Origin: Deltaproteobacteria bacterium | GTDB taxonomy: Bacteria; Desulfobacterota; Desulfomonilia; UBA1062 | Assembly: GCA_018434685.1 (NCBI GenBank) | Contig: JAHDOV010000015.1 | Coordinates: 1-64,000 of the forward strand | DNA length: 64,000 bases | Reading direction: 5' to 3' | Shown here: positions 1 to 64,000 of the stretch, piece after piece | How the letters are laid out: the number at the start of each line of letters is the position of its first letter | Position numbering within the stretch: the stretch's first letter is position 1 | Program-made: the position numbers and the translations under genes | The notes under the pieces: model-generated | What the model was told of the DNA's origin: nothing | The model's database searches: none | Seen by the model: the letters and a program-made list of their open reading frames with translations, nothing else

Positions 1-762
1 GCTGTCAACTGGTACGTTTCCGCTATCTGCCCCGTTGCCGTCATACGTCACCGTGTAGGTGGGGTTCGCCGTCCACTTCGCATAGAGAATAACGTCGGCG
101 GTCCCCATGCTGAAACTCTGACCCTGCGTGTAACTGGTGCCAATCCCATCATCACTCACGCACCAGGCGGCAAAGGTATAATGGTCTCTTGCCAGATTGC
201 CGGTGTTGCCGAGCACCGTCACCACAATCCCTTCTTCGTAGTTGGTGCTGTCAACTGGTACGTTTCCGCTATCTGCCCCGTTGCCGTCATACGTCACCGT
301 GTAGGTGGGGTTCGCCGTCCACTTCGCATAGAGAATAACGTCGGCGGTCCCCATGCTGAAACTCTGACCCTGCGTGTAGCTGGTGCCAACCCCATCATCA
401 CTCACGCACCAGCCGGCAAAGCTATAGCCGTCCCGCTCAAGGTTGCCGGTGTTGCCGAGCACCGTCACCACAGCCCCTTCTTCGTAGTTGGTGCTGTCAA
501 TGGGCACGCTTCCGCTATCGGCCGCGTTGTCGTCATACGTCACCGTGTAGGTGGGGTTCTGTGTCCACTTCGCATAGAGAATTACGTTCGCGGCACCCAT
601 ACTGAAGGTCTGGCCCTGGATGTAGCTGGTGCCCACGCCATCGTCATTCACGCACCACCCGGCAAAGCTATAGCCATCCCTTTCCAGGGTGCCGGTGTTG
701 CCTCGCACCGTTACCACAGCCCCTTCTTCATACCTGGTGCTGTCCATGGGCACGCTCCCGAC
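1..762 (-). repeat. 246-bp tandem coding repeats (82 aa per unit)
   Basis: The motif beginning GCTGTCAA recurs at 1, 247 and 493, with a variant at 739, giving an exact 246-bp spacing. Units at 1-246 and 247-492 differ at only a few bases, while the promoter-proximal unit is more diverged. This gradient fits recent unit duplication or gene conversion. It lies within the lipoprotein gene. Confidence 0.9.
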
Positions 763-903
763 CGTGCTGGCATTGCCGTCATAGGTCACCGTGTAGGTGG
801 GGGTACTTCCTCCGCCTCCGCCACCACCTCCGCCACCGCAGGCAGTCAACATACATGCAATCAAGAGCACAGAAAATGCCGGGAATTTAAATACTGTCTT
901 CAT
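1..903 (-). CDS. Repeat-containing surface lipoprotein (InlB/Listeria-Bacteroides-type repeats), partial
   Basis: The reading frame is open from an ATG at 903 to the window edge, so the C-terminus is missing. GGAGAAG sits just upstream of the ATG. The N-terminus has a hydrophobic signal ending in a lipobox-like LTAC followed by a run of glycines, which predicts a lipid-anchored exported protein. The rest is a tandem array with an exact 246-bp (82-residue) period; unit boundaries fall near 739, 493, 247 and 1. Each unit has the pattern TYTVTYDGN...G.V...Y..G..VTV...T..L...GY.FAGWC...G...Y..G..F.M...V.LYAKWT, typical of the Listeria-Bacteroides repeat family (Flg_new). The units nearest the window edge are almost identical at DNA level. 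A binding or adhesion role is likely from family knowledge, but the ligand is unknown. Confidence 0.85.
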   Translation of the reverse strand, partial: MKTVFKFPAFSVLLIACMLTACGGGGGGGGGGSTPTYTVTYDGNASTVGSVPMDSTRYEEGAVVTVRGNTGTLERDGYSFAGWCVNDDGVGTSYIQGQTFSMGAANVILYAKWTQNPTYTVTYDDNAADSGSVPIDSTNYEEGAVVTVLGNTGNLERDGYSFAGWCVSDDGVGTSYTQGQSFSMGTADVILYAKWTANPTYTVTYDGNGADSGNVPVDSTNYEEGIVVTVLGNTGNLARDHYTFAAWCVSDDGIGTSYTQGQSFSMGTADVILYAKWTANPTYTVTYDGNGADSGNVPVDS

Positions 904-1241
904 ATCTTCTCCTGAATCAATTTCGATAAAAATACACTCCGCCGAGACGCAACCAGACAGTCTCGGATATCGGTTAGTATGCTTTTCGGCATTTGTAGAC
1001 CTTTGCGTAATCAGTCAAAAGGCATTTATCTGGGGCTGATTGATAATTTATCATCAACCTATCAAATAAAGGGCTCGAATTCCCGTGTGGATCAAGTATA
1101 TTCCCTCATGCCCATGCAACTATGGCTCGTTCATGATAGTATGCCATACTACTCCTGAAGCAGCTTGTCGTATTTTCAAAAAGAATCCGGCACGGACGAC
1201 GCATGATATGAGAAAAGCGAATCCGTCACTGAATTATTCAA
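904..1241. other. Intergenic, no gene recognised
   Basis: This stretch separates the surface lipoprotein gene from the acetyltransferase gene, both on the minus strand. It is A+T-richer than its surroundings. A 61-codon plus-strand frame at 1085-1270 has no ribosome-binding site and no recognisable sequence character. No hairpin terminator or RNA gene was recognised. Confidence 0.5.
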
Positions 1242-1754
1242 TCATTCTTCGACAGACTCCCATAGACTAAGCTCTGTATGTTCTCCGGGATACCGTGCCG
1301 TCCCACATTGCTCAAAACCGAGCCTGCGAAGCAACTTCATCGAAGAGTCGTTTTCCTGATTCACAATCGCGGCCACTCGCTTCGCATTCCGGCGCCGCCT
1401 TGCGTACTCCATAACAGCAGACAATGCTTCAAAGGCATACCCGGCACCGCAGAACTCCGGCAACAAGGCATAACCGAGATCGATATCGTCCAGGAAATCC
1501 CGCTTAAGCAAGCCAGCCATTCCGATCGGCGAATCGTCCACTTTCAAGCCAACCCGCCACAACCCAAAGCCATATCGCTCATAACTCGCCAATGGCCCTT
1601 CACGCAGATATCGTCGAGCATCATCCAGATTACGAACGCCTTTGTCCGCGATATTCTCAATGAAGCTGGGCTCGTTCAGGAGTCTCAGAATAAACGCAGC
1701 GTCGACAAAACTGAACCCTCTGATTGTCAATCGCTCTGTCTTTAATTCAACCAC
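1242..1754 (-). CDS. GNAT-family N-acetyltransferase (RimJ/RimL type)
   Basis: A 170-residue protein with the layout of RimJ/RimL-like acetyltransferases, which move an acetyl group from acetyl-CoA to a protein N-terminus or small molecule. It opens with LKTERLTIRGF, the usual first strand. The acetyl-CoA-binding stretch LPEFCGAGYAFEAL is at about residues 98-111, followed by the typical NxxSxxLLRRLGFE near residue 139. The frame begins with GTG at 1754, preceded by AAGGA. The substrate cannot be told from sequence. It is a single gene with no clear partners. Confidence 0.85.
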   Translation of the reverse strand: MVELKTERLTIRGFSFVDAAFILRLLNEPSFIENIADKGVRNLDDARRYLREGPLASYERYGFGLWRVGLKVDDSPIGMAGLLKRDFLDDIDLGYALLPEFCGAGYAFEALSAVMEYARRRRNAKRVAAIVNQENDSSMKLLRRLGFEQCGTARYPGEHTELSLWESVEE

Positions 1755-1985
1755 ATCCGCTTCCTTTCATTCGTATAGAAAGGTGAACCTGTCCCCAATT
1801 ATGACCTGGTGATGAAGGACCTGGCAAATACCATTCGAAGGGTTCTGGATGAATCCGGATAGTTTCCCTCTGAACTGCCACCCTTCGCCCCGTTGTCAAC
1901 GGGCGTGTGAGAGCTTACCGCTCTGATTAGTGCCGGGGGACATCATGCACGGATGCCCCCTATTTCTTCCCTTGTTACAGAAAAA
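1755..1985. other. Intergenic with possible gene remnant
   Basis: No intact gene was seen. A short plus-strand frame near 1817-1861 reads like the C-terminal end of a helical protein (DLVMKDLANTIRRVLDESG) and then stops, with no start upstream. It could be a decayed gene tail or chance. Confidence 0.25.
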
Positions 1986-2087
1986 CTACTTGCTCTTCTT
2001 TTTATCTACCTTTGCCTGTTTCTTTTCTCTTGCTGTTTTCTGCGGTTTCTTCTTCTCTTCTTTCTTTGCATCACCTGATTTTGCCAT
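1986..2087 (-). CDS. Small lysine-rich protein (33 aa)
   Basis: A very short frame read on the minus strand: MAKSGDAKKEEKKKPQKT followed by more Lys-rich sequence, ending KKKSK. About half the residues are Lys or Glu, and there is no hydrophobic segment. It is preceded by a near-perfect AAAGGAGGT ribosome-binding site whose 8-nt spacing favours the ATG at 2087 over another in-frame ATG at 2093. The strong translation signal is the main evidence that it is real. Small basic proteins of this kind often bind nucleic acid, but no function is assigned here. Confidence 0.6.
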   Translation of the reverse strand: MAKSGDAKKEEKKKPQKTAREKKQAKVDKKKSK

Positions 2088-2180
2088 GTTCATAACCTCC
2101 TTTGCAACATATCAATATAACAATGATATAATTTGTTCCACCTAAATTTCAATACCCATGGTTACTCTTGATAAAAGCCG

Positions 2181-2258
2181 CGGATAAAGGGGACGTTTCT
2201 GGAGATAAAGGAGACGTTCCTATTTTTCAGATAATAAAAACGTCCCCTTGAGTTGCGG
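2181..2258. repeat. Palindromic intergenic element (AACGTCCCCTT type), copy 1
   Basis: AAGGAGACGTTCCTATTTTT is followed within a few bases by an inverse partner reading AAAAACGTCCCCTTGAG, and an extra GGGGACGTTTCT lies just upstream. A closely similar element is found at 5624-5690, and single arms occur at about 4966-4995 and 5538-5561. Such palindromes are often REP-like substrates of IS200/IS605-like transposases, but no such transposase gene is in this window. It lies downstream of the small lipoprotein gene, where it could also act as a terminator. Confidence 0.65.
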
Positions 2259-2278
2259 TTTAATTGGCGGTTACCTTT

Positions 2279-2545
2279 TCAGGGAGTGCTCTGATGCAGT
2301 AATGCACTGCCGGACAGCAGGGTGACGTATTTGGTGTCGTCTTCGAAGACATGCCGTACGGACACCTCGGTCGAATCGGCACCATCGGGTTCAACCCGGT
2401 CACCGCTATTGACCTGATACTCTACACCAAGCTCCATGGCGATTATTCCAGTGCTGGGACTGGAGTCGCTGTCGCTGCTGCTCCCGCAACCCGCGATCCC
2501 TGCGGCCATCACAAAGGCAAGCACAACAAATAGTAGTCTTTTCAT
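2279..2545 (-). CDS. Small lipoprotein (88 aa)
   Basis: An 88-residue protein with a signal peptide and lipobox (AGIAGC at about residues 15-20) followed by a Ser/Asp-rich linker, so it is predicted to be lipid-anchored outside the cytoplasm. The remaining ~55 residues have no recognised domain. A G-rich ribosome-binding site (AAGGGGGACG) precedes the ATG. It lies 14 bp downstream of the discoidin/GLUG protein gene on the same strand, so the two are probably co-transcribed and may act together at the cell surface. It could be a truncated remnant of a longer protein. Confidence 0.65.
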   Translation of the reverse strand: MKRLLFVVLAFVMAAGIAGCGSSSDSDSSPSTGIIAMELGVEYQVNSGDRVEPDGADSTEVSVRHVFEDDTKYVTLLSGSALLHQSTP

Positions 2546-2559
2546 AATAATCGTCCCCC

Positions 2560-4773
2560 TTAGAATCGAAGTTCATCGGTTACGGTTGTTTCGATGCGCA
2601 TCTGCAGGCCGTCTGCACCCTCTTCAATGACGATCAGGCTGCCGGCCGCAAAGGTGCTCTCACCTGGCAGGGTTGCAGAACCCTGTTGCCACTGTTCGTT
2701 CTCGTCATCATAGACCTCATACCAAGTGCGGCTCTCGCCGTTGGCCTCGGTCGCCACCACGGCGCGCGCTCCACCCAGGGCCGCACGGGTTACCACCTGC
2801 TGCTCGCCCTCTGCCTCTTCGGTGGTGGGGGCGGGGATTTTACTCTGCACAGTGGTTTTGTCGTCCTCGGTCGGTCCGTAAGTGAGGATGTGCCCTCCCC
2901 GGACATCGCTTCCGTCGTCGGGAATGATTGCGACCTCAATGCCGCCGATGGTGTCAAGCGATTGCCAGCTCAGATAGGGATAGGTGAAGGTTTCGGCAAT
3001 CTTCCAGACACCGGGGAATGTCCAGTCGACAAAGGAGGCCTGCTGTTTCATCTCTGCGGTCGGAAGACCCTCGCCCTTGCCTGTATCCGCCTGGCCGCTT
3101 GTCGTGGCATCGTAATAGCAGCTGGTGATACTACCGAGGGAAGATCCGGCCAGGCCGCCGACATTGGTGCTGCCCGTTATCGCTCCTGCAGCGTAGCTAT
3201 TGGCAATTGTCACATCCGCGCTGCTTTCCCCGATCAGCCCGGCCACATAGCCGGTTCCCGTCACATTGCCGGTGGCGTAGCAGTCGCTGATGGTGACCTC
3301 GCCCCCCATATTGTTCTCGACCCTCCCCACCAGCCCGCCGACATCATTGAGCCCGGTCACCGCGCCGGTAGCAAAAGAGCCTCTGATTGCGGACACTTCG
3401 CCTACGCCGGTGGAAGAACCTGCACGGCCGACCAAGCTACCAACCCGCCAGCTGCCGGTGCCGTCCACCGTGCCCGTGGCATAAGAATCGGTAATTGAAG
3501 ATCCATGGCTCAGATCGCCCACCAGTCCGCCGACATCCCCGTCACCTGCGACATTGCCTGTGGCGTAGCAGCGGATAATGCTGCAGTCCTCTCTGGCTTC
3601 GCCCACCAGGCCGGCCACCAGATCCTGGGCACCGGTCACCGCGCCCGTGGCAAAGGAGTCTTCGATGGTTGATTCCTCAAGCTGGCCCACCAGGCCACCG
3701 GCGTTGGTGCTGCCGGGCACATTCACCGTGCAGCTTGAACTGGACCCGCTGATAGTCGATGACGCGATGACCATGCCTGCCAGGCCTCCGCCACGCCCGC
3801 CGCCGCTGGCGGTGACAGACCCTGTCGTGCCGGCATTGGCGATGGTGGTGTCCTGGGCAAATCCGACCAGTCCACCAACATAGAGGTCACCGGTTATATT
3901 CACGTTGGCCAGTTGCAGATCTTCGATGACTGCGCCGTCTGTGCAGCCAAACAGGCCAATCCCGTCCGTCGCGGGCCGGTTGATGAACAGGCCGCTGATG
4001 GTATAGGCGCCGCCGTCAAAAGAGCCGCTGAAATATTCATTTGCCGGGTCTTCCCAGCCGGCATAGCTGCCGATCGGGTCCCAGCCGGAGCCTTCATTGT
4101 AGGGCGCGACATCCAGGTCGATATCGTTGATCAGCACGAAGTGCTTGTCGGCATGTTCTGCCCCCAGATAATTGCGCAGGCTGTTCAGCTGTGCTGCTGT
4201 GCTGATCTGCCAGGGATCGTCCACGCTGCCGTCGCCGCCTTCGAAAGCGATCTCCTCTGCCACGCCGTAAACTTCGAATTCTAGAACTCCGACGTAGGCG
4301 TTATGCTCATTGGTGCCGGTATAGCGCAGGTAGCGCGCCTGGTACGGCTCGCTGATCACGATGTTACGGAGTCTTTCGTCCCGCCATTCATCCGAAGGAA
4401 CCCAGTCCGTTTCCGTGTAGCGGAGTTCCCATGTAATCCCGTCAATCGAGGACTCGATGAAATAGCCCTCTGTTTGCGACGGCTGCAAGCGGAAGCCGCC
4501 AAGCTCTACTACACTCTCAAGGTCAAGCGTGAAGGAAATTTGGTTTGGTTGCCCCTGATAGCTGTACCAAACCGTTTCGTAGTCGCCATCCACCACATTT
4601 GCAGCGGCTCCCAGTTGGATATTGGTGAGGGGTGTTACAGTCTTGCCAAGCGCCAGATTAACCTCGTCCGCCGCCGCGGGTAGGGTCAGAGTCAGCAGCA
4701 ACGCTGCCAGAGCCATCATAATCCAGGTGCGTCGCCATGGAAGTGGTGCTGTCGGAGAAGGTTCACACTTCAT
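2560..4773 (-). CDS. Secreted discoidin (F5/8 type C) and GLUG-repeat protein
   Basis: A 737-residue exported protein. A signal peptide covers about residues 15-35 (MALAALLLTLTLPAAADE). A discoidin-like carbohydrate-binding module follows at about 38-170 (NLALGKTVTPL ... YLRYTGTNEHN ... LEFEVYG). After it come about eight GLUG-type repeats (GGLVG ... SYATGTVDG) at about 270-570, the last ending in the typical CYYDATTSGQ...GLPTAEMKQ. The C-terminal ~150 residues are unassigned. Such proteins are usually surface adhesins or carbohydrate-binding proteins; the target is unknown. The start has AAAGGGG upstream. A small lipoprotein gene follows. Confidence 0.8.
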   Translation of the reverse strand: MKCEPSPTAPLPWRRTWIMMALAALLLTLTLPAAADEVNLALGKTVTPLTNIQLGAAANVVDGDYETVWYSYQGQPNQISFTLDLESVVELGGFRLQPSQTEGYFIESSIDGITWELRYTETDWVPSDEWRDERLRNIVISEPYQARYLRYTGTNEHNAYVGVLEFEVYGVAEEIAFEGGDGSVDDPWQISTAAQLNSLRNYLGAEHADKHFVLINDIDLDVAPYNEGSGWDPIGSYAGWEDPANEYFSGSFDGGAYTISGLFINRPATDGIGLFGCTDGAVIEDLQLANVNITGDLYVGGLVGFAQDTTIANAGTTGSVTASGGGRGGGLAGMVIASSTISGSSSSCTVNVPGSTNAGGLVGQLEESTIEDSFATGAVTGAQDLVAGLVGEAREDCSIIRCYATGNVAGDGDVGGLVGDLSHGSSITDSYATGTVDGTGSWRVGSLVGRAGSSTGVGEVSAIRGSFATGAVTGLNDVGGLVGRVENNMGGEVTISDCYATGNVTGTGYVAGLIGESSADVTIANSYAAGAITGSTNVGGLAGSSLGSITSCYYDATTSGQADTGKGEGLPTAEMKQQASFVDWTFPGVWKIAETFTYPYLSWQSLDTIGGIEVAIIPDDGSDVRGGHILTYGPTEDDKTTVQSKIPAPTTEEAEGEQQVVTRAALGGARAVVATEANGESRTWYEVYDDENEQWQQGSATLPGESTFAAGSLIVIEEGADGLQMRIETTVTDELRF

Positions 4774-5024
4774 CTTTGGGGTCCCCTTTCTAGTGATGCA
4801 GTTTATGTTTTTGATTGCGGGTACGGTTACCCTTATGCGTTCGACCTTGCCGGACCATTAATCTTAACAAGCACAATCAATTTACTTAAAGACCAGCATT
4901 AGTCAATGTTTTTATGATTTCGGCAGCGAGAAATACCGCTCTCTGGTTTCTTGACGAGGGTGGTAGAGACAAAGAGGACGTTTCTATTTTTCACATCGTT
5001 TCCTCCTTTTTATGAAACGTGTGA
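4774..5024. other. Intergenic with single palindrome arm
   Basis: Leader region of the discoidin/GLUG gene and downstream flank of the thioesterase gene. It contains one arm of the AACGTCC-type repeat (AGGACGTTTCTATTTTT, about 4973-4991). No gene was recognised. Confidence 0.5.
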
Positions 5025-5507
5025 TCATGCCTTTTCTCTGCGTCTTTCTTCAAGCCGCACCTTTCTCCGCTGGGTTGCTTCTGCATGCCTGCGTTTTTCA
5101 TTGTCGCTCACCACCAGGAGCGGAGGAACCTGCTTCGGTACACCATGCTCGTCAAGGGCCACGAGCGTGAGGTATGCGGAAGCGGTATGGTTGACCTTTC
5201 CTGTCAGCATTTCTTCAGCCTCAACCCGCACACCCACCTCCATGGATGTCCTGCCCACCATATTCACACTTGCACTGAGCTTCAAGAGGTTCCCGATGTA
5301 CACCGGTGCATGGAAATCAAGCCTGTCGACGGAAACCGTGACCACATTCGACCTTGCGTGCCGGAAGGCAACCGTCCCGGCAATGTTGTCAATATGCTTC
5401 ATGATGATACCTCCGTGCACGTTTCCTGCAAGGTTCGCATCACTGGGTTCCATCAGGTAGGCTATACTCAGAGCACTTTCTTCACATCTTTTTCCATTCA
5501 TTGGCAT
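5025..5507 (-). CDS. Acyl-CoA thioesterase, hotdog fold (YciA/BACH-like)
   Basis: A 160-residue hotdog-fold protein. The segment GNVHGGIIMKHIDNIAG (about residues 27-43) is the conserved helix region of YciA/acyl-CoA hydrolases and includes the catalytic-type Asp. VSVDRLDFHAPVYIGN and the G-E-L/V-T-like strand pattern follow. These enzymes hydrolyse acyl-CoA to free acid and CoA in the cytoplasm. The C-terminal ~25 residues are very basic. It is flanked by palindromic repeat copies on both sides and has no evident operon partner. Confidence 0.9.
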   Translation of the reverse strand: MPMNGKRCEESALSIAYLMEPSDANLAGNVHGGIIMKHIDNIAGTVAFRHARSNVVTVSVDRLDFHAPVYIGNLLKLSASVNMVGRTSMEVGVRVEAEEMLTGKVNHTASAYLTLVALDEHGVPKQVPPLLVVSDNEKRRHAEATQRRKVRLEERRREKA

Positions 5508-5623
5508 CTCCTTATCTTATGCCTCTTATCATATGTTAAATGTGGACGTTTCTGTTTTTTTCATATTCACTGCTTAAGTATTGTTGTCCCTTCCATAAAT
5601 CAAAAGGTCAAATAAACTATTCC

Positions 5624-5690
5624 GGATAAAGAGCGGCAATTGGAGGACATTCCTATTTTCAAATAATAGAAACGTCCCCTTGAGTTCCAG
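5624..5690. repeat. Palindromic intergenic element (AACGTCCCCTT type), copy 2
   Basis: GGAGGACATTCCTATTTTC and, after a short spacer, ATAGAAACGTCCCCTTGAG form an imperfect inverted repeat. The right arm matches the element at 2181-2258 almost base for base, including the flanking CTTGAGTT. It lies between the thioesterase and ribonuclease D genes. Confidence 0.65.
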
Positions 5691-5704
5691 CCCCCCCCAT
5701 TATT

Positions 5705-6580
5705 TTATGTTCCCAGCCGGCCTTGCACGATTTGTGTAAACTGAGTAAGAATTTCATCCTGTATCGAGCGTTCGATATGAAGGTTGATCCCCTGTTCAAC
5801 AAAGGCCGGATCCTTAATGTTATCCCTGCACAGCTCAAGCAGCATGGCATTACTGAAAACATAATTGGGCGGTTTGTTAATTTTTTTTGCAAATGCATCT
5901 CTAAGAATAAAAATCTCTTTGAACATCTGCTGCTGATTTTTATCGAGCTGGCGATACCCTTTGGCTTTTTCATATTTTGCCAGTTTCTTTTTATTATTCT
6001 TTCCATCCTGAAGCATGAGATTTTCGAGGATATAGGTATCGAGCAGCCCATTGTCTTTGAGCTTGTCAAACAACACGTCCTTCAACCTGAATAAATATCT
6101 CACATCACCCATGGCATATTCGAGGGCGGCTTTGTCGAGCGGTCTTTTCATCCAGTTGTATTGCTGGAACTTCTTTTTATTCAGGGGAGCATTTCCCAGC
6201 TCTTCACTCGGAATATGTGCCAGGCTCTGCTTCGGATATTTCAGGAGGGCGACCGCAGGTCTCAGATCGAGAACAGACTGAAGCTTGATGCCGTATACCG
6301 TCTCAAGCAACGCCGCATCGCTTAATGAATCATACATGATCTTTAATAAATCACGTTTTTCGAACAACCTCTTTATGCCCTCACTGTTCTTGAATTTGAA
6401 AGGATCGATGATAATTTCATTCTCCAGGTCAAAGATCTGGATAAGACATACATGCTCCCCATAGCAGTGAAGATTTAATTCGGCTTCCAGATCAACGGCG
6501 ATTACCTTTCGGTCGTGTTTATCCAGTGCGTCCAGGTAACCATGAATTTCACTGTTGTTTTTTAGCTCAATCATACTCAT
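5705..6580 (-). CDS. rnd: Ribonuclease D-like 3'-5' exonuclease with HRDC domain
   Basis: A 291-residue protein with a DnaQ-like DEDDy exonuclease domain (about 1-175) and an HRDC domain (about 205-285). Visible motifs are Exo I VDLEAE, Exo II around YDSLSDAALLE, and Exo III YAMGDVRYL with the Tyr and Asp of the DEDDy class. RNase D enzymes trim 3' ends of tRNA and other structured RNAs in the cytoplasm. It is shorter than the ~375-residue E. coli enzyme, which has a second HRDC-like domain. The His often seen in Exo II is Tyr here. Codon use is A+T-richer than in the biosynthetic genes later in the window. Confidence 0.88.
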   Translation of the reverse strand: MSMIELKNNSEIHGYLDALDKHDRKVIAVDLEAELNLHCYGEHVCLIQIFDLENEIIIDPFKFKNSEGIKRLFEKRDLLKIMYDSLSDAALLETVYGIKLQSVLDLRPAVALLKYPKQSLAHIPSEELGNAPLNKKKFQQYNWMKRPLDKAALEYAMGDVRYLFRLKDVLFDKLKDNGLLDTYILENLMLQDGKNNKKKLAKYEKAKGYRQLDKNQQQMFKEIFILRDAFAKKINKPPNYVFSNAMLLELCRDNIKDPAFVEQGINLHIERSIQDEILTQFTQIVQGRLGT

Positions 6581-6859
6581 GAGACGCTCTATACCTTATT
6601 TGCGGTGGAATTCATACCCGTAGAGTCAGATGCATTGGGATGAAAACGATGTTCAGGATGCAGGGTTTGGGGTTCAGGGCGTGCAAGCATTCAACGGTAT
6701 GATCCCTTTATGCTTGCCCTGATCCCCGCTCCTTAAGCAAGCCGCGGAAAATCGAACCCTAAGCTTCTCGTCCGGCGAAGCTTATGAGCGAAGCAGGACG
6801 TGTCCGGCATAGCAAAAAGGCGAAGACGGATTCAATATCCAAGGCGCGCCCCCTGACCC
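6581..6859. other. Intergenic, imperfect inverted repeat
   Basis: Contains an imperfect inverted repeat around GGTTCAGGGCGTGCAAGCA (near 6671) and TGCTTGCCCTGATCCCC (near 6711). It could fold as a hairpin beyond the diheme cytochrome gene. No gene was recognised. Confidence 0.4.
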
Positions 6860-7465
6860 TTATTCAGGGCAGGCGCAGCCCTTTTCCACCCACGCATGCA
6901 TTTTTGCAGAAAACTCCTCGTGGGTCATCTCCGGGACCGCACGTCCCTGGCCCGGGTTCCAACCCCACAAAACAAGCGGGTCCTTGTCGATATGTCCAAT
7001 AACCTGTTCTCCTGTCCTGCCGCCATTGCGCAGCGGGTCTTTCAGCTGGCGGCACAGTTCTGCAGAGGTACGGCCCTGAAAGACCATGGGCATGTTCTCC
7101 GGAGGCATATGCCAATTGGGTACTCCGGGAGGCCCATCCGGCTGGTTTGCATCCCTGTGGCACATGAGGCACTTCAACGGATCAACCCCCTTGCCCTCGG
7201 GGCCCCGCTTTACATTGAACTTGTGGGGCTGCGAGTCGTCCCTGATAGTCGGTGCATCCCCCGCAGGGTGACAGTTGAGGCAGCGGGGGTGAGACAAGAC
7301 CTGGTAAGCCACTCCAAATGCCTGCTGCGATTCAACCATGTCCTGATCCGAGGCTGCGACCGGATCCAACCATGACCAAACCACTGTGAACAGCATACAC
7401 AGACAGATGGCGGGGATCATAAGAGACCGTGTTTTCATTCCTACATGATTGTGCTTTTTTACCAT
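6860..7465 (-). CDS. Diheme c-type cytochrome, exported
   Basis: A 201-residue protein with a hydrophobic signal at about residues 14-38 and two CXXCH heme-attachment sites (CLNCH at 62-66 and CLMCH at 99-103). It is predicted to carry two covalent hemes in the periplasm. A GAGGAG ribosome-binding site spaced 7 nt from the ATG at 7465 favours this start over an upstream TTG at 7495. The region between the hemes (HKFNVKRG) and the short spacing resemble small Isoquinoline 1-oxidoreductase-associated cytochromes, but its partner is not nearby. Redox role only; electron donor and acceptor are unknown. Confidence 0.85.
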   Translation of the reverse strand: MVKKHNHVGMKTRSLMIPAICLCMLFTVVWSWLDPVAASDQDMVESQQAFGVAYQVLSHPRCLNCHPAGDAPTIRDDSQPHKFNVKRGPEGKGVDPLKCLMCHRDANQPDGPPGVPNWHMPPENMPMVFQGRTSAELCRQLKDPLRNGGRTGEQVIGHIDKDPLVLWGWNPGQGRAVPEMTHEEFSAKMHAWVEKGCACPE

Positions 7466-7638
7466 GGCAAGCTCCTCAGACGCGGTTACTGACAAAACAT
7501 TTCATCTTATTCCTCAAATATAGTTACCTGCCCGGTTCAGTCAAGATAGCGGAGAAGACGGGAAAGCTCCCGTGCATGTCCTGGATATAATTCTCTGATC
7601 ATAACAGGTGCAATACAAAAAGGGGTTGTCAGATCTCA

Positions 7639-7751
7639 ACAATTGTTCAACCCTCTTTTCGGGGTCAAGAGGGGCCTTCTAAGCCTTAAGAAGGGTCTTC
7701 TTCTGATCAATTATCCAGGTATTCCAGTTGGTTGTCTTGGTCAGACCCTCC
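7639..7751 (+). repeat. Dispersed repeat B, copy 1
   Basis: About 113 bp containing a CCTCTTTTCGGGG hairpin-like segment, then AAGCCTTAAGAAGGGTCTTC, and a shared 3' part GATCAATTATCCAGGTATTC followed by TTGGTTGTCTTGGTC. Copies 2 and 3 are at 10206-10318 and 12592-12709. This is the most diverged of the three. It lies between a cytochrome gene and a lipoprotein gene. Confidence 0.8.
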
Positions 7752-7882
7752 ATTTCATCGTCCCTTTTTTGACCTGGGCCCCTGTACGGGGCACGGCGCG
7801 CCGTGCCCCGTACAGGGGAAGATAAAGGTTCATCGAAATGAAAATTATGCATGGCCATGGGCGGCTACTGATGCCCGCATAA

Positions 7883-9151
7883 TCATTCGTTCCAGTTGTG
7901 GTATTCCACCTCATCCGAGACATAATATACCGTCACCGTCCTGAGGTAGAAATTACTGTCGGCCTGATCCGAGCTGTTATGCCCATGGATAAAAGGCGCA
8001 TATCCTATAGACGGCAGATTGGCTGCGGCTATGGTCACGGTCCTGACAAGGGTATCGTTCATGTAAACAGATATATTATTTCCTTCTTTCACCAAGGTAC
8101 ATGTATTGATTCCGCTCCCTACCCCTGGTACATTTCCATCGTAATCATTCGATGAATATGATCCATTACCCTGACTGATTTGATAATACGTGTTTGGATC
8201 ATCACTTGCCGGGAAGGTAGTGTAATAGGCAGCAAAATCAAAAAACCGGCGATTCGCAGCGCTTTCCCAGTTAGGGTCAACCAGGCGCAGGGCATAACGG
8301 TAGATATTCTCATCCGTCAGCACTTTCAGATAAAATTCGAATTCTACGGTGAAGTCTCCGGTAAACAGCCAGGGCGCAGCGATGCTCGTCTGGCTCATGT
8401 AGTATCCATCCGCATAATTTCCGGTATAACCGCCGTCAAAGAACCAGTCGCTGCCGGCGTCACGCACCAGCGCATCGCCATCTGTCATGAAGTCGAAAAC
8501 CATGGTCGTTTCTTCCGGTACTGATACGGTAACAGTATATTCTTTTGTACTGCCGTCTTGAGCTGTTACGGTATATACAACCGGACTTGTGAAATCCTGA
8601 GCGTCTCCTGATGCAGGGTTTATGCTTGCTCCCGTATGGATTATTGCAGGAGCAAGGCTGCTTACAGCTGTTCCATACGGCATTACCACGGTAATGTCTG
8701 TTCCGCTGATATCAGAACTGCTTTGTCCCGCAATGGTAAAGGACGTTATGTCCTTGGCATCACTTGCAGCAACCAATACCGTCACAATATATTCGGCCGT
8801 TGAGTCATCCGATGCCGTCACCGTATAGGCCAGAGGGATCGAGAAATCATTTTCGGTTACCCCGCTTTCCTGCTCCACCCCGTTCACTGTTGTCTCTACC
8901 CCTGTTGCACTGAACACGGCTATAAGTGAAGTCACATCTGAACCGTATGGAACGGTTACTGATACGGTTTTTGCTGACTCATCAATAACGCCCATACCTT
9001 CAGGACTTTCAAAACGAAACTCCGTTAACTGCTTTGGACTCGAGCCTGGAGAGCTGTTATTGCTGCTTCCGCCGCTACAGCCGATTATTGTTGTTATAGC
9101 AAGAACAACCAATATAACAACTGGAGAACTAACTAACTGTTTATGGCCCAT
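7883..9151 (-). CDS. Lipoprotein with two DUF5018-like domains and a jelly-roll-like C-terminus
   Basis: About 422 residues. A signal peptide with lipobox (TTIIGC) is followed by a Ser/Gly/Asn-rich linker. Two ~80-residue repeats come next, each with the pattern I.SF....VPYGT.VSSL.P.I..TGA...P.SG...DF..PV.YTVTA.DGST.EYTVTV, typical of DUF5018/cadherin-like beta domains. The last ~210 residues (FDFMTDGDALVRDAG ... WLFTGDFTVEFEFYL) look like a concanavalin-type beta sandwich. It is predicted to be surface-exposed and may bind carbohydrate. GGGAG six bases before the ATG at 9151 favours this start over the one at 9166. Confidence 0.75.
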   Translation of the reverse strand: MGHKQLVSSPVVILVVLAITTIIGCSGGSSNNSSPGSSPKQLTEFRFESPEGMGVIDESAKTVSVTVPYGSDVTSLIAVFSATGVETTVNGVEQESGVTENDFSIPLAYTVTASDDSTAEYIVTVLVAASDAKDITSFTIAGQSSSDISGTDITVVMPYGTAVSSLAPAIIHTGASINPASGDAQDFTSPVVYTVTAQDGSTKEYTVTVSVPEETTMVFDFMTDGDALVRDAGSDWFFDGGYTGNYADGYYMSQTSIAAPWLFTGDFTVEFEFYLKVLTDENIYRYALRLVDPNWESAANRRFFDFAAYYTTFPASDDPNTYYQISQGNGSYSSNDYDGNVPGVGSGINTCTLVKEGNNISVYMNDTLVRTVTIAAANLPSIGYAPFIHGHNSSDQADSNFYLRTVTVYYVSDEVEYHNWNE

Positions 9152-9487
9152 CTTAATCTCCCTCATTACCTATTTCTACCATTGGCCGATCAGCCGGATC
9201 GGCCAGCATCTGTAGTTTCCTACGTTCACTATACCTAACCCTGCAGACGAACATGTCACCAGGCACCCAATTGCCAGGAAATCACCCAAATATTCTCAAC
9301 CAGTGCCTCCCTCCACTGATCATCTCGATTATAGCATTATCAGTGAGGCCTGCAACAAATTAATTATGGATATCATCCGTAATAAAAGTAGGTTAGAGCC
9401 AATAAAGGGGGACGCCCTGAGCTTATTGATTTGAACCGGCTACGATCTGATCTGACAAGAGGTCGCCTTTCTGAAGGGACAGTTGGA
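9152..9487. other. Intergenic, hairpin in lipoprotein leader
   Basis: Contains a perfect 8-bp stem GGCCGATC/GATCGGCC with a 5-nt loop (9184-9204) about 30 bp upstream of the lipoprotein start, within its likely leader. No gene was recognised in the rest. Confidence 0.45.
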
Positions 9488-9543
9488 GCCTTGTAATGCC
9501 GCCTTAATAAGCAGGGATGATGAACATGTTATAATGCAAGACC
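9488..9543 (+). repeat. Dispersed repeat A, copy 1
   Basis: A ~56-bp element reading CTTGTAATGCCGCC ... GCAGGGATGATGAACATG ... AATGCAAGACCCTATT. Well-preserved copies (10500-10556 and 12120-12176) end in inverted GGTCTTGC/GCAAGACC. This copy lies directly after the 3' end of the duplicated secreted protein gene. Confidence 0.75.
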
Positions 9544-9553
9544 CTATTCACAA

Positions 9554-9919
9554 TTATAAATCAGTATGATTAATCTGATACGGGTTCTTCCTTGCTTCCG
9601 CTGCCGAATCGGCCCGAGAAATTCCCAGCCTGCTGCAGTTAACCCATTCGTCACTACCTCGATACCTAAAGTACAATTTAAGGGGGGTGGTTTTCCCTTC
9701 CGCCATGTACCTGACCATTTCGTTTCCGCCCGGCCACACTGTCCCGGAAACTATCGGCGTACCATGCTGGGTTATCATGAACTCTATCACCCGACGGTTG
9801 TGATCCCTGTTCTGGAACAGCGTGTAGTGCTCCGAACCGGCAAACAAGGCAGTGTCATAAGCACACAGGAAAAGAACGATCAGTAACAGGTGACGCCATT
9901 TGTTCATGAATCTTGTCAA
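9554..9919 (-). CDS. Small secreted protein, paralog 1 of a duplicated pair
   Basis: About 121 residues with an N-terminal signal peptide (HLLLIVLFLCAYDTALFAGS) and a compact ~90-residue secreted part. No family was recognised. It is about 90% identical to the product of 12187-12552. No ATG is well placed, but GGAGG is spaced 7 nt from a TTG at 9919 in both paralogs, so TTG is the likely start; an ATG four codons later is the alternative. Substitutions between the copies are scattered and neither copy has a stop or frameshift, which suggests that both remain functional. It is bracketed by repeat A copies. Confidence 0.65.
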   Translation of the reverse strand: MTRFMNKWRHLLLIVLFLCAYDTALFAGSEHYTLFQNRDHNRRVIEFMITQHGTPIVSGTVWPGGNEMVRYMAEGKTTPLKLYFRYRGSDEWVNCSRLGISRADSAAEARKNPYQINHTDL

Positions 9920-10143
9920 AACGTATCCTCCCCCCTGAATGTGTTTCAAACCCTGTTCCGGTGGTCCCGGGTAAGGTTATTCATTTTGAATATTTAGGCC
10001 AAAAACACCAAACCATTCTCTGCTGTTTCATGGAGAACCCGAATACAAATACAACACCTGTCAGTTTCATTCAATTAGTTTCATTACTCAATTTAATGGT
10101 CGTACCAAGTTAACTTGTTGATATATAAGCATTGGAGAGTTGG

Positions 10144-10198
10144 GGTCATGTAATGCCACATCAATTAGCAGGGGATGAAAATGTTATAATGCATGACC
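10144..10198 (+). repeat. Dispersed repeat A, copy 2 (diverged)
   Basis: TCATGTAATGCCACATCAATTAG and ATGTTATAATGCATGACCCT match repeat A with several changes. It is immediately followed by repeat B copy 2. Confidence 0.65.
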
Positions 10199-10205
10199 CT
10201 ATTTT

Positions 10206-10318
10206 AATTGTTCTTAGAACCCCCTTTTCGGGGCCAAAATGGGCCCTCTAAGCCTTAAAAAGGGGCTTTTTTTGATCAATTATCCAGGTATTCCAATTGG
10301 TTGTCTTGGTCCGACCCC
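10206..10318 (+). repeat. Dispersed repeat B, copy 2
   Basis: About 113 bp: TTGTTCTTAGAACCCCCTTT, a CCCC-TTTT-CGGGG mini-hairpin, AAGCC...GGGGCTTTTTTT (terminator-like on the plus strand), then GATCAATTATCCAGG and TTGGTTGTCTTGGTCCGACC. Nearly the same as copy 3 at 12592-12709. Confidence 0.85.
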
Positions 10319-10341
10319 ATTTTCATTTTCATTTTCGTTCC

Positions 10342-10461
10342 CTCACGGTAGAAGAGGCACGCTCGTTAACTGAGATGCTTTCACTCAATGACCTGACGGT
10401 TGAGCCTGATGCGGGGGGTATAAACTGGACTATGGAAGCAACAAAACCTCTTTGGCCATAA
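10342..10461 (+). pseudogene. Repeat C, copy 1: remnant of a protein C-terminus
   Basis: A frame reading LTVEEARSLTEMLSLNDLTV, then EPDAGGINWTMEATKPLWP and a stop, with no start codon or ribosome-binding site upstream. The same C-terminal peptide recurs at 11959-12078 and 13060-13125 in the same frame and ends at a TAA in all three. The peptide conservation suggests that the repeat came from the 3' end of a once-functional gene that has been copied around this region. The parent family was not recognised. Confidence 0.55.
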
Positions 10462-10499
10462 CCGAACCCTGCAGCTCTGCTTCTTGGGTCACACTATCA

Positions 10500-10556
10500 G
10501 GTCTTGCAATGCCGCAGGAATGAGCAGGGATGATGAACAGGTGCTAAGGCAAGACC
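10500..10556 (+). repeat. Dispersed repeat A, copy 3
   Basis: 57 bp ending in inverted 8-bp repeats GGTCTTGC/GCAAGACC. It directly follows repeat C copy 1 and its conserved 3' flank. Confidence 0.8.
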
Positions 10557-10766
10557 CTATTAATTTGAAACACACATGGTTCTGTCCTCTGATCACTTGA
10601 ATCAAACGTTCCGGGCATTATCATTTCTTTTAAAATGAGACATCATCAGTAATGAAAGGGCCGGAATACAAACTTTTCTGCCCTGCCATCCCCTTTGAAT
10701 AACCGATCCTTTTATAATCGATGATGCACGGTACAGGGACAACATGAAATACATGAGGAGGAAATA

Positions 10767-11690
10767 ATGAAAAAGATCATCATACTCTTAATAGTGGCAA
10801 GTATAAGTACGGTTGCATGGTCCCAGATGGGAGGAGGCAGGATGGGAGGACCATACCAGCAGATCTATCCTCTGCCGAACGCAGCTGAAGATGATGCGCA
10901 ACTCTCTGAGCTGATTCACATAAGCAGGGGCGGGCAGCTCTATGACAACTGGTGGAAAACTACAGTCGATACTGAAAAGCCCGAGAAAGATCACCCTCTG
11001 TGGAAAAAGCAGAATACGAACAACCGCAGCGGATATGATACCTTCCGCTGCAAGGAATGTCACGGATGGGACTATCTGGGTAAGGACGGAGCATATGGCC
11101 GGGGCTCACACTATACCGGGTTCACAGGCGTTTACAGTGCATCTTTGAAGATGTCCATCGATGAACTGGAAAAGATTAACAGGGGCAGTACCGGTAAAGA
11201 GCACGATTTTACAGGATATATAAGCGATGAAGACATTGCTGATCTTGCACTATTCCTTAAGAAAGGCCTCATTGAAACCAGCGGCATGGTCAGTGATGAG
11301 GGGGTTCCCATAGGCGGCAATGCAAGGACCGGGAGCTATATTTTCCGGAGAAACTGCACCCATATGTGTCATGGACCAGCAGGAACAGCTTTAAACTTCG
11401 GAGAAGCTGACAAGCCCGAGTTTGTGGGAACAATTGCCTATGAAAACCCATGGGAATTCATTCACAAGGTCCGATCAGGACAGCCCGGCACTACAATGCC
11501 TTCTGCAATCATCAATGAATGGAGCGAAAAGGATATCCTCGACATACTGACATTTGCCCGTACCCTTCCCAGGGACACCTCTGAGATCGGATGGTGGAGG
11601 GGTTTCTGGGGAGGAATGGGACACCGTAGAATGATGCACCAGGATTACCGGCCGGGCAGCGGAAGGGGATTCGGGCCGAGCCTGGATTGA
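10767..11690 (+). CDS. Exported c-type cytochrome with CXXCH and CX3CH heme sites
   Basis: A 307-residue protein with a signal peptide (about 1-19) and two cytochrome c-like modules. The first has CKECH at residues 95-99 and the second has C-T-H-M-C-H at 197-202, which is CX3CH rather than CXXCH. A Met in GTTMPSA (about 246) is a candidate axial ligand of the second heme. The protein is Gly/Met/Arg-rich at both ends. GAGGAGG precedes the ATG. It acts in the periplasm in electron transfer; partners are not encoded nearby. It sits between two copies of the A/B/C repeat unit. Confidence 0.88.
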   Translation: MKKIIILLIVASISTVAWSQMGGGRMGGPYQQIYPLPNAAEDDAQLSELIHISRGGQLYDNWWKTTVDTEKPEKDHPLWKKQNTNNRSGYDTFRCKECHGWDYLGKDGAYGRGSHYTGFTGVYSASLKMSIDELEKINRGSTGKEHDFTGYISDEDIADLALFLKKGLIETSGMVSDEGVPIGGNARTGSYIFRRNCTHMCHGPAGTALNFGEADKPEFVGTIAYENPWEFIHKVRSGQPGTTMPSAIINEWSEKDILDILTFARTLPRDTSEIGWWRGFWGGMGHRRMMHQDYRPGSGRGFGPSLD

Positions 11691-11854
11691 CTGTCTTATT
11701 CAGGATTTGAACAAACCCGTATCGGCTTTCAACCGATTAAGTAATTACGGTTCTTCTCAGTGAAGCATCCTTCTATAGGTTGCATCTTTTTCACAGCCCT
11801 TTGTTCTCACCACGAAGGACGCGTTGAGCACGAAAAGAATCATAGGAGAATATT

Positions 11855-11949
11855 AGGGACGTCCGTGATATTTGGACATTTCATCTATCTGTTCTCAAAT
11901 AATTTTTCGAAGATAAAAACCAAATGTCAATATTTCACGGACGTCCCCT
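11855..11949. repeat. Long imperfect inverted repeat (GGGACGTCC ends)
   Basis: AGGGACGTCCGTGATATTT on the left is mirrored by a right arm reading AATATTTCACGGACGTCCCC at 11929-11948, with a ~45-bp A+T-rich centre. The outer GACGTCC core resembles the palindromes at 2181-2258 and 5624-5690. It could form a cruciform or hairpin and is a candidate non-autonomous REP/MITE-like element. Confidence 0.7.
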
Positions 11950-11958
11950 GTTTTCACC

Positions 11959-12078
11959 CTCACGGCAGAAGAGGCACGCTCGTTGACTGAGACGCTTTCA
12001 CTCAATGACCTGACGGTTGAGCCTGATGCGGGGGGTATAAACTGGACTATGAAAGCGACAAAACCTCTTTGTTCATAA
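11959..12078 (+). pseudogene. Repeat C, copy 2: remnant of a protein C-terminus
   Basis: The frame reads LTAEEARSLTETLSLNDLTV, then EPDAGGINWTMKATKPLCS and a stop. It differs from copy 1 by a few residues but keeps the frame and stop. No start or ribosome-binding site was seen. It is followed by repeat A copy 4. Confidence 0.55.
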
Positions 12079-12119
12079 CCTGACCCTGCAGCGCTGCTTC
12101 TTGAGTCACAGTATTATCA

Positions 12120-12176
12120 GGTCTTGCAATGCCGCAGGAATAAGCAGGGATGATGAACATGTTCTAATGCAAGATC
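12120..12176 (+). repeat. Dispersed repeat A, copy 4
   Basis: Differs from copy 3 at only a few positions, with ends GGTCTTGCAAT and ATGCAAGATC. It is followed directly by the 3' end of the second small secreted protein gene, as repeat A copy 1 is for the first. Confidence 0.8.
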
Positions 12177-12186
12177 CTATTCACAA

Positions 12187-12552
12187 TTATAAATCAGTGT
12201 GATCAATCTGATACGGGTTTTTCCTTGCTTCCGCTGCTGAATCGGCGCGAGAAATTCCCAGCCTGCTGCAGTTAACCCATTCGTCACTACCTCGATACCG
12301 GAAGTACAATTTAAGGGGGGTGGTTTTCCCTTCCGCTATATATGTGACCATTTTGTCTCTGCCCGGCCACACTGTCCCTGAAGCTATCGGGGTACCATGC
12401 TGGGTTATCATGAACTCTATCACCCGCTGGTTGTGATCCCTGTTCTGGAACAACGTGTAGTGCTCCGAACTCGCGAACACGTCAGTGTCATAAGCACACA
12501 GGAAAAAAACGATCAGTAACAGGTGGCGCCATTTGTTCATGAACCTTGTCAA
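12187..12552 (-). CDS. Small secreted protein, paralog 2 of a duplicated pair
   Basis: About 121 residues, about 90% identical to the product of 9554-9919. It has the same TTG start spaced from GGAGG and the same signal peptide layout. The mature parts share FQNRDHN.RVIEFMITQHGT and a fully conserved C-terminal half except for one Asn/Asp change. The shared flanking repeats on both sides show that the gene and its flanks were duplicated together. Function is unknown. Confidence 0.65.
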   Translation of the reverse strand: MTRFMNKWRHLLLIVFFLCAYDTDVFASSEHYTLFQNRDHNQRVIEFMITQHGTPIASGTVWPGRDKMVTYIAEGKTTPLKLYFRYRGSDEWVNCSRLGISRADSAAEARKNPYQIDHTDL

Positions 12553-12591
12553 AACGTATCCTCCCTCAATGTTATAATGCAAAACCCTATT

Positions 12592-12709
12592 TCAATTGTT
12601 CTTAAAACACCCTTTTTAGGGTCAAAATGGGCCTTCTAAGTCTCTAAAAGGGGCTTTTTTTGATCAATTATCCAGGTATTTCAGTTGGTTATCTTGGTCC
12701 GACCCTCCA
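12592..12709 (+). repeat. Dispersed repeat B, copy 3
   Basis: Nearly matches copy 2. It includes AAAAGGGGCTTTTTTTGATC, which could end transcription on the plus strand. A short repeat A remnant (GTTATAATGCAAAACCCTAT) lies just before it at about 12570-12589. Confidence 0.8.
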
Positions 12710-12781
12710 TTTATTCAAAAATTAAAAGCTGAAGGCACCGGTGAAAAGATCGGTCAAGTAGAGAAGGTTCTGGAGAAGTAG
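12710..12781 (+). pseudogene. Gene-tail remnant
   Basis: A frame with no start, reading FIQKLKAEGTGEKIGQVEKV followed by LEK and a stop, looks like the C-terminal helix of a lost gene cut off by repeat B. Chance is not excluded. Confidence 0.35.
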
Positions 12782-12867
12782 TGAGCGCGGCCTATCATGT
12801 ACCAGTGGTTAACGGAAGAATCCGAAATTGACAGAGATGTTCAACAAAGTAAAAGGAGGAAATTACC

Positions 12868-12960
12868 ATGGATACTACAACTCTTATCATTCTCATCGTC
12901 GTGTTGTTCCTAGTGTTCGGCGGGGGTGGCGGTTACTATTGGTCTAGAAGACGGAGGTAA
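12868..12960 (+). CDS. Small membrane protein, 30 aa
   Basis: A short frame with a strong AAGGAGGA ribosome-binding site 7 nt before the ATG. The product has one hydrophobic helix (TTLIILIVVLFLVF, about residues 3-16), then GGGGG, YYW and a basic SRRRR tail, so it is predicted to be a single-pass inner-membrane peptide. Similar tiny Gly-rich membrane peptides are common next to stress-response genes in Proteobacteria (from memory of the family type, not checked). A disrupted gene follows immediately. Confidence 0.7.
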   Translation: MDTTTLIILIVVLFLVFGGGGGYYWSRRRR

Positions 12961-12971
12961 AGTTATGAGTT

Positions 12972-13125
12972 ATGGCTTCTAAGAACATAGCCATTTATGG
13001 AATCTATCCGAACCGGCCAATGGTTTAAAAAGGCGGTTGAAGAATTGAAAGATGAAATAACGGTTGAGCCTGATGCGGGGGGTATAAACTGGACTATGAA
13101 AGCAACAAAACCTCTTTCTTCATAA
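12972..13125 (+). pseudogene. Frameshifted small gene fused to repeat C copy 3
   Basis: ATG at 12972 opens MASKNIAIYGIYPNRPMV and then hits a stop. The next frame continues the expected sense as KKAVEELKDE, and at 13060 runs into repeat C (TVEPDAGGINWTMKATKPLS then stop at 13123-13125). The start resembles a family of small stress-type proteins that begin ...GIY..R..VE.AV..L...GF. It appears that the gene suffered a frameshift and lost its 3' part where repeat C joins. A 42-residue frame from 12997 could still be translated, but lacks a ribosome-binding site. Confidence 0.5.
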
Positions 13126-13190
13126 TCTGACCGTGCAGCTCTGCTTCTTGAGGTACACTCTTATCAGGTCTTGTAATGCCACCGTATTCT
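13060..13190 (+). repeat. Repeat C copy 3 plus truncated repeat A
   Basis: From ACGGTTGAGCCTGATGCGGG onward the sequence matches the other C copies through the TAA and conserved 3' flank, then GGTCTTGTAATGCC, the first part of repeat A, before diverging at about 13190. It marks the left edge of the repeat cluster next to the integron cargo. Confidence 0.7.
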
Positions 13191-13239
13191 TCCCTGTCAT
13201 CTACAAAATCCTATGGTAGACTCCAGATACCAACGTTAT

Positions 13240-14199
13240 TTAGAGTTCAACCGAACCATTAAGCTCTCTTTCATTGACCGCTGAAATAAATGAGCACGCT
13301 ACAAAGATATACTCAAGACCTGTCGAATCTCGTATATCCCAAGCAGCACTGACTTCGGGATCTGTACCATGATCAGCTGCATTACGAATATGTCCAAGAT
13401 ATTTACTTATATTTAAGATTTTTTTTGGCATTACTGAACTATTATTATGAAGTTCTTCTGCTTTAGAATTTATTCCATTTCTACCACTAAGATTAACTCC
13501 TATCCTACTACCTAGTGCATCCATAAAAGATTCAATTGCATTTCCTGCTGATACAACCGCCCCACGCCCATCATTATTTCGAGCTCGTTGGATCGCATTT
13601 GAGAGGGGTATGATAACATAATCACGTGATATACGATCCGCTGCTCGCTGGCCTATCCTTTGACGGATAAGTTCTTCTGCTGAAGCATCGTTTGCACATC
13701 CTTCTGTTAAAGCACGGAGATCATAGATATCTGTGTCTTCTCGTGGTCGATAACCTCCCCCACCTTCAGCGATGAGAGCCTGACTATATTGCCCAAGACT
13801 CAATAGTGTTTCTTTGACATCATCATGGTGTGCATCAAGTTCTAGAAGTCTTTTCACTTGTCTTGCCGCTGTAGTAGCATCTCCTGTTGCAATTAGACGC
13901 TCTCGGAATTTGGTAAAAGGTTCATATGCTTCCAATAATACTCGAAGGGCTGTTGCTTTACGTTGCTGGTTTGCTGTTGCAAATGATCTGCATAAGGGGC
14001 TAATTGCTTCAAAAAGATTTCCAGAAGTTCTGAGAAGACCAAGATCGGATGCCAAAGATAACGCTGCTTCTGCATTTAACTTCGTCAACTGATTGAAATC
14101 AGCTACATACTCTGCATCCCGAGTTGACATAGCCAGATAGATTGCATCGACTGAAGCAACCACAGCTTCAGCAGTCGCTCGCCAGAAGGGTCTAGACAT
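13240..14199 (-). CDS. HEPN/Abi_C-like C-terminal domain protein, candidate toxin or effector
   Basis: A 319-residue, mostly helical protein. Residues ~170-310 follow the HEPN/Abi_C pattern: an AIQRARN...GAVVSAGNAIESFM helix pair, then ILNISKYLGHIRNAADHG. The last part contains an RX4H motif (R272 to H277), the hallmark of many HEPN ribonucleases. The N-terminal ~160 residues are unassigned. It is encoded 5 bp after a winged-helix-like protein gene on the same strand, so the two are almost certainly co-expressed. Low G+C compared with the host suggests acquisition. A role in abortive infection or as an RNase toxin is an inference. The domain call is from motif pattern, not a profile search. 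Confidence 0.6.
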   Translation of the reverse strand: MSRPFWRATAEAVVASVDAIYLAMSTRDAEYVADFNQLTKLNAEAALSLASDLGLLRTSGNLFEAISPLCRSFATANQQRKATALRVLLEAYEPFTKFRERLIATGDATTAARQVKRLLELDAHHDDVKETLLSLGQYSQALIAEGGGGYRPREDTDIYDLRALTEGCANDASAEELIRQRIGQRAADRISRDYVIIPLSNAIQRARNNDGRGAVVSAGNAIESFMDALGSRIGVNLSGRNGINSKAEELHNNSSVMPKKILNISKYLGHIRNAADHGTDPEVSAAWDIRDSTGLEYIFVACSFISAVNERELNGSVEL

Positions 14200-14204
14200 A
14201 GTTC

Positions 14205-14912
14205 TTACTCTTGAGCATGCTCTTTACCTAGGGCCTCGATTAGCATCCTAAGCTTTGGCCCCAAAGACTCTAATTCTTCTGGTCGACAATCGACTCGAAT
14301 TTGAATCACAAGTGATGCTGAGGGACTGACTTGTGTAAGAGGAATTTTAACTTTTTGTTTAGATTCGGATAATACAGAAATAGGGCGTTGGGTAGCTGCA
14401 TGTATTTCCGTTATTGGCTCTGATTCTACTATAGCAATGATCTTTCCATCTTCTTCTCTAATAAGAGCTGCAGCCTTAAGCACATCAATAATAGTTCCTG
14501 CACCAGTCATTGAGCGTGGATTTTTAGGAAGACCAGCTGTGTAAGCAACATGATTACGGAGGGCATAGGGGTCCATTCCTCCACGAATTCGAATGGCAGA
14601 AATTATTTTCTTTAAGAATTCATTACCTACAACTATTGTAGACCAAGCTTTTTCTATTTGGTCTGGCATATCAAAATCTAGTGCTTGAGCAAGAGATTTA
14701 CCCTCAGAAGTAAGCGTTTTTCTCTTACCTCCTGATAGAATTCCTATTGAGAGAAGAAATCCGTTGTTGCGGCTTACTTGAGTTGGATCCATCCCAGCTC
14801 TATCAGCTACGTCTTTCGGCACAGCATCATCAGGTGCATGTCCATAAGCTCTTATGATTTTAACTAATTCAGCATATGAAGATCCTGGAAACTTGAAGCT
14901 TTCTTCTGTCAT
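14205..14912 (-). CDS. Winged-helix-like protein, partner of the HEPN-like protein
   Basis: A 235-residue protein. Residues ~10-80 resemble a winged-helix fold: YAELVKIIRAYG, VPKDVADRAGMDPTQVSRNN and then GFLLSIGILSGGKRKTLTSE, like the recognition helix and wing. The middle may form a second similar module (SAIRIRGGMDPYALRNHVAY ... GAGTIIDVLKAAALIREEDG). The C-terminal ~60 residues predict beta strands followed by a helix. A good GGGAGGT ribosome-binding site precedes the ATG. Given the 5-bp gap to the next gene it may be an antitoxin, sensor or regulator of that protein. No named family is assigned with confidence. Confidence 0.55.
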   Translation of the reverse strand: MTEESFKFPGSSYAELVKIIRAYGHAPDDAVPKDVADRAGMDPTQVSRNNGFLLSIGILSGGKRKTLTSEGKSLAQALDFDMPDQIEKAWSTIVVGNEFLKKIISAIRIRGGMDPYALRNHVAYTAGLPKNPRSMTGAGTIIDVLKAAALIREEDGKIIAIVESEPITEIHAATQRPISVLSESKQKVKIPLTQVSPSASLVIQIRVDCRPEELESLGPKLRMLIEALGKEHAQE

Positions 14913-15047
14913 CAGCTACCTCCCTTTTTACTATCAACTCAAGTCGTTGTATTCTTTTACAAATAATAAATATTACAATGCTTATATTTACAAGATAAAA
15001 AATTGAATTGTTACATGTGAAATGCTTTATCTCCATCTTTTCAGATA

Positions 15048-15108
15048 GTCAAATGTTGGGCATCAGTGGCGCGGAACCGCCGCGTCCGTTTGCATGCCTT
15101 TGTTAGGT
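15048..15108 (-). other. attC: attC-like integron recombination site
   Basis: Read on the minus strand, the 61 bp begin with the R'' core ACCTAAC (15102-15108, matches RYYYAAC). They then show GGCAT ... ATGCC and CGCGG-CGGTT-CCGCG as nested inverted arms, and end CAAC-ATTTGAC where AAC-GTTRRRY is expected. Size and layout fit an attC. The stop codon of the upstream (p)ppGpp synthetase gene (15103-15105) lies inside the R'' core, as in classic gene cassettes. The R' core is mutated (G to A at the cleavage position, plus one further mismatch), so recombination here is probably weak or lost. Confidence 0.7.
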
Positions 15109-16170
15109 CAAGTTCTTCTTCATTTCTTCCCATGCCTTTAGCACTTGTATTTGAGCTTTTATCGCCTCTATCTTGCTTGAATCGCTATCAACACCTGAGA
15201 TTGCTGAAATACTGGCAATAGTTTCGAAATTAGTAGGATTTCGATCCTCAAGATCCTTATAAGTTGAATGAATTAGATCTATATTATGTTTAGTGCTGAT
15301 AGTTCTTAAGTCACCAACAGTTCTTATTGAATGGCTGAAAAGGATTTTAAGCAGACCATCAATTTCTTTTTGTGCACAACCTATTCCACCTTCACTAAGT
15401 ACTGCGGGTAGGTTTTCAGCATTCAGAGGGTTATCTTCCTTATATATACTTTCTTCCTGATATCGTGAGAGTTCTTCATATAGTAGATTAAAATGTTCGT
15501 CGATTGATGTGAGTTCTGAGCTGATAATTTTAAATTGCTTTTTTACAGCAAAGGATGTTTTTTTACCCGGTTTGTAACCCAAAACATGTTCTATTTCTCC
15601 CCAAACATCCTCAGTAATCGTTCTGACTTGTATTTCAAACCATGGACGATCAATCTTGGGGACTACTGATTCTCTCAGTCTGACTATGTAATGGATTGAT
15701 GCATAACCACTATCTTTCTGTTTTCGCAGAACATGGTTCAGTCCAAATGTTTCAAGTATTTCCTGACTAAGATATGCTATCGGAGGGCTTGCTGATGATA
15801 TTTCAATGTCATCGCTGTTCCGTAACTCTTTATCTATCATTGGTAGGTTAGCTAAGAAGTATACTAATATTCTACCTGCAACAGCGTCGTGCATTTTCTT
15901 TACACTATTGATGCACAGCCCTTCTGTAAACTCATGAGTATTCCGAAGGATCTTATCTACCACACTCTCGGGCCGCTTTATTCTAGAAATTGCTCTTTGT
16001 ACTGGCGAAGGCGATGGCAATCGAGAAAGACGAGGCACTAAAGACCAATAATTATGATCTCGCCATTTTTCGAAAACTTTCCTCAATTCATAATTCGTTG
16101 GCTTTAATACATCCAGAATATATTGCTCATAATTTATTAAAAATGATTTTTGCTTTTCAACATCTGTCAT
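15103..16170 (-). CDS. Stand-alone RelA/SpoT-type (p)ppGpp synthetase in an integron cassette
   Basis: A 355-residue protein with one RelA/SpoT nucleotidyltransferase domain (about 40-240) and no HD hydrolase, TGS or ACT domain. Conserved synthetase motifs are present: RIKRPESVVDK (63-73), HDAVAGR with the metal-binding Asp (94-100), GYASIH (155-160) and EIQVRT (179-184) followed by EIEH. It is expected to transfer pyrophosphate from ATP to GDP/GTP, or possibly to tRNA as some toxic small alarmone synthetases do. The C-terminal ~115 residues are an unassigned helical domain. TTGGAG six bases before the ATG at 16170 decides the start; the frame extends in-frame to 16215. It is the first cassette after the integrase, and A+T-rich. 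No obvious antitoxin gene is adjacent. Confidence 0.85.
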   Translation of the reverse strand: MTDVEKQKSFLINYEQYILDVLKPTNYELRKVFEKWRDHNYWSLVPRLSRLPSPSPVQRAISRIKRPESVVDKILRNTHEFTEGLCINSVKKMHDAVAGRILVYFLANLPMIDKELRNSDDIEISSASPPIAYLSQEILETFGLNHVLRKQKDSGYASIHYIVRLRESVVPKIDRPWFEIQVRTITEDVWGEIEHVLGYKPGKKTSFAVKKQFKIISSELTSIDEHFNLLYEELSRYQEESIYKEDNPLNAENLPAVLSEGGIGCAQKEIDGLLKILFSHSIRTVGDLRTISTKHNIDLIHSTYKDLEDRNPTNFETIASISAISGVDSDSSKIEAIKAQIQVLKAWEEMKKNLT

Positions 16171-16184
16171 GATTTTCTCCAATG

Positions 16185-16191
16185 ACCCAAC
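16185..16191 (-). other. attI/cassette junction core site (GTTGGGT)
   Basis: The minus strand reads GATT-GTTGGGT-CATTGGAG just upstream of the synthetase start, matching the GTTRRRY core where cassettes join attI. It pairs with the ACCTAAC core at the other end of the cassette with one mismatch, as expected for the two ends of one cassette. The cassette would therefore run from about 16190 to about 15055. Confidence 0.6.
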
Positions 16192-16291
16192 AATCACCAT
16201 TCCTAAATCCTGCATGCGAACAGGCTATCAGGCAGGCAATTGCAACTATATAATCAAATTACAATACACTCTCTCCTTTTTACGGTTTTGC

Positions 16292-16320
16292 AATTTACAT
16301 CATTATCACGCATCACGCAA
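16292..16320 (-). promoter_or_regulatory. Candidate cassette promoter (Pc)
   Basis: On the minus strand TTGCGT (16315-16320), a 17-bp spacer and TAAATT (16292-16297) form a plausible sigma-70 promoter about 115 bp before the synthetase gene. AAAAGGAGAGAG follows shortly after but leads only to very short frames. Confidence 0.35.
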
Positions 16321-16476
16321 TGGTTATTTCATAGAATTCCCCTGTGATGAAAGAGAGTTAGACCATTTTTAACCTGTTTGATACGATCCAGATGCCCCTG
16401 CCGAAAGCACAGAACCACCCGGTTTAACGTATTTAGGCAGAAGATCTTCCACCTAGTGAAATATATCTTGCCTTTT

Positions 16477-16505
16477 GTGGAAATATAATTAAAGTATTAT
16501 AATTA
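16477..16505 (+). promoter_or_regulatory. Candidate integrase promoter
   Basis: TTGTGG (16477-16482), a 17-bp spacer and a perfect TATAAT (16500-16505) lie 28 bp before the integrase ATG. Confidence 0.5.
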
Positions 16506-16533
16506 AATTGCATTGTAATTTTTAAATGTTCGT

Positions 16534-17535
16534 ATGAAGGCGTCCAAACCATTACCAGAAAAAGGTGTATCCGTGCAAGAGACTTTGCTGGAGAAGCTCA
16601 GCCATGTCCTGCGGCTCAGGCACTATTCCGCCCGCACCGAGCAGGCCTATTGCTCGTGGGTGAGGCGCTATGTCCTGTTCCACAACCGGAAGGACCCGCG
16701 CGAGATGGGCAAGGTTGAGATCGAGGCATTCCTCGCCTACCTGGAGAACACCCGTAAGGTTTCGCTTGTAACGAAAAACCAGGCGCTCCAGGCGCTCCTG
16801 TTCCTGTACCGCGAGGTGCTCCACATGCCGGTCGTGGTGGCCCTCCATGCAGAGCGCGAGCAGAAACCTGTGCGCCCTGCCCTGGTGATACTGACCCGCG
16901 ACGAGGCCAGGAGGGTCATCTCGTGCCTGAGCGCCACGTATCGGCTCATGGCTAAGCTGCTCTACGGCAGTGGGTTGCGGCTTACGGAGTGCACCACGCT
17001 CAGGGTCAAGGATATCGATTTTGACCGTGAGCGCATCGTGGTGCGTGGAGGCACGGAGCTCAGGGATCGGGTCACCATCCTGCCTGCAGCCGTGAAGCAG
17101 CCCCTGGCAGAACACCTTGAGCGGATGAAGATACAGCACGAGCAGGACCTTGCCCAGGGCTACGGGGCCGTGCCCATACCGGGCGATCTCCCGGAGAAAT
17201 CCCCCCGGCAGAGCGCGGCATGGGGCTGGCAGTATGTGTTTCAGGCGGCTTCGCTGTCCACCGACCCGGAGACTGGGGCTGTCATGCGCCACCACATCCA
17301 CAAGAACAGCCTGCAGAAGGCCGTGAAACAGGCAGTCAAGCTCTCTGGCATCGACAAGCCTGCCGGGTGCCAGACCTTCAGGCACAGCTTTGCCGCCCAC
17401 CTCATCGAGGCAGGCAACGACATCAGGATCGTGCAGGACCTGCTCGGCCACAGGAACGTGAACTCCACCATGGTCTACCGGCAGCCGGCACAGCGCACCA
17501 ATCAGCAGGTGATAAGTCCGATGGATGAAAGATAG
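16534..17535 (+). CDS. intI: Integron integrase IntI with altered catalytic residues
   Basis: A 333-residue tyrosine recombinase. The N-terminal SAM-like domain has LRLRHYSARTEQAYCSWVRR (about 26-45). The integron-specific insert is at about 218-263: LPEKSPRQSAAWGWQYVF, then STDPETGAVMRHHIHKNSLQ, which separates IntI from Xer proteins. Catalytic R149 (GSGLRL), R283 (TFRHSF), H306 (LLGH) and nucleophile Y315 (TMVY) are present. However, the beta-hairpin Lys normally in GKGxKDR is T174 (GGTELRDR), and the His of HxLR is Q280 (CQTFR). The frame is full length without stops and G+C-rich, unlike the cassettes it faces. It would recombine attI and attC sites if active. The start lacks a clear ribosome-binding site; a GTG at codon 14 is an alternative. 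Confidence 0.9.
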   Translation: MKASKPLPEKGVSVQETLLEKLSHVLRLRHYSARTEQAYCSWVRRYVLFHNRKDPREMGKVEIEAFLAYLENTRKVSLVTKNQALQALLFLYREVLHMPVVVALHAEREQKPVRPALVILTRDEARRVISCLSATYRLMAKLLYGSGLRLTECTTLRVKDIDFDRERIVVRGGTELRDRVTILPAAVKQPLAEHLERMKIQHEQDLAQGYGAVPIPGDLPEKSPRQSAAWGWQYVFQAASLSTDPETGAVMRHHIHKNSLQKAVKQAVKLSGIDKPAGCQTFRHSFAAHLIEAGNDIRIVQDLLGHRNVNSTMVYRQPAQRTNQQVISPMDER

Positions 17536-17775
17536 GCACTAGGCGCTGGGCGCCAGGCACTGGGAAAAGATGGGTTCGGATCGTATGGACACGGATCATA
17601 GCTTAGACTCTCAACCCTCAGCCCCTTTTTCCTAAAACTTAAAACCTAAAACGTAAAACCCGACTTTCTGACCTCAAACATAAGCCCCTCTTCCTAAAAC
17701 TCAAAACCTAAAACGTAAAACCCGACACACCCGCCCTCTCCTCCCCCCTGCGGGTGCTTAATCCCCGATGAAGCC
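17536..17775. other. Intergenic with short direct repeats
   Basis: Contains GGCACTAGGCGCTGGGCGCC near 17536-17560, a motif that recurs at about 23806-23830. CCTAAAACNTAAAACCTAAA followed by ACGTAAAACCCGA is present twice (about 17630-17663 and 17692-17726). No gene was recognised. A promoter for the ABC operon follows. Confidence 0.6.
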
Positions 17776-17804
17776 TTGACAAAACTGCAAAATCTTCTTA
17801 TCTA
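17776..17804 (+). promoter_or_regulatory. Promoter of the Gld-like ABC operon
   Basis: A perfect TTGACA (17776-17781), a 17-bp spacer and TATCTA (17799-17804). It lies about 88 bp before the first gene of the four-gene operon. Confidence 0.6.
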
Positions 17805-17891
17805 GTGTGCTGTTACAAATCACTGAATATATGAGAAAATCTTATAACATCATGAGACAACAATCATGGCTTTGGATAGGGAGGAACTACG

Positions 17892-18830
17892 ATGATCCAC
17901 ATGGAAAAGCTCACGAAGTACTACGGCGACCTGTGCGCGGTTGACCGGATCGACCTCGATATCCACAAGGGGGAGATCACCGGTCTGCTCGGCCCGAACG
18001 GCGCGGGAAAGACCACCACGATGCGGATGCTCACCGGCTACCTGCTGCCCACTTCCGGGAACATTCAGGTCAAGGACTACTCCACCGAAGAGGACATGCT
18101 CAAGATCAAGCGGCTCATCGGATACCTGCCGGAATCCGCACCGCTGTATCACAGCATGCTCGTATACGACTATCTCGATTATGTGGCCAGGATCCGCAGC
18201 CTGGACAGGCACGCCAGGATGAAGCGCATCCATGAGCTTGCCGACCTGTGCGGCCTGAACGGCATCATGCACAAGGGCATCGGCGAGCTGTCCAAGGGCC
18301 TGAAACAGCGGGTCGGTCTGGCGCACGCCATGATGGACGACCCGGAGATCCTCGTGCTCGACGAGCCCACATCCGGGCTCGACCCGAACCAGATCGTGGA
18401 CATCCGGGATATCATCCGCCGGATCGGCAAGGAAAAGACCATCATCCTGTCCACCCACATCCTGAGCGAGGCCGAGGCCACCTGCGACAGGATCGTGATC
18501 ATCGACAAGGGAAAGATCGTGGCAGACGGCAGCACCGAGACCCTGAAAAAGGCCTCCGGACAGGAAAAGACCATCAGGATCTCGCTTGTCGATGCAGACC
18601 TCCCCTCGGTCCAGGCCAGGCTCGGCGCGATCGAGGGTGTGGGGGCCATCGAACAGACCGATGCCCTGCAGCCGGGCGAACTCCGGCTGAAGATCGCCGT
18701 GACCGGGGATGACGACCTCAGGCAGGCCATCTATCGCAGCATCAGGGAAACCGACTGGGTCCTGGTGGAATTCTCGCAGGAAGGCAAATCGCTCGAAAAG
18801 ATCTTCCGCGAACTTACGAAGGAGGCATGA
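17892..18830 (+). CDS. ABC transporter ATP-binding protein (GldA-like)
   Basis: A 312-residue ATPase that would power the membrane permease encoded next. Walker A GPNGAGKT is at 34-41, signature LSKGLKQRVGLAHA at about 134-147, Walker B ILVLDEPTSGLDP at about 153-165, and the switch His in STHIL near 190. A C-terminal ~80-residue extension follows, as in GldA/CcmA-type exporter ATPases. GGGAGGAA precedes the ATG. It is the first gene of an operon with permease, GldG-like and DUF4340 genes. The stop codon is followed at once by the next start. Confidence 0.92.
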   Translation: MIHMEKLTKYYGDLCAVDRIDLDIHKGEITGLLGPNGAGKTTTMRMLTGYLLPTSGNIQVKDYSTEEDMLKIKRLIGYLPESAPLYHSMLVYDYLDYVARIRSLDRHARMKRIHELADLCGLNGIMHKGIGELSKGLKQRVGLAHAMMDDPEILVLDEPTSGLDPNQIVDIRDIIRRIGKEKTIILSTHILSEAEATCDRIVIIDKGKIVADGSTETLKKASGQEKTIRISLVDADLPSVQARLGAIEGVGAIEQTDALQPGELRLKIAVTGDDDLRQAIYRSIRETDWVLVEFSQEGKSLEKIFRELTKEA

Positions 18831-18831
18831 C

Positions 18832-19536
18832 ATGTCCCAGGCACTCAAGATCTTCAAAAAAGAACTCAAGGATTACTTCGTGTCGCCCATCGCCTATATC
18901 GTGATCTGCATCTTCCTGCTTATCACCGGCTGGTTCTTCTTCACGACCTTTTTCCTCTATGACCAGGCGAACCTGCGGAGCTTCTTCAACCTGCTGCCCA
19001 TCACGTTTTCCTTCGTGATCCCGGCAGTGACCATGCGGCTCTTCTCCGAAGAGCTCCATGCCGGGAGTTACGAGATGCTGCTCACCCTGCCCGTGCGGCT
19101 CTCCGACGTGATCGTCGGCAAGTTCCTCGCCGGGGTGACGTTCGTGGCCATCATGCTCATCCCCACCCTGTCGTACGCCGTGTGGACCTCGGTTATCGGC
19201 GACCTCGACTGGGGCCCGGTCATCGGGGGCTACCTGGGGGCGATCCTGTTGGGCGCGACCTTCAGCGCCATCGGGGTGTTCGCCTCGTCCATGACGAGAA
19301 ACCAGATCATCGCCTTCATCGTGGCCATGGTTATCTGTTTTGCCCTCACACTCATCGACAAGATGCTCTTCTTCTTCCCCACAGGCCTGCTCGAGGTGAT
19401 CAACTATCTCGGTGCCGGGTTCCACTTCGAGAACATCTCCAAGGGCATCATCGACACGAGAGATATCGTGTATTTCTTCAGTGTGATCTTCCTCGCACTG
19501 TACGGCTCTCACCTGGTTCTCCAGGAAAAGAGATAA
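18832..19536 (+). CDS. ABC-2 type permease (GldF-like)
   Basis: A 234-residue integral membrane protein with about six hydrophobic helices. The N-terminus, ALKIFKKELKDYFVSPIAYIV, and the following FFLYDQANLRSFF are typical of GldF/NosY-like permeases. It forms the channel of the exporter with the preceding ATPase. GAAGGAGG lies within the end of the upstream gene, 6-8 bp before this ATG; an upstream in-frame start at 18709 would overlap the ATPase gene and is not used. Translation is likely coupled. Confidence 0.9.
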   Translation: MSQALKIFKKELKDYFVSPIAYIVICIFLLITGWFFFTTFFLYDQANLRSFFNLLPITFSFVIPAVTMRLFSEELHAGSYEMLLTLPVRLSDVIVGKFLAGVTFVAIMLIPTLSYAVWTSVIGDLDWGPVIGGYLGAILLGATFSAIGVFASSMTRNQIIAFIVAMVICFALTLIDKMLFFFPTGLLEVINYLGAGFHFENISKGIIDTRDIVYFFSVIFLALYGSHLVLQEKR

Positions 19537-19546
19537 GGAGGCTGCC

Positions 19547-21730
19547 ATGAGAATGAAGACCACATCGCGATACGCAAAATTTGCCCTGTACCTCCTGGTG
19601 ATCGTGCTCATCAACGTGGTGGGCATGACGCTGTTTACCCGGTTCGACCTCACGGGAAACAAGGTCTATTCCCTCTCCGGGGTGAGCAAAACTGTCGTCT
19701 CCACGCTGTCGGAGCCGCTCACCATCAACGTATTCTTCACCAGGAACCTCCCGGCCCCGTACAATTCGGTGGAGCGCTACCTCAGAGACCTGCTCGGGGA
19801 ATATTCCCTGCACGCCAACAAATACTTCAACTTCCGCTTCTACGATGTGAGCCCCGAGGGTGAAACCGGCACGGAAGAGGGCGAAAAGAACCGCAAGCTG
19901 GCCGGCGACTACGGGATATACCCGGTGCAGATCCAGGCCTTCGAGCAGGATGAGGTGAAGTTCAAGAAGGCCTACATGGGGCTTGTCATCATCCACGGCG
20001 ACATGGTGGAGCGGATCAACACCATCACCACCACCGACGGGCTCGAATACAAGCTCACCATGGCAATGCAGAAGCTCAACAACAAGATCAGCGCCCTGCT
20101 CAACCTCGAAGAGCCGGTACAGGTGAGGCTCTACCTCTCGTCATCCTTAAAGCAGGTCGCGCCGTACATGCAGATAGACGAACTGCCCACGCTGCCGGAG
20201 CGGGTCAAGGCCATCGTGGACGGCCTGAACAAGACCATGTATGGCAAGCTCGCCTATTCCTTTGTAGACCCTGCTGCCTCCCCTGAATCGGACACGCTCG
20301 TGCAGAAGTACAACCTCATGAAGCTCCAGTGGCCTGACCTGCAGAACAGCGAGGTCAGAGCCGGCAGCGGCATCATCGGGCTCGTGGTGGAGTACAAGGA
20401 CAGCTCCACCATGCTGCCGGTTCTCAATGTCTTCAGGGTCCCCCTGTTCGGAACGCAGTACAAGCTCGCAGCCGACGAGGAGCTCGAAGGCATGATCTCC
20501 GAGAGCCTTGAGTCGCTCATCGGCATCAACGAGGATATCGGCTACCTCGCAGACCACGGAACGCCCCAGAGGTTCGCCATGCCCGGCGCCCAGCAGCAGG
20601 ATGCGGTCTCGAACTTTTCACAGCTCGTGTCCCAGAGCTACCGGATCAAGGATGTGGAGCTCAACGATGGCGGGGTTCCCGAGGGCCTGGGCTGCCTGAT
20701 CATCGCCGGGGCCACTGAAGAGTTCAGCGACTATCAGCTCTTCCAGATCGACCAGGCACTCATGCGCGGCACCAATCTCGCCATCTTCGCCGATGCGTTC
20801 CAGGAGTTCCAGATGCCCAACCAGCAGCAGAACCCGTTCCAGCAGCAGCCGCCCCAGTATCTGCCCGTGAACACCGGGCTGGAAAAACTGCTGGAGAACT
20901 ACGGCGTGCGCATCAAGAAGTCATACGTGCTGGACGAGAGCTCGTACAAGCAGCGCCTTCCCCGCCAGTACGGCGGCGGCGAGCAGACCATCTACTATGC
21001 CCCGATCATCGAGAGCGGGTTCATCAACAACGACATCGACTACATGGAGAACATCAAGGGCCTCATCACGCTCATGGTATCCCCCCTGGAGATCGACGAG
21101 AAGCGGATCAAGGAGAACAAGCTCCGTGCAGACAGGCTCTTCTCGTCTTCCGACAGATCGTGGGAGATGAGAGACCAGATAAACCTCAACCCCATGTTCA
21201 TGAAGCCCCCGACCGCCGAGGAGGAAATGCAGAGCATGCCCCTTGCCTATGTCTTCGAGGGGAGCTTCCCGAGCTATTTCACCGGCAAACCTGTCCCTGT
21301 CAAGCCTGCAGAGGCCGAGGAAACCCCGGAACAGGACACGCAGCCTGAGGCAGCCGCCGGCACGGACCTGTCTTCCATCACGGGAACCGGCGAGATCCTC
21401 ACCTCGTCTCAGCCCGCGAAGATATTCCTTATAGGCTCGTCGCAAATCCTCAAGAACAACCTGCTCGATGCAGAGGGCCAGAGTGCCAATGCCATGTTCA
21501 TCATGAACATCCTCGATGTGCTCAACAACAGGCAGGACATTGCCCAGATGCGCAGCAAGGTGCTCACCTTCAACCCGCTGGACAAGACCGATGCCAGCGT
21601 GAAGGCGTTCATCAAGGCCTTCAATATCGTCGGCCTGCCGATTCTCGTGATCATCTCCGGCCTGATCGTCTGGATGAGGAGACACCTGAGGAAAAAACAC
21701 TTAGAGCTGATGTTTCAGCAGCAGAGGTAA
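19547..21730 (+). CDS. GldG-like ABC transporter auxiliary protein
   Basis: A 727-residue protein anchored by an N-terminal helix (about 8-30, FALYLLVIVLINVVGMTLF) and a C-terminal helix (about 693-712) with a basic cytoplasmic tail. Between them lies a large periplasmic domain of the GldG/ABC_transp_aux type, starting FDLTGNKVYSLSGVSKTVVS. A Gln/Pro-rich stretch (NQQQNPFQQQPPQYLP) is near residue 425 and a Glu/Pro-rich one near 590. In gliding Bacteroidetes GldG works with GldA and GldF; in other phyla the role is unknown. AAGGAGG precedes the ATG, and the gene lies 10 bp after the permease gene. Confidence 0.85.
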   Translation: MRMKTTSRYAKFALYLLVIVLINVVGMTLFTRFDLTGNKVYSLSGVSKTVVSTLSEPLTINVFFTRNLPAPYNSVERYLRDLLGEYSLHANKYFNFRFYDVSPEGETGTEEGEKNRKLAGDYGIYPVQIQAFEQDEVKFKKAYMGLVIIHGDMVERINTITTTDGLEYKLTMAMQKLNNKISALLNLEEPVQVRLYLSSSLKQVAPYMQIDELPTLPERVKAIVDGLNKTMYGKLAYSFVDPAASPESDTLVQKYNLMKLQWPDLQNSEVRAGSGIIGLVVEYKDSSTMLPVLNVFRVPLFGTQYKLAADEELEGMISESLESLIGINEDIGYLADHGTPQRFAMPGAQQQDAVSNFSQLVSQSYRIKDVELNDGGVPEGLGCLIIAGATEEFSDYQLFQIDQALMRGTNLAIFADAFQEFQMPNQQQNPFQQQPPQYLPVNTGLEKLLENYGVRIKKSYVLDESSYKQRLPRQYGGGEQTIYYAPIIESGFINNDIDYMENIKGLITLMVSPLEIDEKRIKENKLRADRLFSSSDRSWEMRDQINLNPMFMKPPTAEEEMQSMPLAYVFEGSFPSYFTGKPVPVKPAEAEETPEQDTQPEAAAGTDLSSITGTGEILTSSQPAKIFLIGSSQILKNNLLDAEGQSANAMFIMNILDVLNNRQDIAQMRSKVLTFNPLDKTDASVKAFIKAFNIVGLPILVIISGLIVWMRRHLRKKHLELMFQQQR

Positions 21731-21733
21731 GCC

Positions 21734-22681
21734 ATGAAATTGAAGAAAGAATATATAATCCTTATTGTTATCATCATAGCGCTCTCGGGATATCTCTATC
21801 TCAGGCAGACGGACAGTGTTCACTACCAGGTCCCTGAGCTTGGCGGCATCGACACCAAGGAGGTCACCAGGATCGAGATCGCCTCGACAGGAACCGTCCT
21901 TACGCTGACCAAGAAGGACGAGTCGTGGTTCATCGCGCCAGAAGAATGGCCCGCAGATACTGCCAAGGTGGAGAACATGCTCACCGTGTTCAAAGACCTC
22001 ACCATAACCGACCTGGTTTCCGAGTCGAAGAACTACCTCCGCTACGAGCTGGACGACGAGAATAAGATCTCTGTCAAGGCCTATGCCGGCGAGACCGTTA
22101 TCCGGGAGTTTGCCGCAGGGAAGACCGCACCGACGAACCGGCACACCTTTGTCATGCTCCCCGGCGACGACAAGGTCTACCAGGCAAACGGTGATTTCAG
22201 GAAGAAGTTCGAGACCACTGCCGCAGACCTGAGAGACAGGCGTGTGCTGGCGTTCACCAAGGATGAGATCCGCACCGTCAGGATCGCTTCTGCCGGGAAG
22301 GACATCACCCTCACCCGTGAGGAGGTCGCCGGCGAAGCGGCCCCCGGACAGGCAGAGGGTGCGCCAAAGACGATACAGTGGAAGGATGCAGGCGGAACCA
22401 TCGTGGAGAACGCACGGGTCGACAAGCTCCTGGGAAGCCTGAACTCGCTTGACTGCGAGGACTATCTCCAGGATCGGACAATCCCCGAGCTGGGATCTGC
22501 CGAGACGCAGATCGTGCTCACCGCAGAAAAGGACTACAGCCTGTCTCTGTACAAGAAAGAGGCCGACAGGAGACCAGCGTCGTCATCCGGGAGCAGCTAT
22601 GTGTTCAGCCTGCCGGAAAGCCGGCTCGAAGGCATCGAACAGGCCCTGGCCGGGCTCACGGACACACCGGTCGCGAAGTGA
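21734..22681 (+). CDS. DUF4340 domain protein, last gene of the ABC operon
   Basis: A 315-residue protein with an N-terminal membrane helix (about 6-22) and a periplasmic part of DUF4340 type. There are two related beta-rich modules, each with the pattern I..I.I...G..ITLT+.+..W.I (EVTRIEIASTGTVLTLTKKD near 42; RTVRIASAGKDITLTREEV near 184). The gene starts 3 bp after the GldG-like gene, and DUF4340 proteins are commonly encoded next to GldG-like genes. It probably contacts the exporter in the periplasm; its function is unknown. Confidence 0.85.
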   Translation: MKLKKEYIILIVIIIALSGYLYLRQTDSVHYQVPELGGIDTKEVTRIEIASTGTVLTLTKKDESWFIAPEEWPADTAKVENMLTVFKDLTITDLVSESKNYLRYELDDENKISVKAYAGETVIREFAAGKTAPTNRHTFVMLPGDDKVYQANGDFRKKFETTAADLRDRRVLAFTKDEIRTVRIASAGKDITLTREEVAGEAAPGQAEGAPKTIQWKDAGGTIVENARVDKLLGSLNSLDCEDYLQDRTIPELGSAETQIVLTAEKDYSLSLYKKEADRRPASSSGSSYVFSLPESRLEGIEQALAGLTDTPVAK

Positions 22682-22707
22682 CAGTTTAACCTTGCCTGGT
22701 TTCCTGC

Positions 22708-22748
22708 AGCCGGCAGGCGCCATTGCCTGAATGGATGCCCTGCCGGCT
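22708..22748 (+). terminator. Possible hairpin after the ABC operon
   Basis: AGCCGGCAGG (22708-22717) and CCTGCCGGCT (22739-22748) form a perfect 10-bp stem 26 bp after the DUF4340 stop. The loop is long (21 nt) and no T-run follows, so intrinsic termination is uncertain. Confidence 0.35.
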
Positions 22749-22848
22749 CCAGTCTTCATGATCCGCCCGGCGCATAGGTGTGCCGCAGACTGATCAGCAT
22801 CAAATCAAGAACACCCACCCTGGGATTCCTGCCCTGTGACTGTTCCCA

Positions 22849-22876
22849 TTGAACCTGCTACACTATCGCTTATCTT
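22849..22876 (+). promoter_or_regulatory. Candidate promoter of the alpha/beta hydrolase gene
   Basis: TTGAAC (22849-22854), a 16-bp spacer and TATCTT (22871-22876), 46 bp before the hydrolase ATG. Confidence 0.4.
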
Positions 22877-22922
22877 ACTTATTGTGATGTTGTTTTATGA
22901 CAATGACAAAAGGAGCATGTAA

Positions 22923-23780
22923 ATGGGACACGATGTAACGCCAAAGATTCTGTCGCAGGATATCGGTGATGTCGACCTTTCCTACCTCCTCTACGAAGGA
23001 GACGGCCCTACGCTGATCCTGATGCACGCCACCGGGTTCCTTCCCTGGCTGTGGCACCCGATTGCCCGGGAGCTCGCACCCTCCTGGCGCATCATTGCCC
23101 CGTATTTCTGCGACCACCGCGAAACAGACCCGGAAAAGGGCGGCCTCAACTGGATGACCATTGCAGAAGACCTGGCAACATTCTGCGAAAGGCTCGGCAT
23201 CAAAGATGCCGCGCTCGTGGGCCACTCCATGGGTGCAACGGTCCTGACCCTTTCCCATGCCGCCTACGGGCTCGATGCACGGGGCATTATCATGATCGAG
23301 CCGATCTTCCTGCCCCAGGATTTCTACAAGATACAGCTCAAGGTGGAAGAGCACCCCCTTGCCTCCAAATCCATCAGGAGGAGGGATTCCTGGAACGACG
23401 AGCAGGAGGCCCTGAATTACCTCAGGACAAAGAAACTCTTCATGGACTGGGACCAGGAGATGCTGGAACTCTATGTGAGGTACGGCATGCGCCCGGGCGA
23501 AGACGGCGGCCTCACCCTTGCCTGCTCGCCCAAGCGGGAGGCCTCGCTGTTCATGGGCGGCATGCACTTCGACCCGTGGCCGCTCCTGCCCAGGGTGAGC
23601 TGCCCGGCGCTGGTCATCGAGGGCGAAGAAAGCGAGAACAGGGCCTACATCGACCTGAAGACCGCCACGGCAACCATGCCCCACGGGACCTACCGCATGG
23701 TCGCAGGGGCCGGCCACCTCATCCCCATGGAGAAGCCGCAGGAAATCACCGGGATCATCAAGGGGTTTTTTGATAAATAA
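22923..23780 (+). CDS. Alpha/beta-fold hydrolase
   Basis: A 285-residue cytoplasmic hydrolase. The nucleophile elbow is GHSMGA with Ser102. The oxyanion region is LMHATGF near 33-39, and the catalytic His is likely in VAGAGHLIPMEKP near 260. AAAGGAGC precedes the ATG. The substrate is unknown; similar proteins are esterases or epoxide/haloalkane-type hydrolases. It is monocistronic, with a hairpin and promoter before it and a REP pair after. Confidence 0.88.
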   Translation: MGHDVTPKILSQDIGDVDLSYLLYEGDGPTLILMHATGFLPWLWHPIARELAPSWRIIAPYFCDHRETDPEKGGLNWMTIAEDLATFCERLGIKDAALVGHSMGATVLTLSHAAYGLDARGIIMIEPIFLPQDFYKIQLKVEEHPLASKSIRRRDSWNDEQEALNYLRTKKLFMDWDQEMLELYVRYGMRPGEDGGLTLACSPKREASLFMGGMHFDPWPLLPRVSCPALVIEGEESENRAYIDLKTATATMPHGTYRMVAGAGHLIPMEKPQEITGIIKGFFDK

Positions 23781-24136
23781 TCCAGGGGGGTTCGTGAAGC
23801 TGGGGGAATAGGCACTGGACACTAGGCGCTGGGCAAAAGACAATTCAGTAAGGCAGGGGGGCTGAATCGAAGAACCTGGATTCAAAGCCTGCGAGACAAT
23901 GACGGTTAGAATTCTGAACTGACAAACCCTGTAGGAGCCGGTTCAGCGGCGACCACGTCCTACTCCCAAACACGGGCCGTGCCCGGTCGCGGCTGAAGCC
24001 GCTCCTACATCGGCAATCTTGTCCGAGGCATAATGGGGGTTAAGTTTTAGTTTTTGGTTTTAAGTGTTAGGTTTAAGGTCTTATACCTTACACCTTGCAC
24101 CTCATACCCTGCACCTTGTACCTTGCACCTTCTTCA
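23781..24136. other. Intergenic with REP pair and minisatellite-like tract
   Basis: Holds the GGCACTGGACACTAGGCGCT-type motif shared with 17536-17560, the inverted REP pair described separately, and a pyrimidine-rich tract of degenerate ~10-bp units (ACCTTGCACC-like) at about 24080-24131 next to the cysteine desulfurase 3' end. No gene was recognised. Confidence 0.6.
23931..24008. repeat. BIME-like inverted REP pair (GTAGGAG...GCGACC)
   Basis: GTAGGAGCCGGTTCAGCGGC (23931-23950, continuing GACC) and an inverse copy, GGTCGCGGCTGAAGCCGCTC then CTAC (23985-24008), flank a 30-bp centre. The core is the same as the GTAGGAGCGGCTTCAGCCGCGACC class of REP elements known from pseudomonads and other proteobacteria. 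Such elements are spread by REP-associated tyrosine transposases; none is encoded in this window. Confidence 0.85.
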
Positions 24137-25276
24137 CTAGCTCCTCAGTTCTCTCACCGTCTTCACGATCACGTCGATTGCCCGTTCGATCTCGTCTTGG
24201 GTGGTGAACCTGCCGGTGCTCAGGCGGATGGTGCTCTTGGCCCATTCGAGCGGCACAGCCATGGCCTCCAGCACGTGCGAAATCTTGACACTGCCGGAAT
24301 GACAGGCAGCGCCTGCCGATGCAGCCACGTCGAGACCGATCTCCTCGAGGATCCTGTCGGCCTCAAGGCCTTGAAACGACAGGCTCAGGGTGTTGGGAAG
24401 CCGGTGATCGAGGTCACCGTTGATCCTGACCTGTTCGAGGTTCGCGCAGATACCCTCCTGCAGCCGGTCCCGGAGGTGCTTCATGTGGCTCATGTTCGCA
24501 TCGAGTTTCCTGGAGACGATCTCACACGCCTTGCCGAGGCCGACGATCGCCATGACATTCTCTGTCCCTGCCCTCCTGCCCTGTTCCTGGCCTGCGCCGT
24601 GCATGAAGGTGGCGACGTCGAGGCCGTCCCGAACATACAGCGCCCCGACACCCTTGGGGGCATAGATCTTGTGCCCTGCCACGGTCAGGAGATCCACCCC
24701 AAGGTCCTGCACATCCACGGGGATCTTGCCGATCGACTGGGCGGCATCGGTATGCATGGCGATGCCGTAGTTCCGGGCAACAGAGGCGATCTCCCTGATG
24801 GGCTGCACAGTGCCGACCTCGTTGTTTGCATGCATGACGGAGATGAGGATCGTGGAGGGACATATTGCCTTTTCCACGTCGGCAATATCCACAATGCCGT
24901 TGCTGCCGACCGGCAGAATGGTCGTCTCGAAGCCGTAGTGGGCGAGGTACATGCAGACCTCGAGCACTGCCGGATGTTCGATGGACGAGATGATGATATG
25001 GCCGCCCTGCTCTCTCTTGGCCCGGGCGATCCCCTTGATAGCATGGTTGTTGGACTCGGTGGCGCAGCTGGTGAACAGGATCTCGGAGGGACTGCAGCCC
25101 AGGAGTGCTGCAACCCTGGCTCTCGCCTTCTCCACGGCCCTCTTCGGTGCAATTCCATACCAGTGGGTGCTGGAAGGATTGCCGAACTCTGTTTCCAGAG
25201 ACTCACGCATGGCCAGAACGACCTCAGGGTCGTGCGGCGTGGTCGCATTATAGTCCAGATAGATTGGTCGAGTCAT
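24137..25276 (-). CDS. Cysteine desulfurase (NifS/IscS family), copy 1
   Basis: A 379-residue pyridoxal-phosphate enzyme that takes sulfur from cysteine as a persulfide, giving alanine. PLP Lys203 lies in TVAGHKIYAPKG, the H of SSIEHPAV near 101 stacks on PLP, and the active Cys325 lies in ASAGAACHSGS. The ATG at 25276 gives the usual N-terminus (YLDYNATTPHDP); an upstream in-frame start at 25321 adds 15 unsupported residues. It is separate from the IscU gene, unlike copy 2, so it may serve tRNA thiolation or another sulfur acceptor. This role is inferred. Confidence 0.92.
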   Translation of the reverse strand: MTRPIYLDYNATTPHDPEVVLAMRESLETEFGNPSSTHWYGIAPKRAVEKARARVAALLGCSPSEILFTSCATESNNHAIKGIARAKREQGGHIIISSIEHPAVLEVCMYLAHYGFETTILPVGSNGIVDIADVEKAICPSTILISVMHANNEVGTVQPIREIASVARNYGIAMHTDAAQSIGKIPVDVQDLGVDLLTVAGHKIYAPKGVGALYVRDGLDVATFMHGAGQEQGRRAGTENVMAIVGLGKACEIVSRKLDANMSHMKHLRDRLQEGICANLEQVRINGDLDHRLPNTLSLSFQGLEADRILEEIGLDVAASAGAACHSGSVKISHVLEAMAVPLEWAKSTIRLSTGRFTTQDEIERAIDVIVKTVRELRS

Positions 25277-25538
25277 AGATCTTGGGTCTCCCTCATGGTC
25301 ATTACAACTATTTTCCGGCAATTCCCATTGCCTTACAATAAGAAATAAGCATACCCCCTTATCGTGTCAAATGACAACCCCCATCGACTGTTCGAAACAC
25401 GCTGCATTCTCCTGAGGGCTCATCAGTCGCCGGAGATCCTGATATGCCGGCCCGGAGCATTATCATTTGACAATCCGCCCGGATGCATGATTACTTTGGT
25501 GTGAGAGAATCATTATCAAAAACGACCACCGGGGGCTT

Positions 25539-26003
25539 ATGATTGACCGTCTCAAGAGATTTTTCGGCCTGGAACCGGACGAAGGGCCGGATGCAGCTGG
25601 GGCAACCCCTTTCCATGACATCCATGTGGCAACCTGTGCGCTGCTCCTGGAGATAGCACATATCGACGGTGAATTCAGCGAGGCGGAACAGGAAATCATC
25701 ATGAACACCCTGACGGGCGGACTGGGTGTTACCGAAGAAGACTCCCTTGCCCTCATGGATGCCGCCCGGGAAGAGATCAAGAAGAGCATTGACCTGTGGC
25801 ACTTCACGAATCTCATCAACGAGCGCTACACCCAGGAGGAAAAGGTCCGCATCATGGAGACCGTCTGGAAGGTCATCTATGCCGACGGCCTGCTGGAGAA
25901 ACACGAGGATTACCTGGTACACTCCCTGGCAAAGCTGCTCCGCCTCAGTCACAGGCAGCTCATAGATGCCAAGCTCAAGGCAAAGGAATCGGCTGCTCAA
26001 TGA
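25539..26003 (+). CDS. TerB-like tellurite-resistance family protein
   Basis: A 154-residue helical cytoplasmic protein. The segment FHDIHVATCALLLEIAHIDG followed by EFSEAEQEIIMNTL (about 26-60) is the TerB pattern, with the acidic DGEF...E residues that may bind metal. A second set, IYADGLLEKHEDYLVHSLAKLL, lies near 115-136. Only the TerB-like domain is present and no other ter genes are nearby, so a tellurite role should not be assumed. It is followed by dinB on the same strand. Confidence 0.85.
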   Translation: MIDRLKRFFGLEPDEGPDAAGATPFHDIHVATCALLLEIAHIDGEFSEAEQEIIMNTLTGGLGVTEEDSLALMDAAREEIKKSIDLWHFTNLINERYTQEEKVRIMETVWKVIYADGLLEKHEDYLVHSLAKLLRLSHRQLIDAKLKAKESAAQ

Positions 26004-26137
26004 GAGGCCATCGAGCCTGTCCTGCCTTCAGAGACAGCTGCGGATAAAAATCCCTGCCAGTTGCCTGTGATGAACCATCCGGCTACAGAATGCTTCAGGG
26101 GGCCGCAATCCGTTTACCACAAGATCAGGTGCTGAGC

Positions 26138-27232
26138 ATGCAGGGCTTGCGAAAGATTATCCACATCGACATGGATGCGTTCTACGCATCGGTGGAACAG
26201 CGTGACAACCCACAGCTGCGGGGCAGACCGGTCATCGTGGGCGGAGACCCGGACAGGAGGGGGGTTGTTGCCGCCTGCTCGTATGAGGCACGGAAATCCG
26301 GGATACACTCTGCCATGTCTTCTGTGCGCGCCCGCATACTCTGCCCTGAAGCGGTGTTCCTCTATCCCCGGTTCGAGGCATACCGGGCAGTCTCTGCCCA
26401 GATCATGGAGATCTTTCTCGAGTATACCGACCTGGTGGAGCCGCTCTCCCTGGACGAGGCCTTTCTCGATGTAACCGAGAACAAGAAGGGGATCGGCTCG
26501 GCAACGCAGATTGCCCTGGAGATCAAGGACGCGATCTTCAAGAGGACCTCTCTTACGGCCTCTGCCGGTGTATCGTACAACAAGTTCCTCGCAAAGGTTG
26601 CCTCGGCCTATCGCAAACCCGACGGCATCACCGTGGTTCCACCCCAGAAGGCCCAGCTGTTTATCGAGGGGCTGCCCATCGGAAAGTTCTTCGGCGTAGG
26701 CAAGGTCACCGAGAAGAAGATGCGCGAGCTCGGCATATCCTCGGGCGCCGATCTCAAGAAACTCTCGAAGGATGACTTGGTGAAGGTCTTCGGCAAATAT
26801 GGAGAATACTTCCACAGCATTGCCCACGGGGTGGACAACAGGCCGGTCTCGCCTGAGCGGGTGAGGAAATCCCTCGGACAGGAGATCACCCTCGAGGAGG
26901 ATATCGACGATTTGGGACAGATGCTGGAGATTCTCGACCGGCTCGCGCATGCAGTGGAACAGATGCTCAAGAGGCGAGACCTCGAGGGCAGGACCATCAC
27001 CCTCAAGATGAAATACCACGATCTCCAGAGCATCACCAGGAGCGTAACCATCCGGGAGCGGACCAACCAGTCGGAGGTGATCATGAAACACGTGAGGTCA
27101 CTCATCAGCGGGACAGATGCCGGAAACAGGAAGGTGCGGCTGCTGGGAATCACCCTCTCCAACTTCCAGCCCGACGAGGTCAGGGTAAAAAAACAGGACA
27201 GGCAGCTCATCCTGCCCATCTTCGAGGAATAA
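26138..27232 (+). CDS. dinB: DNA polymerase IV (Y-family translesion polymerase)
   Basis: A 364-residue error-prone polymerase. Catalytic acidic residues are visible in IIHIDMDAFYASVE near the N-terminus and in SLDEAFLDV near 103. The palm/finger segment VVAACSYEARKSGI and a helix-hairpin-helix region (GIGKFFGVGKVTEKKM-like, near 185) follow, then the little-finger domain. The C-terminus ends RQLILPIFEE and has no clear beta-clamp motif beyond the QLILPIF stretch, which itself resembles one. The ATG at 26138 gives the usual N-terminus; the frame extends to 26090. No LexA box was recognised upstream. Confidence 0.93.
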   Translation: MQGLRKIIHIDMDAFYASVEQRDNPQLRGRPVIVGGDPDRRGVVAACSYEARKSGIHSAMSSVRARILCPEAVFLYPRFEAYRAVSAQIMEIFLEYTDLVEPLSLDEAFLDVTENKKGIGSATQIALEIKDAIFKRTSLTASAGVSYNKFLAKVASAYRKPDGITVVPPQKAQLFIEGLPIGKFFGVGKVTEKKMRELGISSGADLKKLSKDDLVKVFGKYGEYFHSIAHGVDNRPVSPERVRKSLGQEITLEEDIDDLGQMLEILDRLAHAVEQMLKRRDLEGRTITLKMKYHDLQSITRSVTIRERTNQSEVIMKHVRSLISGTDAGNRKVRLLGITLSNFQPDEVRVKKQDRQLILPIFEE

Positions 27233-27244
27233 GCTCCCCGGTCC

Positions 27245-28396
27245 CTACGCCTGGACGCTCGATATGCCCCGGAGTTTTTCGATGGTTTCCCGCACGGCCT
27301 CGATGGTGCGCTCCACGTCCTCCCGGCTGTTCTCCCGGCCCAGAGAAAACCGTATGGCCGACTGGGCCTGCATATGGCTCAGCCCCATGGCGCTCAGGAC
27401 GTGGGACGGCTGGGGCGAGCCCGTAGCGCAGGCAGACCCGGTCGAGGCACAGATTCCCCTGAGATCCAGGTGGAGGAGGATGGATTCCCCATCCACCGAT
27501 GCGAAGCTGATGCTGGAGGTATTGGGCACCCGGGGGGCATCACTGCCGTTTATCTGCACGTTTTCAATCTTCTCCCTGATAGCCGTTTCCAGAAGGTCTC
27601 TGAGCTTTGCGACGCGCACGGATTCCTCACCGAGATGCTGCACGGCAGTTTCGGCGGCCTGTGCAAACCCAACGATGGCAGGTATATTCTCGGTTCCGGC
27701 CCTTATTCCGCGCTCGTGTTTTCCGCCGGTTATCACCGGGGCGATAGTTGTGCCCTTCCTGATATACAGCGCCCCGACCCCCTTGGGTCCGTAGACCTTG
27801 TGCGCCGATATGGTCAGGAGATCCACGCCGAGTTCGTCTACCTTCACCGGGATCTTGCCGAATGCCTGGACTGCATCCGTATGGAAGACAATGCCCCTTT
27901 CCCTCGCCACGGCGCTGATGGCTTCTATGGGCTGAATGACGCCGGTCTCGTTGTTCGCCGTCATGATGCTGATGAGCACGGTGCGGGGCGTGATGCTCTT
28001 CCTGACATCGTCGGGCGACACCCTGCCAAGGGAATCCACCGGAAGACGGGTGATGGTGAAACCCTGCTGTTCGAGGTCGTCGCAGGTCTTCATGACTGCA
28101 TGGTGCTCGATGGAAGACGTGATGACATGGCGGCCCTCACCCTTAAATGACCGGCACACCCCCCTGATGGCGAGGTTGTCCGACTCCGTACCCGAGCCGG
28201 TGAAGACGATCTCCTGCGGTGCAGCGCCGATGCACCGGGCAACCTTCTCCCGGGAGGCTTCCAGGGCGGCACGGGCAGTGCGGGCGGGCCTGTAGAAGCT
28301 CGATGCATTGCCGAAAGAGTCCTGGAAGAACGGCATCATCGCCCTGAGGACCTCAGGAGACACGGGCGTTGTGGCATTGTGATCAAGATAAATCAT
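27245..28396 (-). CDS. nifS: Cysteine desulfurase (NifS/IscS family), copy 2, with IscU
   Basis: A 383-residue PLP enzyme supplying sulfur for iron-sulfur clusters. PLP Lys200 is in TISAHKVYGPKG, His98/99 in SSIEHHAV, and active Cys323 in STGSACATGS. The gene starts inside the 3' end of the IscU gene (14-bp overlap), a clear coupled pair. It is convergent with dinB, with only 12 bp between the stop codons. It differs enough from copy 1 to be an older paralog rather than a recent duplicate. Confidence 0.93.
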   Translation of the reverse strand: MIYLDHNATTPVSPEVLRAMMPFFQDSFGNASSFYRPARTARAALEASREKVARCIGAAPQEIVFTGSGTESDNLAIRGVCRSFKGEGRHVITSSIEHHAVMKTCDDLEQQGFTITRLPVDSLGRVSPDDVRKSITPRTVLISIMTANNETGVIQPIEAISAVARERGIVFHTDAVQAFGKIPVKVDELGVDLLTISAHKVYGPKGVGALYIRKGTTIAPVITGGKHERGIRAGTENIPAIVGFAQAAETAVQHLGEESVRVAKLRDLLETAIREKIENVQINGSDAPRVPNTSSISFASVDGESILLHLDLRGICASTGSACATGSPQPSHVLSAMGLSHMQAQSAIRFSLGRENSREDVERTIEAVRETIEKLRGISSVQA

Positions 28397-28877
28397 CGGT
28401 TTCTTCCGTGTGCTGCATCATCTTCTTGAGCTGGTAATCGTTGATGGCCTTCTGAAGCGCATTGATGCCCAGCAGAGAGCAGTGCTTCTTGTCTTCGGGA
28501 ATGCCGCCCAGGGCCTCGATGACATCGTCATCAGTCAGCACTGCGGCTTCTTCCAGGGTTTTGCCGAGAGCGAGCGTAGTGGCCATGCTGCTCGTTGCGA
28601 TTGCACCCGGGCAGCCGAAAGACTTAAAGCGGATATCCACTATCCTGTCAGAGGCCACCCTGATCCAGAGTTTCATCTCGTCGCCGCAGGACGGATCACC
28701 CACCAGGGCATACCCGCTCGCTTCATCGGCCGGCATTTCGCCGACATTGCGCGGATTCATGAAGTGGTCCACAACCAGGTCATTATAGAACAGTACCGGC
28801 CCCTGGGCCGGTTGGGTCTCCTGGTCTTCATCTGAAGGGTCGTCGTATAATTCCGTGTCCGGTTTCTTCTCGTTCAT
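28383..28877 (-). CDS. iscU: Iron-sulfur cluster scaffold protein (IscU/NifU N-terminal type)
   Basis: A 164-residue scaffold on which [2Fe-2S]/[4Fe-4S] clusters are built. The three conserved Cys are C64 (GDPSCGDEM, with the adjacent Asp), C89 (SFGCPGAI) and C133 (KKHCSLLG). The IscU body starts near residue 31 (YNDLVVDHFMNPRNVG). A ~30-residue acidic N-terminal extension (DPSDEDQETQ) is unusual. The partner desulfurase gene overlaps its 3' end. Confidence 0.92.
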   Translation of the reverse strand: MNEKKPDTELYDDPSDEDQETQPAQGPVLFYNDLVVDHFMNPRNVGEMPADEASGYALVGDPSCGDEMKLWIRVASDRIVDIRFKSFGCPGAIATSSMATTLALGKTLEEAAVLTDDDVIEALGGIPEDKKHCSLLGINALQKAINDYQLKKMMQHTEETDDLS

Positions 28878-29106
28878 CGCTGTCTACCTCTGGTCACGGG
28901 CACCGGAATCTCGTGGCGTCATTATGCCGGACCCGGTTCCCGATGTTTTTTCCTGGGAGAAAACCTATGACAAATAGAACCTTCGTGCAAGGGGTATTAC
29001 GTTATTGTATGAACAACAGGCGCCCGGTTGCCCGACGCTGCACTGAAAATGGTCCGGGGAGAGGCTGCTAAAGGCATACTCGGGATTGTGTTCGAGGTAT
29101 TGCGGG

Positions 29107-29544
29107 CTAGAAACGCTTCTTTTTCCGATTCTGCCATTCCTTGGGAAAGATGCTGATGCCATCGTCGTTCTCTTCGCAGAGCTCCTTCCACAGGGACACA
29201 TCGGAGACCTTCGTGATAATAACGGCAAGCTGCAGTGTCTTGGGGTCGATCCTTGCCACCTCGCCCCAGATGTTCAGGTCGTGATAATCAAAACGTACCT
29301 CGATGGGTCTGCCCACGAGTCTCTGCGCCGTTGCAGGGGTGAAACTCATACTGGCAGACATGGGAGACCCTACGATCGTCAGGTTCAGCCCGCCGATGCT
29401 GATGTCCTTCGTGTCGACAATACCAAGAATCTCCTGGATATTGTTCATGATCTTGATGGAAGTGGTGCTGTACAGATTGATCTTGATCGTGGCATTCAGG
29501 CTGAGCTTGACTCGGCCATGCTTTCTCCGGTTATCTTCTGACAT
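29107..29544 (-). CDS. PilZ domain protein 1
   Basis: A 145-residue protein with the c-di-GMP-binding signature: RRKHGR near residues 6-11 and DISIGGLNL near 46-54, matching the RxxxR and (D/N)xSxxG pattern. The N-terminus lies at once before the first motif, so it is a single-domain PilZ receptor with a long strand insert. A basic C-terminal tail (RKKKRF) is present. It is encoded divergently from another PilZ gene at 29739. Its effector target is not evident. Confidence 0.82.
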   Translation of the reverse strand: MSEDNRRKHGRVKLSLNATIKINLYSTTSIKIMNNIQEILGIVDTKDISIGGLNLTIVGSPMSASMSFTPATAQRLVGRPIEVRFDYHDLNIWGEVARIDPKTLQLAVIITKVSDVSLWKELCEENDDGISIFPKEWQNRKKKRF

Positions 29545-29738
29545 ATGTCACCTTTCGACCTGCACGCACTAAAACTTTATGGGAGAAATAAAAACCCGCA
29601 ATTGATCCGTTTGGCTGAACTCACACCCGGATCCGCAGTACTTTAAGGCCGATTATCGACATATTGCACTGCATCTTTTGATAAGATGGTCAATTAGTGC
29701 TTTCCATATCCTGAAATATGTGCTTATCAAGAAACAAC

Positions 29739-30071
29739 ATGTCAGAGAATAATGAAGAAAAAAGAAGGCATAAAAGAAAAAATGTAAAAATCGTGGCCTT
29801 GCTCAAGATGGGCGTCTACCTGAGCGGCCGCGGCTATGCCAAGGATATCAGTTTAAGTGGCATGTGCCTGGTATCCCCGAACATGTTCAAATTCATAAAA
29901 CCTGCGCAAGTCCAGGAATATATCGGCACTCCATTGAAAGTGATGTTTCCTTCCCACTCACTGACCGTCAACGCTTCTGTCGTGCGGATCGATACGAAAA
30001 AAGGGGAAGGCGCGCTGAGTGTCCTGAACACCTCGGATGATGCCGTGTGGCAGAAAATCTGCTTAGAGTAG
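29739..30071 (+). CDS. PilZ domain protein 2
   Basis: About 110 residues. RRHKRKN near 9-15 and KDISLSGMCL near 36-45 are the two c-di-GMP-contact motifs. It has a similar layout to the divergent PilZ gene at 29107-29544, including the ending with a Trp (VWQKICLE versus LWKELCEE), so the two look like old paralogs. The ATG at 29739 was chosen to match the paralog; the frame extends to 29718. Confidence 0.8.
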   Translation: MSENNEEKRRHKRKNVKIVALLKMGVYLSGRGYAKDISLSGMCLVSPNMFKFIKPAQVQEYIGTPLKVMFPSHSLTVNASVVRIDTKKGEGALSVLNTSDDAVWQKICLE

Positions 30072-30123
30072 TTCGCGTTACCGGGGCATTGCCCGGAACC
30101 CATCACTTCGGTCACAGAGTCAG

Positions 30124-30519
30124 CTACGGGTACTGCCGGTACTCGATGTGCTGGTTGCGGGCCCACTCGTCGAGTTTTTTCATGACTGCCTTCTTCAGGT
30201 ACGCGCGGGTGGGTGGAAAGAGGAGCAGGATCCCCGCGACATCCGTGATGAACCCGGGTGTCAAAAGGACGATGCCGGCTATGAAGATGAGGAGTGCGTC
30301 GACAAGGTCTCCCGAGGGCATCACGCCCTGCTGCAGGCTCTCCCTGACCCTGAACATGGTCTGCATGCCCTGTATGCGGGCGAGGTATGCCCCGGAAAAG
30401 CCGGTCAGGATAACGAGCAGGACCGTGTTCATCGCCCCGATATACCCGCCCACCGTGATGAGCAGGTAGATCTCGGCTACCGGTATCAGGGTAAATGCAA
30501 GAAAGAGTTTCAAGAACAT
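30124..30519 (-). CDS. fxsA: FxsA-family membrane protein
   Basis: A 131-residue inner-membrane protein with the FxsA pattern: LFLAFTLIPVAEIYLLITVG at the N-terminus, ILTGFSGAYLARIQG near 40, and LLIFIAGIVLLTPGFITDV near 80. It has about three or four helices and a basic soluble tail. In E. coli FxsA overproduction relieves F-plasmid exclusion of phage T7; the normal role is unclear. The frame runs to 30801, but the extra 94 residues overlap the RNase H gene and lack FxsA character. Confidence 0.88.
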   Translation of the reverse strand: MFLKLFLAFTLIPVAEIYLLITVGGYIGAMNTVLLVILTGFSGAYLARIQGMQTMFRVRESLQQGVMPSGDLVDALLIFIAGIVLLTPGFITDVAGILLLFPPTRAYLKKAVMKKLDEWARNQHIEYRQYP

Positions 30520-30670
30520 ACTGCGCTGGTGCTCCTGTGTTTTTTTCCCATCACTATGGCTGCCGGGCATGCCGGTGTCAAGGAAGAACCGGCAGAGTGT
30601 ACATGGCTGCTCCGGGTGACCGACAATGCCCTGAATCCGGGAGGCCTGCACGGACGGGCCGGCACGGTAT

Positions 30671-31435
30671 CTACTGGAAGAGGCCCTCCATGGAAATCTT
30701 TGTCTCGCCTTTTTCGTATGCGCGGTCAGGGGGAAGGTCTCTTGCCCGGGCAGCGTTCGTTGCGAGCTCATCGCACCGCTCGTTCTCGGCATGGCCTGCA
30801 TGCCCCTTCACCCAGACAAACTGCACATCTCGGCTCGTTGTCAGGTCAAGGAGCTCGGCCCACAGGTCTATATTTTCAGCAGGGTGGCTCTTGTCCCTCA
30901 TCCAGTTGTTCCGCTGCCATTTCCTCGCCCAGCCCTTCGTGATGCCGTTGACCAGGTACCGGGAATCGGTGGTGACGGTAACCTGTGCGGGATCTCCCGT
31001 CGTGAGGGCCTTGAGCCCCACTATGCACGCCATGAGTTCCATCCGGTTGTTCGTGGTGAACCGGTATCCGCCGGAGAGCTCATCGCGGACATCTCCCCGC
31101 ACCATGACGACCCCGTAGCCTCCCGGACCGGGATTATTGATACACCCTCCGTCGGTATAGATGAGGGTCCGGGATGCATCGGGGGTCAGCTCGCTCCTGG
31201 TGTCGTTTGCAGGGTTTCGTCCGGGGGAGCGCTGCTCCTTCGTGCCGGTTCGCGGGGTCTGCCCGGAATTCGCGAGATATTTCCGGGCCTCCTCCAGGGT
31301 CTCAAAACCCTTGAACCGTGCTCCGGGGAAGGCATGCACCTGTTCCTCGGCACCGCCTCTGCCAAACCAGGAGTGGTAAATCCCCGGAGTGCGCCCTGCC
31401 TTCACGGCATAGTATTTTTTCTTGCTCTGTGTCAT
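30671..31435 (-). CDS. rnhA: Ribonuclease HI with N-terminal hybrid-binding domain
   Basis: A 254-residue enzyme that cuts the RNA strand of RNA-DNA hybrids. An N-terminal RHBD/viroplasmin-like domain (about 7-55, YYAVKAGRTPGIYHSW) is joined by a polar linker to the RNase H domain (about 90-235). The catalytic set is D95 (YTDGG), E133 (NNRMEL), D157 (TTDSRYL) and D222 (NERCDELA). This architecture is more often seen in eukaryotic RNase H1 and some bacteria than in the short E. coli enzyme. The C-terminal tail (KISMEGLFQ) could be a clamp-binding motif (inferred). Confidence 0.92.
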   Translation of the reverse strand: MTQSKKKYYAVKAGRTPGIYHSWFGRGGAEEQVHAFPGARFKGFETLEEARKYLANSGQTPRTGTKEQRSPGRNPANDTRSELTPDASRTLIYTDGGCINNPGPGGYGVVMVRGDVRDELSGGYRFTTNNRMELMACIVGLKALTTGDPAQVTVTTDSRYLVNGITKGWARKWQRNNWMRDKSHPAENIDLWAELLDLTTSRDVQFVWVKGHAGHAENERCDELATNAARARDLPPDRAYEKGETKISMEGLFQ

Positions 31436-31511
31436 AGCTTATCTTCAGTTCGTATAGCCTCAAAAGCGAGACACCCGGTGGTCCGGGAACGGTCTCCCGG
31501 CGCAGGCACCC

Positions 31512-32288
31512 TCAGGCCTGGGGTTTCTTCATCATCTTGGCCAGAACTTCCTTTGCGTCTTCATGACCCTGCTCTGCAGCCTTCATGAACCACTGCATGG
31601 ATTGCTTCTGGTCCTTGGGCACGCCTTCCCCTCTGCCATACATGAACCCGAGATTGTACTGGGCATCGGGATCATCCTGCTCGGCCGCCTTGTGAAACCA
31701 TACCAGGGCCTCTGCAAGATTCTTCTCAACTCCCTCTCCGTGGTAGTACATGATACCGAGATTGTACTGGGCATCGACATCTCCCTCCTGGGCCTTGAGG
31801 GTATAGCTCTCCACCTGCTCCGGGCTGACCTCCTGGCCGCCGGACTCCGGCCGAGCTGCGCTGCCGGGCTCTTCACTGCCGTCGCGTGACCGCACGAACT
31901 GCTGCCACTTGTCGGACTCGAGCATGATCTTTGACCTGTTGTGCCCCTGATTCGCCGCCTTTATGAACCATGCATAGGCATAGGCATCGTCCTGGGGGAC
32001 GCCGGCACCCCTTTCATACATGGTCCCGATAATGAACTGGGCTTCCACATGGTCCTGACGGGCGGCCTCGAGAAACCACTTTGCAGCCTGGGCATCGTCC
32101 TGCGGCAGCCCCCTGCCCTCGAAATACATGTTTGCGAGTTTGAATTGCGCATAGGCATCCCCGTTTTTGGCAGCCCGGGTAATATTCCCCGCTGCATGGG
32201 CATCGTCTTTGCTGTGAGCCCGTTTCGAGAGGTACCAGAACAATGCCAGGGCACCGAGAAACACCAAAATTATTATGATCACTTCCAT
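31512..32288 (-). CDS. Sel1-repeat protein, membrane-anchored
   Basis: A 258-residue protein with an N-terminal membrane helix (EVIIIILVFLGALALFWYL, about 2-20) and at least four Sel1 repeats of ~36 residues, with the pattern A.Y.LG.MY..G.GV..D...A..WF.KAA.QG. The first pair is at about 35-105 and the second at about 165-240, separated by a charged linker (SRDGSEEPGSAARPESGG). Sel1 repeats form a helical scaffold for protein-protein contacts. GGAG six bases before the ATG at 32288 sets the start. Confidence 0.85.
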   Translation of the reverse strand: MEVIIIILVFLGALALFWYLSKRAHSKDDAHAAGNITRAAKNGDAYAQFKLANMYFEGRGLPQDDAQAAKWFLEAARQDHVEAQFIIGTMYERGAGVPQDDAYAYAWFIKAANQGHNRSKIMLESDKWQQFVRSRDGSEEPGSAARPESGGQEVSPEQVESYTLKAQEGDVDAQYNLGIMYYHGEGVEKNLAEALVWFHKAAEQDDPDAQYNLGFMYGRGEGVPKDQKQSMQWFMKAAEQGHEDAKEVLAKMMKKPQA

Positions 32289-32470
32289 GAGATTCTCCTG
32301 TTCTCTTCTGTGGTTATTCTGGCACAAGAACCTGTAGCTTTCAAGTTCTGCTTTGGATTATCCAGATGTTATTTTTAGGAATACCATCTCCACGATGAAG
32401 ACGGGAGCTGGAATCGGTCTGCGGGAATGGAAACGCCCTGAACATCGACATGCTTTTTATAAAAAAGGCA

Positions 32471-32938
32471 TCAGAAGGCATCGAGCATGGAGAGCGAGAT
32501 GACCTCGTCGTTAATGAGTATGCGGGAGTTGATGCAGTCCACCCTGTTGCAGATTGCCACGCAGTCTGTGAAATCAACGTCACGTGTCGGGAAAAAGGCG
32601 ATGAGGTCCGCCCCGCAGCTGCAGGGAGAATGAACCGGCAGGAGCACATCGCAGTGTGGGCAATACAGATCCACGATCTCTCCTTTGACCAGGTCAATAT
32701 CCATGGCAATCCTGGTCTTTGACCCGTAGATGGGACTCAGAGCGACCAAGCCCTCTTTCTGTCCCGTCCTGACCCTGACCATGATGCCGGGATAGCCGTT
32801 GAAGACCGCCCGGTTGCTGATGAGGCTGTGACCATTCGGGCAGAACAGCCGGCCCACCACCAGGATCTTCTCGGTAGCGGCAGTTTCGTGGACCGGATTC
32901 GGTATTATCAGCATGCCTCTTTCGTTGAACCGTTCCAT
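32471..32938 (-). CDS. Zinc-ribbon-like conserved hypothetical protein
   Basis: A 155-residue protein of unknown function. Cys/His clusters suggest a structural zinc site: FCPNGH near 32, CPHC near 92, and CSCG near 106, with three further Cys close to the C-terminus (CVAICNRVDC). No catalytic motif or export signal was seen. It is located between the Sel1 protein and a response regulator on the same strand. Confidence 0.6.
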   Translation of the reverse strand: MERFNERGMLIIPNPVHETAATEKILVVGRLFCPNGHSLISNRAVFNGYPGIMVRVRTGQKEGLVALSPIYGSKTRIAMDIDLVKGEIVDLYCPHCDVLLPVHSPCSCGADLIAFFPTRDVDFTDCVAICNRVDCINSRILINDEVISLSMLDAF

Positions 32939-33064
32939 ACCCTTTCATATTAAGTGGCCCTTCGGAAGAGTCAAGCTCGATCGCCCAGACCGATACCCGG
33001 CCGGGAATGAGATCCTTCCTGTCCCGGCTGAGTGCCGAGGGACCGGGATGCCCTCTGGGACGCC

Positions 33065-33514
33065 TCAGATATTTTCCACGGTCTCTGCAAAATCAGGATC
33101 CTGCAGGAGCCTTTTGGCGAACATCAGGTATTTGTTCACGATGGAGCGTACTGCAAGCTGCAGCGCATATGGCCGGACAGGCTTCTCCAGGAGGTGGTCC
33201 ACGCCGGTGGCCACGCACATGTCGACAACATCCTCACTGGCGTTGCCGGTGATCATGATGGAATCCTGATGGGCCGAGGGATAGCGTTCCGCTATGGCAT
33301 CGAGAAAATAAAATCCATTGTTCTTTTCGACAAAGACATCGAGGATGAATATCATGACGCTGCTGCCTCGGTTGAGACAGTACAGGATCGCCTTGTCGAT
33401 GTCGGTAAAGGTTATGACATCGCCCCAGGTATAGAAGTTTCTGATCTGTTCGGATATCACTTCACAGACATGTTCCTCATCATCGATTATGAGAATGTCC
33501 AGTCCCTCAGACAT
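33065..33514 (-). CDS. Response regulator, receiver domain only
   Basis: A 149-residue single-domain receiver. It starts DILIIDDEEHVC with the acidic pair at 10-11. The phospho-acceptor Asp is in MIFILDVFVEKNNG near 60, Thr in SIMITGNAS near 89, and Lys in HLLEKPVRPY near 110. There is no output domain, so it likely signals through protein contacts. GGAGGAAC precedes the ATG at 33514. No cognate kinase gene is adjacent; a PAS histidine kinase is encoded far away at 54751-56175. Confidence 0.88.
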   Translation of the reverse strand: MSEGLDILIIDDEEHVCEVISEQIRNFYTWGDVITFTDIDKAILYCLNRGSSVMIFILDVFVEKNNGFYFLDAIAERYPSAHQDSIMITGNASEDVVDMCVATGVDHLLEKPVRPYALQLAVRSIVNKYLMFAKRLLQDPDFAETVENI

Positions 33515-33818
33515 GGCGGTTCCTCCATCATGCATTTTCAGTTGATAGCAGCAGTTCATCCTAATCTGCTAGAGACTATACAGAAAAACACACAAGAATA
33601 CAAACAGGGAAATCAGTCTGTTAGGGTATGCCGTGAAGTTCTTCCAGGTTCCTGGCTGAGGTTTCTCATAGACAGCACGCAGCCCCCCTCTTCCATACCG
33701 CACGTACAGAGGGCTCACAGGAGCCTTGCCTGTCTGCCACTGAAGCGGCATCTCAAGGCCTGCCATCTGCAAAAGGCACTTCCTGTTCCGGAAATACCGT
33801 GAAATCAATGGTACCCTG

Positions 33819-33992
33819 CTACTGCTTCAGTGCCTCCACGACTTTCTGGAGGACCTCTTTCCTCTCCCTGATCTCTTCCCTGAAATTCTTCCGGTCGGTG
33901 TCGCACATTTCCATGCGGAGATCCGAGATGCACATATCAAGGACCTCCAGGAGCGCCTTCCGCTCTTCTGGAGTAAGGTCTAACTGTATCAT
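33819..33992 (-). CDS. Small hypothetical protein (57 aa), helical
   Basis: A 57-residue, highly charged helical protein (MIQLDLTPEERKALLEVLDM ... EIRERKEVLQKVVEALKQ). GGAGGT lies 4 nt before the ATG at 33992. It predicts as a two-helix hairpin or coiled coil. The frame extends to 34181, but without support. Function is unknown. Confidence 0.65.
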   Translation of the reverse strand: MIQLDLTPEERKALLEVLDMCISDLRMEMCDTDRKNFREEIRERKEVLQKVVEALKQ

Positions 33993-34250
33993 AAGACCTC
34001 CTTCCACAGCGTTTTTCACTGCTTCCTGACTATCAAGAATAATTGTGAAGAACCCGAAGGCAACCGCCTGGGCGAAATATTGTCGGCCGGGCCGTGCTCT
34101 GTCCTGGGAGGAGTTACCAGGGTTACGCCGCTCGTAATCACAAACACATCCCTGGAATCCAACATTTGTGAAGGTTCTCATGAGATGTCATCATTCCATG
34201 ATGTTACATGTTGGCCCACTGCTTGCTCTATGTACTGCGGAGACAAACCA

Positions 34251-35018
34251 ATGGCCGTAGCGGTTACATACAGGACTCAGATTCTCATCACACTGCTGCT
34301 GATGCTCCTGCTGCTTCTCATACTACCGGTCAGGGCGGAAACCGCCGGAAACGGCTACGCCGCGATCCTCTCAGGGTCATACGACACGTCCTGGTTTTCC
34401 CGGGAGTATCAAAAGGGTTTTGCCTCCACGCTTCATCTACCCTCCTTGTTCAACAACAACACCAACAATAAAACCCCTGAACCCTCCCCTGCGAACAAAG
34501 CCCTGCACGTCCATTCGTACACCTCACAGGCGCCGTACCAGCAGCCGGTGGAGTCAGATCGTCACAATGATCCTCTCCTCGAAAAGTTAAAGGCACGGAT
34601 ACATCCCCTCCTGGAAATATCGTATTCTTTTGGCAACCGGATCGCCCTCGAGCTGCAGGGACACCTCAACCGGTATGCCGGCAATGAATCTGCCGCACGC
34701 GACGGGCTGTATGGCTATACCCTGCTCTTCGGGCCATCGATCTATTCCGGAAAACCAGGCGATACCGGCCGATTCTATACCCAACTCGGGTTCGGGTACA
34801 AGATACTCGAAACAGCCGGCTATCTGCTGTCCGGCGACTGCCCGTCAAGCCTGGGCACCGGGGTATCGCTCGGTTTCAAGATGGAGAAATCCGACATCAG
34901 GTTCGGGGTCAATCGATTCCAGCCGGTCTCCGATACCTCTTCTCCCCTGAGGAATTCGCAGGAAGACTTCGACCCCTCTTCAATATTCTTCTTCGTGACC
35001 TACAATTTCGACTCGTGA
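34251..35018 (+). CDS. Predicted outer-membrane beta-barrel-like protein
   Basis: A 255-residue exported protein. A signal peptide (about 9-29, ILITLLLMLLLLLILPVRAE) is followed by a linker with Asn/Thr/Pro-rich sequence and then ~160 residues of alternating beta pattern (LLEISYSFGNRIALELQGHL ... RFYTQLGFGYKIL ... GTGVSLGFKM), ending FFFVTYNFDS. This fits a small outer-membrane beta-barrel. GCGGAG eight bases before the ATG at 34251 favours this start over the upstream one at 34080. Its 3' end overlaps the 3' end of the convergent pyruvate kinase gene by 19 bp. Confidence 0.6.
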   Translation: MAVAVTYRTQILITLLLMLLLLLILPVRAETAGNGYAAILSGSYDTSWFSREYQKGFASTLHLPSLFNNNTNNKTPEPSPANKALHVHSYTSQAPYQQPVESDRHNDPLLEKLKARIHPLLEISYSFGNRIALELQGHLNRYAGNESAARDGLYGYTLLFGPSIYSGKPGDTGRFYTQLGFGYKILETAGYLLSGDCPSSLGTGVSLGFKMEKSDIRFGVNRFQPVSDTSSPLRNSQEDFDPSSIFFFVTYNFDS

Positions 35019-36478
35019 GATTGTACCGCTGCATTTGAATCGAGCCTGATGATCTTCAGGGAGTTCTCCCGGCCGTGCGTGTCAAAGGGGAGCCCCCGTA
35101 CCATGAGCAGCATGTCTTTCGATGTGACCAGGGCATTGTCTTTCAGGAAGGAGACGATCCGTTCATCCGGTGTTTCACGGGGCAGATCGACCGCACAGAC
35201 CCCATATGACAAGATCAGGGTCTTCCGGGTGGATTCATCTGAGCAGAAGCACAGGATCCACGTCCCGCCTTTGAACCGGGATATCCGCCTGACAGTCGCG
35301 CCAGTGATAGAAGGAACCAGAACCAGTCGGATATTCAGCGTGTTGAGAAAATGAGCGACCTCCAGTGACAGGGCATCTTCCACCGAGGAAGACCTCTTCT
35401 TGTGGACATGCATCATCATACCGGGGGTGCCGGTTCCCTTCATGAGGGATTCACGCTGGTCTTCGGTGACTCGTGCAATCCTGGCGAGCATCCTGACCGC
35501 TTCCACCGGGTAGGTTCCTATGGCGGTCTCCTCAGAGAGCATGACCGCATCGGTCCCATCGAGGATGGCATTGGCCACGTCGGTCACCTCGGCACGGGTG
35601 GGCCTGGTATTGCCGGTCATACTCTCGAGCATCTGTGTTGCGGTGATAACCGGTTTTGCAGCATGATTCGCCTTGAGTATCAGCTGCTTCTGTATAACGG
35701 GCACCTTCTCTATGGGTATCTCCACCCCGAGGTCCCCCCGCGCAACCATGAGTGCATCGGCTGCCTGGAGGATGTTGTCGATCTTTTCCAGGGCCTCCTT
35801 GCGTTCGATCTTTGCAACGACAAAGGCCTTCTTCCCGAGCTGCCGTGCAAAGTCCTTTACCTGCATGATGTCTCCCGCATCCTGGGCGAACGACACACTG
35901 AACAGATCGATCCCCTTCTCCAGACCGAACCTGACAAACTCGAGATCCCTTTGCGTCACGGGGCTCGCCGTGAGCCTGGCATCGGGAAGATTCATCCCCT
36001 TGTTGGACAGGAGGAGGCCTCCGGTCATTACCCGGCATGTCGCATCGCCCCCGGCTATATCGAGGACCTTCAGCTGGATGAACCCGTCATTGAGAAATAT
36101 CCTGCTTCCCTTCGAGATGCTTTCGATGAATTCCTTGAACTGAACAGGAATGCGGGATGATGTACCTGTGATGTCATCGGTGGTGAGCGTCACCTTCTGA
36201 CCTTTTTCCAGGGTGCACGAGCCGTTTTCCAGCGTACCGATCCGGATTTTGGGCCCGGGCAGGTCTGCCAGGATGGCAACCGGCCGTTTCATCTTTTCGG
36301 ACAGATCCTTTATCGTGAGGATATCCCGCTCATGTTCTGCAAAGGTGCCGTGGCTGAAGTTGAGCCGGGCCACATTCATGCCCGCGAGTATCATCTTCTG
36401 AAGGGTGGCACGCGAGCGGCAAGCAGGGCCTATGGTGCATACGATTTTTGTCTTGTGAGTGGGCAGTAGTATCGACAT
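35000..36478 (-). CDS. pyk: Pyruvate kinase
   Basis: A 492-residue glycolytic enzyme converting phosphoenolpyruvate and ADP to pyruvate and ATP. It begins TKIVCTIGPACRS and has ARLNFSHG near 38, the active-site FVVAKIERKEAL near 220, MVARGDLGVEIP near 250 and ATQMLESM near 290 (the A-domain substrate and cation site). The C-terminal allosteric domain is present. No strong ribosome-binding site was seen; the ATG at 36478 is chosen over a GTG at 36484. Confidence 0.95.
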   Translation of the reverse strand: MSILLPTHKTKIVCTIGPACRSRATLQKMILAGMNVARLNFSHGTFAEHERDILTIKDLSEKMKRPVAILADLPGPKIRIGTLENGSCTLEKGQKVTLTTDDITGTSSRIPVQFKEFIESISKGSRIFLNDGFIQLKVLDIAGGDATCRVMTGGLLLSNKGMNLPDARLTASPVTQRDLEFVRFGLEKGIDLFSVSFAQDAGDIMQVKDFARQLGKKAFVVAKIERKEALEKIDNILQAADALMVARGDLGVEIPIEKVPVIQKQLILKANHAAKPVITATQMLESMTGNTRPTRAEVTDVANAILDGTDAVMLSEETAIGTYPVEAVRMLARIARVTEDQRESLMKGTGTPGMMMHVHKKRSSSVEDALSLEVAHFLNTLNIRLVLVPSITGATVRRISRFKGGTWILCFCSDESTRKTLILSYGVCAVDLPRETPDERIVSFLKDNALVTSKDMLLMVRGLPFDTHGRENSLKIIRLDSNAAVQSHESKL

Positions 36479-36532
36479 GAACACTACATTAGATCAAAAT
36501 CCGTGATTGTCAATCTCCAGCGTTGAGAATTG

Positions 36533-39500
36533 TTACTTCCCGGATCTGAAGAACCGTGCGAGGATCTCTTTCGGCCTCCTGATCTTTTCCATATAGATGA
36601 AGATGACCGGGATGAATATCATGGTGAACAGGGTCGACACGATGATCCCCCCGATGGTGGGGACAGCCAGGGCAACCCGGAAGCTGGCCCCGGCACCGCC
36701 GAGAGCCTGGGGCAGGAGACCGCAGATGATGGCAATATTGGTCATGAGGATGGGCCTGAACTTGTCGGAACAGGCATCCCTGATGGCGGCCAGCGGTTCG
36801 AGACCCTCTTTGATGGCCCTCATGGCATCGTCGATGATCAGGATCGCCCCGTTCACCACGATGCCCACGAGCATGACAATGGACATCATGGCCATCATGT
36901 TCATGGTAATGCCTGCGAAGAACAGCGAAAACAATACCCCGGCAAGGCCCAGCGGCACGCTCAGGAGGATGGTGAACGGGTGCATGAGAGAGTTCAGGAT
37001 GGCAGCCAGCAGCATGAAGGTGAGGATGGACGCGATGATGAAGGCCTGTGACGTGGCCTCGCTTGCCTCCCGGTTGAGCTCCACATCGCCGGCGAATTCG
37101 ATCCTGTACCCCGGTTTCAGGTCGAGGTTATCGAACCTGTCCTTGAGAATCGCCATGTTCTCGGTGAGCGAAAGCCTGCTGAAGTAACTCGTAAGGGTTA
37201 TCTTGCGCTGCTTGTCCTTTCTCTCGATGTTTGCCTCTGCCCGCGAAGGCACGAAGGTGCCCACCTTGTTGATGGGGTTGAGCACCTTGTCCTTGGTGAG
37301 CGGAACAAGAATGGCGCCGAGCAGATTGATGGAATCGGTGTACTTCTCGTCGAGGGAGACATGGATGTCGTACTCCTCGCCCCGGTCACGGAGCACGGAC
37401 GAGTCATCGCCCTCGATAGATGCCCGAAGCACGCTCCCGAGCTGGGCATTGTTCCCTCCATACGCGCTCGCCCTGAACTTGTCCGAGACAAACCGCATCT
37501 CCTTTCTCGGTGTCTTGTACGAACTGATGATGCTCTGATAGTTCCCGGTATCGTACATGATCTGTTTCACCTCTTCGGAGAGCTTCACCAGTTCGGAATA
37601 TTCAGGTCCGTAGAGCTCGATGTCCATATCGCCTTCATTCCCATGTGATCTGCCGGCGGTGACGCTGAATTCCAGGTCGGGTATGGTGCACAGATCCCTG
37701 ATGAGGCTGTCCGCAACGGCCTTGTCGCTCCTGGAGCGATGCGCGGTATCCACGAGCCGCACGTGGGTGTTCAGATCGTATATCCCCTTGTTCTTGCCCC
37801 CGATGGTGGAGGTGTAGTCCTTGAGCTCGGGGATCTGTTGCACGATCGCATCGATCCGTGAGAGCACCTCCTGGCTGCTGGCAATGGACGTATCCTGGGG
37901 CAGTTCGGAAACGATGGTGAGCTGCGAGCTGTCAGAGGTGGGGAACGGCTCCCCGCCGACGTACTTCATCACATAGATGGACCCGGCAAGTATTGCCAGG
38001 GTGAAGACAACGGTGAGTTTGCGCCACCGCAGGCAGCCCTCGAGAAGTCGCATATACTCGTTCCTGAGCGTATCGATCCAGTGTGAAAAGAAGATGAGGT
38101 GCCTGCCGATAAAGCCCCACCCCTTCTCGAGGTCCTTTGCGTTCTTCATGGCAAAAGACGAGAGCATGGGGGTGAGAGAGAATGAGGCCAGGATGGAGAA
38201 TACCGTTGCAGCCACCACGGTGATGCCGAAGGGATAGAAGACCTGACCGAAGATCCCCTTCATGAAAGCGATGGGGATGAACACCACGATATTGGTCCCG
38301 GCGGCAGCCATGACCGCCACGGCAACCTCCCAGGTCCCCCGCGCAGCGCCCTCTTTCGGGTCCTCGTGCCCGAGCATGTGCTTGTGGATGTTCTCGATGA
38401 TCACGATGGCATTGGCCACGAGCGCACCGATGGAGACGCCGAGCGCCATGAGGGTGATGATATTGAGCGTGAAGCCGAAGAACTGTATGATCAGGAAGGT
38501 CGAGATAATGGAGGTGGGGATGACCACCGCGGCAACGAGCGCCATGCGGATATCTCCAAGGAACAGGAACAGCACGAGCGTGGTGAGCACCACGCCTAAG
38601 AAGATGCTCGAGAGGGCATCGCTGATGGAATCCCTGATGAAATCGGTCTCATCCCTTGCCAGTTCGATATTGAGCCCCGAGGGGAGGTCTTTCTTTACCT
38701 CGTCCAGCTTGAGATAGACGCCGTCAGCGGTTTCCACCACATTGCTGTCGGTCTGCTTGTAGATATTGAGGATCACGGCCTCCTCGTCCTTGAAGCGCGC
38801 CACAGAGGTGATATCCTTGAACCCGTCCTCCACGGTGGCCACGTCCTTCAACTGGATAACACCCACGTCCTCCACGGCGAAGTGCATCTCCGGGATCTCT
38901 TCCACCGATTCGAACTGTCCCTTGAGCCGCACGCCGATCTCGAACTTTCCCCGGTCCATGGACCCGGCCGGCACATCGAGATTCCGTTTTCGTATGGCAG
39001 CGATCACGTCGAGGATCGAAACCCGGTAGTTCATGAGCCTGGGAAGGTCGATCCGGACATTGATCTGGCGTTCCTTGCCTCCCACCACATCCACGCTTGC
39101 AACCCCGGAGACCTGGGAGAACTTGTCTTTGAGCACCTTGTCAGCATATTCGTATATATCCTGAATAGGCATGGTGTCGCTGAACAGGGCAATGCTGAGC
39201 GTCGGGTCGTCGAACGGGTCGAACTTCTCGATGAGGGGCTTGTCCGCATCATCGGGCAGGTCCTGGGTTATGGCCTCGACCTTGTCCTTTACCTCGAGGG
39301 CCTTGATATCGACATCCACCCCGTAGTTGAACTCGATGATGGTCAGCGCGAAGTTTTCATACACATTCGAAGTCATGTGCTTGATATCGCTGATGTTTGA
39401 TACGGCGTCCTCGACCTTCTTGACCACCTGGGTTTCTATCTCTTCGGGCGCAGCGCCTTCATAGACCTGGGTGACAAGGACTATGGGGAGTTTGATCTCG

Positions 39501-39613
39501 GGAAAGAGGTCTATGTAGATCCGCTGGTAGGAAACAATCCCGAGGACCACGAACACGCAGACCATCATGATCGTGGTGACCGGCCTGTTGATGAATATTC
39601 TGATCAGATTCAT
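36533..39613 (-). CDS. RND-family efflux transporter (HAE1/AcrB-like)
   Basis: A 1026-residue inner-membrane proton-driven exporter of the hydrophobe/amphiphile efflux class. It has a first helix FINRPVTTIMMVCVFVVLG, a large periplasmic loop, a helix bundle (LGVVLTTLVLFLFLGDIRMA; LGVSIGALVANAIVIIENI, near 390-420), a second repeat of the same layout, and a C-terminal bundle (VMLVGIVVNGAILIIDDA). The adaptor gene lies directly upstream. No TolC-type outer-membrane channel gene is adjacent, so it may share one encoded elsewhere. The substrate is unknown. Confidence 0.93.
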   Translation of the reverse strand: MNLIRIFINRPVTTIMMVCVFVVLGIVSYQRIYIDLFPEIKLPIVLVTQVYEGAAPEEIETQVVKKVEDAVSNISDIKHMTSNVYENFALTIIEFNYGVDVDIKALEVKDKVEAITQDLPDDADKPLIEKFDPFDDPTLSIALFSDTMPIQDIYEYADKVLKDKFSQVSGVASVDVVGGKERQINVRIDLPRLMNYRVSILDVIAAIRKRNLDVPAGSMDRGKFEIGVRLKGQFESVEEIPEMHFAVEDVGVIQLKDVATVEDGFKDITSVARFKDEEAVILNIYKQTDSNVVETADGVYLKLDEVKKDLPSGLNIELARDETDFIRDSISDALSSIFLGVVLTTLVLFLFLGDIRMALVAAVVIPTSIISTFLIIQFFGFTLNIITLMALGVSIGALVANAIVIIENIHKHMLGHEDPKEGAARGTWEVAVAVMAAAGTNIVVFIPIAFMKGIFGQVFYPFGITVVAATVFSILASFSLTPMLSSFAMKNAKDLEKGWGFIGRHLIFFSHWIDTLRNEYMRLLEGCLRWRKLTVVFTLAILAGSIYVMKYVGGEPFPTSDSSQLTIVSELPQDTSIASSQEVLSRIDAIVQQIPELKDYTSTIGGKNKGIYDLNTHVRLVDTAHRSRSDKAVADSLIRDLCTIPDLEFSVTAGRSHGNEGDMDIELYGPEYSELVKLSEEVKQIMYDTGNYQSIISSYKTPRKEMRFVSDKFRASAYGGNNAQLGSVLRASIEGDDSSVLRDRGEEYDIHVSLDEKYTDSINLLGAILVPLTKDKVLNPINKVGTFVPSRAEANIERKDKQRKITLTSYFSRLSLTENMAILKDRFDNLDLKPGYRIEFAGDVELNREASEATSQAFIIASILTFMLLAAILNSLMHPFTILLSVPLGLAGVLFSLFFAGITMNMMAMMSIVMLVGIVVNGAILIIDDAMRAIKEGLEPLAAIRDACSDKFRPILMTNIAIICGLLPQALGGAGASFRVALAVPTIGGIIVSTLFTMIFIPVIFIYMEKIRRPKEILARFFRSGK

Positions 39614-39637
39614 TAAGGTTTCCGCTCTTGCGTTCCG

Positions 39638-40690
39638 TTAATAGGTAACCCGGGTATCATCACTGAGACGCTTGAAGCCGTTGACCACGATCAGTTCATC
39701 CGCCAAGACGCCCGAGACAATACGTGCATAATCATCATTCAACCCTGATATCTCGACTGGAGTCTTCTTCACCTGTCTGTCCTTCACTACATACACGTAG
39801 ATTTTTCCGTCAGGGTCCGGCTGGAGGGCCCGGGCATCCGCGTAGATTGCATCGGGATCATTGAGCACCTCGATCCTGGCAGTAGTGTATGTGCCGATCC
39901 GAAGAAACCTCTCCTTGTTGTCTGCCTCCATTTCGACCCGGAACAACCCGGTCTTGGGGTTTGCATTGAGAGAAACCTTGGTTACATGGCCGAGGCTCTG
40001 TCCCTGGCCGTTCATCCCGTTAACCGCGATCTTCTGCTCAGCCCTGATGCGCATGACATCAAATTCACTCACCTCGGCAACGAGCCGCACCCGGTCAACC
40101 CTGGCAACCGTGGCCACGGGCTTCATGGGCATGATGAGTTCTCCCTCACGGGCGTTGATATCCAGGACAATCCCATCCACAGGGCTGGAGAGCGAAACGG
40201 TCTTTACCACGCTCTCCAGGTTTGCCCGGTCCACATCGAGCTTCATCTTGATCTCATCGAGCTGACTCTGGGATACGGCGCCCGACTCCTGCAGTTCACG
40301 AAGCCTGTTGTAGTTCTTCAGGGTTGTTTCATACACTGCCTTGAGCTGCCGGTACTGGGCCGAGCTGCGCGGGTCTTCCTTGTCGAGGCTGATGATGACC
40401 TCGTCCGCCTTCACCATGTCGCCTACCTGGTGATGCACCGTGAGGATCTTGGCGGCAATGGGGGTGGATATGTCTGTCTGCTTGAGCCCCATGATCTGGG
40501 CGTTTACCCGGCAATACACGAGGAACTCGCCCCGGCGGACCTTATCCACCTCTATGGGGATGCCGTTTGACTTGTAGTACTGCTCGATCCCCACGGCATC
40601 CTGCTCGGCCATGGAGGTTATCTTGTTCATCCTGAGGAAAACAGCGGCTATGAATATGATGACTAATCCCAGGTATATGATCTTTCTCAT
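39638..40690 (-). CDS. Periplasmic adaptor (membrane fusion protein) of the RND pump
   Basis: A 350-residue protein with an N-terminal anchor (IIYLGLVIIFIAAVFLR), a split lipoyl domain (AAKILTVHHQVGDMVKADE and VSLSSPVDGIVLDINAREGE), a short helical hairpin between them (about 105-160), and beta-barrel domains after. AAGGA before the ATG at 40690 sets the start. It is encoded 24 bp upstream of its transporter. The helical hairpin is short, so docking to a TolC-like channel may be direct but limited. Confidence 0.9.
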   Translation of the reverse strand: MRKIIYLGLVIIFIAAVFLRMNKITSMAEQDAVGIEQYYKSNGIPIEVDKVRRGEFLVYCRVNAQIMGLKQTDISTPIAAKILTVHHQVGDMVKADEVIISLDKEDPRSSAQYRQLKAVYETTLKNYNRLRELQESGAVSQSQLDEIKMKLDVDRANLESVVKTVSLSSPVDGIVLDINAREGELIMPMKPVATVARVDRVRLVAEVSEFDVMRIRAEQKIAVNGMNGQGQSLGHVTKVSLNANPKTGLFRVEMEADNKERFLRIGTYTTARIEVLNDPDAIYADARALQPDPDGKIYVYVVKDRQVKKTPVEISGLNDDYARIVSGVLADELIVVNGFKRLSDDTRVTY

Positions 40691-40826
40691 GATTTGTCCT
40701 TCACTCCAACCTCTGAAAAAGGTGATATCAAGCTCACATTTATCGGCTGATTTAACCACGGAGCAAAGGACATGTCAATGCCCAGGTTATATTGTCATAC
40801 AGACATATCAGAGAAGTGCTACTGCC

Positions 40827-41603
40827 CTACAACCAGATAAGGCCCACCATGCAGGAGCTCACCACGAAAAGGGCGATATAATCCGGGACAGAAGCCCTGA
40901 GCTGCTTCATCTTGGTCCGCAGGATGCCCGGGGAATACCCGCGAAGGGTCAACGCAACGGCAAGATCGTCAGCCCGCCTGAACACGCTGTGCAGGAGCGG
41001 TACCAGTATGGGGACGAGAGACTGTACCTTCTTGATCAACCCGCCGGATTCGATGTCAACCCCGCGGGCCTTCTGGGCCTTTATGATGCGGTCGGTCTCC
41101 TCGAACAGCACCGGGATAAACCGGATGGCGAGCATGACGAGCAGCGCAATCTCATCGATGGGGACCTTGAGGTATTTCAGCGGGCTCATATACCATTCGA
41201 GAGCCCAGACCATGTCCAGGGGAGATGTTGTCAGCGTCATGAGCGTGGAAAGCCATATGGCGAACACGAGCTGGAATCCTACCCGCAAACCGCCTGCAAG
41301 CCCCTGCCACGTCGCATGGGGCAGCCAGGAGATGGCATCTCCCGGGGTCATGAACACGTGCAGGAGCGCGGTAAAGAGAAACAGCCAGAGAAACGGGCTC
41401 AGTCCGGCAGCGAGCCGCTTGAGGGGAACCCTCGAACCTGCGGTCAGGACCAGGCACAATACCGAAAAGAGTCCGAACCCGTAGTATGTGTCCAGCTGGA
41501 ATGCAGCCCCGATGCCCAGTCCCATGAGGAACAGCTTCACCCGGGGATCCGCGGCGTGCACCCGGGAATCGAGCGGTAAATATTGACCGAGCGTTACTCT
41601 CAT
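40827..41603 (-). CDS. Energy-coupling factor transporter membrane protein EcfT, lone
   Basis: A 258-residue integral membrane protein with ~5 helices. The two coupling motifs of EcfT are present: KAQKARGVD (about 186) and ALTLRGYSPG (about 229), which normally touch the EcfA ATPases. It would form a vitamin or metal importer with EcfA and an S-component, but neither is encoded in this window. It lies 37 bp after asd on the same strand, and may be co-transcribed with it. Confidence 0.88.
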   Translation of the reverse strand: MRVTLGQYLPLDSRVHAADPRVKLFLMGLGIGAAFQLDTYYGFGLFSVLCLVLTAGSRVPLKRLAAGLSPFLWLFLFTALLHVFMTPGDAISWLPHATWQGLAGGLRVGFQLVFAIWLSTLMTLTTSPLDMVWALEWYMSPLKYLKVPIDEIALLVMLAIRFIPVLFEETDRIIKAQKARGVDIESGGLIKKVQSLVPILVPLLHSVFRRADDLAVALTLRGYSPGILRTKMKQLRASVPDYIALFVVSSCMVGLIWL

Positions 41604-41640
41604 CGTCTCATGAACACCTAAAACCCGTTCGGGTTCAATC

Positions 41641-42648
41641 TCAGTGTAAAATCAGCTGTTCCGCTATCTGCACTGCATTGAGTGCGGCACCCTTCCTGAT
41701 ATTGTCGGAGACAATCCACATGGCTATGCCGTTGTTGACGGAGAAGTCTTCTCGGATCCTCCCCACGAAACACTCGTCTCTTCCTGTGGCATAGACGGCA
41801 AGCGGATAAACATTGCTGGCGGGATCGTCTTCCACCTCCACTCCCGGGGTTTCCCCGAGCAGGGTCCTGACCTCTTCGGGGGATATCTTCCGGGCGGTCT
41901 CGATGTTCACCGACTGGGAGTTTGAATAGAAGACCGGAACCTGCACCGAGGTGGCGCAGATGCGGACGTTGTCGTCCTCGAAGATCTTCCGGGTTTCGTT
42001 TGCCAGGTTCATCTCTTCGGCGGTGTAGGCATTTTCGCAGAATTTGTCCATGTGCGGCAGGGCGTTGAAGGCGATCTGATGAGGATACACCTCGGCCCTG
42101 ATTTCCCGGAAGCTGTAGAGATCACGGATCTGTTCGGTGAGTTCATCCACGGCCCGCTGCCCGCAATCCGACACAGCCTGGTACGTCGAGACGACGATGC
42201 GCTTGATCCGTGCCCTCTTGTGTATGGGATAGAGCGGGAGGACCATCTGAATGGTGGAGCAGCCGGGGTTTGCGATAATGCCCTTGTGGAGATAGATCTT
42301 CGGTGCATTGATTTCCGGGATCACCAGGGGGACATCCTCACTCATCCTGAAGGCCGGAGAACTGTCGATGACCACGCCTCCGCCCTTCACGGCGGAGGGC
42401 GCATACTCCCTGCTCACCGCCTCATCGGATGCGAAGAACGAGATATCGACACCACTGAAAGACCCTTTTTCCAGGATACGCACCGGGATCTCCGCACCTC
42501 CGTATTCCACCCCGGCGCCAATCGACTTCTTCGGTTCCAGCAGGATCAGCTCGGTTACGGGGAATGCCCGCTCCTCGAGAATCCTCACCATCTCGGTGCC
42601 CACGGTGCCCGAGGCACCTACTACTGCGACCCTGTATCCTGATGCCAT
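41641..42648 (-). CDS. asd: Aspartate-semialdehyde dehydrogenase
   Basis: A 335-residue enzyme that reduces aspartyl phosphate to aspartate semialdehyde, the entry to lysine, threonine and methionine synthesis. N-terminal NADP site VAVVGASGTVGTEM, active Cys in NPGCSTIQM near 128, and substrate-binding residues in SDCGQRAVDE. GGGGAGAA before the ATG at 42648 sets the start. It is the last biosynthetic gene of the cluster and lies beyond a strong hairpin after leuD, so it may have its own promoter or depend on readthrough. Confidence 0.95.
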   Translation of the reverse strand: MASGYRVAVVGASGTVGTEMVRILEERAFPVTELILLEPKKSIGAGVEYGGAEIPVRILEKGSFSGVDISFFASDEAVSREYAPSAVKGGGVVIDSSPAFRMSEDVPLVIPEINAPKIYLHKGIIANPGCSTIQMVLPLYPIHKRARIKRIVVSTYQAVSDCGQRAVDELTEQIRDLYSFREIRAEVYPHQIAFNALPHMDKFCENAYTAEEMNLANETRKIFEDDNVRICATSVQVPVFYSNSQSVNIETARKISPEEVRTLLGETPGVEVEDDPASNVYPLAVYATGRDECFVGRIREDFSVNNGIAMWIVSDNIRKGAALNAVQIAEQLILH

Positions 42649-42737
42649 CTTTCTTCTCCCCGGTTCTCGATCATTATTGCGCTGCGGTCTTTCTGTTCCA
42701 GCAACCATGGTTTTCGTGCGGGAGTGATTCAAAAACC

Positions 42738-42777
42738 GCAAGGTACCGGGGCACCCCAAACTGCCCCGGTACCTTGC
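42738..42777 (-). terminator. Strong hairpin between leuD and asd
   Basis: A perfect 16-bp stem GCAAGGTACCGGGGCA/TGCCCCGGTACCTTGC with an 8-nt loop. On the minus strand it is followed by GGTTTTTG, a short U-tract, so it fits an intrinsic terminator or attenuator after leuD. Confidence 0.7.
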
Positions 42778-42840
42778 CTACACCGTATACGGTGAACCCT
42801 GTTCGCTAAAAACCTCTCACCTGCCGCCCGGAACCTGTGC

Positions 42841-43335
42841 TTATATTCCCCCGGTTTTCCTGATATGTTCGATGAGACCGCCGTCTTCGATCAGCTTCTG
42901 CATGAAGGGAGGAATGGGTTTCGACTCGTACTGTTTCCCTGTCGTGAGGTCTGTTATGATCCCGCTTGAAGCATCGACCTCGACGACATCCCCCTGGCTG
43001 ATCTCTCCGGAGGCCTCGTCGGATTCGAATATGGGCAGTCCCATATTGAAGCTGTTGCGGAAAAAGATCCTCGCGAAGCTCGAGGCGATGACGCAGCTCA
43101 CCCCGGCTGCCTTTATGGCGATGGGGGCATGCTCGCGCGATGATCCGCAGCCGAAGTTCTTGCCGGCAACGATAATATCACCCTTGTTCAGCATGGAGTA
43201 AAACTCCGGGTCGGCGTCTTCCATGCAGTGCTTCTTCAGCTCCTCGGGGTCTGAGGTGTTCAGGTACCGTGCCGGGATGATCGCATCGGTGTCGATGTCA
43301 TCTCCGAACAGGAATGCTCTTCCTTTAAAGATCAT
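42841..43335 (-). CDS. leuD: 3-isopropylmalate dehydratase small subunit
   Basis: A 164-residue small subunit of the leucine-pathway isomerase. It begins [20 protein letters not shown] and has [21 protein letters not shown] near 62, the usual substrate-binding stretch, and [12 protein letters not shown] near 98. AGGAGG 7 nt before the ATG at 43335 sets the start; it overlaps the leuC stop by 4 bp. The short size fits the type made by archaea and many anaerobes. Confidence 0.95.
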
Positions 43336-44597
43336 GATAGTACCTCCTGGGGGGATGAGATCTTGCCGGTAATGGCAGAGGCTGCCGCAATGGCCGGTCC
43401 GGACAGATAGACCTCGCTCTTCGGGTCGCCCATGCGTCCCACGAAGTTCCGGTTTGTCGTGGCCAGGGCCTTTTCTCCTCTTGCAAGGATGCCCATGTGC
43501 CCGCCAAGACACGGCCCGCAGGTGGGGGGACCGATGATCGCCCCGGCATCGAGGAATATCTTGATGAGCCCTTCGTCTTCCGCATTCCTGAAGATCTCTG
43601 GAGTTGCGGGCAGGACGATGCACCGAAGCCCTCTGGCAACCTTTCGGCCGTCCATGATGCGTGCGGCGATCCTGAGATCCTCGATCCTGCCGTTCGTGCA
43701 CGACCCGATCACCACCTGGTCGATACGCACCTCGCCCACCTCGCTGATTCCCCTGGAGTTTTCCGGCAGGTGGGGAAAGGCGACCTGCGGTTCGATATTG
43801 GCACAGTCATATTCCTTCCTGGAGACATAGGCGGCATCCGGGTCGCTCTCATACAGGGTATAGGGCCTCCTGGCGCGCACCTTGACATAGGCCTCGGTCT
43901 TTTCGTCGGCAGGGATGATCCCGGCCTTTGCCCCGGCCTCGATAGCCATGTTGGACATGGTGAGCCGGTTGCTCAAATCGAGCGACGAGACTGCCGGACC
44001 GTCGATCTCGAGCACATGGTACAGCCCGCCGTCCACACCGATATCACCGATGAGGTAGAGTATGAGATCCTTTCCCCCAACCCAGGGCTGGAGCGTGCCG
44101 TTGAAGGTGAACTTCATGGTGGATGGCACCTTGATCCAGGCCTGACCGGTCAGGATGGCAGCAGCCAGGTCTGTGCTGCCGACCCCGGTGGCAAAGGCAC
44201 CCAGCGCACCGTACGTACACGTGTGGCTGTCGGCGCCGATGATGAAATCTCCCGGCAGGACCAAGCCCTTTTCCGGCAGCAGGGCGTGCTCCACGCCGAC
44301 CTCGCCGCCGTCAAAGAAATTGGTGATCTTCTGTTCGCGGGCAAAGTCCCGCACCATCTTGCACTGGTTAGCCGAGGCGATATCCTTGTTCGGGGTGAAA
44401 TGATCGAGGACAAAGACCACCTTTCCCGTATCGGCAACACGGTTCAGTCCGCTCGCCTTGAATGCCTGTATGGCAACAGGTGCCGTTATATCGTTCGCAA
44501 GGGCGACATCGACGTTAACCTTGATAATATCGCCCGGCTTGAATTCCTGTGTGTCGGTATGAGCTGCAAGTATCTTTTCGGCAAGTGTCATTCCCAA
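43332..44597 (-). CDS. leuC: 3-isopropylmalate dehydratase large subunit
   Basis: A 421-residue aconitase-family subunit carrying a [4Fe-4S] cluster. Cluster Cys are seen in GSCTNGR (near 299) and [14 protein letters not shown] (near 360). [19 protein letters not shown] is the substrate loop. The shorter (~420 aa) type pairs with the 164-aa LeuD. GGAGG spaced 9 nt favours a TTG start at 44597, two codons before an ATG. Confidence 0.95.
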
Positions 44598-44612
44598 TGA
44601 ATCGTTCCTCCT

Positions 44613-46160
44613 TTAGAGATGTGGTGTGTCTGTGAGTCGCTTGGTCTTCAGGAATTCCATCCTGTTCATGGCGTTTATCAGGGCCTTTGCGGCGGCAACG
44701 AGAATATCCGGATCCGAGCCCTGACCGGTGGAGACCATATCCCTGTCCATGAGCTCGACCGTGACCTCACCCTGGGCATCGGTACCGCCGGTGATGGAGC
44801 TTACGGAAAACCGCTTGAGCTCGGCATTGAAACCGGTCATTCTGATGATGGTCTTGTACAGGGCATCCACCGGACCATTCCCGAATCCTGCCTCCAGGAT
44901 GGTCTCGTTATCCACCACGAGCTGTACCGTGGCAGTGGGCACCGCCACGGTGCCGGAATTGACATTGATATGTTTGAGTTCGTACTTGTCCGGGACCCGG
45001 TATATCTCTTCCAGAACGATGGCCTCGATATCCGCATCGTAGATCTCTTTCTTCCGGTCGGATATCTCTTTGAACCGGTTGAAGACCTTGAGGATCTCCT
45101 GCTCGCTCAGGTGATAGCCCAGGAACTCCAGGCGCTTGCCCAGGGCATGTTTACCGGAGTGTTTTCCCAGCACCAGGTGGGACTTTCCGATGCCCACGGC
45201 CTCGGGGGTCATGATCTCGTAGGTGGACCGTTCCTTCAGGTATCCGTCCTGATGAATGCCCGCCTCATGGGCAAAGGCATTCGCCCCGACTATGGCCTTG
45301 TTGGGCTGCACCGGGATGCCGGTAATACGGGACACGAGACGGCTCGTCGGATAGATCTGGGTGGTATCAATGCCGGTATAGAGGTTGTAGAGGTCTTTTC
45401 TCACGTTGAAGATCATGACCGCCTCTTCGAGCGAGGTGTTGCCGGCACGCTCTCCAATCCCGTTGATGGTGCACTCGATCTGACGTGCCCCGGCCTGTAC
45501 GGCTGAAAGTGAATTCGAGGTGGCAAGGCCCAGGTCGTTGTGGCAGTGAACACTCACCGTTACATTCTCGATGCCGCTGACGTTTTTCCGGAGATAGCTC
45601 ACCAGGTTGTAGAATTCATGCGGGTTCGTATACCCGACCGTATCCGGCACATTTATCGTATCCGCCCCGGCCTCGATGGCTGCACTGAACACATCCACCA
45701 GGAAATCCCAATCGGACCGCGTGGCATCCTCTGCAGAGAATTCAACGCTCGGCGAGAGTTCATGACAGATGCCCACTGAATTCCGGACCGAAGCGAGCAC
45801 CTCGTCCTTTGACATGCGCAGTTTATACTGCAGATGAATATCAGAGGTGGCAATGAAGGTATGGAGGCCGGGCCGGGCCGCATGCTTCACGGCATTCCAT
45901 GCTGTATGGATGTCATCCTCGCGCGTCCTGCACAGCCCGATAACGATCGGCTTGTGAACCTCGCCGGCTACTGCCTGGACCGCATCGAAATCGCCGGGAG
46001 AAGAAACGGGAAAACCTGCCTCGATCTTGTCGACCCCCAGGATCTCCAGCTGTTTGGCAACAAGGACCTTCTCGTGCACATCCATGCTCGCGCCGGGAGA
46101 CTGCTCCCCATCACGCAGCGTGGTGTCAAATATTATGATCCTGTCCGGAGACGCCTTCAT
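44613..46160 (-). CDS. leuA: 2-isopropylmalate synthase
   Basis: A 515-residue enzyme condensing acetyl-CoA with 2-ketoisovalerate, the first step to leucine. It begins IIIFDTTLRDGEQSPGASM, has HCHNDLGLATSNS near 205 (metal-binding HxH) and GIGERAGNTSLEE near 237, and a C-terminal LeuA dimer/regulatory domain (about 375-500) that usually senses leucine. Its start overlaps the 3' end of pssA by 35 bp, which suggests translational coupling. Confidence 0.95.
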   Translation of the reverse strand: MKASPDRIIIFDTTLRDGEQSPGASMDVHEKVLVAKQLEILGVDKIEAGFPVSSPGDFDAVQAVAGEVHKPIVIGLCRTREDDIHTAWNAVKHAARPGLHTFIATSDIHLQYKLRMSKDEVLASVRNSVGICHELSPSVEFSAEDATRSDWDFLVDVFSAAIEAGADTINVPDTVGYTNPHEFYNLVSYLRKNVSGIENVTVSVHCHNDLGLATSNSLSAVQAGARQIECTINGIGERAGNTSLEEAVMIFNVRKDLYNLYTGIDTTQIYPTSRLVSRITGIPVQPNKAIVGANAFAHEAGIHQDGYLKERSTYEIMTPEAVGIGKSHLVLGKHSGKHALGKRLEFLGYHLSEQEILKVFNRFKEISDRKKEIYDADIEAIVLEEIYRVPDKYELKHINVNSGTVAVPTATVQLVVDNETILEAGFGNGPVDALYKTIIRMTGFNAELKRFSVSSITGGTDAQGEVTVELMDRDMVSTGQGSDPDILVAAAKALINAMNRMEFLKTKRLTDTPHL

Positions 46161-46914
46161 GTTCTTCCCCTGTACCGTGTTTCCTCTCCCTGATGTACTC
46201 CCTGATCGCAGTGATCCAGTTCCAGATGGTCCCCCCGACGATAAAGGTCATGGTAAGGACAAAGATCATCAACTCGGGAGCAAGTGCCACTACCACAAGA
46301 AGGAGAAGCCCGGCAACCAGAAGTTGGAAAGGGTGAGCCTTTATGTAGCCGATGCTCTTGAAGCTGGGGAAATGGATCGTGCTGACCATCATGAAAGAAA
46401 GGACATACATGCCTCCCAGCACGGCCATGGAGGGGATCGGCCCGACCACTTCCTTGGACAGGAGCACAACGCCCGAGACCGCAGCGGCGGCAATGGGGAT
46501 GGGCAGCCCGGTAAACGATGTCAGATTATGGGAGGTATCGGTGTTGAAACGGGCGAGCCTGAGCGCACCGCATGCCACAAAGAGAAAACTCGCAAGGAAC
46601 CCGAATCTCCCGTACTGGTTCAGCTGCCAGAGAAACGCCATGATGGCCGGTGATACCCCGAAGGCCACGATGTCGGAGAGCGAATCATATTCCTTGCCGA
46701 ATTCCGAGGTGGAATTGGTTGCACGGGCCACCCTCCCATCGATGCCGTCGATGAACCCGGCAATGAGGATGAGCACCGCTGCCATGTAGTAATTTCCCTT
46801 GAGGGAAAAGGCAATGGAATAGAACCCGCAGAACAGGCTCATGGTCGTGATGAAATTCGGAAGAAACGGTACGGTCCGCTTGGGCTTGTCTTTCCTGAAC
46901 CGGGATCTCTTCAT
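46126..46914 (-). CDS. pssA: CDP-diacylglycerol-serine O-phosphatidyltransferase
   Basis: A 262-residue membrane enzyme making phosphatidylserine from CDP-diacylglycerol and serine. The CDP-alcohol phosphatidyltransferase signature DG-x2-AR-x8-G-x3-D-x3-D is seen as DGIDGRVARATNSTSEFGKE followed by YDSLSD (about 55-80). About six to eight helices follow. Its 5' end overlaps the psd stop by 4 bp and its 3' end overlaps leuA. Confidence 0.93.
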   Translation of the reverse strand: MKRSRFRKDKPKRTVPFLPNFITTMSLFCGFYSIAFSLKGNYYMAAVLILIAGFIDGIDGRVARATNSTSEFGKEYDSLSDIVAFGVSPAIMAFLWQLNQYGRFGFLASFLFVACGALRLARFNTDTSHNLTSFTGLPIPIAAAAVSGVVLLSKEVVGPIPSMAVLGGMYVLSFMMVSTIHFPSFKSIGYIKAHPFQLLVAGLLLLVVVALAPELMIFVLTMTFIVGGTIWNWITAIREYIRERKHGTGEEHEGVSGQDHNI

Positions 46915-47527
46915 CTTCCAGTCCTCCCGAGTACGGTCTGTCCGGCAAAGGTCTTCTCACCCTTTTTCACCATGACCTCCACCCCGTCGGGGAGGTAACA
47001 TTCAAGGAGAGAACCAAACCGGATGAGACCGAACTTCTGTCCTGCCTCCAGCGCATCTCCGGGTTCAGGCCAGCAGGAAATCCTCCGGGCAACCATCCCT
47101 GCAACCTGGTCTACCCTGAAGACACCGGCTTCATTCCTGATATAGAGAATCATGCGCTCGTTGTCCGGGGTCTTCTTGCCCATGTTGGCCATGTGAAATT
47201 TTCCCGGGCAATACCGTTTGTCGATCACTGTGCCGCGTACGGGCGAACGGTTTACGTGGACGCTGAAGACCGACATGAAGATTGAAACCTTTGTGCAGGG
47301 ACCGACCTGCTCTTCCTCGCAGGCGGCAACAATATCCAGCACGGTGCCGTCTGCAGGAGATATGACCAGATCGTCCCCCTCGGGGACGATCCTGTCCGGG
47401 TCACGGAAAAACCAGGTGACGAATGCAACGGGCAAGAGCCCCAACAGCCGCACCGGGGTAAGGTAAAGCAGCAACGAGAGCACAGCCGAGATGACGATAA
47501 AGGGAAGGCCCTCCTTGCGGATACCCA

Positions 47528-47528
<1 letters not shown>
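46911..47528 (-). CDS. psd: Phosphatidylserine decarboxylase
   Basis: A 205-residue enzyme converting phosphatidylserine to phosphatidylethanolamine in the inner membrane. It is of the short bacterial/archaeal type. VFSVHVNRSPVRG near 98 is the conserved core, and LIRFGSLLECYLP near 174 includes the Gly-Ser pair where self-cleavage makes the pyruvoyl group. An N-terminal double helix anchors it. AAGGAG before the ATG at 47528 sets the start. It makes a pair with pssA. Confidence 0.93.
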
Positions 47529-49041
<1,513 letters not shown>

Positions 49042-49049
49042 CGAATACC

Positions 49050-50747
49050 TCACACAAGCAGCATGTTGTTGATCGGCGCACCTGCCGGGACCATCGGGTA
49101 TACGTCCTCTTCGGGTTCCACGACGAAATCCACGAATACCGGCCCCTTGATCGCAAGCGCCTGCTGTATGGCATCTTTCACGTCACCGGGGTTTTCCACC
49201 CTGAGGCCCCTGGCCCCATAGGCCTCGGCAAGCTTCACGTAATCGGGAGAAACCGCGAGCGAGGTCTGCGAATAGCGCTTCTTGTAGAAGAGGGCCTGCC
49301 ACTGGCGTACCATCCCGAGATACCCGTTGTTGAGGATCATGACCTTGACCGGGAGATTGTACTGCACCACTGTTGCAAGCTCCTGGATATTCATCTGGAT
49401 CGATCCGTCGCCCGCGATATCGATCACGGTACGGTCGGGAAAGGCAACCTGGGCGCCGATGGCTGCGGGAAACCCGTATCCCATGGTCCCCAGTCCGCCG
49501 GAGGTCAGGAAGAGCCTGGGCTCCTGGAACTTGTAGAACTGTGCGGTCCACATCTGGTTCTGCCCCACCTCGGTGGAGATGATGGTGTCGTCAGGGGCGA
49601 GCTTGTCTATCATCTCGATCACGTACTGGGGTTTGATTGCACTGCCCTGGGAATATTTCAGCGGCTGATCCTTCTTCCACTTGTCAATGCACTCCAGCCA
49701 CGGCCTGATGTGATCATGCAGTTCCCTGATCTCGTCTTTCTGTTCCCGGATCTGCGAGAGCATGCCCTGGAGGACCATCTTGCAGTCACCCACCACCGGG
49801 AGATCGACCTTCACGTTCTTGGAAATGGAGGTGGGATCGATATCGATATGGATGATCTTGGCCTTCGGGGCGAATTCATCGATCTTGCCCGTGACACGAT
49901 CATCGAACCGGGCACCGATGGCGATGAGACAATCCGTATCGGTCACTGCCATGTTTGCGGCATAGGTCCCGTGCATGCCGAGCATGCCCAGGGAAAGCGG
50001 GTCTCCCGAGGGGAACGCGCCGAGGCCCATCAACGTCGTGGTTACCGGCACCTGCATCGTGCGGGCAAAGTTCACCAGCTCTTCGGAGGCGTTCGAGTGT
50101 ATGACGCCACCGCCTGCATAGATGACGGGCTTGTTGCTCTTGAGGATCAGGTCGACGATCCTCTTGATCTGCCCGAGATGGCCCTTGTAGGTGGGACAAT
50201 AACTGTCCAGCTCCACCTTGTCGGGGTACTTGAACGCGATGGTATCTTTCATGATGTCTTTGGGAAGATCCACGAGAACAGGCCCTGACCTGCCGGTGCG
50301 TGCAATATAAAAGGCCTCTTTTATTACCCGTGCCAGATCGGCAATGTCTTTCACGAGATAGTTATGCTTTGTACACGGTCTCGTGATTCCGACGATGTCT
50401 GCTTCCTGGAAGGCATCGTTGCCGATGAGATGGGTGGGCACCTGGCCGGTGAAGATTACCACCGGGATAGAGTCCATATATGCAGTCGCTATACCGGTAA
50501 CGGTATTGGTCGCCCCGGGGCCCGAGGTGACCAGGCAGACGCCTACCTTTCCGCTCGAACGGGCATACCCGTCGGCCGCATGGACAGCTCCCTGTTCATG
50601 CCTGGTCAGGATAAACTCGATATCCGGTGCATCCATGATGGCATCGAAGATATCGAGTACCGCACCGCCGGGAAAACCAAAAACGTGCTTTACCCCTTCA
50701 CAACGCAACGCCTCAATAAAGGCGCATGCGCCAGATAACCTTTTCAT
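49050..50747 (-). CDS. ilvB: Acetolactate synthase large (catalytic) subunit
   Basis: A 565-residue thiamine-diphosphate enzyme making acetolactate and acetohydroxybutyrate. The catalytic Glu is in [15 protein letters not shown] near 50, and the ThDP/Mg motif is [20 protein letters not shown] (about 443-462) ending in NNGYLG. Three domains have the usual lengths. It is the first enzyme gene in the operon, after a small DUF465 gene. Confidence 0.96.
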
Positions 50748-50777
50748 AATGAATCCTCGTTTACTACAACAAGTGTT

Positions 50778-51002
50778 CTATGCTTCCCGGTGCTTCCGGA
50801 GAATCTCTTCGATCTGGTCTTTACCTGAAAGCTTAAGTTTCTGAATCTCTTTTCTCCTCAGTTCTTCTTCGGTACTGAGATATCTTCGTTTATTCAACTG
50901 CTCAAGCTTTTCTTCAAAATCAAGGTGTTCATCCCAAAGCCTCTTGAGCTCCTGGTCTTTTGGGATGAGTTTACGAATGAGCTGTAAATCGCCTTCTTCC
51001 AT
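50778..51002 (-). CDS. DUF465 (YdcH/SlyX-like) small helical protein
   Basis: A 74-residue protein, mostly one long charged helix pair: LIPKDQELKRLWDEHLDFEE, then KLEQLNKRRYLSTEEELRRK. This is the DUF465 pattern. GAGGGGAAAAGT precedes the ATG at 51002. It is the first gene of the branched-chain operon. Function unknown; DUF465 proteins are often small coiled-coil proteins. Confidence 0.85.
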   Translation of the reverse strand: MEEGDLQLIRKLIPKDQELKRLWDEHLDFEEKLEQLNKRRYLSTEEELRRKEIQKLKLSGKDQIEEILRKHREA

Positions 51003-51036
51003 ATACTTTTCCCCTCCAATTTCTTGGTAAACATCA

Positions 51037-51065
51037 TGTAGACCACATATATCGTATCCTGTCAA
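51037..51065 (-). promoter_or_regulatory. Candidate promoter of the branched-chain biosynthesis operon
   Basis: On the minus strand a perfect TTGACA (51060-51065), a 17-bp spacer and TCTACA (51037-51042) lie about 35 bp before the DUF465 gene. No T-box or peptide attenuator was seen in the short leader. Confidence 0.5.
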
Positions 51066-51145
51066 CAACCGCAATCTCCTCTGTGAAGTCTTGAAATTAA
51101 AGCACTTCACAAGCCCGGGGCTTATCTGTTATAGGAGATGGGCAC

Positions 51146-52039
51146 ATGATAGTAACCACACCAGGAAAAATCACTGACGGACTGTACCTCCTCGGCAATG
51201 TCGGCTACCCTTCATTTCTGGTCAACGCTGCCAGGCCCGCCATGTTCGACGCCGGGGTCAGCCCCATGGGCCGTTCCTACCTGGAGGACCTCATCCCCCT
51301 GCTCTCCTCCGGCCCGGTGCAGCATATCTTCTTTACCCACTCGCACTATGACCACACCGGGGCCTACGGATATCTCAAGAGGCACTTCCCGGCGCTGCAG
51401 GCAGGTGCCCACCCGAGGGTTTCCAAGGTGATGCAGAGCGCCTCGGCGGTCAGGACCATGGTGGAGCTGAGCAACAGGGCGCGGGATCTCTTCGGTGACA
51501 CGACAGAGGAGACGGCCTTTGTCACGCCCGAGATGAGCATCACCCTGGAAGATGGCGACGTGATCGACCTGGGAGGCGGCTTCACAGCAACGGTCCTCGA
51601 GACTCCCGGCCATACGCGGGACTCCATCACCTTCTACCTGGAACCCCTCGGTGCTGTCATTCCCGGCGAAGCCCTTGGTGTGGCGCAACCGAACGGAGAG
51701 ATCTTTCCCGAGTTTCTCACCGACTACGAGTCATACCTCTCCTCTGCCCGCAGGATCATCGAGATGAAACCGGAAATGATCCTCATGCCACACGGGTACA
51801 GCCTTACCGGCAGTGATGCCCGGAACTTCCTCAACAGGGTCATCCCCGCGGCCCACTCCTGGAGTGAGATGATTGCCACGGCGCTCGAAAGAAACGGCTC
51901 GGATATCGACCTGACGACCCGGGACCTGTTCGACCGGCTCTATGATCCCCGGAAAGTGGGCCAGGAAGTCAATGCCTTCAGGATAAACCTGCGGGCAAAG
52001 GTATCGTGCATAGCGAGGATCGCTGAGAGCGAAAACTAG
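51146..52039 (+). CDS. Metallo-beta-lactamase-fold hydrolase 1
   Basis: A 297-residue hydrolase. The zinc motif HSHYDH is at 65-70, with a further His in TPGHTRDS near 152-158 and a terminal His in MPHGYS near 214. The ~80 residues after the core form a helical lid, as in LACTB2/glyoxalase-II-like members. AGGAG 8 nt before the ATG. The substrate is not clear. It is divergent from the branched-chain operon. Confidence 0.87.
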   Translation: MIVTTPGKITDGLYLLGNVGYPSFLVNAARPAMFDAGVSPMGRSYLEDLIPLLSSGPVQHIFFTHSHYDHTGAYGYLKRHFPALQAGAHPRVSKVMQSASAVRTMVELSNRARDLFGDTTEETAFVTPEMSITLEDGDVIDLGGGFTATVLETPGHTRDSITFYLEPLGAVIPGEALGVAQPNGEIFPEFLTDYESYLSSARRIIEMKPEMILMPHGYSLTGSDARNFLNRVIPAAHSWSEMIATALERNGSDIDLTTRDLFDRLYDPRKVGQEVNAFRINLRAKVSCIARIAESEN

Positions 52040-52124
52040 AGGGTTGATGACCTGGTCATTCGCCCGGGTACCCTACGGGCTGAAGTCCTCGCCTACCCCC
52101 GCCCGAAGAGAAGCCTGCTTGATT

Positions 52125-52541
52125 TCAGAGATAGAGCTTAAAGAACACATGGACCAGTGCCGAAACAGACACGGCAAAGGCCAGCGCCCGGTGAACACTC
52201 AGCCACCATGCCCTCAGGTTCCTGTTCAGGTAATATCCGTACATACCCAGGCCGGCAACCGCAACCAGGAGCGCGGCAGTTGCCAGGCCTGAAAGTGAGA
52301 TCCCGGCGAACACAACGGCCAAAGCGGCATGCAACGGCAGGATCAGGAGGGCTGCCAGGCCGAAGAACCGGTGTCTTCGGACCATCTTCTGCATGAACCG
52401 CCGGTATGCATCGGCAAAGTCCTTATACGATGCCGGCAGCCTCTTGACGTAATCCCTGCTGATCTGTTTCAGGAAGAAGTTTGACAGGGCCAGCATCAGC
52501 GCTGCCAGAACGATCGAGCCTGCAATCCGTGTGAGTATCAT
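52125..52541 (-). CDS. Four-helix membrane protein with conserved His, possible heme b protein
   Basis: A 138-residue protein with four hydrophobic helices. His residues lie in or next to helices in the pattern RRHRFFG, LPLHAALA, SVHRALAF and SALVHVFFK, which is compatible with bis-His heme ligation as in cytochrome b561/ferric reductase-like domains. This is inferred from helix and His spacing only. No partner gene is adjacent. Confidence 0.55.
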   Translation of the reverse strand: MILTRIAGSIVLAALMLALSNFFLKQISRDYVKRLPASYKDFADAYRRFMQKMVRRHRFFGLAALLILPLHAALAVVFAGISLSGLATAALLVAVAGLGMYGYYLNRNLRAWWLSVHRALAFAVSVSALVHVFFKLYL

Positions 52542-52731
52542 GCAAAATATCCTTCAATATATCCGTTATTACACCTGTTGTCTGTAGATATGAGCATATC
52601 CGAATCTGCCGGGAAGGCGCAACGAAAAAAGATCTTTCGTGAGCATATTGTACCATGGGGAGATTCAGCGGGTTTCACTCAAGGGGAAAGGGTCTTTCGC
52701 CGAAGAGAGAACACAGAAGGAATGATCAACC

Positions 52732-53952
52732 ATGAAGACATACATCGCACGACAGCCGATCTTCACCTCTGACAAAAAGATCTACGCCTATGAACTCCTC
52801 TTTCGCGACAGCATGGCAAACTTCTTTCCCGATGTGGATGGCAACCATGCGACATCCAGGCTCCTATCGAACACCTTTTTCACATCGGATATCGAGCACA
52901 TCACCGGAGGAAAACGGGCCTTCATCAATTTTACCCGGGAACTGCTCGGGCAGAAGATACCCCTGCTCTTCCCTCCAGCGATAACCACCGTGGAGATCCT
53001 CGAAGATGTCACCGCAGACGAGACCATCATCGAACGCTGCCAGGAGCTGTCTTCAGAGGGATATCTCATCGCACTGGACGATTTCGAATACAGAGAGGAA
53101 CTGGACCCGCTCATCGATCTTTCAAATATCATCAAGATAGACTTCATGAAGAGCTCTGAAGAGGAGATACGGGATTACCTCTCACGGTTTTCAGCGAAGA
53201 ACATCAAGTTCCTGGCCGAAAAGGTGGAAACCTACGAGGAATTTCAGCTGGCCCTGGGCATGGGCTTCAGCTATTTCCAGGGATACTTTTTCAGCAAACC
53301 GCAGGTGATGAATGATACGGATATTCCCTCCCTGCAGCTCAATATCCTGCAGATCATGGCCGAGGCAGGCGGCGATACCTTTCGCGTCACAGAGCTCCAG
53401 AAACTCATCGAGCAGGATGTCGGCATCTCCTACAAGCTGCTTCGATACCTGAATTCCCCCTTCTTCAGGAGGAGAAACGAGATCTCCTCCATAAAACATG
53501 CCATCCTCATGCTCGGGGAACAGGGGATGAAACGGTTCCTCTCGGTTATCATCCTTGCCGAGCTGAGCGAGGACAAACCGGATGAACTCCTGAAGAGCTC
53601 GATTATCCGGGCCAAGATCTGCGAAAACCTTGCGCTGCACAAGGGTGCGGGGGTCGATCCTTCGGAACTCTTCACCATGGGCCTCTTTTCGCTCATCGAT
53701 GCGATCCTCGACAGCCCCATGGAGACCATCCTGAAAAAACTCCCGCTGTCCGAGGATATCAAAACGGCACTCCTGAAGAGGGAGAACCGCCTGAGCGAAT
53801 ACCTCAGACTGACGGAATCGTACGAGCGCGGAGACTGGGAAGGTGTACAGGAATCCGCATCATCGCTCAGGATAAACATGGATGAACTGCAGGCCATCTA
53901 TCTCGAGGCCCTGGGCTGGGCAGATGCGCTCCTGATCTCGCAGGGCTGCTGA
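52732..53952 (+). CDS. EAL-HDOD signalling protein, EAL domain probably inactive
   Basis: A 406-residue cytoplasmic protein. The N-terminal ~200 residues form an EAL-like domain (YIARQPIFTSDKKIYAYELL at the start) in which EAL is ELL and several metal ligands are missing. The C-terminal ~200 residues are an HDOD domain (LLRYLNSPFFRRRNEISSIK, then HAILMLGEQGMKRFL). This is the YuxH-like family, thought to relay signals rather than cut c-di-GMP. It is encoded in a window with three PilZ proteins. Confidence 0.88.
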   Translation: MKTYIARQPIFTSDKKIYAYELLFRDSMANFFPDVDGNHATSRLLSNTFFTSDIEHITGGKRAFINFTRELLGQKIPLLFPPAITTVEILEDVTADETIIERCQELSSEGYLIALDDFEYREELDPLIDLSNIIKIDFMKSSEEEIRDYLSRFSAKNIKFLAEKVETYEEFQLALGMGFSYFQGYFFSKPQVMNDTDIPSLQLNILQIMAEAGGDTFRVTELQKLIEQDVGISYKLLRYLNSPFFRRRNEISSIKHAILMLGEQGMKRFLSVIILAELSEDKPDELLKSSIIRAKICENLALHKGAGVDPSELFTMGLFSLIDAILDSPMETILKKLPLSEDIKTALLKRENRLSEYLRLTESYERGDWEGVQESASSLRINMDELQAIYLEALGWADALLISQGC

Positions 53953-53990
53953 GGAACCGGGCTGCAGGAGCCTTTCTCTCCTGTGACCGG

Positions 53991-54680
53991 CTACTGCCCT
54001 GCATACTGGTCGAGATATCCCTGTATGTACCGCCTCACTTTTTCAGGCCCGAAAAAGATCCCGAAATGCCCCTCGCACAGGATATCGGCCTCGAGCGACA
54101 GGAGCTTTTCCATGGAATCTCTCCACTGCGCCAAATCGGAGGCGAATTCCGGGGTAAAAGGACCATGGATATCCTGCCCGAAGAGGACCCTCTGACCGTT
54201 CCGGTCGAGATAGAGTGCGATGGAACCAGGGGTGTGCCCGGGGGTGTGGAGACAATGAATCTCATCCGTGCCGAACGAGAGGACCTCGTGTTCACCCGTG
54301 AGCCTTCTGTCCACCGGGGTGTGCGGCAGATGTGTGCCGTACCACGATGCTGCTGTCAGCACATCGTCGCCGGTCTCAATGGCATCGGCATCGAGTTCGT
54401 GGGCTATGATCCGGCACCCGAAGGCATCCCGGAAGGATTTTGCGCAGCCGATATGATCCACGTGGCAGTGAGTCAGGACAAGAGCGGTTATCCTGGCCGG
54501 ATCGAGGTCCAGGCCTGCCATGTTGTCCTGCAACAGCGAGAAGCCCTTTGGTGACCCGGAATCGATCATCACAAGCTCACTACCACATTCAACGATGAAG
54601 ACCGTCGCATCCTGGAAGTGCGATACCCCCGGTCCGCCGATGAGATAGACCCCGTCAACAATCTTTTCTGCATCGCCCAT
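53991..54680 (-). CDS. Metallo-beta-lactamase-fold hydrolase 2
   Basis: A 229-residue hydrolase with HCHVDH at 71-76, HTPGHTPGS near 146-154 and DIHGP near 172. The C-terminal part ends with the common GHFG segment near 208. GGAGGGG before the ATG at 54680 sets the start. It lies downstream of the histidine kinase gene on the same strand. The substrate is unknown. Confidence 0.87.
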   Translation of the reverse strand: MGDAEKIVDGVYLIGGPGVSHFQDATVFIVECGSELVMIDSGSPKGFSLLQDNMAGLDLDPARITALVLTHCHVDHIGCAKSFRDAFGCRIIAHELDADAIETGDDVLTAASWYGTHLPHTPVDRRLTGEHEVLSFGTDEIHCLHTPGHTPGSIALYLDRNGQRVLFGQDIHGPFTPEFASDLAQWRDSMEKLLSLEADILCEGHFGIFFGPEKVRRYIQGYLDQYAGQ

Positions 54681-54750
54681 AACGACCCCTCCGGAAAAGT
54701 GGTGAACTGCGCCGTAGAGTATACCATACTGGGTGGATTTCCTTAAGACC

Positions 54751-56175
54751 TTAAACCTCAACCCCTTTATCTTCTTCAGCCAGAGGCCGTTCCCGTGCGG
54801 AACGTCTCCGGTCCAGAAGTATCCGGAGGGTGACCACGGCGCCGGGGTTGGCCTGCGGGATCACCTCGATTGTGGATCCGATCTTTGCCATGGCAATCCT
54901 GGCCTCGGTGAGGCCAAGACCTGTCTTCATGGGATCGGTCGAATACAGCGGGGCGAAGATGGTTTCCAAGTCATCCGGGATTCCGGGCCCGTAATCCCGT
55001 ACGCGGATAACGCCGTGTGACCGGTCCCTCGAGATTTCAATACGGATTTCGCTGGTACCTGTCTCCACCGCGTTCTCGAAGATGCGCACGAAGGCACAGC
55101 GGATATGGTCGGCGTCGCTCAAGGCAATGATGTTTTCCCCGGCATCGATAATCACCGGGACGGGTGACCTGACCGTAGAGAGGATATCCCTGATAAGCCT
55201 GGCAAGATCGACCTCGGCATACGAGGTCGTCATGTTCACCATGGCCTCGTACTGCTCGATGCGCAGGATCATGTCCTCGATGCGCTTGATGGAGGCATGA
55301 ATGCCGGTCAGCGCCGTGCTCCTCCTGCTGGATATCTGGTCCCCGTCTTCCTTCTCGATCCTCTTCATATAGGCGCCGATGACCGTGAGCGGATTCCTCA
55401 GTTCATGGGACAACCCGTTCATCATGAGGGTGAGATCCCTGGCCTGGAGGCTCAGCCGGTGCTGCATACTGCGGATATCGGTAATATCCCTGCCGATCAC
55501 GGACAGGGCATAGATATGGCCCTCTTCCGCAAGCGGCGTGCTCATGAGGGAAAAGGTCCCTGTCCTGCCGCCTGCAAGGTCGAGCCTCGCTTCGGTCTTT
55601 GCGGGCAGTCCCGTGCGGAAGCCCTTTTTGACGATCTCGAGCAGCGATTCCTTATCGTCATCCGACACATAATCGATAAAGGATCGCCCGATCAGGGAGA
55701 TCGATGCATCCTCCCCCACGTAGTCACCGAAGGTTTCGTTGCAGAACATGATCCTGCCGGTCGGCCCGAGCAGGAAGATGAGATCCGTCGCGTTCCTGAT
55801 GATGGCATTATACCGTTTGCTGTCACGCACGAGCGTCCTGTGCTGTTCGGCTATGGCACGTTCTTTTTCGTCGAGGGTCCGCATGAACCTGTCCCCGAGA
55901 TCATAGGACTCTCTCATCTCCGAGTACAGGGTTGCTATGGCCTCGATCACCACTGCATCGTCCGGGATAACCCCGGCGATACCCTCCGGCAACGCATCAG
56001 AGACCGCACGGTCCGAAACAAGATACACCCGCTGTCCCCTGAGAGCATCCCACCGGACCCGGCTCGGGTCGTCTGTGAATACGAGGGCATCTTCAGTCAC
56101 CGCATCGAACGAGTTCACCACGTTCATTTCCACGTCATGAGGTGAGGGACAATCGCCAAGCCAGAATATATTCAT
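54751..56175 (-). CDS. Cytosolic PAS-domain sensor histidine kinase
   Basis: A 474-residue kinase without membrane helices. An unassigned N-terminal domain (about 1-100) is followed by a PAS domain (about 122-236, AIIRNATDLIFLLGPTGRIM), then HisKA with phospho-acceptor His257 in SHELRNPLTV, and HATPase_c with YGPGIPDD and TGLGLTEARIAM. It would autophosphorylate in response to a cytoplasmic signal. No response regulator is adjacent; the single-domain receiver at 33065-33514 is one possible partner, which is speculative. Confidence 0.9.
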   Translation of the reverse strand: MNIFWLGDCPSPHDVEMNVVNSFDAVTEDALVFTDDPSRVRWDALRGQRVYLVSDRAVSDALPEGIAGVIPDDAVVIEAIATLYSEMRESYDLGDRFMRTLDEKERAIAEQHRTLVRDSKRYNAIIRNATDLIFLLGPTGRIMFCNETFGDYVGEDASISLIGRSFIDYVSDDDKESLLEIVKKGFRTGLPAKTEARLDLAGGRTGTFSLMSTPLAEEGHIYALSVIGRDITDIRSMQHRLSLQARDLTLMMNGLSHELRNPLTVIGAYMKRIEKEDGDQISSRRSTALTGIHASIKRIEDMILRIEQYEAMVNMTTSYAEVDLARLIRDILSTVRSPVPVIIDAGENIIALSDADHIRCAFVRIFENAVETGTSEIRIEISRDRSHGVIRVRDYGPGIPDDLETIFAPLYSTDPMKTGLGLTEARIAMAKIGSTIEVIPQANPGAVVTLRILLDRRRSARERPLAEEDKGVEV

Positions 56176-56336
56176 AACGGGTTATTCGGGATAATGATGT
56201 ATTTTCTTGACCCTGCTGCATAACGATCTCTGTCGCGGCGACCTTACGCCGCCACTATAGTGCCGACCTGCCGGGCCTCCTGTCAGCCGCCAGGTTATGA
56301 TTGAATATCTTCGCATATTTGTGTAGGTATTCTCTC

Positions 56337-57428
56337 ATGACCGAAGGAAGGCCCATCGTTGGTATCGCACTCGACAGCGGGGGTGCCATGGGAGGTGCCC
56401 ACGTCGGGGTCATGGACGTGCTCCGGGAGCATGACATACCCCTGGACATCATCGTGGGATCGAGTGCCGGAGCCGCGGTAGGCGCCTTCTATGCAACCGG
56501 TTCCCTCGACGCCTTCAAGGGTCTTATCTCCGACCTCTCTTTTACCGAGGCCCTGAGCTTTTACGCCGACCCGGTATTCCCCATCTCGGGCCTGTTCGCC
56601 GGCGAGCGGGCGAGGAAGTTTCTGAGAAATCTCGTAGGGGATGTGCTCATAGAGGATCTCCCGTTCCGCTACGTTGCTGTCGCAACGGATCTCCTCTCCG
56701 GAGAGACGGTCCCCATCGACAAAGGCCCCCTGGTGGATGCCGTCATGGCAAGCATCTCCATGCCGGGCATATTCAAACCGGTGGTCCATATGGGCCGGCT
56801 CTTAACCGACGGCGGCGTGTCCGATCCCCTGCCCCTCGATATCCTGAAATCTCTGGGCCCGGACATAACCATTGCCTGCAATCTGCACTCGAGGATGCCC
56901 GACATATTGAATCCGAGCCGGAAAAAGGCCATCGTGAATGGCCAGAAACGGGCATCCCGCCATGACCAGGATCTCTCTTCCTGGGTTATCGAACGCCTGG
57001 AGAAAACCCTCGGGGCACAGAAGGTCTTCGAGGGAATGGCCTCTTTCAGAAATCTCCTGAAAAGGATCGAGGAAAGCCCTGCCGAGATGATCCGGGAAAA
57101 CGAGTTGATCAGCATCTTCGCCGAGCACCTGAACCAGAGCAGGGACAAGATCGGCTCGTTCATCGCGAAAAGTTTTTCCCGGAAGGAAGAGGTCGACACC
57201 ATGAATATCTTCGAGGTCATGCTCAGCGCCACCAATATCCAGCAGTTTCAGAAAAACAGGCTCATGCTCCTGTACGAACAGCCCGACATCCTCATAGAAC
57301 CGGAGGTCACCGAGGTTGGTTCGCTCGAGTTCACAAAAGGCGAAAGCACCATTGCAGCAGGCAGGGAAAAGGCCCTCGAGGCCGTCTCCAGGATTCAGGA
57401 ACTCCTGAATCAGAGAGGTCGAACATAG
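56337..57428 (+). CDS. Patatin-like phospholipase
   Basis: A 363-residue lipid acyl hydrolase. The Ser-Asp dyad is visible: Ser43 in GSSAG (41-45) and Asp158 in TDGGVSDPLP. The oxyanion loop near 15-22 is SGGAMGGA in place of the common GGGxRG. After the ~190-residue patatin core there is a helical C-terminal region of ~170 residues. The start at 56337 gives the usual N-terminus; a TTG at 56301 would add 12 residues. It is convergent with the cyclic-nucleotide-binding gene. Confidence 0.88.
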   Translation: MTEGRPIVGIALDSGGAMGGAHVGVMDVLREHDIPLDIIVGSSAGAAVGAFYATGSLDAFKGLISDLSFTEALSFYADPVFPISGLFAGERARKFLRNLVGDVLIEDLPFRYVAVATDLLSGETVPIDKGPLVDAVMASISMPGIFKPVVHMGRLLTDGGVSDPLPLDILKSLGPDITIACNLHSRMPDILNPSRKKAIVNGQKRASRHDQDLSSWVIERLEKTLGAQKVFEGMASFRNLLKRIEESPAEMIRENELISIFAEHLNQSRDKIGSFIAKSFSRKEEVDTMNIFEVMLSATNIQQFQKNRLMLLYEQPDILIEPEVTEVGSLEFTKGESTIAAGREKALEAVSRIQELLNQRGRT

Positions 57429-57465
57429 ATCAGGGTGCAACAGAGTTGGGCCTGGATCGAGCGGT

Positions 57466-58218
57466 CTACTTTACGATGAGGAGATTTGCCTGTTTGAGTC
57501 TCTGGGCCAGGGCGGTGATGATCCGGTTGGCCACATCGGGATTCTCCAGAATGAGGCGCTCGAGACCGCCTTCCTGTACCTGGAGGACCTCGACGAGGCT
57601 CCTGCCAACGGAGCGGATCGTTGCGCTCCTGGGCTCGTTCAGGATAAAACTCATCTCCCCGAAGTACTCACCGGGCTTTGTTATCAGGCCGATGCGCACG
57701 CCTTTCTTGAGAACCTCAAGGCCGCCTTCGGTCTGGGACAGCTTGAATATCTCGGTCCCGTAGGTACCGTCTTCGATGATTGTCTGGCCATCTTCATATT
57801 CCCGCAGGTCGAGATTGATGGTCTCGCTGTAGGGGATGTTCGATTCCGCCACCGAGGTGGTCTGTTCGAGCTGGAGGAATGCAGAGCGCAGGAGCATGGT
57901 GACGAGGCCGGGCTTGGAAAACACGATATCCTCGATGAACGCGGATTCGTACGTCGCTATGCGCGATGCCTTGGTTGCCTTTGCGGTCGTGCTGTAGAGG
58001 ATCCCCCGGTAGTAATTCTCCAGGCCGAAGACATCGTGGTCGGAGAGGATGCGGATCGGCTTGTCCATCTGGTAGATCTGGACTTCTCCCTGAAGGATCG
58101 CATAGAAATATTCGTTAGAACTTCCTTCCCGGACGATGACCTCACCGGTTCGATATTCTCTAACGTCTACTGCCTCTATCGGCCTGGGCTCAAACATAGA
58201 ATTCGTTTCGGCATCCAC
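57466..58218 (-). CDS. Protein with two cyclic nucleotide-binding domains
   Basis: A 250-residue protein of two tandem cNMP-binding beta-rolls (about 15-110 and 130-240). The second has the phosphate-binding cassette-like YFGEMSFILNEPRSATIRS near 190-208. No DNA-binding helix-turn-helix follows, so it is not a Crp-type regulator by itself. It starts with GTG at 58218; an ATG 7 codons later is the alternative. It is encoded 17 bp after the deacetylase gene. Confidence 0.85.
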   Translation of the reverse strand: MDAETNSMFEPRPIEAVDVREYRTGEVIVREGSSNEYFYAILQGEVQIYQMDKPIRILSDHDVFGLENYYRGILYSTTAKATKASRIATYESAFIEDIVFSKPGLVTMLLRSAFLQLEQTTSVAESNIPYSETINLDLREYEDGQTIIEDGTYGTEIFKLSQTEGGLEVLKKGVRIGLITKPGEYFGEMSFILNEPRSATIRSVGRSLVEVLQVQEGGLERLILENPDVANRIITALAQRLKQANLLIVK

Positions 58219-58235
58219 ATACTGAAACTTAACAC

Positions 58236-59252
58236 CTAAGGGTGCATCAGGGGCCAGAAACGCGAGTGGGTTTCGAACATGGCGTCCAGTTCCGGTCCTG
58301 AGAGTGCTTCAATTTCAGGTACAGCCTCCCCTTTCACAATATCAACAACACAAGCTATGGATTCTTTTAATGCATTGAGGTTATATCCGCCTTCAAGCAC
58401 ATATACCACCGGGGCGGATACCTCCCGGGCCGCGTCCTGTATCAGCCCGGCAATCGCCCCGAATCCCCGTGCGCTCACCTGCATGCCGCCGATGGGATCG
58501 GATGCATGGGCATCGAACCCGGCAGATACGAGGATAAGCCCGGGCTCGAAGGCCTCGACAATCGGTGAGAGGATAGACTGGTACACGGCTATGAAATGGC
58601 CATCTTTCTGTCCTGAGCGCAGGGGACAGTTTACGGTATAGCCGAGACCGTCCCCCTTGCCCAGATCGGCTATGCTTCCCGTGCCGGGGTAAAACGGGTG
58701 CTGATGGGTAGAGAAATAGAGCACATCACTGCTGGAATAAAAGCTCTCCTGCGTCCCGTTTCCATGATGGACATCGAAATCGACGATCAGCACTTTCCTG
58801 ACCCCGTACGACTGAATGGCCTTATGTGCGGCTATGGCGATGTTGTTGAACAGGCAGAAGCCCATGGCGGCGTTCCTGCATGCATGGTGCCCGGGTGGCC
58901 GAACAAAGGAGAACCCGGCATCGATCTCGGAGTTCAGGGCCATCTCGGTCAGTTTTACCGTAGACCCCGCGGCCAGCAGTGCCGTGTCAAAAGAATCCTC
59001 CGAACAGACGGTATCCATATCGAGATTAACCAGGTCGTCAGAGCTGCAGCTGTCGGCTACCGACCGTATATAGCCCCTGTCATGATTGAGCAGGACATCG
59101 TCGATACTCGCCTTTACCGGATCGACCCTGACCACGCCCGGGGCGTCTTCATAGAAAAGGGTATGGATGTACTGCACCCGCAACGGGCTCTCGGGGTGAT
59201 AGCCGCCGGTATCATGATTCATGAACACGGGATCGGAAACAACACCTATCAT
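58236..59252 (-). CDS. Histone deacetylase-family amidohydrolase
   Basis: A 338-residue zinc hydrolase of the arginase/deacetylase fold. The active site stretches are RPPGHHACRNAAMGFCLFNN near 118 with the His pair, DFDVHHGNGTQ near 158 with zinc-binding Asp and His, and GFDAHASDPIGG near 246. Bacterial members remove acetyl or similar groups from polyamines, proteins or other amides. It lies between a hypothetical gene and a double cNMP-binding gene on the same strand. Confidence 0.92.
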   Translation of the reverse strand: MIGVVSDPVFMNHDTGGYHPESPLRVQYIHTLFYEDAPGVVRVDPVKASIDDVLLNHDRGYIRSVADSCSSDDLVNLDMDTVCSEDSFDTALLAAGSTVKLTEMALNSEIDAGFSFVRPPGHHACRNAAMGFCLFNNIAIAAHKAIQSYGVRKVLIVDFDVHHGNGTQESFYSSSDVLYFSTHQHPFYPGTGSIADLGKGDGLGYTVNCPLRSGQKDGHFIAVYQSILSPIVEAFEPGLILVSAGFDAHASDPIGGMQVSARGFGAIAGLIQDAAREVSAPVVYVLEGGYNLNALKESIACVVDIVKGEAVPEIEALSGPELDAMFETHSRFWPLMHP

Positions 59253-59270
59253 ACGCGTCAGTTTAACATA

Positions 59271-59636
59271 TCACACAATAATATCAAGATAATGACGATC
59301 CGATTGTCTGGAAACCGGATAGGTTGTCTCTGCCCTTGGAACTCCGGAATGCCCCTCGATACGTCCAAACGAGAGTTCGTGTATAACCGAGGCATAAGAC
59401 ACCATGGGGTCGATGCCGAGGGTAGTCATCTCGGCAGGCCTGGTATAGGAAACGGTCATGGCCCTGGGAGACGAGTACTCTCTCGTTTCAGGCGAAGCTG
59501 TGCGGACCTTGCTCTCGGGCTGGACCTGGTTGTTCTGGTCGCCCTGGATCTTTACGTATCTGAAACGGCAGAAGGGGAAGTCAAGCGCAATACCTTTCAT
59601 ATTGGGTACCTGAGAAAAGTCATTCTCGTACGCCAT
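59271..59636 (-). CDS. Hypothetical protein (121 aa), tentative
   Basis: A frame of 121 residues with no recognised domain and no signal peptide, starting MAYENDFSQVPNMKG. It ends 18 bp before the deacetylase gene on the same strand, and its first half has codon choice like that of neighbouring genes. No clear ribosome-binding site was seen. It may be real and co-transcribed, or a chance frame. Confidence 0.4.
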   Translation of the reverse strand: MAYENDFSQVPNMKGIALDFPFCRFRYVKIQGDQNNQVQPESKVRTASPETREYSSPRAMTVSYTRPAEMTTLGIDPMVSYASVIHELSFGRIEGHSGVPRAETTYPVSRQSDRHYLDIIV

Positions 59637-59884
59637 CCGAACTCGGATACGTTATTTGCCGGCATTTGGCAAGTCAAAAATGAACCGTATGCACAGCTAG
59701 TTATGGCCAGAACCTCTCACCTTGTCAGGCAGCCGGCGCATTGAAAATGTGCAGTTCACCTGCCGGCAGTGCACATTGCTGTAAATATATGTTTTTATTT
59801 ATTCACATCTATCTTTTCCCTTGAAAATCACCCGGGATAACGATACATTTCAGCGATAAAATCATGAATGGAGGGTCCGTAATT

Positions 59885-60610
59885 ATGAAGAGATCTTTAT
59901 CAGGAATACTGTGTTTTGTTTTCGTCGCGCTGCTGCCGTTGTATCTCATGGCAGGAGATCTTTCCCAGGCAGATGCACTCTATGACCAGGAGGGAATGGA
60001 CAACTATCTGAAATCGGCCCAGCTGTATACCCAGGCCCTGGAGGCCGACCCGACCAGTTATGAGGCCGCATGGAAGGCGTCGCGCTCCTACCGTCAGTAT
60101 GCCAACGAGGCGAAAAAACTTGGTGTCGAGGGCTGGGAGGCTACCTGCAAGGAATACGGCAAGATCGGGATGAGTTACGGCGAAAAGGCCATCGAGCTCG
60201 ACCCGGGCAAGATCGATGGATACTTCTGGTATGGGTGCTCGGTGGGCAACTATTCCGATGGGGTGAGCATCCTCACCGCGCTCAAAGAAGGCCTCAAGGA
60301 CAAGACCCAGAGCAGCTTCGAGAAATCATACGAACTGGACAAGATGTATGAGGACGGCGGTCCCATCAAGGCCCTGGGCCGTTTCTGGTTTGTCCTGCCC
60401 TGGCCGCTCCAGAACAAGGACAAGGCCCTGACCTACCTCAAGGAATATCAGCAGCTCTACCCTGATGATGCAGAAGGACAGGTATACCTTTCAGAGGTGC
60501 TGCTGAAGACAAAGGCGAAAGACGAAGCCAAGAACTTGCTGGAAAAGGCTGTTGCCTCGGAAGACCAGTACTACGCCGACTGGGCAAAGAGACTACTCAC
60601 AGATATCTAG
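59885..60610 (+). CDS. Exported TPR-like protein
   Basis: A 241-residue protein with a signal peptide (about 3-22, SLSGILCFVFVALLPLYLMA) and helical repeats of the TPR kind: LYTQALEADPTSYEAAWKAS near 41, YGEKAIELDPGKIDGYFWYG near 98, and a C-terminal KALTYLKEYQQLYPDDAEGQ near 182. It resembles the periplasmic TRAP-type/TPR proteins that dock other proteins. GGAGG ten bases before the ATG at 59885 favours this start. A terminator hairpin follows. Confidence 0.85.
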   Translation: MKRSLSGILCFVFVALLPLYLMAGDLSQADALYDQEGMDNYLKSAQLYTQALEADPTSYEAAWKASRSYRQYANEAKKLGVEGWEATCKEYGKIGMSYGEKAIELDPGKIDGYFWYGCSVGNYSDGVSILTALKEGLKDKTQSSFEKSYELDKMYEDGGPIKALGRFWFVLPWPLQNKDKALTYLKEYQQLYPDDAEGQVYLSEVLLKTKAKDEAKNLLEKAVASEDQYYADWAKRLLTDI

Positions 60611-60631
60611 TTTCGACACTGCGACACGAAC

Positions 60632-60680
60632 GAGAAGCACCTCGTCTCCAGGGGTGCTTCTCGCAAATACTTCTTTTTTT
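60632..60680 (+). terminator. Intrinsic terminator after the TPR-like gene
   Basis: GAGAAGCACC (60632-60641) and GGTGCTTCTC (60653-60662) form a 10-bp stem with an 11-nt loop, followed after a few bases by a run of eight T. Confidence 0.75.
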
Positions 60681-60763
60681 CAGAGACCGGGAAAGCCTCT
60701 CGGTCAATCAGGGTTACCTCGGAGCGTTACCGAAATCATTGTCTGCTGCAGGATGCAACCAGG

Positions 60764-61237
60764 TTAATCATCCAGGGCCGACCTGCTCAGAGACAGCAGT
60801 GAGGCCTGATCGAGTTTCCTCATGGCACTGATAAGCAGCTTGATATCACGGTGTTCCTTGTTCACAAACTCGACAGCCATGCCCCTGTGGGCAGCGGCCC
60901 TCACTACTTTGCCCCGCACATCGATCACTTTCCCGATGTCCTTGGCATCCAGGCTGATGCTTACATCGGCCAGGGGTTCGAGAGGATAGTTCGTGTCGAT
61001 ATACACACCGCTGAGGCTGATATCCCTGACAGTACCCTTGAGAACGGCACCATTGGCATCCTGGTACCGTGCCTCTATGCGAATCAGTTTCCTGGAGTGT
61101 TTTCTCTTCTCTTTTCCTCTCACCTTATCACCTTGACCTATAGTATTATTCGACAAATTTATTTTATTCTTTAACCCGGATTCACCATCTTCCCGTATAC
61201 CCTCTTCCCTGAAGACAGAGGATATGACCGGCACCAT
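60764..61237 (-). CDS. PilZ domain protein 3
   Basis: About 157 residues. The c-di-GMP-binding motifs are KRKHSRKLIR near 44-53 and VRDISLSGVYI near 70-80. The ~40 residues before the domain have no character, and the true start may be a GTG near 61120. It follows the same plan as the two PilZ proteins at 29107-30071. There is no obvious operon partner. Confidence 0.82.
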   Translation of the reverse strand: MVPVISSVFREEGIREDGESGLKNKINLSNNTIGQGDKVRGKEKRKHSRKLIRIEARYQDANGAVLKGTVRDISLSGVYIDTNYPLEPLADVSISLDAKDIGKVIDVRGKVVRAAAHRGMAVEFVNKEHRDIKLLISAMRKLDQASLLSLSRSALDD

Positions 61238-61479
61238 CCTGGTATCGCGCCTCGGTTGTCAACACATCCCGTTTCTGTCTGCACCTATCATCCATACGGC
61301 ACCACACACTGCTTGATACTATAATTTTCGACATATCATGCATAAATCTTTACTGATACCCGCTGTGCTCTTCCATCTCCCGGATAAATTAAGATTCCCG
61401 CGGCCTGTTCACCTCTTCATGCATTGGAAATCAGGAGATTTCGTGGTAAGTGATAAACAAAAAAACGTGAGGAACAGTG

Positions 61480-62706
61480 ATGATCAGGATCAACGAAAAC
61501 TATCGCAAACTCAAGGCTTCTTACCTGTTTTCCGAGATTGCGAAGCGGATAGCGTCTTTCCAGGCATCCAACCCCGGTCGGGATATAATCAAACTCGGTA
61601 TCGGCGATGTCACCAAGGCGCTCCCTGCAGCCTGTATCGAGGCATTTCACCAGGCAATCGACGAAATGTCCCACGAGGGCACGTTCAGGGGTTATGGCCC
61701 TGAAAAGGGCTATGCCTTCCTGCGAGAGGCCATCTCAGTTCATGATTTTCAGTCGCGGTCCGCAGACATCTCCCCTGATGAGATCTTTGTCAGCGACGGG
61801 GCAAAGTGCGACACCGCAAACATCCAGGAATTGTTTGCCCAGGACATCAGGGTTGCAATCCCGGACCCGGTATATCCGGTATACCTCGACACAAACGTCA
61901 TGGCAGGACGTACCGGCACGTACGATGACGGGCGGTATGGGGATATCGTATACCTGGAGAGCACACAGGATAATAACTACATACCCGAACTCCCCAAAGA
62001 GCAGGCGGATCTCATCTACCTGTGCTTTCCCAACAACCCCACCGGTGCAACCATATCAAAAGACCTTCTCAAGAACTGGGTTGATTTTGCACGGTCCACC
62101 AATGCGCTTATCCTCTTTGATGCGGCATACGAGGCCTTCATCCGGGACGAAAGCCTGCCCCATTCCATCTATGAGATCGAGGGTGCCCGCGATGTGGCCA
62201 TCGAGTTCAGGAGCTACTCCAAGACCGCAGGCTTTACCGGCACACGCTGCGCATACACCGTTGTCCCCAAGACTTGCATGGCCTATGACCGCTCAGGACA
62301 GAAGTACTCTCTCCATGATCTGTGGAACAGAAGGCAGACCACGAAATTCAACGGTGTTTCCTATCCGGTTCAGAAGGCTGCTGCGGCCATCTATTCCGAG
62401 GAAGGCAAGGCCCAGGTCACTTCCCTCATCGACTATTACCTGAAAAACGCAGTGTGTATACGCCGCGAGATCCAGGCCCTGGGATACGCGTGTGCGGGCG
62501 GGGTGAATTCCCCGTATATCTGGATCGACACCAAATCGGATTCATGGGAATTCTTCGATCTTCTCCTGAACGAGGCAGGTGTCGTGTGTACGCCCGGGGC
62601 CGGTTTCGGCAAATGCGGGCAGGGCTATGTGAGAATCAGCGCCTTCAACGACTATGAAAAGGTCGAAGAGGCAATGGACAGAATCAGGCAGGCTCTTGGC
62701 AGGTAG
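61480..62706 (+). CDS. dapL: LL-diaminopimelate aminotransferase
   Basis: A 408-residue PLP enzyme that makes LL-diaminopimelate from tetrahydrodipicolinate in one step. PLP Lys248 is in [23 protein letters not shown] near 183 and FDAAYEAFI near 213 are the usual contacts. The N-terminus ([17 protein letters not shown]) is the DapL type, which separates it from aspartate aminotransferases. The ATG at 61480 has GAGG 7 nt upstream. dapF, the next enzyme of the pathway, follows on the same strand. Confidence 0.95.
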
Positions 62707-62889
62707 CTGCCGGCCCGGAACACCCTCAGTTTGTTGCCCGGGACAGCATTAGAGGAAGGCCGGAACAGAGAGCCAAGATCCTTGACTTAGGCAGGAGAGT
62801 CTGTTAATGCAAGCTCACTTTTTGGTGATTGCACGAGGATGCGTGTCATATCGTATCCCGGTAACAGCTGAGATGAAAGTTGGAAAAAC

Positions 62890-63720
62890 ATGAAATCAAC
62901 AGGTCATGACAGGGGCATCGCTTTCACGAAGATGTCCGGCACTGGCAACGACTTCATTGTCATCAACAATATGCAGGGAACCTATGCCATTGACTGGTCC
63001 GGTTTTGCGGCCAGGTACTGCACCAGGAGAATATCGGTCGGTGCAGACGGGGTGCTCATCCTCGAGAGTTCGGCAGAGGCGGATTTCAATTACCGCATCT
63101 TCAATGCAGACGGGAGCGAGGCCGAGATGTGCGGCAACGGGGCACGCTGTGCCGGCCGGTTCGCCTTCGACCAGGACATAGGGGGCAGATCCATGCGATT
63201 CAAGACCCTGGCGGGCATCATCGAGGCCAGGGTACATACCGATGATGTGTCCATAAAGATGACCAATCCGCATGATTTCAGAAAGGATATCGCTCTCGAT
63301 ATCGACGCTCACCGCTACAACCTGTCGTTCATCAACTCCGGAGTCCCCCATGCGGTACTCTTCACCGACCGGCTGTCTTCCATCCCCATCGAGGAACTTG
63401 GTCGCTCCATACGCTCTCACCCGTACTTTTCCCCTGCCGGCACGAATGTCAATTTTATTCAGATCACCTCCGAGGGTCACATCAGTGTCCGCACCTACGA
63501 GCGCGGGGTCGAGGCAGAAACCCTTGCCTGCGGTACCGGCGCGGTGGCCTCGGCCATCATCAGCAGCCACCTGCAGCCTGCCTGCGGCGCCCCCCCGGTG
63601 CACGTCCACATGCCTGGCGGTGATCTGAGGATAGATTTTGCAACGCACAACGCCACGTTCAGGGATGTGTGGCTCAGCGGCAAGGTCGATACGGTATACA
63701 CCGGCAGCATTGTCTTATAG
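62890..63720 (+). CDS. dapF: Diaminopimelate epimerase
   Basis: A 276-residue enzyme converting LL- to meso-diaminopimelate for lysine and peptidoglycan. The catalytic Cys pair is C81 (EMCGNGARC) and C214 (LACGTGA). The N-terminus has FTKMSGTGNDFIVI. No strong ribosome-binding site; the ATG at 62890 is the best choice. It follows dapL by about 180 bp and precedes guaA. Confidence 0.95.
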   Translation: MKSTGHDRGIAFTKMSGTGNDFIVINNMQGTYAIDWSGFAARYCTRRISVGADGVLILESSAEADFNYRIFNADGSEAEMCGNGARCAGRFAFDQDIGGRSMRFKTLAGIIEARVHTDDVSIKMTNPHDFRKDIALDIDAHRYNLSFINSGVPHAVLFTDRLSSIPIEELGRSIRSHPYFSPAGTNVNFIQITSEGHISVRTYERGVEAETLACGTGAVASAIISSHLQPACGAPPVHVHMPGGDLRIDFATHNATFRDVWLSGKVDTVYTGSIVL

Positions 63721-63805
63721 CGCGCGGTACCACTGTTTTGAAAAAAGATTGCTTGGCAAAGACTGACTGATCATATGAATATCACTACCTTTAAGGAAAA
63801 CAAGA

Positions 63806-64000
63806 ATGCATGAACTTATCGCTGTTCTCGATTACGGGTCCCAATACGCACAGCTCATTGCACGGCGCGTGCGTGAATGCGGTGTCTACTGCGAGATCCT
63901 GCCCCACGACATAACCGCTGAAGAACTGTCGTCCCGTCAGCCCAAGGCCGTTATACTCTCCGGTGGGCCAGCCTCGGTGCTGAAAAAAGGACACCCCGGC
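63806..64000 (+). CDS. guaA: GMP synthase (glutamine-hydrolysing), 5' part
   Basis: The first 65 residues of GuaA, cut by the window edge. [21 protein letters not shown] is followed by [11 protein letters not shown], which are the start of the class I glutamine amidotransferase domain. The enzyme makes GMP from XMP. AAGGA eight bases before the ATG sets the start. Confidence 0.93.

What the first reader, a model, noticed from the sequence alone, without database searches (positions are those of the whole stretch)
15103..16170. Hydrolase-less RelA/SpoT-type synthetase as a mobile cassette with an extra C-terminal domain
Seen: all main synthetase motifs and no HD domain, plus ~115 unassigned C-terminal residues. 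There is no small antitoxin gene next to it. Known: some single-domain synthetases are toxins (toxSAS) or phage sensors (CapRel type). Inferred: the C-terminal domain might be a built-in antitoxin or a phage-protein sensor.
Basis: partly seen in the sequence, partly recalled or inferred. Interest (0 to 1): 0.75.

Follow-up and report, generated by a model that had tools for sequence, protein, structure and literature searches.

The report
Integron-cassette alarmone synthetase with portable tail
A growth-arrest (alarmone-type) enzyme without its usual 'off' half is carried as the first gene cassette of a bacterial integron, and its extra tail is a helical module also found on an unrelated cell-wall enzyme, so it is a real, mobile, untested regulator rather than a proven phage-sensing toxin.

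Summary
It is cassette 1 of a chromosomal integron: a divergent integron integrase (16534-17535), a GTTGGGT boundary 15 nt before the ATG, and an attC whose first box overlaps the stop codon. The same attC type recurs in at least six genomes of the family. The attC's second box is degenerate, so this copy may be locked.

Five other full-length relatives (34-64% identical) sit in a tRNA-Leu-flanked insert, a prophage, a plasmid and two chromosomal loci. The C-terminal region is predicted with high confidence as a compact helical domain. It is not the CapRel antitoxin: CapRel's profile matches only the synthetase, and the YXXY motif is absent. The domain recurs as a tail on GlmU enzymes (profile-profile 99.1%), so it is a portable module, not a dedicated antitoxin. 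The synthetase fold is closest to the (p)ppGpp makers RelQ/RelP.

Most likely: an accessory, C-terminally gated alarmone synthetase used for conditional growth arrest, possibly in phage defence. Toxicity, product and trigger are untested.

The parts
15103..16170 (-). Small alarmone synthetase, 355 aa, gene of cassette 1
   Evidence: start chosen by cassette boundary and GGAG
15562..15987 (-). RelA_SpoT synthetase domain (residues 62-203)
   Evidence: PF04607 59.7 bits; 60.4 bits in own genome
15106..15432 (-). C-terminal helical domain (residues 247-355)
   Evidence: AF2 pLDDT about 85-97; homologous to GlmU tails
15048..15108 (-). attC site: R'' ACCTAAC overlaps the stop codon; imperfect hairpin; R' degenerate (ATTTGAC)
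   Evidence: 80-86% identical sites elsewhere in the family and own genome; fold z -2.29
16185..16191 (-). Cassette/attI junction G^TTGGGT
   Evidence: sequence
16192..16533 (.). attI / leader region between intI and cassette 1; candidate Pc at 16525-16496 (minus)
   Evidence: TTAAAA-18-TATAAT, 10 of 12; the number of promoter-like sites in the region is not above shuffles
16534..17535 (+). Integron integrase IntI, divergent
   Evidence: TIGR02249 369.7 bits, cut-off 265
13240..14912 (-). Low-GC two-gene unit downstream (235 aa + 319 aa, HEPN-like R-N-A-A-D-H motif): possible second cassette or island
   Evidence: DUF4145 only at E 0.029; motif reading is inference

Best explanation
It is an accessory small alarmone synthetase carried as an integron gene cassette. 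The synthetase domain probably makes (p)ppGpp or a close 3'-pyrophosphorylated nucleotide. The C-terminal helical module gates it, by an intramolecular or oligomer contact, or by binding a cellular or phage ligand. Under the trigger it forces growth arrest. As a first-position cassette it is probably expressed from the integron's own promoter, so it works as an on-demand arrest gene. Shown: fold family, intact motifs, lack of HD, integron context, sporadic and mobile distribution, and a conserved portable C-terminal domain. Inferred: product, gating, trigger and promoter use. Phage defence is the likeliest selective reason but is unproven.
For: Synthetase motifs intact. The model's synthetase domain aligns best to RelQ/SAS1 and RelP/SAS2 (Z 16-18), against 11.8 for CapRel, 9.7 for Tas1 and 6.2 for FaRel2. 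C-terminal domain pLDDT about 85-97. The family is monophyletic (SH-aLRT 99) and apart from RelP/RelQ and CapRel. Integron. Relatives lie in a tRNA-Leu-flanked insert, in a prophage between repressor genes and integrase and on a plasmid. No conserved neighbour. The own genome has a separate long RSH that could turn over the product (inference).
Against: No functional test. Two relatives sit at a shared chromosomal site, which fits an ordinary regulator as well. The C-terminal domain on GlmU shows that it need not sense stress or phage. The attC R' box is degenerate, so present mobility of this copy is doubtful. The model has pTM 0.59, so the placement of the domains, and hence gating, cannot be read from it.
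Confidence: 0.48

Rival explanations
1. Fused toxin-antitoxin working like CapRel: the C-terminal domain holds a translation-blocking tRNA pyrophosphokinase inactive until a phage protein binds it.
For: Same layout and length as CapRel (373 aa). Solo gene on mobile DNA, including a prophage defence-type position. Weak synthetase match to the CapRel profile. CapRel works this way (PMC9712102).
Against: CapRel profile does not extend to the C-terminal region. No YXXY motif there. The EH..YK motif is kept, whereas CapRelSJ46 lacks it. The synthetase fold is nearer RelQ/RelP. The C-terminal domain also occurs on GlmU.
Confidence: 0.2
2. Ordinary stress or metabolic alarmone synthetase, not defence: the C-terminal module senses a metabolite or localises the enzyme, and the cassette gives a starvation advantage.
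For: Shared chromosomal site in two Zixiibacteriota genomes. The domain is shared with the housekeeping enzyme GlmU. The synthetase is RelQ/RelP-like.
Against: Rare and patchy. Found on an integron, a prophage, a plasmid and a tRNA-flanked insert.
Confidence: 0.27
3. The C-terminal domain is only an oligomerisation or stability tail with no regulatory role.
For: Small helical portable domain. The GlmU tail could serve assembly.
Against: Strong conservation of specific residues (L249, N253, P255, L258, G262, C265) across six diverse members.
Confidence: 0.05

Closest known systems
CapRel (fused toxSAS-antitoxin, e.g. CapRelSJ46; PADLOC PDC-S33)
   Same: N-terminal synthetase plus C-terminal domain, one ORF of about 355-373 aa, no partner, mobile DNA
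   Different: C-terminal domain unrelated by profile, no YXXY, synthetase motif EH..YK kept, 23% identity over the synthetase only (E 0.015)
RelQ/YjbM (SAS1) and RelP/YwaC (SAS2)
   Same: Synthetase fold and motifs; best structural matches (Z 16-18)
   Different: These are about 210-240 aa without the C-terminal domain; ours has a 15-aa insert before the G-loop and scores 49.9 against the 320-bit RelQ cut-off
Solo ~350-375 aa SASs of phages and plasmids (PHROG 9640/4773/2211, unknown function)
   Same: Length and layout; weak C-terminal similarity in register (score 24.3 against at most 12.0 in 40 column shuffles)
   Different: Only 16-25% identity overall; the tree places our family outside them
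C-terminal tails of GlmU in one family (f8) of the same phylum
   Same: C-terminal domain is homologous (hhalign 99.1%, E 5.6e-19)
   Different: Fused to a cell-wall precursor enzyme, beside glmS
Integron gene cassettes with attC of this lineage
   Same: IntI, attI junction, attC sequence class
   Different: Second attC box degenerate in this copy

Membership tests
Small alarmone synthetase (SAS, RSH superfamily) | RelA_SpoT synthetase domain with catalytic motifs | tested here: met
   PF04607 59.7 bits; motifs invariant
Small alarmone synthetase (SAS, RSH superfamily) | No HD hydrolase, TGS or ACT domains | tested here: met
   No such Pfam match
Small alarmone synthetase (SAS, RSH superfamily) | Makes (p)ppGpp or (p)ppApp | not testable with these tools
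   needs enzymology
CapRel / PDC-S33 | Full-length profile match including the C-terminal antitoxin domain | tested here: not met
   33.7 bits over residues 60-224 only, against 290.1 for CapRelSJ46 over 11-370
CapRel / PDC-S33 | YXXY motif in the C-terminal domain | tested here: not met
   absent after residue 240 in all six family members (reading); motif role from PMC9712102
CapRel / PDC-S33 | C-terminal pseudo-zinc-finger fold | tested here: inconclusive
   fold comparison covered residues 17-234 only; no prediction jobs left for the domain alone
CapRel / PDC-S33 | Truncated toxin toxic; tRNA pyrophosphorylation; phage trigger | not testable with these tools
   bench work
Bicistronic toxSAS toxin-antitoxin (FaRel, FaRel2, PhRel) | Adjacent antitoxin gene | tested here: not met
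   no shared neighbour among four loci
RelQ/YjbM equivalog (NF053588) | Score over curated cut-off 320 | tested here: not met
   49.9 bits
Integron gene cassette | Integron integrase adjacent and divergent | tested here: met
   TIGR02249 369.7 bits
Integron gene cassette | GTTRRRY junction upstream and attC downstream | tested here: met
   GTTGGGT 16191-16185 and attC 15108-15048
Integron gene cassette | Complete R' box of attC (recombination-competent) | tested here: inconclusive
   ATTTGAC instead of GTTRRRY
Core housekeeping gene | Present in most relatives with conserved synteny | tested here: not met
   1 of 395 genomes of the phylum; two Zixiibacteriota members share synteny

The most novel reading that the evidence does not exclude
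A new class of single-gene immune or arrest switch carried on integron cassettes: a (p)ppGpp-type synthetase gated by a non-CapRel helical sensor module that cells also graft onto GlmU, which would link phage or stress sensing, alarmone output and cell-wall precursor synthesis through one shared ligand.
Probability: 0.17. Interest if true: 0.75.

Novelty: new variant of a known kind. Interest (0 to 1): 0.47.

Why it matters
SASs have been studied as housekeeping enzymes, toxin-antitoxin toxins and the CapRel phage sensor. Here is a separate small clade on an integron, a prophage, a plasmid and a tRNA-flanked insert, whose regulatory-looking tail is not an antitoxin of the known type and is shared with a cell-wall enzyme. 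Finding what that tail binds would show whether alarmone synthesis can be gated by a general-purpose module, and whether integrons deliver growth-arrest genes on demand.

Tried and rejected
First AF2 run with 3 sequences was useless (pLDDT 44.8); the 44-sequence run solved this. Full-length relatives in phage genomes: none; in viral contigs: one. C-terminal domain alone against PDB sequences: nothing; Pfam: only sub-threshold DUF6210, L544_helical and GlnE, and DUF4332 (a helix-hairpin-helix type, from memory) at E 0.0028 for a GlmU tail, not significant enough to name. The Rhizobium tblastn hit (E 0.4-1) is chance, inside a xanthine-dehydrogenase-like ORF. Fold searches list no clear match for the C-terminal part, but that part was barely tested. 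Strict attC scan of the window with exact R'/R'' found none, and a relaxed one gave no convincing site; the site was recognised through family-wide copies. attC sequence in plasmids: no match. No Pseudomonadota genome of 398 (full protein) or 299 (domain) matched the family (the one hit is a 218-aa-frame SAS matched over residues 47-221). Literature: no report found of a RelA/SpoT integron cassette, but coverage of subscription journals is thin. Not considered further: LAGLIDADG hit (E 0.012, chance).

Full report
Observation. The ORF 15103-16170 lies on the minus strand and encodes 355 aa. PF04607 matches residues 62-203 with 59.7 bits and no HD domain is present. The motif residues R63, K65, K73, D95, R100, GY155-156, H160, E179, Q181, R183, W190, H195, Y199 and K200 are invariant across a 42-member alignment of diverse SASs. 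GC is about 38% in a 55-60% neighbourhood. The own genome also has one long RSH.

Integron. The divergent gene at 16534-17535 is an integron integrase (TIGR02249, 369.7 bits, cut-off 265). Reading the minus strand from intI, the leader ends at G^TTGGGT (16191-16185), followed by GGAG and the ATG at 16170. The stop codon lies inside ACCTAAC, the R'' box, followed by an imperfect hairpin. The same site type is found at 80-86% identity (up to 94% over shorter stretches) in five genomes of the family and at two other places in the own genome, mostly with both RYYYAAC and GTTRRRY boxes recognisable. In the window copy the R' box reads ATTTGAC, so recombination may be impaired. Integrases above the cut-off occur in 11 of 24 family genomes, with two in this one. 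The gene is therefore the first gene cassette of a chromosomal integron. A promoter-like site at 16525-16496 on the minus strand could be Pc, but the number of such sites in the region is not above chance.

Relatives. Five full-length relatives were found. L005 (Zixiibacteriota, 64%) lies in a 1.46-kb insert between two 208-bp direct repeats that hold the 5' part of tRNA-Leu(taa). L010 (55-56%) is a prophage contig, with the gene between a repressor/ImmA-like block and a tyrosine integrase. L008 (42%) is a Persicobacter plasmid. L085 (34%) and L086 (37%) are Zixiibacteriota-phylum chromosomes, each beside the same outer-membrane beta-barrel gene. In L005 and L010 the stop codon also overlaps ACCTAAC or lies within it, which hints at cassette ancestry; this is inference. 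The gene is rare: 1 of 395 genomes in its own phylum, 0 of 398 Pseudomonadota, 3 of 132 in the Zixiibacteriota set. No other protein is shared among the neighbourhoods of the window, L005, L008 and L010.

Wider family. A loose viral scan found 48 contigs. Apart from L010 itself these carry solo SASs, most of them 330-378 aa, matching PHROGs of unknown function. Having a roughly 110-aa region after the synthetase is thus a common layout in mobile SASs, not a peculiarity of this gene. The tree puts the window family in its own clade (SH-aLRT 99), apart from RelP/RelQ, CapRel and the viral group.

C-terminal domain. AF2 on 44 sequences gives pLDDT 81.3, with about 85-97 over residues 247-355, all helical; pTM 0.59 means domain placement is not reliable. 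A profile of four C-terminal regions found the domain at the end of GlmU in five genomes of one family of the same phylum (E down to 1.5e-13). Profile-profile comparison gives 99.1% and E 5.6e-19. The combined profile resembles the viral SAS C-terminal regions only weakly (23.7%, score 24.3), but above all 40 column-shuffled controls (highest 12.0) and in register. The domain is therefore a portable module and is not restricted to toxin control.

CapRel test. PADLOC PDC-S33 is CapRel: CapRelSJ46 scores 290 bits full length, the window protein 33.7 bits over the synthetase only. BLASTP between the two gives 23% over the synthetase at E 0.015. The YXXY motif that blocks the ATP site in CapRel and FaRel2 antitoxins (PMC9712102, PMC11782079) is absent from the C-terminal region. 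The EH..YK motif of the synthetase is kept here and lacking in CapRelSJ46. Structure comparison ranks RelQ/RelP first (Z 16-18), then CapRel 11.8, Tas1 9.7 and FaRel2 6.2, over the synthetase.

Mechanism. The best-supported reading is an accessory alarmone synthetase gated by its C-terminal module and used for conditional growth arrest. Shown: catalytic motifs, fold class, discrete C-terminal domain, cassette context, patchy mobile spread. Inferred: that it makes (p)ppGpp, that the tail gates it, that the trigger is phage or stress, and that it is read from Pc. The CapRel-like reading is still possible as 'works like', but membership is not met. A plain stress enzyme is the other serious rival.

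Verdict. Interesting, not extraordinary, until tested.

Noticed in passing
L080-L084 (family f8 of the window's phylum): GlmU carries an extra C-terminal helical domain homologous to the tail of the window synthetase, beside glmS where the flank is held; function unknown.
   Followed up: partly
13240-14912: Low-GC gene pair after the cassette: a 235-aa protein and a 319-aa protein with a HEPN-type motif (IRNAADHG) and weak DUF4145 similarity; it may be a toxin or defence pair. One distant plasmid relative in Haladaptatus.
   Followed up: partly
9482-13161: Dispersed repeats of 67, 138, 158 and 300 nt with palindromic ends (GGTCTTGCA..TGCAAGACC) and two copies of a 131-aa secreted-looking protein; they look like a small mobile or amplified repeat.
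   Followed up: no
1-738: Three head-to-tail copies of a 246-nt unit (81-94% alike).
   Followed up: no
L005:97-1977: 208-bp direct repeats holding the 5' part of tRNA-Leu(taa) flank a 1.46-kb insert whose only gene is the synthetase: a very small tRNA-associated insertion without its own integrase.
   Followed up: partly
L004:964-2142: In a genome of the same phylum, a RelA/SpoT synthetase fused to a repeat region that looks like TPRs (392 aa), another solo SAS with a different tail.
   Followed up: no
L020, L021, L029: Solo SASs on a Vibrio filamentous phage, a 3.5-kb Klebsiella plasmid and a Bacteroides phage-like plasmid beside the terminase gene: good test cases for mobile SAS function.
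   Followed up: partly

Follow-up and report, generated by a model that had tools for sequence, protein, structure and literature searches.

A full-length integron integrase with threonine and glutamine in place of two catalytic residues in a deltaproteobacterial genome

The window, a stretch of 64,000 nucleotides from the deltaproteobacterial draft assembly GCA_018434685.1 (contig JAHDOV010000015.1), contains an integron integrase gene (intI) in which the codons for two catalytic residues are replaced and the reading frame is intact. The question raised by this locus is whether the encoded protein remains a recombinase, is retained for some other use or is the remnant of a decayed integron.

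The integrase gene and its catalytic residues

The intI frame (16534-17535, + strand) begins with ATG and runs for 333 codons with zero internal stops, as originally predicted. Its product scored 369.7 bits against TIGR02249, exceeding the curated cut-off of 265 bits for integron integrases, and possesses both the N-terminal SAM-like domain and the catalytic domain. By sequence and by predicted fold, the closest solved relative is IntI4 of V. cholerae (PDB 2a3v; TM 0.80 against 2a3v_A); the structure model had a mean pLDDT of 85.7 and informs fold, not activity. The additional segment specific to integron integrases was identified by alignment, with K222 and W232 on K219 and W229 of IntI1. The window integrase thus resembles IntI1 and IntI4 in family, length, added segment and fold, and shares with them two Arg, the second His and the Tyr of the active site. 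No relative more than 53% identical was found in GTDB contigs, a sample of the phylum, plasmids or viral contigs.

Alignment with IntI1 was ungapped at both sites of interest and placed Thr174 (ACG; 17053-17055, + strand) at the catalytic Lys (IntI1 K171) and Gln280 (CAG; 17371-17373, + strand) at the box II His (IntI1 H277). Lys and His occupy these columns in IntI4 and in a second integrase of the same genome, encoded on contig C33. The hairpin of the window integrase reads VRGGTELRDRVT and box II reads CQTFRHSF. Within the set R, K, H, R, H, Y, the Lys and the first His are therefore replaced, while R149, R283, H306 and Y315 are kept on R146, R280, H303 and Y312 of IntI1; in both respects the original prediction was borne out. 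The nucleophile Tyr315 is followed by R316 and Q317, where relatives carry Thr and His (17476-17484, + strand). The possibility that a shifted Lys or His fills either position, raised with the prediction, was checked by alignment and rejected, since both columns align without gaps and the hairpin contains no free Lys; Arg177 corresponds to the second Lys of the canonical GKGGKDR motif and does not represent a displaced catalytic Lys. The protein is best described as a TIGR02249 member by descent that is incomplete as an enzyme.

Both replacements are rare. Among 218 relatives, comprising 128 from genomes and viral contigs together with lower-scoring integron integrases from the same phylum, the Lys column held Lys in 217 and Arg in one, and the His column held His in 216, Gln in one and Asn in one. 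Replacement of both residues together was seen in none of the 218, and in the smaller set of 128 both columns were invariant. Relatives were chosen by similarity to the window integrase, which makes outlier status harder to obtain. In a published survey of Shewanella, K171 and H277 were conserved in 182 of 182 IntI proteins (PMC9229058). The existence of an integrase lineage characterised by the Thr/Gln pair was considered and set aside, as no other member was found among the 218 relatives. The single relative with Gln at the His position, L272, is 46% identical to the window integrase and has nearer kin elsewhere.

L272 (G143:C94:4805-5749) is itself a full-length integron integrase that retains the Lys and the rest of the catalytic set. 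The relative with Asn in place of the box II His, L228 (G330:C84:8907-9851), is likewise full-length and keeps the Lys. The genomes of both have three integrase matches each, a lead that spare intI copies may lose catalytic residues. Two further integron integrases, L209 (G160:C60), with Lys to Arg and a match that includes a stop, and L213 (G198:C31:74447-75343), with the box II Arg replaced by Pro, appear to be further signs of missense decay.

Divergence of the gene and condition of the locus

Loss of conserved residues extends beyond the catalytic positions. At the 52 columns conserved in at least 95% of sequences, the window integrase is altered at 12 (A71E, Q81K, V119I, K174T, G175E, P237Q, H280Q, T288A, L291I, T311S, T316R and H317Q), ranking first of 219 proteins; the others averaged 0.9 altered columns and the next highest had five. 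The original description of the losses was accurate for Thr174 and Gln280 and overlooked G175E, which lies directly after Thr174, as well as T311S, T316R, H317Q and other conserved residues. In a smaller alignment, six of the 31 strictest columns are lost in the window integrase and none in the functional IntI1 and IntI4; of these six, P116A is next to an insertion of one residue and is absent from the list obtained with the larger alignment. Losses in the 95-99% columns are equal in IntI4 and the window integrase, whose excess lies in the strictest class. An even loss across conservation classes, considered as a sign of pure neutrality, was accordingly dropped.

The end branch of the window integrase measures 1.59 changes per column, about four times the median of 0.42. 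That of IntI4, for which an attC-bound structure has been solved, is also long at 1.45. The GC3 of the window intI is 0.80, compared with 0.85-0.86 for adjacent chromosomal genes, 0.56 for the C33 intI and 0.23-0.30 for cassette genes; this resemblance to neighbouring chromosomal genes suggests long residence in the chromosome. The earlier suggestion of a young fossil is consequently doubtful: the gene is no more than 53% identical to anything found, sits on a long end branch, has a host-like GC3 and is altered at many conserved columns, and so was not copied recently from a known active gene. Recent duplication of the C33 integrase was similarly rejected (50% identity, no supported grouping, GC3 0.80 against 0.56).

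As with IntI1 and IntI4, the window intI faces an attI-like core and a cassette. The candidate core, GTTAAAC (16422-16428, - strand), lies 105 nt upstream of intI within AATACGTTA, which also precedes the intI of the C33 integron; in most other relatives GTTRRRY was absent near intI within the stretch searched. A possible, weak cassette promoter, TTAAAA-18-TATAAT (16496-16525, - strand), points at attI, two such sites occurring in the region against 1.4 expected from shuffles. Matches to a LexA-type box, CTGT-N8-ACAG, with one mismatch were at chance level in a scan of the window, one of them at 16342.

Between attI and attC is a cassette gene of 370 aa (15103-16215, - strand; GC3 0.30) with a RelA/SpoT nucleotidyltransferase domain (PF04607, E 4.2e-16), which also shows a weak match to the candidate defence family PDC-S33. 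The only attC match in the window (15045-15111, - strand) was detected with a covariance model built on ten attC sites of the same genome (22.7 bits, E 0.011 for the window) and is the weakest of 36 genome-wide. Its R'' site, ACCTAAC (15108-15102), is intact and its R' site is ATTTGAC (15054-15048) instead of GTTRRRY, in agreement with the mutated attC core noted originally; the window therefore has no attC with both core sites intact. Past the attC are two low-GC genes of 235 and 319 aa (14205-14912 and 13240-14199, - strand), for which no Pfam match, PADLOC match or attC of their own was detected.

Several repeats flank the integron. Just 3' of intI, a 42-nt direct repeat (93%) rich in CTAAAACNTAAAAC occupies 17623-17726, and a GGCGCTGGGC motif found near it is also present 3' of the C33 intI. 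Three families of dispersed, non-coding, REP-like repeats with internal dyads lie to the left (7611-7748, 10180-10317 and 12568-12705; 9482-9548, 10495-10561 and 12115-12181; 10340-10497, 11957-12114 and 13004-13161), and similar repeats are found near the C33 and C42 loci, the start of an apparent REP-associated (RAYT-type) transposase being present at C33:1-140. A 131-aa ORF that has a signal-like start is present in two copies between repeats (9554-9949 and 12187-12582, - strand), which are approximately 92% alike over 300 nt; the copy at 12187-12582 had no Pfam match.

Elsewhere in the genome, C33 carries an intact intI (C33:5434-6411), with Lys and His in place, and six attC matches. On C42, an attC array adjoins an intI 3' fragment (C42:51122-51349) that has Tyr at both catalytic His positions; the DNA downstream is common to C33, and the fragment seems to be a segmental copy from the end of the C33 intI. 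The 36 attC-like matches are distributed over C42, C17, C33, C56, C44, C30, C57 and other contigs, several arrays sitting on contigs without an intI match, and about 35 outscore the attC of the window. The organism thus has an integron that seems complete, along with sizeable arrays that the C33 integrase probably serves; the integron in the window is small and worn.

Probable loss of cleavage and competing explanations

The catalytic Lys of tyrosine recombinases makes contact at the cleavage site, where its proposed role is to protonate the 5'-OH leaving group, and the tyrosine is helped by the box II His. Thr174 would offer no amine to reach the cleavage site and protonate the leaving 5'-OH, Gln280 would provide no His to help activate the tyrosine, and G175E, T311S, T316R and H317Q would add losses around the active site. 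The same two columns have been changed in Cre, where K201A is catalytically inactive, failing to cleave while still binding and synapsing, and H289A recombines with reduced yield; a few natural tyrosine recombinases have Gln or Tyr at the His position (PMC4381057). The Thr is for these reasons the graver change. The Cre mutants are engineered, single Ala changes in a different recombinase, whereas the window integrase combines Thr and Gln. The protein has very probably lost cleavage, and the original expectation of an inactive or slow enzyme is well supported by inference, the Lys being needed for cleavage in Cre, although change of the His alone is not necessarily fatal.

The explanation we favour, with reasonable confidence, is that the window encodes the cleavage-defective integrase of a relic integron, its useful rate of DNA cleavage most likely lost and the arrays probably being served from C33. 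The protein would be what is left stranded from an old integron of the chromosome, along with an attI-like core and one cassette; as the attC of that cassette is without the cleavage triplet, neither capture nor excision would occur at the locus, and selection on the integrase would be relaxed.

The open frame bears on how far constraint was relaxed. In neutral simulations reaching the observed loss of conserved residues, the frame was free of stops in approximately 2-7% of runs. Likelihood comparison disfavoured full neutrality 6-12 fold when only stops were counted, and between 17 and several thousand fold with indels at 2-10% of substitutions, these neutrality tests depending on assumed rates and small counts for a gene that was noticed because it is full-length. 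Purely neutral decay therefore fits poorly: a frame still open after so much change makes a long spell of full neutrality unlikely. The mildness of replacements in strict columns, considered as a sign of selection, was not significant (P 0.10-0.15). A fair reading is that constraint was relaxed rather than absent, the frame being kept at least part of the time.

That the frame is open although many conserved residues have changed would also be expected if a cleavage-dead protein kept only its DNA binding, as suggested originally, and were used at attI or attC, whether to repress its own region or to join the C33 integrase as a non-cleaving or poisoning partner. Most attC-binding landmarks are retained (K222, W232, F236, P245, R252 and H253), the Cre K201A mutant binds and synapses, and a precedent exists in MrpR, the phage SPbeta repressor made from a tyrosine recombinase (PMC10516654). 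MrpR shares with the window integrase the fold and the loss of catalytic residues, having Asn itself at the His position. It differs in that its Lys is retained and the places of the arginines are lost. The regulatory role of MrpR is proven, whereas one for the window integrase, which is not closely related in sequence, would be hypothetical. Two replacements, Y223S and P237Q, fall in the attC-binding part, the Thr/Gln state, shared by no relative, gives no sign of a conserved new role, and the local attC has decayed. A retained binding role is on balance unlikely. Also unlikely is a built-in regulator of cassette shuffling, which would repress its own locus, dampen the C33 integrase in trans or fill non-cleaving places in the synapse.

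The retention of both Arg, the last His and the Tyr could alternatively indicate a slow or re-tuned recombinase in which other groups replace the Lys and His. Gln or Tyr occurs naturally at the His position in a few tyrosine recombinases, Cre H289A recombines, and L272 carries Gln in an otherwise intact catalytic set. Cre, however, needs the Lys for cleavage, and in the window integrase there is no shifted Lys, the GKG turn, T311, T316 and H317 are lost too, and the single attC in the window is degenerate. Residual or altered activity is accordingly improbable. Sequencing or assembly error at codons 174 and 280 is very improbable. The genome is a draft in 58 contigs, and a single nucleotide separates either codon from a usual one, but about 12 conserved-column changes spread across a gene with no frameshift, and approximately 50% divergence from everything else, are not the product expected of errors.

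Implications for the recognition of inactive integron integrases

Active integron integrases are costly and readily inactivated (PMC3510236), and inactive intI genes are already well known; about one third of intI genes in one survey were pseudogenes by stop or frameshift (PMC2426708). The window integrase resembles those pseudogenes in that its function is probably lost and another integrase is present in the genome. It differs in having no internal stop, no frameshift and no length deviation of 20%, the features by which those pseudogenes were called; it is full-length, open at 333 aa and altered by missense changes, at the two catalytic positions and at adjoining conserved residues that distinguish it from IntI1 and IntI4. 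The modest new point would be missense inactivation with an intact frame.

An intI gene inactivated by missense change escapes counts based on stops and frameshifts. The family model accepts the window intI as normal in spite of its altered active site, so dead integrases may be commoner than such counts indicate; screening the K171 and H277 columns would be a cheap way of detecting them. In a genome with an intact second integrase, as here, the gene would also allow a natural test of interference by a dead integrase with an active one.
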